The notes under the pieces: generated by a model
The model's input: the letters and a program-made list of their open reading frames with translations, nothing else
Databases searched by the model: none
Told to the model about the DNA's origin: nothing
Program-made: the position numbers and the translations under genes
Part shown: one piece after another, positions 1-23,284 of the stretch
How positions within the stretch are numbered: position 1 is the first letter of the stretch
How the letters are laid out: each line of letters starts with the position of its first letter
IMG/VR virus record: IMGVR_UViG_3300049893_002614
Coordinates: 1 to 23,284 of that record
From: a virus
Length of the DNA: 23,284 bases
Reading direction: 5' to 3' (one strand)

Positions 1-1170
1 GAATACTCCCTCTACAAAGCCGATACCGTCGCCATGATGATCGGCATGTCCCAAAGCACCTCCCGCCTCGAAATCTCCCGCACCCGCCGCAAATGGTTCG
101 AAAACATGCCCAAACGCATCACCGACCTCGGACTGCCCGCCGCCCACCTCCCCTACGGCTACCGCAAACCCGCCGGGCACGCACACGACCCCAAAGCCAT
201 CCCCGAACCCGATCCCCTCCTCGCCCCGCATATTATCAAAATCAAAGATTTGCACCTTTCCGGCTACTCCACCACCCAACTCCGGGATGTTCTGGAAAAA
301 TCGCTCCTAGCCCCGCCTAGGGGCAAACAGTGGTATCTCCAGACCATTCGGGACATCCTCAAAAACCCATTCTACGCAGGCATCGTCCAATTTGGCAAAT
401 CCCGCGTCATCCTGGACCCGCAAACGGGCGCCCGCAAACGTGACCGCCGCATCCCCCCCAGCCGTGTCAGCGCCAACACCGGCAAACACATCCCCCTCTG
501 GGATGCCCCCACCCACCAAGCCATCCTGCTCGAATTCAAACGCCGCGCCAAATCCTACCGCGGGCGCTCAAACAACCAATTCACCGGGCTCGTCAAATGT
601 GGGCTTTGCGGCGCCTCCATGTGGCGGCAGGAAAACGGCCCCCGCCAATATCGCCTCATCTGGCGCTGTTCCTCCAGACACCAACGGCTGACCGCTGACC
701 GCCAAACGCTGAACGCTCCTTGCCACAACACCCTCCCCCACTCCATCCTCCTCCAAAAAATCGCCGCCGCCCTCGAAACCGCCCTCCAGCCTGGCAACTC
801 GCACCCGCAACCTGAAACCCTGCCCCTGCCATCTGCTCCTTCAGCCCTCAGCCTTCAACCTTCAGCCTTGCAAAATCAACTCACCCGCCTCGAAGACGCC
901 TACCTTGCCGGGCAATTCGACCTCCCCACCTACACCCGCCGCCGCGCCGCCCTCCTCGCCCAAATCGAACAAGCCCAAGCCGAAGCCGAAAAACAAAAAA
1001 CGCTGGCAACCCAGCGTCAACAAATCCTGCGTCATATGACCGAACTAAAACGTCAGACCTCCCTCTCCGAATGGCTCCTCCACAACCCCCCCGCCGAAAC
1101 CAACCACACCCTCCACCTGCTCCTCACCTCCATCACCATCGGCGAAACCCTCGAACTGCAATTCCGCTAA
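1..1170 (+). CDS. Large serine recombinase, 3' part (probable phage integrase)
   Basis: The reading frame is open from base 1, so the gene is cut by the window edge and its N-terminal catalytic resolvase domain (with the nucleophilic serine) is not visible. What remains is the end of the long connecting helix, then a 'Recombinase' DNA-binding domain beginning near the PYGYRKP motif (nt 150-170). A zinc-ribbon domain follows, with cysteines CGLC (nt 598-609), a third Cys at nt 667-669 and a fourth at nt 721-723. A Pro/Ser/Ala-rich linker leads to a C-terminal coiled coil (nt 870-1060). This is the architecture of large serine integrases, which recombine attP with attB without host factors. Two heptamer-repeat tracts lie inside the zinc-ribbon loop and the linker. 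It is convergent with the phage late genes and ends at a terminator. A transposon-type recombinase is an alternative. Confidence 0.88.
   Translation, partial: EYSLYKADTVAMMIGMSQSTSRLEISRTRRKWFENMPKRITDLGLPAAHLPYGYRKPAGHAHDPKAIPEPDPLLAPHIIKIKDLHLSGYSTTQLRDVLEKSLLAPPRGKQWYLQTIRDILKNPFYAGIVQFGKSRVILDPQTGARKRDRRIPPSRVSANTGKHIPLWDAPTHQAILLEFKRRAKSYRGRSNNQFTGLVKCGLCGASMWRQENGPRQYRLIWRCSSRHQRLTADRQTLNAPCHNTLPHSILLQKIAAALETALQPGNSHPQPETLPLPSAPSALSLQPSALQNQLTRLEDAYLAGQFDLPTYTRRRAALLAQIEQAQAEAEKQKTLATQRQQILRHMTELKRQTSLSEWLLHNPPAETNHTLHLLLTSITIGETLELQFR
685..719 (+). repeat. Heptamer tandem tract 1, inside recombinase gene
   Basis: Five consecutive 7-bp units of the form C/A-CGCTGA (CGGCTGA, CCGCTGA, CCGCCAA, ACGCTGA, ACGCTCC). 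They lie between the third and fourth zinc-ribbon cysteine codons, so they lengthen that loop. Confidence 0.7.
794..868 (+). repeat. Heptamer tandem tract 2, inside recombinase gene
   Basis: Units TCAGCCC, TCAGCCT, TCAACCT, TCAGCCT occupy 841-868. A more degenerate 7-bp period can be followed back to about 794. The tract encodes the Pro/Ser/Ala/Leu-rich linker between the zinc ribbon and the coiled coil. Confidence 0.65.
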
Positions 1171-1174
1171 AACA

Positions 1175-1200
1175 AAAAACCCGCCTTACAGCGGGTTTTT
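1175..1200. terminator. Bidirectional intrinsic terminator
   Basis: A 10-bp perfect stem pairs AAAAACCCGC (1175-1184) with GCGGGTTTTT (1191-1200) around the 6-nt loop CTTACA. It ends in a T-run read from either strand. It sits 4 nt after the recombinase stop codon and 46 nt after the stop of the last late gene, so it probably ends both convergent transcripts. Confidence 0.9.
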
Positions 1201-1246
1201 CTAAAAAGCCCCTTGGCAATGACCATCCACAACCTCCCTCACACCG

Positions 1247-3163
1247 CTACAGATACGCACATACTGCTTTGATCACCGTCGCCGCGCTTGCGCCTTGTAC
1301 CTGCAACGATCCCGCCGTCGGCGCCGTGGTGCGGATGACCAGATAATAGGTGGTCTTGGCTGTGAGTGCCAAAATTTTCGGGAACATGCTCACAAATTTA
1401 TTGATAATCAAATTGCCGCCACTGTCCTTGCCTGCGTTGATCGAGTTTATGGCTGTAAACTCCGCATCCGATTCAGAGTTGTTTGCCGTGGATAAACTGA
1501 TGTTCGCGTTCGCGAAGTCATCCACAGTTGTGGCGGCTCGCAGATTTCCACGATAGGCGACTCGCCAAACTCCGATAGGCAGGACGATTGTAGGCAAGCT
1601 TCCTGAGTCCATACTGTTATACCAGGTGTTTTGCGCCGGGCTGGTTTTTGTGTAGGTCGTGGTATTGCTGGTTACCACGCTCCATTTGTCCGGGTTCGGC
1701 GGGAAACCGTCTGGTGCCTTGACCTTGGAAAGATACGGCGCCGTGATCGCCGAGTTCGCCAGGTCATAGTCGGTGCCGCCATAAATATCCACCGGCGTGC
1801 GATTATTGCCTGCGTCGTAACTGCCGATCTTGACGATGATGCCGTAAAATGTTGTGCTGTTGTTGGTGCATTTGACCTTATTTCCCAGCTGGTAATCCGG
1901 GTTGGACGTGATATTGCCACTGACGTAGATTTGGTAGACCGGATCGTCTGCACTGGCAAAAGTCCAGGTCTCCAGCATCTCCTGCCAGCCATTCCACACC
2001 AGAGAGGCTACTTTGGCTGTGCCATTGACATCCAATTTACGACTGGGGGCGTTTGTGCCGATGCCTACCCTGTCTGTGCTGGCATCCGTATAAAGCAGGT
2101 TGGCATCGGTATCGCCATGCACGGCGACATCGGTATTGGCGTTGTCTCCGTTGAGATGGATCAAAGACTTTGAAGCATAAATCAAATTGTCCCCATTGAT
2201 CGCCTCCACCTGCATGACATTGGCTTTGATTTGAATTGTTCCCCCACCGATCGCAAGCGACGAGAGCAATTCAGGAAAGGCAGTCTCCAGGGGCAACACC
2301 TCCACGTCGTCCATATACGAAACACTGCTGGTGGAGGTCAACTTCAAAGAGACGCTAGTGGTCGAACCCGGCAAGGGTAAATAAAACGTTACCCATTTCC
2401 CCCCTGTGGCTGGTATCTCATCCAGTATCAATGTTACCGCCCCGACCGCGATCAGATTTGACAACCCCGAACATTTGATTTTTATTTTCACGACCACGCC
2501 GCTGGTCGCTACTGGAAACGTTTGGGAGAGATAGTCTGACGTGGTGGCATTCGTGAATTTTGCGGCATACCCACCTTGATAACCTTCACCATTGCCGGAA
2601 ATCGAGATATGACCACCTGGATCGGTCTCTGTCCAACCGGTAAAATCCCCGGTCTCGAAATTCCCATTGGAAATCAGACTGCTGACAGAATCCAGGATAA
2701 AGGTTTGTAACTTCAACGTCTTTTGCGTGATGCCCGTTTCAGGAGTCAGTGAGATAACCCCATATTGATTGTTTTGAGAATCAAAAAATGTAATTGCGTC
2801 ACCGGCGTCCGGCATTGTGATCCCGTTCGCATCGAGCAACACCGCACCGCCGCCTGCCAGCAATTTTCCATCATCCGCGCTGACATAAAACTGCGGCGTA
2901 CCATTCAAGTCAAACCCTGCCAGGTGCGCATGGATGCCATACGTCTCGAATAGGTCAATCGCACTCATGATCATCCGCAGTTTTCCGCTTGCGTCCACCG
3001 CGCGATACTGCAACTCGCCGATCTCCTGCGCCACATCCGCCAGGCTCTGCACGCGCACAAACGCGCCGCCCACCTGTTGCAAAATGGCTTGCTGGTTCAA
3101 AAGTTGTGCGCCCAACGACTGCGGGCTGGCCTGCCGTTGCAAAAAATCCTCAAAAAAACTCAT
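1247..3163 (-). CDS. Tail fibre / receptor-binding-type protein with carbohydrate-binding-like module
   Basis: This 638-aa protein is the last gene of the late operon, where receptor-binding proteins usually lie. Residues 1-70 are helical and probably anchor it to the tail tip. Residues about 164-292 read as a carbohydrate-binding jelly roll of the CBM4/9 type: it opens NGNFETGDFTGW and closes with a YMDDVEVLPLE segment. Residues 366-381 (VGIGTNAPSRKLDVNG) are a motif common in phage tail fibres and other trimeric fibrous proteins. The C-terminal 250 residues are beta-rich and not recognised. The ATG overlaps the stop of the upstream gene (ATGA), with GGAG five bases before it. No catalytic motif is seen, so binding rather than hydrolysis is inferred. 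It ends with TAG. Confidence 0.78.
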   Translation of the reverse strand: MSFFEDFLQRQASPQSLGAQLLNQQAILQQVGGAFVRVQSLADVAQEIGELQYRAVDASGKLRMIMSAIDLFETYGIHAHLAGFDLNGTPQFYVSADDGKLLAGGGAVLLDANGITMPDAGDAITFFDSQNNQYGVISLTPETGITQKTLKLQTFILDSVSSLISNGNFETGDFTGWTETDPGGHISISGNGEGYQGGYAAKFTNATTSDYLSQTFPVATSGVVVKIKIKCSGLSNLIAVGAVTLILDEIPATGGKWVTFYLPLPGSTTSVSLKLTSTSSVSYMDDVEVLPLETAFPELLSSLAIGGGTIQIKANVMQVEAINGDNLIYASKSLIHLNGDNANTDVAVHGDTDANLLYTDASTDRVGIGTNAPSRKLDVNGTAKVASLVWNGWQEMLETWTFASADDPVYQIYVSGNITSNPDYQLGNKVKCTNNSTTFYGIIVKIGSYDAGNNRTPVDIYGGTDYDLANSAITAPYLSKVKAPDGFPPNPDKWSVVTSNTTTYTKTSPAQNTWYNSMDSGSLPTIVLPIGVWRVAYRGNLRAATTVDDFANANISLSTANNSESDAEFTAINSINAGKDSGGNLIINKFVSMFPKILALTAKTTYYLVIRTTAPTAGSLQVQGASAATVIKAVCAYL

Positions 3164-4200
3164 AGCGTCTCCATTTTGACTGTCAGTAGATTCGAGCTCT
3201 CGCTATACGCCATCGCCAGAATGCGCGCCAATCCACGCCAGCCCTGCGTCCCGCCCGGCAGGATTGCATCCGGTAAATGCACATAGGCTGTATTCCCAAG
3301 CCGTGCGTTTTGAAACGCCTCGCCTTTGTCCAGGATATGCAGAACAAAAGACAGCTTCGGCGACCTGGCATAACTCAAATAATTCTGGCTGTACAAATTG
3401 AGCGTGCTTTGCTCCACGACGCCCCGGAACTGCACCTTCTCCGAGCGCAGGCGATAAGCCCGCGCTGACGCTTCATCCAAATAGACCGGTGAGTACAACC
3501 GGCTGACCGGGTCGCTCTGATCGTTCATCCCGACCACCTGGTTTACGATCTTCCCCTCATACGTCCCGCCCTGTAAAATGGCATTGCCCGTCCTGCCGTT
3601 CTCGTCGCGCGTGTAGTACAGATAATTTGTCTCCAATCCCAGGCGTTGAGCAATATCCAAATAAATCACCAGCCGCCCATCAGCGTCTTTTTCCGGGCGC
3701 ACCTGCATTTCCGCTCCCGACCGTTCCAACAACGACTTGAACTGCTCCCAGTAATTTCGATCATCAAGCGTTGCCTGCCGCGTCGTTGGGTCGGCGCGGG
3801 ACACATCCCCGATGCGCAAAAACAGATCGTCTCCGGCATTACACAACTCGATGATCCTCGCCGCAATTTGACCCACTGAGCCGGAGAGCGTCATCGTTGT
3901 ATCGGGCATCCGCAGACTCAGCAGATACTCCATGTTATAGGCTGTGACCTGCACCGGCGACGCAATACTCCACGGCGTATCCAGCATCCCGGCCCAATTG
4001 GGCAAGCGCGGGTGGTTCACCAACACCATGCGCCCAAATTGCATCCAGGGTTGGAGCGCCTGCGCGTCGGTCAAGGTCAAGGTCGTGGAACCGCCACCGT
4101 TCACTGACGGGTTGCCTGCCAGCATCCAGCCCCGGTCAATCATCAGGCTGGCTTCCCCCTCGCTGACATGATTACGTCCAAAAAAGAGCGCCCGACTCAT
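3160..4200 (-). CDS. Siphovirus Gp37-like tail/baseplate protein
   Basis: A 346-aa protein that resembles the Gp37-like family of siphovirus minor tail proteins (ReqiPepy6 Gp37 type), which sit at the tail tip between the distal tail protein and the fibres. Supporting segments are the N-terminal beta region with NWAGMLDTPW, YNMEYLLSLR, and the central DRNYWEQFKSLLERSGAEM helix-strand unit followed by a DIAQRLG strand. The open frame extends 32 codons further upstream, but the ATG at 4200 is preferred. It overlaps the stop codon of the preceding gene as ATGA, and GGAGG lies 6 bases before it. Its own stop overlaps the next gene in the same way, so the tail-tip genes are translationally coupled. 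The family call is from memory of sequence patterns. Confidence 0.7.
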   Translation of the reverse strand: MSRALFFGRNHVSEGEASLMIDRGWMLAGNPSVNGGGSTTLTLTDAQALQPWMQFGRMVLVNHPRLPNWAGMLDTPWSIASPVQVTAYNMEYLLSLRMPDTTMTLSGSVGQIAARIIELCNAGDDLFLRIGDVSRADPTTRQATLDDRNYWEQFKSLLERSGAEMQVRPEKDADGRLVIYLDIAQRLGLETNYLYYTRDENGRTGNAILQGGTYEGKIVNQVVGMNDQSDPVSRLYSPVYLDEASARAYRLRSEKVQFRGVVEQSTLNLYSQNYLSYARSPKLSFVLHILDKGEAFQNARLGNTAYVHLPDAILPGGTQGWRGLARILAMAYSESSNLLTVKMETL

Positions 4201-6371
4201 AACCGCCTCCGATACCAACTCAAATTCGCCTGTAACGTTCCTACATCGGCCGCCGCCGCAGTCAGGGCGTTGTCGCCCTTCTGCAAACGCAGCCACGTGC
4301 CGCGGCTCTCATCGTTCAACGTCAAGGCGGCGTGGGCATTGACGCCATCGTAACGCACAGTATGCGCCTCACCGTCCAACACCAGCGCCAGGTTTGTCAA
4401 CATCGGCATGGTCAACCCGATGGCATCGCCATTCCCGCCGTGGCTCAAAGTCAAGTTCAGGTGGTTGTTGATTTGTTGCGCGCTGAGCGTGCCGGTCGGC
4501 AGGTTGGCACTCACGAAATTCACCGTCAACGTGAGGATTTCAAAACGCGCCTTCTCCGCCGCCCCTGCCGCAACCGAGCCATCAAATAGGAATCGCATCC
4601 ATCGCACACTGCTCATTGCGTCGGCGCTGTGGGTGCCAAGCGCCGTCCAGACACTCGCACTCCCTGGGCTGGATTCGTTCCAAATGTTGGAATAGGCCGC
4701 CCCATCTGCCGCAATTTGCAACGCCGCTGTAGCCGGAAACGAAGTGCCACTGCGATATTTCTGCCCCGTGGTCGTGGTCGTGTTGATGCCACACGCCCGA
4801 TATAGCATCCAGGCCAGCGTCGCTTTCTCCGAAACATATCCGATGCCCTTGATGTAACTCTCCATTGCCATGCCCATTGCCGGATCGCCAATTGCCGCCA
4901 ACTGCTTGTACAGGTAATTCACGGTGTTCTTGCCACCCGTACCTGCCAAGAGTTGCGGTGTGAAACCGCCAGTCCGGCCGGTCATCAAAAGATCGTAAAA
5001 ATTGCTGGTCGCATCATAAACCCAGGAACTGTTGCTCGAGCTGTCCAGCCGGAATAAGGGCTTACGGTCGTCATAGCGCGCATCACTGCTGGCAGGGTTC
5101 ACCGCCACGGCATTCCCATAGCACACCACAACCACGTGCTCCATATAGATAAATACATCATTGCTGGCATGTGCCTGGAGCGTGCTTCCCAACACTCCGC
5201 GCGCGGTGACCGCCAGGCGATAATTCTTCAAATCCTTGCCGCGGTATTTGATCCATTCCGTACCATGCACCAGGATGCCCTCGTCAGGCATGGACTGCAA
5301 GGCGCTCAGGCTGTCCGGCGTTTGCGCGAACTCAATGTAACTGATGCTTCCCCCGCTGGCAATGGCGGTCCGCAAAAGCAGTTGAAATCCGGCATTGATC
5401 GTCACATTGAACCACACCTTGGTGTTGGCGTTGTTCATGCTGGCAATCCAGCGATTTGCTTCCTTGCCATCCAAAAACACCCGCAAATCGTCGCCGTTCG
5501 CCAACACATAACTCAATTTGATTTCCGCATTGTCCGCCTGGCTGGCCGCACTCGTGCCGCCAATGCCGCGCACCACCCCGGTCAGGTTTCCAGACGTGGT
5601 GCCGGTCTTGCCTGTCCAGCGGATCTGCTCCGTCCCAACATAGCCCATCCCGGCGCTGGGTATGGCGCCTGTCACCGTATCATATGGGATGGTGGTTGCC
5701 CCCGCGGTGATCCCTCCCACCTGGTTGATCTGGCATTTGTTGCCGTTATCAGCAATCAACGCCGCCGTGTCCAGCGTGATGCACCACGGCCCGTACCCCA
5801 GCGCCTTGACCGTCTGCGGTGCATTGAGCAGGGCATACGGCTTCTGGTAGGCATAGCCTCCCGGCGGGGCAGACATACTCAGGGTGACAGAAAGCGGGGT
5901 TTCGTCATCCCCCGCCAGGTTCAAGGTATAGTTCCCACCGGTGCCTGTCAAATTCCAGACATACGTATCGGCGGTCACAGCCCGCCACGCCGTCCAACCG
6001 GTGTTCAGGGTGGCGATGAAATACATCGGCGCTTCAGGGTCCTGCACCAGATTGATAGCCCGGCAGGGTTTATAGTAATTCAACGCCTCGTCACTGTAGG
6101 TGACGACCAGGTCCCCATACGTCCCGCGCTTGAACCAGCGTTTCAACTGGGCGATCAAGCTCTGCCGGTTGGCATAATTTTGGATGCGAATCGAAAGCAC
6201 CACGGTATGCGCCTCCACCGTATACAGCCCGGCATCCTCCGCATCGGCATTGGGTTGCGCCAAAAACACCGGTTGCGCCGCCGGTAAACTGTTCGGGTTG
6301 AGGACGACGGCCCGATAGTTTGTGCCGTCATTGATGGCGTTGCCGCCGAAGGTTTGGGCAATTCTCAACAT
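4197..6371 (-). CDS. Distal tail (Dit)-like protein with internal insert
   Basis: A 724-aa protein directly after the tape measure gene, the canonical position of the distal tail protein that caps the tube and carries the fibres. Residues 1-165 look like the Dit N-terminal ring domain. The last ~110 residues, ending WLRLQKGDNALTA...LSWYRRRL, look like the galectin-type C-terminal domain, in which a W.RL..G.N.L strand is typical. Between them lie two copies of a small module with the pattern GTE.I.Y/W.GK....V..RG..G (residues about 248-280 and 372-402), which is also found in other phage tail proteins. It is much longer than a minimal Dit (about 250 aa), consistent with an 'evolved' Dit carrying extra modules. 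The Shine-Dalgarno is weak (GGAA, 13 bases upstream). Confidence 0.68.
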   Translation of the reverse strand: MLRIAQTFGGNAINDGTNYRAVVLNPNSLPAAQPVFLAQPNADAEDAGLYTVEAHTVVLSIRIQNYANRQSLIAQLKRWFKRGTYGDLVVTYSDEALNYYKPCRAINLVQDPEAPMYFIATLNTGWTAWRAVTADTYVWNLTGTGGNYTLNLAGDDETPLSVTLSMSAPPGGYAYQKPYALLNAPQTVKALGYGPWCITLDTAALIADNGNKCQINQVGGITAGATTIPYDTVTGAIPSAGMGYVGTEQIRWTGKTGTTSGNLTGVVRGIGGTSAASQADNAEIKLSYVLANGDDLRVFLDGKEANRWIASMNNANTKVWFNVTINAGFQLLLRTAIASGGSISYIEFAQTPDSLSALQSMPDEGILVHGTEWIKYRGKDLKNYRLAVTARGVLGSTLQAHASNDVFIYMEHVVVVCYGNAVAVNPASSDARYDDRKPLFRLDSSSNSSWVYDATSNFYDLLMTGRTGGFTPQLLAGTGGKNTVNYLYKQLAAIGDPAMGMAMESYIKGIGYVSEKATLAWMLYRACGINTTTTTGQKYRSGTSFPATAALQIAADGAAYSNIWNESSPGSASVWTALGTHSADAMSSVRWMRFLFDGSVAAGAAEKARFEILTLTVNFVSANLPTGTLSAQQINNHLNLTLSHGGNGDAIGLTMPMLTNLALVLDGEAHTVRYDGVNAHAALTLNDESRGTWLRLQKGDNALTAAAADVGTLQANLSWYRRRL

Positions 6372-6398
6372 AATCGGATTGTTTCCATAGCAACGCGC

Positions 6399-8666
6399 CT
6401 AATACGAGCGCCCTTTCAGCGCGGCGCCCAGGCTTCCCGCCGGGGTCTCCCCGCGTAAAATGACATTTCCAAAAACCTGCACCGAACTATTTTGCGACTG
6501 ATCCACCGTCCCGTACCCCAGCGGTGCGCCGGTCGGTTGCATGGTCAAACCCTGCGCCAGCACCGGCAGTTGTTGATTGAGTTCCCGCAGGGCGCGCGTG
6601 ATCCCCACCAAGCCCACCTCGAACGGCGTCGGCGAACCCGGCATAAATACATCCGGAACTTCCAGGTTGTTCAACGTGTCCGCCATCAACAGCAGGTAAT
6701 CAATCACTCCGCTGATGACATCGGCGATGCCCTGGAATGCCGGGGTGAGATTTTTGTTCACGAAATTTGCCAGCCACTCGAAGATCGGCCGGATGTTCTT
6801 ATCAATGAAATCATTGACCGCCCGAAAGATCGGCAGGACGTTGTCGCTCAACATCGCCCAGACGCTTCGCAACGCCGGGAGCAAATTGTTTTCCCAGATG
6901 GCCGCCAATGTCCGCAGGATCAGACCAAAAACGGCGTCCAAAAACGTGGCAATGGCTTGAAACAGCGGAAAGACATAATTGCTGAGAAACGCCCAGATGG
7001 TTTGCAACGCGGGCAATAACGTGCCAGTCCAGTATGCAGTCACGATCTCAATCGCCGCCGGGATCGCCACCGACAAAAAGTTCCAAAGCGTTTCCAGCGC
7101 CGGTCGTAAATAATTCTCCCAGATGTTCGTCAGGGTGTCGCGGATTCCGCCCCAGTTACCCGCCCAGGCCGCCGAGAGCAAGCCCACTACCGCGACGATG
7201 GCGCCGATAATCAGCGTCACCGGGTTGAGCGCCGCGATAATTCCAGCAATGGCACCCACGATCCCAGCCGCCGCCAACGCCGCCCCGATCCCGATCAAGG
7301 CCGCTTTGATTTCCTGGGCGTGCGTCGTCACGAAGGGGATCAACGTCTCAAAAATAAATTTGCGGATGGTCTCGAAAAACGCCACCATGCCCGCCGCATT
7401 CTGCGAGCCAAATATGGACGCCAGCGCGCCTTCAAAATCGCCGCTGACCAGCTTCCCGATCACCTCCACCGCCACACTCACCACGTCCCGAATCACCGCG
7501 CCGATCTCGGTCAGGCGCGCCTTGAACTCATCCGACTTGAATAAATCCTGTAACGCGCTGGCCACTTCTTGAAACGCCGGTAGAAACTCCGCCGCCAGGG
7601 TGCCCAGCGTCCCCTTGAGTCCCGCCTGCAAACTAGCCATCGTGTCACCGAAACCTTCCAGTCCGGCCACGGCGTCTTCGTCCATGACAGCCCCCACGTC
7701 ATGGGCTTGTTGCGCCAACTGCGCCAGTTCGCTTGACCCGGCTTTGATCAGCGGGTTTAGCTCCTGGGCGCTCTTGCCGAATAATTCCATTGCCAGGGCG
7801 TCGCGCTCGGCTGGGTTTTCGATGGCACCCAAAGCATCCAATAACTCCAGAAACACATCTTCCTGGTTGCGCAGGTTACCGTTGACATCAGTAACCGAAA
7901 CGCCCAACCGCTCGAACGCCTCTTCTTGCGTTTTTGAGCCTTCCGCCGCCGCGTCCATCGAGCGGATTAGCCGGGCTTGCGCGCCGGTGATCGTATCGAG
8001 ACTCGTCCCGACCTGGTCGCCAACGTATTGCAATTCCTGCAACCGCTCGACGCTGATGCCGGTCTTGGCAGACATATCCACCAACTCGCCCGCCGCCTCC
8101 GCCGCGTTGAACACTAATCCACCGATTGCCACTGCCGCCCCCGCGACGGCCACCGCCAAACCTGCCACCACAGTCACAACCCCGGCGGCAATACCTTTCA
8201 TCCCTGCCAGAACATCCTGAAACGAAACCAGCTTTTCACTGGTCTCGTCGGTCTGATCTCCCAGGTCATCCACCGAATCGGATGTCGCTTCGGTGCCGCT
8301 TTGCATTTTATCCAGCGCGTTTTCCGTTTCGCCCAATTCGCGTTCCATTTTGTTGAGCGTTTCAGTCTCTTTATTGAGATCGGTTTCCAGCTTGTTCGCC
8401 GCCAGGCTATTCTCCCCTTTCTCGCGCTTGACGCGCTCCCACTCCGCCCGCGTCGCCGCCACCTTTTGCTTCTGTACATCAATCGAACTGTTCAGCATGT
8501 TGATGCGCTGTTCCAACAGCGTGGAATCCTGCGTCCAGTCTGCCATTGTCGCGGCCGCGGCTTTGAACCCGCTTTCCAGGCGTCGCAGTTCGCTGTTCAT
8601 CTGCCGAATACCGCTCTGGAATTCGGAGGTATCAATTTTGGGTTTGGCGCCAAGGGTGTTAGTCAT
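6399..8666 (-). CDS. Tape measure protein
   Basis: A 755-aa protein typical of tape measures, which set tail length and are injected with the DNA. Residues 10-125 form a charged coiled coil. Residues 152-187 are a strongly hydrophobic Ala/Val/Gly stretch. The next part resembles the PhageMin_Tail region (about residues 195-320). A second long hydrophobic stretch lies around residues 435-490. The C-terminal third contains three clear copies of a W-rich unit of the form IWxxxLxPALxxxWxFLS, usual in tape measures. Using the known ratio of about 0.15 nm per residue, a tail near 110 nm is expected. It lies between the chaperone/gp10-like genes and Dit, as expected. It ends with TAG. The sequence from that codon to the Dit start is in the same frame. 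Confidence 0.92.
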   Translation of the reverse strand: MTNTLGAKPKIDTSEFQSGIRQMNSELRRLESGFKAAAATMADWTQDSTLLEQRINMLNSSIDVQKQKVAATRAEWERVKREKGENSLAANKLETDLNKETETLNKMERELGETENALDKMQSGTEATSDSVDDLGDQTDETSEKLVSFQDVLAGMKGIAAGVVTVVAGLAVAVAGAAVAIGGLVFNAAEAAGELVDMSAKTGISVERLQELQYVGDQVGTSLDTITGAQARLIRSMDAAAEGSKTQEEAFERLGVSVTDVNGNLRNQEDVFLELLDALGAIENPAERDALAMELFGKSAQELNPLIKAGSSELAQLAQQAHDVGAVMDEDAVAGLEGFGDTMASLQAGLKGTLGTLAAEFLPAFQEVASALQDLFKSDEFKARLTEIGAVIRDVVSVAVEVIGKLVSGDFEGALASIFGSQNAAGMVAFFETIRKFIFETLIPFVTTHAQEIKAALIGIGAALAAAGIVGAIAGIIAALNPVTLIIGAIVAVVGLLSAAWAGNWGGIRDTLTNIWENYLRPALETLWNFLSVAIPAAIEIVTAYWTGTLLPALQTIWAFLSNYVFPLFQAIATFLDAVFGLILRTLAAIWENNLLPALRSVWAMLSDNVLPIFRAVNDFIDKNIRPIFEWLANFVNKNLTPAFQGIADVISGVIDYLLLMADTLNNLEVPDVFMPGSPTPFEVGLVGITRALRELNQQLPVLAQGLTMQPTGAPLGYGTVDQSQNSSVQVFGNVILRGETPAGSLGAALKGRSY

Positions 8667-8680
8667 AAGTCAACGCTCGC

Positions 8681-9094
8681 TCAATCCACTAGCCCGGCCG
8701 CTTTCAAGCGCTCCCGCATCAAATTCAGGAGGCTGGCTTTTTTTGCCCGCACCGCCGGTCGAATAAAAGGCAGGGCTTCAGAGTGCGGCGTACCAAACTC
8801 GACGGAATTTGCCTGGATCATGGTCTCCTTGTCGGTGTAACGCGCATCCCGAATGAACCCCACCGCCACGTAGTTGTAATGACCTTCCCCGGCAGGTGTA
8901 AAAATCTTGATATGGTCTTTCAGGTTCTGGGTGTGAATACCGGTTTTGACCGGCACGCGCCGGATCATCTCAGACTGCAACTGGGTACCCGCCTCCGCTA
9001 ATGCCGCGCGCGCCACCAGGTCAACGTCTTTCCCGGCTTTTTGCAGGGCTTCCAAATACGCTTCCAGCCCGGTCACTTCAAAATTTGATTTCAT
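8681..9094 (-). CDS. HK97 gp10-like tail completion / neck protein
   Basis: A 137-aa protein with the family signature of HK97 gp10-like proteins: a helical N-terminus (GLEAYLEALQKAG), a central RVPVKTG motif and the C-terminal VEFGT...LPFIRPA motif. These proteins act at the head-tail junction or in finishing the tail tube. In most siphoviruses the gene lies before the major tail protein. Here it lies between the tail assembly chaperone and the tape measure. The ATG follows the chaperone -1-frame stop by 12 nt, with GAGG in between. The family call is firm; the exact step it performs is inferred. Confidence 0.85.
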   Translation of the reverse strand: MKSNFEVTGLEAYLEALQKAGKDVDLVARAALAEAGTQLQSEMIRRVPVKTGIHTQNLKDHIKIFTPAGEGHYNYVAVGFIRDARYTDKETMIQANSVEFGTPHSEALPFIRPAVRAKKASLLNLMRERLKAAGLVD

Positions 9095-9106
9095 CGTTGC
9101 GCCTCG

Positions 9107-9433
9107 TCATAACCAGTTTGCATCGTCGGCGTAAATTTCCTGCCGTTGGGCAAGCGGCCGCGCCTGGCGCGCCTTCCACTTCGGATACTCGAACATGAAC
9201 GGGATCAGGCTTTCGATGTCCGTTGCGTCAATGTCCAGCAACGACCAGCCTGTCAACTCCACCAGGGCGCATTCCAGGCTCAATGTCCAGTCGGCTTTGT
9301 CGCCGGTCTCACCGCTCTCTCTGCCATCCTCGACGCTTAGCGCGCCTTGGACGGCAAGGTAGGGTCCATAATGCCGCGGGCCCGGCTGACAATCGCCCGC
9401 AAGACATTGATCATCTCTGTCACGTCGCTCTGC
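9107..9433 (-). CDS. Tail assembly chaperone, -1 frame extension (T part of a G/GT pair)
   Basis: An open -1 frame relative to the upstream chaperone gene, running from 9433 to a TGA at 9107. It overlaps the end of that gene and continues 76 codons beyond its stop. It encodes ...WTLSLECALVELTGWSL, DIDATDIESLI and a C-terminal YADDANWL. The TGW-L-DID pattern is typical of the downstream half of siphovirus tail chaperones made by programmed -1 frameshifting, as with lambda G/GT. No ATG lies near its beginning, and the first alternative start (TTG) has no Shine-Dalgarno, so frameshifting is the most likely way it is expressed. I do not see a classical X-XXY-YYZ slippery heptamer in the overlap. 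The coordinates give the whole open stretch, not a start codon. Confidence 0.62.
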   Translation of the reverse strand, partial: AERRDRDDQCLAGDCQPGPRHYGPYLAVQGALSVEDGRESGETGDKADWTLSLECALVELTGWSLLDIDATDIESLIPFMFEYPKWKARQARPLAQRQEIYADDANWL

Positions 9434-9660
9434 TCATCGAGTATTTCGACGGTCAGCCCATTGCCGAAGATGCTGATAATAAACTGGGTCAATTCATCCA
9501 CGTCGGCTTCTGCATATTGCTCAGGCGGTTTGTCGCCCAGATTCTGATTGAGGCGGATGGCTTGTTTCAACATCTTCCACGGCACAAAACTGCGCGAGAG
9601 GGTTCGCTCAACCGCTTCGGTTGCAGGGTCATATAACGTCAATAGAATGGCAGGAGGCAT
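9337..9660 (-). CDS. Tail assembly chaperone (G-like)
   Basis: A 107-aa acidic protein between the major tail protein and the tape measure. It matches the usual pattern of siphovirus tail chaperones: an N-terminal beta region, a helix with SFVPWKMLKQAIRLNQ, then VDELTQFIISIFGNGLTVE, the hallmark 'fi...fg..lT...l' segment. These proteins bind the tape measure and recruit tail tube subunits, and are absent from the virion. The ATG at 9660 is chosen over a TTG at 9705 because the latter falls inside a strong hairpin. The Shine-Dalgarno is weak (AAGAAAG). A -1 frame continuation follows (see separate entry). The weak ribosome site and the hairpin upstream fit with lower expression than the major tail protein. 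Confidence 0.82.
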   Translation of the reverse strand: MPPAILLTLYDPATEAVERTLSRSFVPWKMLKQAIRLNQNLGDKPPEQYAEADVDELTQFIISIFGNGLTVEILDEQSDVTEMINVLRAIVSRARGIMDPTLPSKAR

Positions 9661-9673
9661 ACACAACTTTCTT

Positions 9674-9706
9674 GTTGCCCCAACGCCGCAATGACGCTGG
9701 GGCAAC
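9674..9706 (-). terminator. Hairpin after the major tail protein gene (attenuator or mRNA-end structure)
   Basis: A 12-bp stem with a 9-nt loop lies 13 nt after the major tail protein stop. It is fully paired only in minus-strand RNA, where the one non-Watson-Crick position is a G-U wobble; the plus-strand RNA would have an A-C mismatch. No clear T-run follows, so complete termination is not expected. Confidence 0.6.
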
Positions 9707-9718
9707 AGAATCAGAAGG

Positions 9719-10627
9719 TTAGACGGTCGTGAAATCGTAGGCGGTCAGCGCCAACGTTTGACCGTAAATATCGGTGGCACCGGAAATGGTGATGATGTGT
9801 TTGGTTGTACCGCTCATGTTGGAGTTCGGGTCAATCGTCACGATCTTGAGCGTCGCGTCAATCGTGATCGCCGATGCTACGATGGCGCCGGTGGAGGCAT
9901 TGACCAATTGAATCCCGGTCACCCCAGTGCGCAGGGCGTTGTTGAACGTCAAGGTCGGCGACGTGGCAACCGCGACACCGCTGGCACCATCCGCAGGCGA
10001 CGGCGTACACGTCAACGCTGAAACCGCACCGGTGGTCGGTGTCTGGACGGCATTCCACCAGGTCGAAGCGTCGAAGGTTGTATCGCTGGTATCCCCAATC
10101 AAACGTTTGACTGAATCGGTGACCGAGCCATCCAGGGCAAAGGTCTTGGTGGTACGCACGGCCGTATACTTCAACTTGATGGATTTCGGATCGGGCGTGT
10201 CCGTTTCGCTGGCTTGTTCCTCGGAGGGCGCCCCGAACGACCCTTTCAGAAACCAAAAATAACGATAGAAACCACCCCGCATTTTGGCGCGAAAGCCCAG
10301 GGCTACATCCGGCGGCGTGCCACCGTTGTCATAGAAACGCCCGGTGGCGGTGTTGTACACCCGCCCCAGCAGGACAGCCAGGTCGTCCAACTTCACACCG
10401 GTCAATTCCAACTCCAACTCCGTTTCCCCTTCCGAGTTCATGACATCGAAGGGTTGGTTATCGGCATATTGCGTCTTGGCATTCGTCTTGGGCGACTGCG
10501 AGACGTTCATGATCGGCGCCAGCGCCACGGGCGTTCCAGCCGCGTACGCAGACGAATTGTCGGTCGTGACCAGGGCATAATAGACCTGGTCAACCCCCAC
10601 GAATGATTTTTTGTTAGTAGGTGCCAT
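9719..10627 (-). CDS. Major tail protein with C-terminal Ig-like domain
   Basis: A 302-aa protein. Residues 1-200 fit phi13-type major tail tube proteins: a FVGVDQVYYALVTTD opening, SEGETELELELTG, an FRAKMRGGFYRYFWFLKGSF core strand and KLKYTAVRT near the end of the tube domain. Residues about 204-302 form a separate Ig-like domain of the bacterial 'Big_5' type (CTPSPADGASGVAV...PTLTFN...; DIYGQTLA). Such domains commonly decorate tail tubes and capsids and may bind cell-surface glycans weakly. The start is certain: AAGGAGA lies 7 bases before the ATG, the best ribosome site of the tail block, as expected for an abundant protein. A hairpin follows the gene. Confidence 0.9.
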   Translation of the reverse strand: MAPTNKKSFVGVDQVYYALVTTDNSSAYAAGTPVALAPIMNVSQSPKTNAKTQYADNQPFDVMNSEGETELELELTGVKLDDLAVLLGRVYNTATGRFYDNGGTPPDVALGFRAKMRGGFYRYFWFLKGSFGAPSEEQASETDTPDPKSIKLKYTAVRTTKTFALDGSVTDSVKRLIGDTSDTTFDASTWWNAVQTPTTGAVSALTCTPSPADGASGVAVATSPTLTFNNALRTGVTGIQLVNASTGAIVASAITIDATLKIVTIDPNSNMSGTTKHIITISGATDIYGQTLALTAYDFTTV

Positions 10628-10636
10628 GCAATCTCC

Positions 10637-10990
10637 TTATTGATTTTCCAAATAGATATAATCGGTCGCCAGTCCATAATGACCCGTACCGGGATCCTTG
10701 GTCAACTGGCGTTGGTCAGACTTCTTGAAACCGGCGGCGCTCATGACGCCATCCACATTCGGCAAGGCGGCCAGCCCGGTGGTATCCCACACCGAAACCT
10801 GCACCTGGTAAGACCGTTCAGTTTCGGCATTATCGGCGTGTTGCTCAGGTGCGCTATCAATCAGCTGAAAGTCAATGAACGTATCCGGCAGGGGCGTACC
10901 GTTCGCCGTCAGATAGGGTTTCAGCGCAAACGGCACTACCGGGTTGAGGGTGCCCAGGGCGTCACGCACGCGTTGATAAATGGTTGTCAC
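10637..10990 (-). CDS. Tail terminator / tail completion candidate
   Basis: A 117-aa protein immediately before the major tail protein, the usual place of the tail terminator (gpU / SPP1 gp17-like). It has the general pattern of that group: an N-terminal helix (IYQRVRDALGTL), a strand with PDTFIDFQLIDS, then ERSYQVQVSVWD and a late TDYIYLE strand. The start is GTG at 10990, with GGAGG 5 bases before it. Nine nt separate it from the next gene. The assignment rests on position and strand pattern rather than a diagnostic motif. Confidence 0.68.
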   Translation of the reverse strand: MTTIYQRVRDALGTLNPVVPFALKPYLTANGTPLPDTFIDFQLIDSAPEQHADNAETERSYQVQVSVWDTTGLAALPNVDGVMSAAGFKKSDQRQLTKDPGTGHYGLATDYIYLENQ

Positions 10991-11014
10991 TGCACCTCCA
11001 ATTCTCAGGCATCC

Positions 11015-11362
11015 TCACGCACTCCCCACCGAGCGCTCGATGCGGAAGACCAGCCAGTGATTGCGTTCCTGCACATTCTCCGGCGGGCTGATCAACTTCC
11101 AGGGCTGGCTGTGCAACAACACCTGCCACGTTGCCAGCACGTCACTGCGATAGCGCACGGTCACCGTGGCTCTCTGCACGGCCTGCGCCGCGTTATTTGC
11201 CACCGCCTCGCTCCCGTGGTCGTACACCACGCGCGCCCGCACCGTGGGGTTGCTGGCAACCGTCGCAAACGTTGCCTTCTGTGCGCCGCCCCCATCCTCG
11301 CTGAGTGTCGGTGCCTGGAATGTGATCCAGGTCCGCAGATCACCAATAGGGACATCAAACAT
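11015..11362 (-). CDS. Head-tail adaptor / stopper (SPP1 gp16-like)
   Basis: A 115-aa protein matching the Phage_H_T_join pattern. It begins IGDLRTWITFQAPT, continues with FATVASNPTVRARVVYDHGSE and RATVTVRYRSDV, and ends with PPENVQERNHWLVFRIER. These adaptors form a ring under the connector that closes the DNA channel and docks the tail. The ATG overlaps the previous stop codon (TAATG). Normally this gene directly follows the connector gene, but here six genes lie between them. Confidence 0.85.
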   Translation of the reverse strand: MFDVPIGDLRTWITFQAPTLSEDGGGAQKATFATVASNPTVRARVVYDHGSEAVANNAAQAVQRATVTVRYRSDVLATWQVLLHSQPWKLISPPENVQERNHWLVFRIERSVGSA

Positions 11363-11682
11363 TACGCCAGGTTTCCTTTCACTTCAAACAGATCCACCGC
11401 TTCGGTGTGACCCTTCCAGGCGCCCAGCTCGTAATATGCCTGTGCCTGCCAGATGCCCAACGCATCCAAATCGCCGGATGCCAGGGTATAGGTCAGGGCG
11501 CCATTGGTAGGCGACCCATCAAACGCCGCGGCAAACGACTTGCCAACCGCGCCAATGACTGCCTTGATCTTGATCTTCAGTTGACCGGCCCCGGTCAGGT
11601 CACGCGCGGTGCCGTCCGGTTGTTTGACGTTGACGACCAGTTTGATGCCCTGCGCACCCAATTGCACAATATCCAGACTCAT
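11362..11682 (-). CDS. Small Ig-like protein of unknown role
   Basis: A 106-aa protein with an alternating strand pattern (IKLVVNVKQPDGTARDLTG..., GALTYTLASGDLDALGIWQAQAYYE). It resembles the N-terminal Ig-like domain seen in baseplate upper (BppU-type) and other phage surface proteins. The 'DLTG' and 'G.W.AQ.Y' features fit such folds, but no specific family is firm. It is coupled on both sides: its ATG overlaps the stop of the repeat protein frame (ATGA) and its own stop overlaps the adaptor ATG (TAATG). A capsid or neck decoration role is possible. Confidence 0.6.
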   Translation of the reverse strand: MSLDIVQLGAQGIKLVVNVKQPDGTARDLTGAGQLKIKIKAVIGAVGKSFAAAFDGSPTNGALTYTLASGDLDALGIWQAQAYYELGAWKGHTEAVDLFEVKGNLA

Positions 11683-12050
11683 GGCACATCCTCCGCCGTA
11701 ACCTGCACTGCCGTGCGACTCACTGCCTGCACGCTGATGGTATCTCGCGCCATACTACTCACCTGCACGCTATCGAACACCCGGGCATTGACGGAAATCA
11801 AACGCAACACACCGCCCAACAAAACCGCAACCAGGAGCGCGCTATCAGTTTCAACAACCTGCCCCACGACCAGCACTTTTTGTCGGAACAAAGCCTGCGC
11901 CGCGTCGCTTTCCAACGCCTGCCCCAGACTCGTCTGCTTGCGGCCCGTCAGGGCTTGCGCCAAATCGTTCTCAAATGCCTGCTGAATCACATTATTCAAC
12001 AACTGTGTGACGGCTTGCGCCAGGTCGGTCTCAACAACCTGACCAATGAC
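11679..12050 (-). pseudogene. In-frame continuation of the repeat protein beyond an amber codon
   Basis: This 123-codon open stretch is in exactly the same frame as the upstream repeat protein and begins directly after its TAG. It carries on the same 20-residue repeats (GQVVETDLAQAVT, NDLAQALTGRK, SDAAQALFRQK, VGQVVETDS), then ends in a different C-terminal part (LLGGVLRLISVNARVFDS...). There is no ATG with a ribosome site at its beginning. Its TGA overlaps the next ATG, a normal operon joint. It is therefore the 3' end of one gene that has been interrupted, or that is completed by amber readthrough, rather than an independent gene. Confidence 0.7.
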
Positions 12051-12597
12051 CTACAATTTTCGACGCGTGACGGCTTGCGCCAGGTCGGTCTCAACAACCT
12101 GAGCAACCGCTTTCAACTTTCGACTCGTCACCGCCTGCGCCAGGTCGGTCTCAATAACTTGAGCAACCGCCTTCAACTTTCGACTCGCCACCGCCTGCGC
12201 CAGGTCGGTCTCAATAACCTGAGCAACCGCCTTCAATTTTCGACTCGCCACCGCCTGCGCCAGGTCGGTCTCAATAACTTGAGCAACCGCCTTCAACTTT
12301 CGACTCGTGACGGCTTGCGCCAGGTCGGTCTCAATAACCTGATTTACACTTGCAAATATCTGCGGCCTCGTTACGGCTTGCGCCAAATCCGTCTCGTTGA
12401 CTTGACCAATCGCCTTCAGCTTTCGAGTGATGACGCTTTGCGCCAGGTCGCTTTCCAGGACCTGTGACACCGCCAGGATTTTCCGGCGCGTAATTGCCTG
12501 CGCCAGATCGCTTTCAGTCACCTGCCCAAGCGCCTTTCGTTTGACACGCGTCAAGGCTTGCGCCAAATTGGTTTCGGTGACCTGATTCACCGTGGCG
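11830..12597 (-). repeat. 60-bp tandem repeats encoding 20-residue units
   Basis: About 13 head-to-tail coding units of 60 bp, one of them 63 bp (near 12341-12403). The units between roughly 12061 and 12340 are almost identical: 12121-12180 and 12241-12300 differ at one position. Units at both ends are diverged. The consensus protein unit is approximately QVIETDLAQAVTSRKLKAVA. There are no spacers, so this is not a CRISPR array. Confidence 0.92.
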
Positions 12598-13232
12598 CTC
12601 AAACCACTCGCAGGTTTGATTGCAATAATTCCCACGACCGCGGGGTCGGTTAGCGATGATGTGGCAGTCTTTGAAACATTTCCAATCGAAGCCTGGGCAG
12701 ATGAATATACCGATCCGTTTTGGAAAAAGCCGGTATCTGCCAAATCTGCATGTTCAGTGTCACCGCCTCCGCTCCACGTTCCTGCTGAAGTCTCATCCTG
12801 TCCAAAAAACGACAAGATCAAGGTGTCAATTACGGTAGTGGCAATGGTCGGTGTGGTATGACTCGTTCCATTTGGCGACGTGCCCGAACTCTTTACATCC
12901 AGTGGCGTGGTGGCTTTCTGCCCTGTAATTCTGAGCATTATTTCGGGTCCTGACGACGATCCAGTCGTCGTCCACTGAAACGAAGTCGCTCCAACATCGC
13001 CCGCAACAGCTTCTTTCCATTCAACGCACAGGGTTTCATCTGTGGATTCATCTTGTAGAATCCAATTTCCCCAACCACTCGGACGCGTGTTAATTGTGAA
13101 ATTGTTATGCCCAAAAATAATCGCAACCAGCAAATTTCCAACCGCAATATTAGGGGGCGCGGGCACATCACGTGTAGTGGTACTGCTATTCTGCGTCTCT
13201 GAAGCCACCGCGGCCACAACGGGTGCAGTCAT
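12051..13232 (-). CDS. Beta-sandwich protein with 20-residue repeat tail (amber-interrupted)
   Basis: The gene encodes 393 aa up to a TAG. Residues 1-210 form a beta-rich domain of a type common in phage surface proteins (AVGNLLVAIIFGHNN..., GWGNWILQDES..., VEWKEAVAGD, DTLILSFFGQDE). Residues 211-393 are tandem 20-residue repeats with the core QVxETDLAQAVxxRK. The open frame begins further upstream, but the ATG at 13232 is chosen because it overlaps the preceding stop (ATGA). In the unit at the stop, the lysine codon AAG of the neighbouring units is TAG, and the repeat continues in frame behind it. Similar 'ETD.AQ' repeats occur in phage proteins as I recall. Location in a head-tail cassette suggests a decoration or adhesion role, but the function is unknown. 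Confidence 0.75.
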   Translation of the reverse strand: MTAPVVAAVASETQNSSTTTRDVPAPPNIAVGNLLVAIIFGHNNFTINTRPSGWGNWILQDESTDETLCVEWKEAVAGDVGATSFQWTTTGSSSGPEIMLRITGQKATTPLDVKSSGTSPNGTSHTTPTIATTVIDTLILSFFGQDETSAGTWSGGGDTEHADLADTGFFQNGSVYSSAQASIGNVSKTATSSLTDPAVVGIIAIKPASGLSATVNQVTETNLAQALTRVKRKALGQVTESDLAQAITRRKILAVSQVLESDLAQSVITRKLKAIGQVNETDLAQAVTRPQIFASVNQVIETDLAQAVTSRKLKAVAQVIETDLAQAVASRKLKAVAQVIETDLAQAVASRKLKAVAQVIETDLAQAVTSRKLKAVAQVVETDLAQAVTRRKL

Positions 13233-13528
13233 GCCGGATACTCCAACCGTATTTCCAGGTTGCTGGCAGGTGTCACGCCGTCCGGGTTTTCGCTGGGGCG
13301 GTACGCTACCGACCCATTGGGTTTGCCTGTCCGTGTCTGCCCGGCATTCACCAGCAAGCCAACCACCTGGTTTGGGGTCTCCGTCCGCCAGGCTGAAAAT
13401 CGGCAACGTTGCGGCGCGTTATTGATTGCGCGCGCCACGACTACGGCAAACGTCACGTCGTCATAATCCACCTCGACGCGTATCAAGCCGTTGACCCATT
13501 CACCAAGTCGCGCTGTTACGGTCGCCAC
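13229..13528 (-). CDS. Conserved-looking 99-aa phage protein, function unknown
   Basis: A beta-rich protein with no family I can name. Visible segments are LGEWVNGLIRVEVDYDD, VVVARAINNAP, then a Gly/Asn-rich region and a C-terminal SNLEIRLEYPA. The preferred start is the GTG at 13528, which overlaps the end of the preceding small membrane gene and has a GGCGG-type site about 8 bases upstream. The open frame extends further back, but there it is antisense-like sequence over that small gene. Its TGA overlaps the start of the repeat protein (ATGA), so the two are translationally coupled and may work together. Confidence 0.55.
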   Translation of the reverse strand: MATVTARLGEWVNGLIRVEVDYDDVTFAVVVARAINNAPQRCRFSAWRTETPNQVVGLLVNAGQTRTGKPNGSVAYRPSENPDGVTPASNLEIRLEYPA

Positions 13529-13623
13529 TTCAACACCGCCAAACACACAGCCAGAATAACAATCCACACAGGCATCGAAAACAACAGCCCAAACGCAATG
13601 CCGCGCCACAACTTGTGATTCAT
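13516..13623 (-). CDS. 35-aa single-span membrane peptide
   Basis: ATG at 13623 to TAA at 13516, three nt after the stop of the preceding gene. The peptide is MNHKLWRG followed by one hydrophobic span (IAFGLLFSMPVWIVILAVCL, residues 9-28) and a short basic end LKWRP, giving positive charges on both sides. It is too short for usual gene finders, but it fills an otherwise empty gap between genes and overlaps the next start. No strong Shine-Dalgarno is seen, so it is probably coupled to upstream translation. A role as a small holin-like or membrane-anchoring peptide is possible but not shown. Confidence 0.5.
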   Translation of the reverse strand: MNHKLWRGIAFGLLFSMPVWIVILAVCLAVLKWRP

Positions 13624-13625
13624 CG

Positions 13626-14105
13626 TTACGACGCCCGATAGAAACCAGCCGTTGCGATCTGCGCTGTGATGTCACTGCCGTCCGGTGTCACCGCGAAATC
13701 ATGCAGGGTCATCGGCACAATGTTCGCGTCCGTCCCGCTGGTCGTGTCGTTATCGAAATTCGTTGTGAAATCACTGATGGCTCCGGTGCCGTCATTGGCT
13801 ACGCCGGTCCACGTCTGGTCTGGCATATCCAAATCCACGCGGTCATTTGCATCATCCGGCGCGAATGCCACAATATCTGCATCGGTCAACGTCTTGCGCG
13901 CATACCCGGTATTTGTGGCTTCATTGGTTGTGCCAGACACCAGGTCGCTGAACGTGTCCTTATCCTTGAGCGTTGCATCCGACTCAATGCCCGAAGACGC
14001 CAACAAAGCAATAATGATGGCTGAATTGGCCGGGTCATTGCTGTCAACCCGGTTATACAATTCCGCCACGCGGCCCAAGGCGATGTTGAATACCAGATTA
14101 GCCAT
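13626..14105 (-). CDS. 159-aa phage structural-type protein, function unknown
   Basis: The ATG at 14105 is chosen over longer starts because GGAGG lies 6 bases before it. The gene overlaps the preceding one by 8 nt. The protein begins with a short helix (MANLVFNIALGRVAELYNRVD), then a helical NSAIIIALLASSG segment. An acidic beta-rich part follows with GYARKTLTDADIV, DANDRVDLDMPDQTWTG and a late PMTLHDFAVTPDGSDI. I have the impression of a family often met in siphovirus head/neck regions, but I cannot name it. It is highly acidic with no catalytic motif, which suggests a virion protein. Confidence 0.65.
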   Translation of the reverse strand: MANLVFNIALGRVAELYNRVDSNDPANSAIIIALLASSGIESDATLKDKDTFSDLVSGTTNEATNTGYARKTLTDADIVAFAPDDANDRVDLDMPDQTWTGVANDGTGAISDFTTNFDNDTTSGTDANIVPMTLHDFAVTPDGSDITAQIATAGFYRAS

Positions 14106-14682
14106 TGCGCACCTCCACCGGGTACCTGTACACCCTGCCAGGCTGGTGCCTGAATTTGGCATGTTGGTCGTCTGCCAGCACGCATTCATAATGTTTCAGC
14201 CAGATATACCCTGCCGGTACAACCGGGTCAGGACTTGGTGTATTGGCGTGCTTCTGGGCCACATGCAGGCGCGCCATCTGCCCACCCTCATCACCCTCCA
14301 GCTTCGCGTCACAATGCAGGCAATAGCGTCCCGGCTCGCGTTGGATACGATACTGCAAAGCCACCGCCGCGCCGTTGTGTTCGACGTGCAGGGTCAGCTG
14401 ATGCCCCTCGATCTCCATCAACCCACAGGTCAACAGGGTGATCGCCAGATCCAGGCTGAAATGTTGCGCAGGATTTGTGCCGGTGTGAGCCAATAACAAT
14501 CGCTCAATGCGCGGCGGCTGGATGGCCGCCTTCTCGTCCACGATGCGCTTGGCGATCTCATTCGTCAGTTCTTCTGACACGTTCAGGGTCAATGCCTGCG
14601 CCTTGGCATTCTCCAACGCCAACTTTTTTTCCTGTATATACCGTTCCAGGTCACCCTGGTGATAGATACGTTTCAATTCCAT
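14098..14682 (-). CDS. 194-aa protein with zinc-finger-like motif, function unknown
   Basis: The first ~60 residues are a long charged helix (LERYIQEKKLALENAKAQ...). Residues around 120-145 contain CLHCDAKL...MARLHVAQKH, that is C-x2-C-x15-H-x4-H, which could bind zinc in a C2H2-like way. A Tyr/Trp-rich C-terminal part follows. AGGAG is 8 bases before the ATG. It is the first gene after the connector and opens the accessory cassette. Possible roles are DNA or partner binding, or a structural zinc knuckle; none can be chosen. Confidence 0.6.
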   Translation of the reverse strand: MELKRIYHQGDLERYIQEKKLALENAKAQALTLNVSEELTNEIAKRIVDEKAAIQPPRIERLLLAHTGTNPAQHFSLDLAITLLTCGLMEIEGHQLTLHVEHNGAAVALQYRIQREPGRYCLHCDAKLEGDEGGQMARLHVAQKHANTPSPDPVVPAGYIWLKHYECVLADDQHAKFRHQPGRVYRYPVEVRNG

Positions 14683-14715
14683 ATATCACGCTCCTAATTG
14701 TTGCCACAGAAACAC

Positions 14716-15225
14716 TCACGACCGCACGTCCGCGGCGGGATGCTTTACGACGACCACATATTGGTTGGCAGACAAATCACCCACACCGGTTTGTTGCAGT
14801 TGATCGTCCTGGCTGACGGTGGACTCAAACTGTGCGGCTTGCGAACCACTCACGCCATACGTCCCGATCAGGCGGATAACCTGATCACCCTGCTGTAGTC
14901 CAACGATGGCAATGCCGCCCGCACCAACCCGTCCTAAAAACCCATACTGCCGAAACTTGAGCGCTTCGGCTTCGAGTTGCACCAGCGTCTGCCGTAGCGT
15001 CAGCGGCGCCTGCCCGATCAGGGTCGGGTTGTCGTACCAATACAGCAACAACATCCCGGCCGCAGTGATGGCGCTTGGGTGGAGGGTGGCATCTTGCGCC
15101 CAGTCATGCCCGGTGGCGTTATACAAATACTCATCCACCAGCGGCAACAACTCCAGCAGGAGCGTGTCTGTGGCAGAACTCCGTAGGAAGATCGCGGCTT
15201 TGGTCGGGGTCAAAATCGTGGACAT
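14716..15225 (-). CDS. Head-tail connector (HK97 gp6-like)
   Basis: A 169-aa protein. Residues 1-95 fit the Phage_connect_1 / gp6-like fold: LTPTKAAIFLRSSATDTLLLELLPLVDEYLYNATGHDW, then ITAAGMLLLYWYDNPTLIG and a QTLVQLEAEALKF helix. The last 70 residues are a beta-rich extension. The connector ring attaches to the portal and receives the adaptor. The ATG at 15225 has only a weak ribosome site (TTGAG), and a double hairpin lies just upstream, so expression is probably low relative to the coat gene. Confidence 0.82.
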   Translation of the reverse strand: MSTILTPTKAAIFLRSSATDTLLLELLPLVDEYLYNATGHDWAQDATLHPSAITAAGMLLLYWYDNPTLIGQAPLTLRQTLVQLEAEALKFRQYGFLGRVGAGGIAIVGLQQGDQVIRLIGTYGVSGSQAAQFESTVSQDDQLQQTGVGDLSANQYVVVVKHPAADVRS

Positions 15226-15241
15226 CAATCACTCAATTTTT

Positions 15242-15313
15242 GGAACCTCCCTGCGGGTTCGGGAGGCAAACCCGCAGGGAGCGGAACCATCAGGCAGGGA
15301 AGGGGACTGCCTG
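15242..15313 (-). other. Double palindrome between coat-gene unit and connector
   Basis: A 13-bp perfect stem pairs 15247-15259 with 15269-15281 around a 9-nt loop, and is bracketed by direct repeats GGAACC (15242-15247 and 15283-15288). A second hairpin, stem CAGGCAG/CTGCCTG (15291-15297 with 15307-15313), sits right behind the stop of the 57-aa gene. No T-run follows on the minus strand. The pair probably acts as an attenuator or mRNA-end stabiliser; the bracketed palindrome could be a small mobile repeat. Confidence 0.6.
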
Positions 15314-15314
15314 T

Positions 15315-15488
15315 TTATCCCTGTTTTACTTTCTTCTTCTCCGGGGCAGGCGGAGGCTCGTCCGTGAGCGCGACAGGTTCGACAATCGTCCAACCCAACT
15401 GTTTATGATCTTCCACGCACAGCGGATTGACTTCGATGGTCTCGCCAGCCTTGCTCATTTTTACAAGAACGACGGTATCGGTAGCCAT
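15315..15488 (-). CDS. 57-aa protein following the coat gene
   Basis: ATG at 15488 with AAAGGAG 5 bases upstream; stop TAA at 15315-15317. The peptide has a short beta-type core (TVVLVKMSKAGETIEVNP, LGWTIVEPVAL) and ends in a Pro/Glu/Lys-rich tail (PPPAPEKKKVKQG). Small genes directly behind the coat gene are common in siphoviruses and often of unknown role; a decoration or assembly factor is possible. It shares the coat transcript and ends at the double palindrome. It is a confident coding region but has no named family. Confidence 0.7.
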   Translation of the reverse strand: MATDTVVLVKMSKAGETIEVNPLCVEDHKQLGWTIVEPVALTDEPPPAPEKKKVKQG

Positions 15489-15499
15489 GCAAACTCCTT

Positions 15500-16648
15500 T
15501 TAGCCGAGTAGCGTTGCAATCGCTTCGCTTTTGATCACCTTGTAGCCCCAGGCGATGGAAATCTCGGTCATCACCAGGTGGTAACCGGGATACACTGACA
15601 GGAGGAACGAGATGCCACTGTAGGGATCGGTGATAACCTCATGCTCGCCCAGCGCGCCTTCCTGCGGCAGTTGGGGCAAGCGCGTCAGCAAATGCACGGC
15701 GTTGCGCTCAAAAGCGTAATTGCCCAGATAGTTGTTGCCGATTGTGAGGGCGTCGTTATCCACATGCGAGCTCAATAAACCGGGTTTACCAATTGCAAAA
15801 CTTCCGGACGCTAAATCCGCATTGGCTACGTATTTATTGGCGTCTGCCGGGGTTCCGTTGGCGAGGGTGATAATATCGCCTGCCAAAAGGGTCCCGGAGC
15901 CAGTATCAACAGCCAGCGTGGTCGCGTTGAGCGCGTGCGCGCCGTTGAGTTGATACGCAGTCCCGGTGCCTTTGGTGTGGGTGGCGATCATGCCGGATTC
16001 GTGGAAGTTGAAGCCTTCCAGTTTTAGCAGTGAACCATCCCGTAAAAGTTCCTCGCTTCCCGACTCGTTGACCTTGAAAAGCGATGACTGCTTGGAGCGA
16101 ATATTGGCACCCGCCGCGGTATTGAGCACGAAGTGCATATCGTCGGTCCAGGCTCCGTTATCCACCAAAAGTTTGCGCACCTGTCCAACATCCGACAGGT
16201 CGTTGGCGGTGCCGAATGGAGTAGTGCCCGCTGAACCATAAGCACGCGAGGCGCCTTTTTTGACAGCCAACGCCAGGTCAGTTTCGATTTCATTCACCAA
16301 CGTTCGCATCGCCTGGGCGATTTGATCCTGCTTGATGTTGGCGTAAAGCTTACTGACAGATTTCTGCTCTTCGCCGCGCCACACAAACGGCACCTTGCGC
16401 ACCTTGCTAATGGTCATCTGACCATACCCGACCGTGGTGCCGGTGGGCTCGCTGGGAGTTGCGGCCGGTGAAACATCAGAGGCGGCCATCGTGGGTACGA
16501 TTGGATAAGTAATGTTCTGGTCCTTGGCGACCATCTCGGCGGCCGGGTCCAAATAGACCGCGCCGATAAAACCCAGTTGCTCGCGCAAGACACGATCTGC
16601 GGCGATCTGCGCGTCAACCACAAGTCCAGTCAATGTATTTGCACTCAT
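15500..16648 (-). CDS. Major capsid protein, P22 coat-like
   Basis: A 382-aa protein with the features of the P22 gene 5 coat family (HK97 fold). The N-terminus MSANTLTGLVVDAQIAADRV is followed by LGFIGAVYLDPAAEM. Next comes the TYPIVPTMAASDVSPA segment and the diagnostic MTISKVRKVPFVWRGEEQKSV. Late in the protein are NYAFERNAVHLLTRLP and the strands DPYSGISFLLSVYPGYH and SIAWGYKVIKSEAIATLLG. A central beta insert (about residues 235-290) includes GDIITLANG. AAGGAG lies 8 bases before the ATG, as expected for the most abundant protein. The gene follows a protease and a short helical protein that may scaffold assembly. Confidence 0.9.
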   Translation of the reverse strand: MSANTLTGLVVDAQIAADRVLREQLGFIGAVYLDPAAEMVAKDQNITYPIVPTMAASDVSPAATPSEPTGTTVGYGQMTISKVRKVPFVWRGEEQKSVSKLYANIKQDQIAQAMRTLVNEIETDLALAVKKGASRAYGSAGTTPFGTANDLSDVGQVRKLLVDNGAWTDDMHFVLNTAAGANIRSKQSSLFKVNESGSEELLRDGSLLKLEGFNFHESGMIATHTKGTGTAYQLNGAHALNATTLAVDTGSGTLLAGDIITLANGTPADANKYVANADLASGSFAIGKPGLLSSHVDNDALTIGNNYLGNYAFERNAVHLLTRLPQLPQEGALGEHEVITDPYSGISFLLSVYPGYHLVMTEISIAWGYKVIKSEAIATLLG

Positions 16649-16660
16649 GGATCAATCTCC

Positions 16661-17017
16661 TTAGTTGATTTCTCCGCCGCTTTTAGCAAACGCCAGGCGT
16701 TCCTTGGGAGGCAGATTGTTGTACTCCGCAAGAGACATTGACTTGGCAGTGGCAGACTTTTGCGAAGTATCAGAATCGGATGGGATGAAAAGCTTGGCAA
16801 CATCACTGGGCGCGTTGACTTGCACAAGGCGGGTGTAGATGTCTTTCTTCGCCTCATAATCAGCCTGCAATGTATCCAGCGTTGATTGCAGAGCCAGCGC
16901 CTGTTGCGTCGCTTCATCAGTTCCCAGAGACAATAGGTTGGCAATTTCAGCCGCTTGTTTCTTCCAAGCCGCTTCTGCCGCGTTCATAACATCCAGGGGA
17001 CCTTTCAGGTCGAGCAT
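16661..17017 (-). CDS. Short helical protein, candidate scaffolding protein
   Basis: A 118-aa, mostly helical, acidic protein between protease and coat, the normal place of a scaffold. Residues 5-70 form a coiled coil (AAEAAWKKQAAEIANLL..., LQSTLDTLQADYEAKKDIY). The last 25 residues contain MSLAEYNNLPPKERLAFAKSGG. A C-terminal 'aeyn.L.p.eR.aF.k.GG' pattern is frequent in proteins that precede coat genes. P22-like coats need a scaffold, which strengthens the idea. AAAGGAG lies 5 bases before the ATG. It is much shorter than the P22 scaffold (303 aa). The role is inferred from position and helix content. Confidence 0.62.
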   Translation of the reverse strand: MLDLKGPLDVMNAAEAAWKKQAAEIANLLSLGTDEATQQALALQSTLDTLQADYEAKKDIYTRLVQVNAPSDVAKLFIPSDSDTSQKSATAKSMSLAEYNNLPPKERLAFAKSGGEIN

Positions 17018-17019
17018 AG

Positions 17020-18024
17020 TTACTCCTTTTGTAAAATTTTGTGAACACGTTCGCGCAGGCTCTGCGCCTCGCGATTCAATTCTGCCGCCTGTTGCAGATC
17101 GCTGGATTCTGTGCCAGGCGTTGGATTGACACTTTCAGAAGACAAGCCGCGCCGTTTGACCGGCACGCCCCCAACCATCTGTTGGAACAGCCGCGCTACG
17201 GTCTGTTCGAGAGTTTCCATGCGGTCTGCCATACCAATGCGCAGGGCTTGTTGAGCGCTTATCAAGCGCCCTTCACCATAACCATTACGGACATCATCCA
17301 CTTTTACATTGCGATTTCTAGCGACCGCCTCGACAAATGCGTCATACGACTCTTTGACCCGCGTCTGAAGCGCGCCACGGGCTTCATCCGCCAGAGGTTC
17401 AAAGGGGTTGCCCTCGGCTTTGTATTTACCCTCCTTGATAATCGATACCTTGATACCGTCCCGTTCGAGCGCCTTGCTAATATCTTGATGTACAGCAAGC
17501 ACTCCAATCGACCCAATCTCCGCTGATGGCGTCACGACCAATTCGTCCGACGCCGATCCAATCCAGTACGCGGCAGATGCCATCAGATGATTGGCAACTG
17601 CGACAACAGGTTTTGTGCCGCGGGCTTCGTAAATACGATCAGATGCCTCGACAACTCCATTGATTTGACCGCCTGGACTATTGACATCCAGAATGATGGC
17701 GCCAACTTCAGGGTCATCTACCAGGGCGGAAAACTGAGCGCCAAAACGCTCCGCACTGGTCGCGCCTGACATATCCGTCATCAAATTCGCACGCGGGAAG
17801 ATCGTCCCAAAAAGAGGCAGGATTGCCACCTGTTGAACGTGCTTGTCGCTCACAACTTTGCGATCTGGCGGACGCGTCGCGCCGTGAATGCGCGCCTGTA
17901 TTTCTGTTTCAGTCAAACGCTCACCCTGCACGTGACGTTGTACGATTTCATCCAGCACGGCCAACTTTTGCGGCAGGATTGCCCAGGGATGTTCGAGAAA
18001 TGCCTGCAAAACATAAGAGTGCAT
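17020..18024 (-). CDS. Prohead protease, S49 (SppA-like) family
   Basis: A 334-aa serine peptidase of the ClpP/crotonase fold, comparable to lambda C and SppA. Motifs in order: VAILPLFGTIFP (residues 66-77); VGAIILDVNSPGG (107-119); HLMASAAYWIGSASD with Ser150 as nucleophile; EIGSIGVLAVHQD; and KEGKYKAEGNPFEPL with Lys202 as probable general base. The C-terminal 60 residues are a charged helical tail that might be a scaffold-like or targeting extension. It would mature the prohead by cutting the scaffold and perhaps itself. AAAGGAG, inside the end of the portal gene, precedes the ATG. Confidence 0.92.
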   Translation of the reverse strand: MHSYVLQAFLEHPWAILPQKLAVLDEIVQRHVQGERLTETEIQARIHGATRPPDRKVVSDKHVQQVAILPLFGTIFPRANLMTDMSGATSAERFGAQFSALVDDPEVGAIILDVNSPGGQINGVVEASDRIYEARGTKPVVAVANHLMASAAYWIGSASDELVVTPSAEIGSIGVLAVHQDISKALERDGIKVSIIKEGKYKAEGNPFEPLADEARGALQTRVKESYDAFVEAVARNRNVKVDDVRNGYGEGRLISAQQALRIGMADRMETLEQTVARLFQQMVGGVPVKRRGLSSESVNPTPGTESSDLQQAAELNREAQSLRERVHKILQKE

Positions 18025-18027
18025 CAG

Positions 18028-19254
18028 TTACTCCTTTCCAACCTGTTGCGAGGCGCGCACCGGCTGGATATTGCTCGCCATCCAATATTGATCGCCTTCG
18101 ACGTAGGGGTTCCACTCATCCTGAGCGCGCGCTTCATTTGGCGTCATTTGGCCGCTTTGAATCTTCACCGCATTCATCTCGGCCCGATCTTTTGCCCGCA
18201 TACGATAAAGCGCCTCGCGCTTGAACTTGAAATAGGTGTGCCCCTGCTCATTGTTTGAAAGCCACCGGATACGCGCCCCCTCCTCCCACGGCACCAGGTA
18301 TGGGTCAAGCGTGATCGAGACAAACTCCTCGTACTTTTCCTCGTTCGAGTTGTAAGCTTCTTTACCTTTGTTGAGCATGTGTCCCGGAATGCCAAAGAAG
18401 AGCGCGATGTCGTCATCGGTGGCGCTAATGCTTTCCAGCCAATCCGAATCCTTGGTCTGCATCTCAACCGGTGTATATTCCTTGATCTTGTTATCAACAA
18501 TCGCCAACCGAAAAGCATTGTCAGTCCCGCTCATGCTCTCTTCGTAAGCCGAGCGAATCTTTTCGCGATGCTCTTTATTGACTTCGCCATCAACCCGCAT
18601 GATCATGGCGGGCATAAAGCCCTGGGTAAACATTTTGGACTGGGTGATATTAGCCGCCATGCGTCGCCCAAACGTTTCGCGCGCAAACGTCACAACGCCG
18701 CGACCGAGCCAGCCGGTTTCGTCTGGATTGATTAGCGTATGCAGGATTTCAACTCCGGGAATGAAGGAGGGTTTTGGCGCTCCTGAAAAGCGATGTTCGT
18801 ACCATAGATTGCCCTCAAGGTCAAAAACTGGGCGGGTTTTGTTGGCAGGCAAAACGAAAATCTGTGCCGGTGAACTGGGAGGACGCCATTGATAAGCGTT
18901 GCCGTAAAACAGCAACCATTCTGTAACCGCCTTTTTTAGCAGGAATGGTGTCCAGCCCCACAAGTTTGGCGAAACCTGCATCAAATACGGGATGTTGCGA
19001 GTAACCGAATCAGGCTCTATGTTCAAGATCGAGCCATGCTCTCGGCGATATGTTTTGAACGGCATAATCCCCACCGCGTCAGAGATGATGTTCTTGGCAC
19101 GATAGGCCGTGGCGATACCCTGCGACGAAATAACCGAGACGGTTTCGCCAGCTCGCGTGAGACTCCCATGCGCAGACTCCGCGTAATAACGCGGGCTGTT
19201 CTGCTTATCAATTTGCGGCGAGTTACTCTTGACCAGGCTTTGCAACAGAGGCAT
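18028..19254 (-). CDS. Portal protein (HK97 family)
   Basis: A 408-aa portal, the dodecameric ring through which DNA is packaged and to which the neck is attached. Typical segments are TAYRAKNIISDAVGIMPF, AVTEWLLFYGNAYQW, INPDETGWLGRGVV, the stem/wing helix region SKMFTQGFMPAMIMRVDGE, DDDIALFFGIPGHMLN and TLDPYLVPWEEGARIRW, ending with MTPNEARAQDEWNP. The ATG at 19254 is preferred over a TTG at 19275; AAGGA lies about 12 bases before it. The gene overlaps the end of the preceding small membrane gene by 32 nt. Its end contains the ribosome site of the protease. Confidence 0.93.
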   Translation of the reverse strand: MPLLQSLVKSNSPQIDKQNSPRYYAESAHGSLTRAGETVSVISSQGIATAYRAKNIISDAVGIMPFKTYRREHGSILNIEPDSVTRNIPYLMQVSPNLWGWTPFLLKKAVTEWLLFYGNAYQWRPPSSPAQIFVLPANKTRPVFDLEGNLWYEHRFSGAPKPSFIPGVEILHTLINPDETGWLGRGVVTFARETFGRRMAANITQSKMFTQGFMPAMIMRVDGEVNKEHREKIRSAYEESMSGTDNAFRLAIVDNKIKEYTPVEMQTKDSDWLESISATDDDIALFFGIPGHMLNKGKEAYNSNEEKYEEFVSITLDPYLVPWEEGARIRWLSNNEQGHTYFKFKREALYRMRAKDRAEMNAVKIQSGQMTPNEARAQDEWNPYVEGDQYWMASNIQPVRASQQVGKE

Positions 19255-19432
19255 GTTCGACTCGATCCTTGGCAATCAAAAACGCAAATACCACCAGCAA
19301 CACGCCAGCAGAAATCCACGCCGCTGGTGTGTAAATCAACCTAATGCCATACACAATGCACCCCGCGCCCATGAAGAGCAGGATGTCGGAGTGATCCAAA
19401 CTACGCCAATAACTCAGCAAGCGCTTCCTCAT
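19223..19432 (-). CDS. 69-aa membrane protein, function unknown
   Basis: After a basic N-terminus (MRKRLLSYWRSLDHSD) come two hydrophobic spans separated by a short YTPAAW turn (about residues 17-34 and 39-56), then a charged tail. The ATG at 19432 is chosen because it overlaps the previous stop (ATGA) and GGAG lies 6 bases upstream; an ATG 12 nt earlier is possible. Two spans, small size and a charged tail would fit a holin-like protein, but the position before the portal is unusual for lysis genes. Confidence 0.7.
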   Translation of the reverse strand: MRKRLLSYWRSLDHSDILLFMGAGCIVYGIRLIYTPAAWISAGVLLVVFAFLIAKDRVEHASVAKPGQE

Positions 19433-19719
19433 GACCTGCTCCATGTCTCACGCAGTCCAAAGGCATCCCGTAGGCGATTGATCACAATCCCGCCGAATTC
19501 CTTGTCGGACAAAGCAGACGAACCGGGTAAATCGTTGCTCTTGCTGATGCGTGTTACGGTGACCAGCATACCGTCTGACAAAACCTCAATGCGTCTACGC
19601 AAGGCGTTGGGCAGGGCATCCAGCGTAAATGTGACGGTGAACATTTCGATTTCGTCGAGCAGAATATAAAGCGCCGCCAGAATCAACGCCCCGGAAATCA
19701 AAATGCCGCGGTTATGCAC
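19429..19719 (-). CDS. 96-aa protein with N-terminal membrane span
   Basis: The start is GTG at 19719 with GGAG 7 bases before it, overlapping the preceding gene by 8 nt. Residues 5-22 (GILISGALILAALYILLD) form one membrane span. The rest is a small soluble domain with two strands (MFTVTFTLDALP, GMLVTVTRI) and a C-terminal helix (GIVINRLRDAFGL). No family is recognised. It is the middle member of three overlapping genes for small membrane proteins. Confidence 0.65.
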   Translation of the reverse strand: MHNRGILISGALILAALYILLDEIEMFTVTFTLDALPNALRRRIEVLSDGMLVTVTRISKSNDLPGSSALSDKEFGGIVINRLRDAFGLRETWSRS

Positions 19720-20095
19720 GGGCTTTCTCCGTTGGCAGGGTCTTCATGCGATCACTCTCTGGCTCCAAACGAAACGGGACTGGTGTCAGCCCAGACGTTT
19801 CAATTTGATTGACCAGGCGTTCAGTCCATTTCACCAGGCGATCATTCGAGCGCCGCAACGATTCGACCTCCGCCTCCAGCTGGGCGATGCGTATTGGCAA
19901 CGGCCGCAGAAGCGTCAACTCGGTTTGCAACTGTTGCACAAGGGTTGTGGCAGAATGGGTTATTTTTTCCGCCGCTTCCGCTTCGCCTACGTCAGACTGT
20001 GAAGCGGTTTGACGGCGACGATTGTTCCACTCTAAAAAACCAAGCAGGAGCAGACCCAGCGTATTGATGATCGTTATGGCTCTTTCGGTATCCAT
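19712..20095 (-). CDS. 127-aa membrane-anchored coiled-coil protein
   Basis: The N-terminal span is residues 6-22 (AITIINTLGLLLLGFLE), followed by a basic stop-transfer WNNRRR. A long coiled coil (residues about 38-98, LVQQLQTELTLL..., LEAEVESLRRSNDRLVKW) and a short Pro-rich tail complete it. This topology resembles inner-membrane spanins, but many unrelated phage proteins share it. A GGGGT site precedes the ATG. It overlaps the next gene by 8 nt. Confidence 0.65.
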   Translation of the reverse strand: MDTERAITIINTLGLLLLGFLEWNNRRRQTASQSDVGEAEAAEKITHSATTLVQQLQTELTLLRPLPIRIAQLEAEVESLRRSNDRLVKWTERLVNQIETSGLTPVPFRLEPESDRMKTLPTEKARA

Positions 20096-20104
20096 GTGAC
20101 CCCG

Positions 20105-20443
20105 TTACCGATTGGAAAACGTGCGCGCAATGGTGTCTGCCAGGTAGCGAACCGCGTCCGCCAAACTGTTTACTTCGCCTTCCAATTCGATGACATCAAC
20201 ATACTCCACACTGCCATCGGCTTCGCGTACGCGCACCCATTCCGGCTTCGTGAGGATTTGCGGAATCAAACGCGCGTAGGACACGCCGCCAATGTTGTGA
20301 ATATCATAGGCTTGTAATTGTTTGCCCACCGGCTCGGTGCGCAAACGGATCGAACCCTCTGACTCTGGGCGGGGCGTATCGCGCACAATCAAGCCACGCG
20401 GTTGTTTGACGATCAGCAAATATTTGGGGGATAGGTTGAGCAT
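20105..20443 (-). CDS. 112-aa protein with SH3-like fold
   Basis: The segment IVKQPRGLIVRDTP followed by short strands, LQAYDIHNIGGVSYARL and EWVRVREADGSVEYVDVI looks like a bacterial SH3-type beta barrel, often used to bind cell-wall or protein ligands. A C-terminal helix (VNSLADAVRYLADTIARTF) follows. The ATG at 20443 is chosen, with AAGG about 10 bases upstream, because earlier in-frame starts lie within or before a strong terminator hairpin. It is the first gene after that terminator, so its expression depends on readthrough or on an unseen promoter. Confidence 0.6.
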   Translation of the reverse strand: MLNLSPKYLLIVKQPRGLIVRDTPRPESEGSIRLRTEPVGKQLQAYDIHNIGGVSYARLIPQILTKPEWVRVREADGSVEYVDVIELEGEVNSLADAVRYLADTIARTFSNR

Positions 20444-20460
20444 AACAAGATTGCCTTGAC

Positions 20461-20501
20461 AAACAAAAAGCGCCCGACGAGTCTGTTGACTCGTCGGGCG
20501 C
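20461..20501 (-). terminator. Strong intrinsic terminator inside the late operon
   Basis: A 14-bp perfect stem (20470-20483 with 20488-20501) with a TGTT loop is followed on the minus strand by TTTTTGTTT. This is a textbook Rho-independent terminator. It lies 18 nt before the SH3-like gene, in the middle of the packaging-to-head transcript. Confidence 0.92.
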
Positions 20502-20556
20502 ATCGATTCCGACTGCATCCGGCTCAAACGCCGGACTGCGCAAAGATATTCAATTC
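20461..20556 (-). ncRNA. Candidate ~96-nt small RNA or attenuator leader
   Basis: The predicted transcript runs from about 20556 (7 nt after the -10 box) to the terminator T-run at 20461. It would contain a first hairpin, TCCGGC/GCCGGA (20518-20523 with 20530-20535, extendable by GCA/TGC past a bulge), a short single-stranded linker, and the terminator hairpin. A promoter, a compact two-hairpin body and a terminator are the basic layout of a small RNA gene. Alternatives are a leader with an attenuator, or translation of an N-terminal extension of the SH3-like gene through it. No RNA family is recognised. Confidence 0.5.
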
Positions 20557-20562
20557 AAGCCA

Positions 20563-20590
20563 ATTATAGCCATAAACAAGAAAACGTCAA
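20563..20590 (-). promoter_or_regulatory. Near-consensus sigma-70-type promoter
   Basis: On the minus strand, -35 TTGACG (20590-20585), a 16-nt spacer, and -10 TATAAT (20568-20563). It lies in the only real non-coding gap of the packaging/head region and points at the two-hairpin/terminator segment. Its strength suggests constitutive recognition by host polymerase. Confidence 0.75.
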
Positions 20591-20611
20591 GGACACATAT
20601 CCAAGGATTGG

Positions 20612-20953
20612 TTACCCTGGCGAAAGCGTCCCACGATCTGTGAAACTCCACTCCCGCCGAAACACCAATTCGCCAATCAACCGCCTGCCCAAAAATCCAT
20701 GTGATCGCAGGATGCGCCAGCGTGCGGCCGCCTCCACCAACATTAACCACATATCCAAATTTTTATAGACCTGATCGAGACGTGCTGGCAGGTTTTGCTC
20801 GACCCACAGCATCCAACGCACATCACTCAACGCCATTGCCAATAGCGCGTTTCGCAAACGACGCACACGATCTGCCCGTAACGCCAACGACTCCAGCGCG
20901 GCGTCTCGATAATATGCCCGCTTCACCTCAGCCCTGACTCGCAAGCGCGCCAT
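20612..20953 (-). CDS. 113-aa basic helical protein, function unknown
   Basis: It starts at an ATG 3 nt after the terminase stop codon (TAG, GCT, ATG), in the same frame as the terminase. GGGGG about 9 bases upstream may serve as ribosome site. The protein is Arg/Leu-rich and nearly all helical (ARLRVRAEVKRAYYRDAALE, LALRADRVRRLRNALLAMAL, ...WVEQNLPARLDQVYKNLDMW). It ends shortly before the promoter. A nucleic-acid-binding packaging accessory is conceivable, but no family is recognised. Confidence 0.65.
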   Translation of the reverse strand: MARLRVRAEVKRAYYRDAALESLALRADRVRRLRNALLAMALSDVRWMLWVEQNLPARLDQVYKNLDMWLMLVEAAARWRILRSHGFLGRRLIGELVFRREWSFTDRGTLSPG

Positions 20954-20956
20954 AGC

Positions 20957-22792
20957 CTACATCCCCCAATCATCAGAAAGAATATCATCCAAATTGACAT
21001 GACCTTCTTTCAGCGACTGCAACCTGGTCAGCGCCGTAAGGATGGCGGTCAGCGGATCAACACGCCTGGTGCTACTGGCGTACTTTTTTGAAATCATAAT
21101 ATTTTCCTTTGTATCCACAATTTCCTGAGCATTGGCAACCGCCCAGCGCAACAACGGCGAACCATCGTGCACCAATTTCCGACCGACCACCAACTCGCGG
21201 AACATCTTGGTCGGTTCGCTCAAGACCTTCATCCATTGCGCCACCTCGACGCAAATATAGCCAATCTCACCCAGCTCGATGCTGAAGTGGGTGGCGTTGT
21301 AAGGATCGAACGGGATTTCGTGGACACGCCAGCCTCGTTCTTTTTCGCACGTCTGGATATATTCCAACACCCGCCGATAGTCAGTCACATCCCCTTCGGT
21401 CTGCATCACCCAGCCGCGCCTGATCCATTCACCATACGGAATCTTGTCTGTCTTCTCGTGATTCCGCACCGCGGTTTCGGGGATGAAGCCCATCGCGCAA
21501 ACCGCAACCCGATCATCATCCAACAGGAAGACACTCCCGCACGCCGTCAGGTCAATCTTTTTTGCCAGGTCCAAACCATGCAGGGCTAACTTCCCGCGCG
21601 TCAACTCGATGAACTCATCCCGTGATACCGCACACTGATCCCAGCGTGAGGTTACATCGCCAGGCAACGGCACCAGATAATCCCCCATATAACTATGCTC
21701 GTTCCCCTCCACCCACTTGTTGAGTTTCTTTACACGAAATTCACGGATCTTCGCCGGGTCGCGGCTATCGAAAGCCGCATCATGCGCCTGGCGAAACTCC
21801 TCCGCCGTGATCGGGTCCGCCATAATCAACGCGTTGGACTTTTTCCAATTCTGCGGATCATGCTCATCGTCCTTCTCGTCAAGCTCACGGATCATCACAA
21901 AATACCTGTCATTCCTGGCTTGCTCTCCCAGGATCAACTTGCAATATTCATACTCCCGATAACATGGTGACTCTGTGTCTTTGCCCGCCGTGGTGATGAT
22001 GTACATCAGTGGTTGGGCACGTTGTCCCTGGGCGCTCTCCAATACGTTGTACATCTCGCTCGTGGCATGGGCATGGTACTCATCCACAAACGCACAGGAG
22101 GGATTGAATGAATCTTTATTTTTGATCTCCCCGGAAAATGCACACATGATCCCGCCGCGCGCGCGGTGATTGATTTCAAACTTTCCGATCTTCAGCCGCT
22201 CCGATACATTTCGGCTGGCCTTCGCCATATCTTTGGCCGCCATATAGAGTTTGCGCGCCTGCATTCGATCCACGGCCGTGCAATATACCTCCGGCGACGC
22301 TTCCATATCACCGGTCATACAATAGAGACCGATCGCGGCCCCGCGCGTGGTCTTACTGTTCTTGCGAGCTTCGGTTACGAAAGCTTTCTTAAAGCGGCGG
22401 ACGCCCACCAGCCTGCCGTTTGTGCGTTGTATTTTTTCCGTTTTCGAGACCCACCCAAAGATCATCGAGATTTCCCAGCGATGCGAATCCACCAACCGGA
22501 TCGGCTTACCCACCACGCTGGGGCGCCCCTCAACATGCACCAAACTTGCGAACCACTCGACCGCTACGAAATCCGCCTGGGCTGAATCGAAACGCCAATC
22601 AAAACCCGGTTCTTTCTTCGGGACGACGTGCCCGGCTTTCTTGAGGCGTTTGGCCACGGCCGTGGGCAATTGACCAGCCCGCGCCAGGTCCTTCAGGTGC
22701 CGTAAACACGCCAGCATCTCCATGCGTCCCACCCCGCGCACGCCCTCCATACACTCGACCGCATACCGCATCGTGAAATGCAGATTTTCCAT
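20957..22792 (-). CDS. terL: Terminase large subunit (HK97/phi-type TerL)
   Basis: A 611-aa packaging motor. The ATPase domain has an atypical Walker A, ARKNSKTT (residues 142-149), and a Walker B with catalytic acid FVDEYH (235-240, DE at 237-238). A coupling-type motif IITTAGKD (265-272) follows. The C-terminal RNase H-like nuclease has acidic residues in GLDLAKK (Asp408), FDPYNAT (Asp496) and VDPLTA (Asp579). Length and motifs match the HK97-type family, which usually cuts at cos sites, though cos versus headful cannot be decided from the sequence alone. The ATG overlaps the small subunit stop (TAATG). The stop codon is TAG, with the next gene in the same frame one codon later. Confidence 0.96.
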   Translation of the reverse strand: MENLHFTMRYAVECMEGVRGVGRMEMLACLRHLKDLARAGQLPTAVAKRLKKAGHVVPKKEPGFDWRFDSAQADFVAVEWFASLVHVEGRPSVVGKPIRLVDSHRWEISMIFGWVSKTEKIQRTNGRLVGVRRFKKAFVTEARKNSKTTRGAAIGLYCMTGDMEASPEVYCTAVDRMQARKLYMAAKDMAKASRNVSERLKIGKFEINHRARGGIMCAFSGEIKNKDSFNPSCAFVDEYHAHATSEMYNVLESAQGQRAQPLMYIITTAGKDTESPCYREYEYCKLILGEQARNDRYFVMIRELDEKDDEHDPQNWKKSNALIMADPITAEEFRQAHDAAFDSRDPAKIREFRVKKLNKWVEGNEHSYMGDYLVPLPGDVTSRWDQCAVSRDEFIELTRGKLALHGLDLAKKIDLTACGSVFLLDDDRVAVCAMGFIPETAVRNHEKTDKIPYGEWIRRGWVMQTEGDVTDYRRVLEYIQTCEKERGWRVHEIPFDPYNATHFSIELGEIGYICVEVAQWMKVLSEPTKMFRELVVGRKLVHDGSPLLRWAVANAQEIVDTKENIMISKKYASSTRRVDPLTAILTALTRLQSLKEGHVNLDDILSDDWGM

Positions 22793-23250
22793 TAGTCGAA
22801 TTTACTCCCGAAACCATCCTGCGGTTTCTCGGCGATCCGCTTCACCAACCGCGCCCGCGCGCTCGGCGTAAACCCCAACTTCTCCGCGTAGTCCTTCAGT
22901 ATCCGACTCCATGCCTGCAACTCCTTGATGTCGTCAGGGGTTTTCTTTATGATATTCGCACAATCCTGATAGCGCACTGTGGCATCACAATACACGGCCA
23001 GCATTTCCGTATCCAGCACATCCAACAACTCATTCGCCGCTTTCAGTCCATTGACCTGCTCGATCTTTGCGCGCCAAACACCAAGCGCCTGTTTATTCAA
23101 CCAAACAGGCGGCGTCAGCATGGACTGTGTTGTCCGTTTGAGTTTTTCGGCCGCTTCCGCCCGCGCAGTCACCTCAGAGGTGGTCCAGTGCTTACCTCCG
23201 TTTTTTTTTCCAACCCCCATCGTTGCCGCAGAAACAGACTTTGTTGGCAT
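22792..23250 (-). CDS. terS: Terminase small subunit (P27 family)
   Basis: A 152-aa protein with the pattern of P27-type small terminases: PPVWLNKQALGVWRAK, LLDVLDTEMLAVYCDATVRYQDC, a long helix, and the C-terminal LGFTPSARARLVKRI. It recognises phage DNA and loads the large subunit. The ATG at 23250 gives the full N-terminal tail (basic, Gly/Lys-rich), but no clear Shine-Dalgarno is seen; an ATG 30 nt further in is possible. A run of nine A's in the coding strand (23201-23209) lies near the N-terminus. Confidence 0.92.
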   Translation of the reverse strand: MPTKSVSAATMGVGKKNGGKHWTTSEVTARAEAAEKLKRTTQSMLTPPVWLNKQALGVWRAKIEQVNGLKAANELLDVLDTEMLAVYCDATVRYQDCANIIKKTPDDIKELQAWSRILKDYAEKLGFTPSARARLVKRIAEKPQDGFGSKFD

Positions 23251-23284
23251 AATAGCTACACAAATCTCATCAGGGACTATTTGC

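Follow-up and report, generated by a model that had tools for sequence, protein, structure and literature searches.

A promoter followed closely by a complete intrinsic terminator, lying between the terminase large subunit gene (terL) and the head genes of a phage, raises the question of what the short RNA so defined does there. The locus belongs to an IMG/VR virus record of 23,284 bases, the whole of which is referred to here as the window. Its minus strand carries the terminase small and large subunits, two small ORFs flanking the gap in which the element lies, portal, an S49-type protease, a P22-like coat protein and a tape measure protein. The two flanking ORFs (20612-20953 and 20105-20443) leave a gap of 168 nt, and the latter opens the operon towards the portal, protease and major capsid genes. 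At the left end of the window, on the strand opposite to the virion genes, a serine recombinase (PF07508, positions 1-1170, plus strand) is likely the integrase of a temperate phage. An earlier note on this DNA had described TTGACG-16 nt-TATAAT on the minus strand, a 6-bp extendable hairpin and a 14-bp perfect stem with a T-run; all three are present where it had put them, at 20590-20585 and 20568-20563, at 20535-20518, and at 20501-20470 with the tail TTTTTGTTT, respectively. The element and its neighbours are composed as follows.

20957..22792, minus strand: terminase large subunit gene, upstream operon (PF20441/PF03354, phrog_9)
20585..20590, minus strand: -35 hexamer TTGACG; promoters stand at matching positions upstream of most of 73 homologous elements
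20563..20568, minus strand: -10 hexamer TATAAT; predicted transcript start near 20556
20462..20552, minus strand: full RNA element, the extent matched by the covariance models R1 and R2
20515..20539, minus strand: hairpin 1 (hp1), GCA-g-TCCGGC / GCCGGA-TGC, loop GTTTGA, one bulged nucleotide
20493..20513, minus strand: alternative hairpin 2 (hp2), putative antiterminator, GTCGG (20513-20509) with CCGAC (20497-20493)
20470..20501, minus strand: intrinsic terminator stem-loop, 14 bp, perfect, loop AACA
20461..20469, minus strand: terminator T-run TTTTTGTTT, found across the family
20105..20443, minus strand: first downstream ORF, 112 aa, with its ATG 18 nt past the T-run

The two hexamers, with 11 of 12 matches, are separated by 16 nt, within the 16-18 nt of a sigma-70-type promoter, and such a promoter recurs in the same place before the RNA in relatives. 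The core of hp1 consists of 6 bp (TCCGGC/GCCGGA, 20535-20518), which GCA/TGC extends across one bulged G. The terminator has the GC-rich stem (11 G-C pairs in 14 bp) and T-run of an intrinsic terminator, both conserved in the family. Within the 5.3 kb scanned, the element is the strongest promoter-like plus terminator-like site. No perfect stem of at least 12 bp arose in 60 dinucleotide-based resamplings of the window, the longest being 10 bp, and promoters of such quality occurred in them at a mean of 0.08; the stem and the promoter are not expected by chance. The predicted RNA (20556-20460) folds with -50.9 kcal/mol (z = -6.8). Models R1 and R2 score the window element at 82 bits (E 1.9e-16) and 83 bits (E 7.6e-18), rough E-values that come from models built with the window sequence itself among their members.

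Homologous elements, 73 of them distinct, were found in dozens of uncultured phages. The family was reached independently through TerL homologues, portal homologues and a DNA pattern, the TerL and portal relatives having been collected without reference to the gap. About ten of these relatives carry, between terL and portal, a terminator starting GCGCCCG or similar, with a short hairpin and a GTCGG-like linker 5' of it. The DNA pattern matched 52 stretches in viral sequences, some 35 of which are complete elements on inspection by eye, and 18 stretches in genome collections, of which three (L146, L152 and L162, all Chloroflexi) show the full anatomy. Order-level searches added one further weak member. 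A search of 400 genomes of the phylum recovered only its own centre, which, with 10 candidates scored per genome, is weak evidence of absence. The hosts are apparently Chloroflexota, as judged from the three genome hits and the weak order-level one. In one Chloroflexi genome (L204:9119-9301) two elements follow each other directly, a weak one (45 bits) and then a strong one (70 bits).

The family has no counterpart in the collections searched. Rfam gave nothing at gathering score in the window or in five homologous loci and nothing usable at relaxed thresholds, the best sub-threshold match reaching 24 bits (E 0.096) against a gathering score of 90. No match was obtained among 50,697 GenBank phage records, nor any full-length element among GenBank phages and plasmids. 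The window's exact terminator stem, searched separately in viral contigs, was found in none of them because the stem covaries.

By comparison, the element is a real RNA family. Seven of the nine hp1 pairs have changes on both sides across the family, as do six of the 13 modelled terminator pairs, most of the others being invariant, partly as a result of the search pattern. Both helices covary when measured against shuffles and slides, and none of 500 shuffles reaches the observed values. The pattern, which fixes letters of the linker and arm, is matched by 37 of the 73 members and not by the other 36. The earlier note had proposed to look for covariation of both stems in related phages, and had held that absence of the hairpins and promoter from close relatives would count against it; both stems do covary, and the element came through this check.

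Two further features go beyond the earlier note, namely an alternative hairpin and a second copy. Regarding the former, the linker GTCGG can pair with CCGAC in the 5' arm of the terminator, and this pairing excludes the terminator. When transcripts are folded up to the terminator loop, hp1 and hp2 form in 47 of 54 members, the window included. Among the 36 elements outside the search pattern, 30 have at least 5 contiguous linker-arm pairs, and the mean Watson-Crick run is 4.06, compared with 3.50 when linkers are re-dealt; none of 2000 shuffles reaches the observed value, which is not a strict probability since these members are related to each other. Compensatory variants are numerous (GTCGG/CCGAC, ATCGG/CCGAT, GTTGG/CCAAC, GACGG/CCGTC, GTCAG/CTGGC, TCAGA/TCTGA and GGCGG/CCGCC), and the fit is poor in L004 and L204. 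In L142_942, L200_539 and L011_3898 the terminator arms pair by wobble or mismatch and the linker suits the 5' arm, an arrangement that speaks for pairing rather than for a simple duplicate of the 3' arm. The element thus has what marks an attenuator, an alternative helix that uses the terminator 5' arm and covaries. With about 5 bp, hp2 is far weaker than the terminator and therefore cannot win unaided. The inverted repeat GTCGG..CCGAC was also considered as a DNA operator, and this was rejected on its spacing, which varies from ~8 to 12 nt between members.

With regard to the second feature, two copies flank terS-terL in most of the contigs mapped. Copy A precedes genes for a small membrane protein (so named from its hydrophobic sequence, with no family match), an HNH protein, terS and terL, and copy B lies between terL and the portal operon. 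Copy A is invisible in the window because the latter ends 34 nt beyond the terS start. The placement persists while identity to the window proteins ranges from 27 to 70% for TerL and from ~22 to 85% for portal, and the element therefore tracks operon borders rather than one protein family. In all 73 cases an ORF of at least 45 aa begins within 64 nt of the model end on its downstream side, and roughly two thirds of these ORFs have an SD-like site; ORFs outside the window are simple longest-ORF calls, of which a few may be spurious. Homologues of the ORF at 20105..20443 directly follow the element in L005, L096, L118, L119, L127 and L102.

The element can be lost from one border. At L215:3300-3360 and L216:3300-3360 the upstream gene and the membrane-protein gene directly adjoin, forming a natural empty site. 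Copy A is cleanly absent from both contigs and another copy is kept elsewhere in each; the element therefore behaves as a cassette. In 59 portal-family loci without a detected element, no strong terminator stands upstream of the portal gene, a result that applies to most of these loci, since some have little upstream sequence; the element thus marks a subset of phages. Two observations on individual contigs may be added. On a contig of 67,683 bases (L199-L202), ~36 kb separates two terS-terL modules that are each accompanied by an element pair, perhaps two neighbouring prophages; and in one branch (L003:3926-4855, L019, L021 and L088) the gene directly 3' of the element encodes an M23-peptidase/SH3-like protein that, by its sequence, looks like an endolysin.

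Promoters keep a regular distance from the RNA. In 38 of 69 elements the best upstream promoter lies 12-30 nt before hp1; with an extra hairpin (hp0) in between the distance is ~55-67 nt, and a few promoters stand at other distances. The end of the -10 hexamer itself is some 15-25 nt short of hp1 in the family, or ~55-67 nt if the additional hairpin is present. A promoter score of at least 9.6 is attained by 48% of elements against 0.7% of control windows. At copy A the -10 hexamer and the stop codon of the preceding gene can share bases. The hp0 hairpin, whose C-rich loop reads for instance GTGCCCCCCTCAC or TTGCCCCCCTCAA, forms the transcript start of many type-B copies and has its own promoter directly ahead; it occurs at L013:3361-3399, L014:1672-1710, L015:4772-4804 and L007:2824-2868, also in L091, L096, L115, L118, L119 and L205, and is absent from the window. 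None of 73 leaders contains a leader peptide (an ATG/GTG mini-ORF with an SD-like site), the mark of a translation-coupled attenuator.

Most phages encode, immediately 5' of copy A, a protein of ~100 residues with a conserved C/H..G + CxxC...W segment. Genes for this zinc-ribbon-like protein are found at L005:4310-4633, L106:7751-8086, L200:188-508 and L140:8521-8862 and in their relatives. Scanning for closer relatives with a six-member alignment gave 17 loci, all in contigs carrying at least one element; 15 have the element, 14 of these within ~60 nt of the gene end, and in the remaining two (L215 and L216) the gene is followed at once by the membrane-protein gene. These loci were found via proteins beside elements, and the association therefore demonstrates co-inheritance and not function. 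The zinc-ribbon assignment is a candidate one, based on the arrangement of cysteines together with a single Pfam match below threshold. The AlphaFold model is moderate (mean pLDDT 79.6), a fold search with it returned no match at E 0.001, and tblastn detected no such protein in GenBank phages. A likeness to phage Mu Com received no support from Pfam and was dropped. As for known factors, ten element-bearing records, several of them fragments, contain no match to NusG (PF02357), as a LoaP-dependent leader would require, nor to Phage_antitermQ (PF06530) or Antiterm (PF03589) of the Q families. The zinc-ribbon-like protein is put forward as a candidate antitermination factor.

Comparison among relatives establishes the structures of the element and the covariation within them, as well as the promoter and the location of the two copies before late operons. 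From this we infer that the element is probably a cis-acting leader of the late (head) operon, producing by default a short terminated RNA and gated by antitermination. A housekeeping-type promoter would start the RNA near 20556, and the emerging transcript would fold hp1 and then hp2 (GUCGG with CCGAC). Once the 3' arm is made, the 14-bp terminator would displace hp2, and transcription would end after ~90-95 nt, right in front of the gene that opens the head operon. During the late phase, hp1-hp2 would be recognised or held in an antitermination event, so that polymerase passes into the head genes. The most likely agent would be a phage factor that loads close to the promoter, and the zinc-ribbon-like protein whose gene adjoins copy A may be this factor; one signal would switch both this copy and its twin before the terminase operon. 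A more specific version is tentative: the element may represent a previously undescribed RNA family of Chloroflexota phages in which the zinc-ribbon-like protein reads the choice between hp1-hp2 and the terminator, late antitermination being based on RNA and not on DNA (qut).

Antitermination could also proceed as at put of phage HK022, the nascent hp1-hp2 binding RNA polymerase and making it resistant to terminators without a phage protein; the adjacent terminator would then be the first that it overcomes, or a safeguard that stops polymerases whose leader had not folded. Two copies and two adjacent stem-loops in nascent RNA are found here too. However, put serves early operons, a conserved protein gene adjoins copy A, and hp2 shares bases with the terminator, whose completion destroys the second hairpin, all of which makes this reading unlikely.

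The leader reading was among three options left by the earlier note, which had considered an independent small RNA, a leader or attenuator, and a target of an antitermination system. The last two are supported by our analysis, while the first fares badly. A trans-acting small RNA of ~90-95 nt that base-pairs with other RNAs would indeed have its own promoter and terminator and the right size, and some type-B copies possess a further hairpin with a C-rich loop, a known trait of such RNAs; but that hairpin is not universal and the window lacks it. In addition, phages commonly have two or more diverged copies, every one of them directly before a late operon. No seed is conserved in the unpaired segments, the 5' one included, and a free small RNA would not be expected to have a covarying hairpin that excludes the terminator. 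We regard this option as quite improbable.

The position of the module exactly at operon borders, together with its loss from one border, would also suit an unregulated insulator plus promoter, which blocks read-through from the upstream operon and passes a fixed fraction of new transcripts, hp2 merely tuning folding. Nevertheless, a promoter placed before a 14-bp terminator would mostly waste transcripts, and hp1, hp2 and the fixed promoter spacing would be needless, which leaves this explanation with very little probability. A structural packaging RNA like phi29 pRNA can practically be dismissed, as the element adjoins terL but persists beside very different terminase and portal types, recurs before several operons and has an intrinsic terminator at its end, next to the start of a gene.

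The late-operon leader that we favour has its closest parallels in known antitermination systems; its anatomy is that of the lambda late leader, whereas its use of RNA structure would be that of HK022 put. The late plan of phage lambda runs from the Q gene through pR', 6S RNA and tR' to the late operon, with Q binding DNA at the promoter. The element likewise heads a late operon with a promoter, a short RNA and an intrinsic terminator, and at copy A a small conserved gene lies directly upstream, with the small membrane protein, HNH, terS and terL genes directly downstream. In contrast to lambda, it has two copies, conserved RNA hairpins and an hp2 that excludes the terminator; Q families were not found in the ten records mentioned above, and a protein of no known family occupies the upstream position of Q. 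In this regard, Q-dependent read-through of an intrinsic terminator follows sigma-dependent pausing (PMC9378689). In HK022, put consists of two ~70-nt copies, each with two stem-loops, downstream of two phage promoters (PMC9378689). In its general form the element resembles putL and putR, with a pair of copies per phage close to promoters and a nascent RNA that forms two adjacent stem-loops, but it stands at late and not early operons and its second hairpin overlaps the terminator.

The LoaP-dfn leader (PMC12691694) similarly places a small recognition hairpin and then an intrinsic terminator before a long operon. LoaP, however, is a NusG paralogue, and the ten element-bearing records gave no NusG-family gene. 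RNA-dependent antitermination also gates long operons of mobile elements in conAn2 / ConAn1 and Tn916 canT, conAn coupling RNA with a small protein (PMC8955417, PMC11658703). Those systems serve conjugation operons, whereas the RNA described here forms two states around one terminator. Attenuators of the BglG/LacT RAT type, which depend on a protein, form an upstream hairpin that takes up part of the terminator 5' arm and so prevents the terminator from folding, as hp2 does here; the element differs from these in its place in a phage late operon and in the hp1 that precedes the switch.

Late gene control of Chloroflexota phages appears uncharted, since our search of the open-licence literature found no paper on it. 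The element appears to be a new kind of RNA gate for the expression of late genes; its RNA signature offers a handle on the late operons of uncultured phages, and the zinc-ribbon-like protein is pointed to as a specific candidate regulator. The likenesses to lambda, put and LoaP lead us to read it as a leader of the late operon at which transcription ends by default and passes only when the gate is opened, so that lambda-like late-operon logic would recur with other parts.
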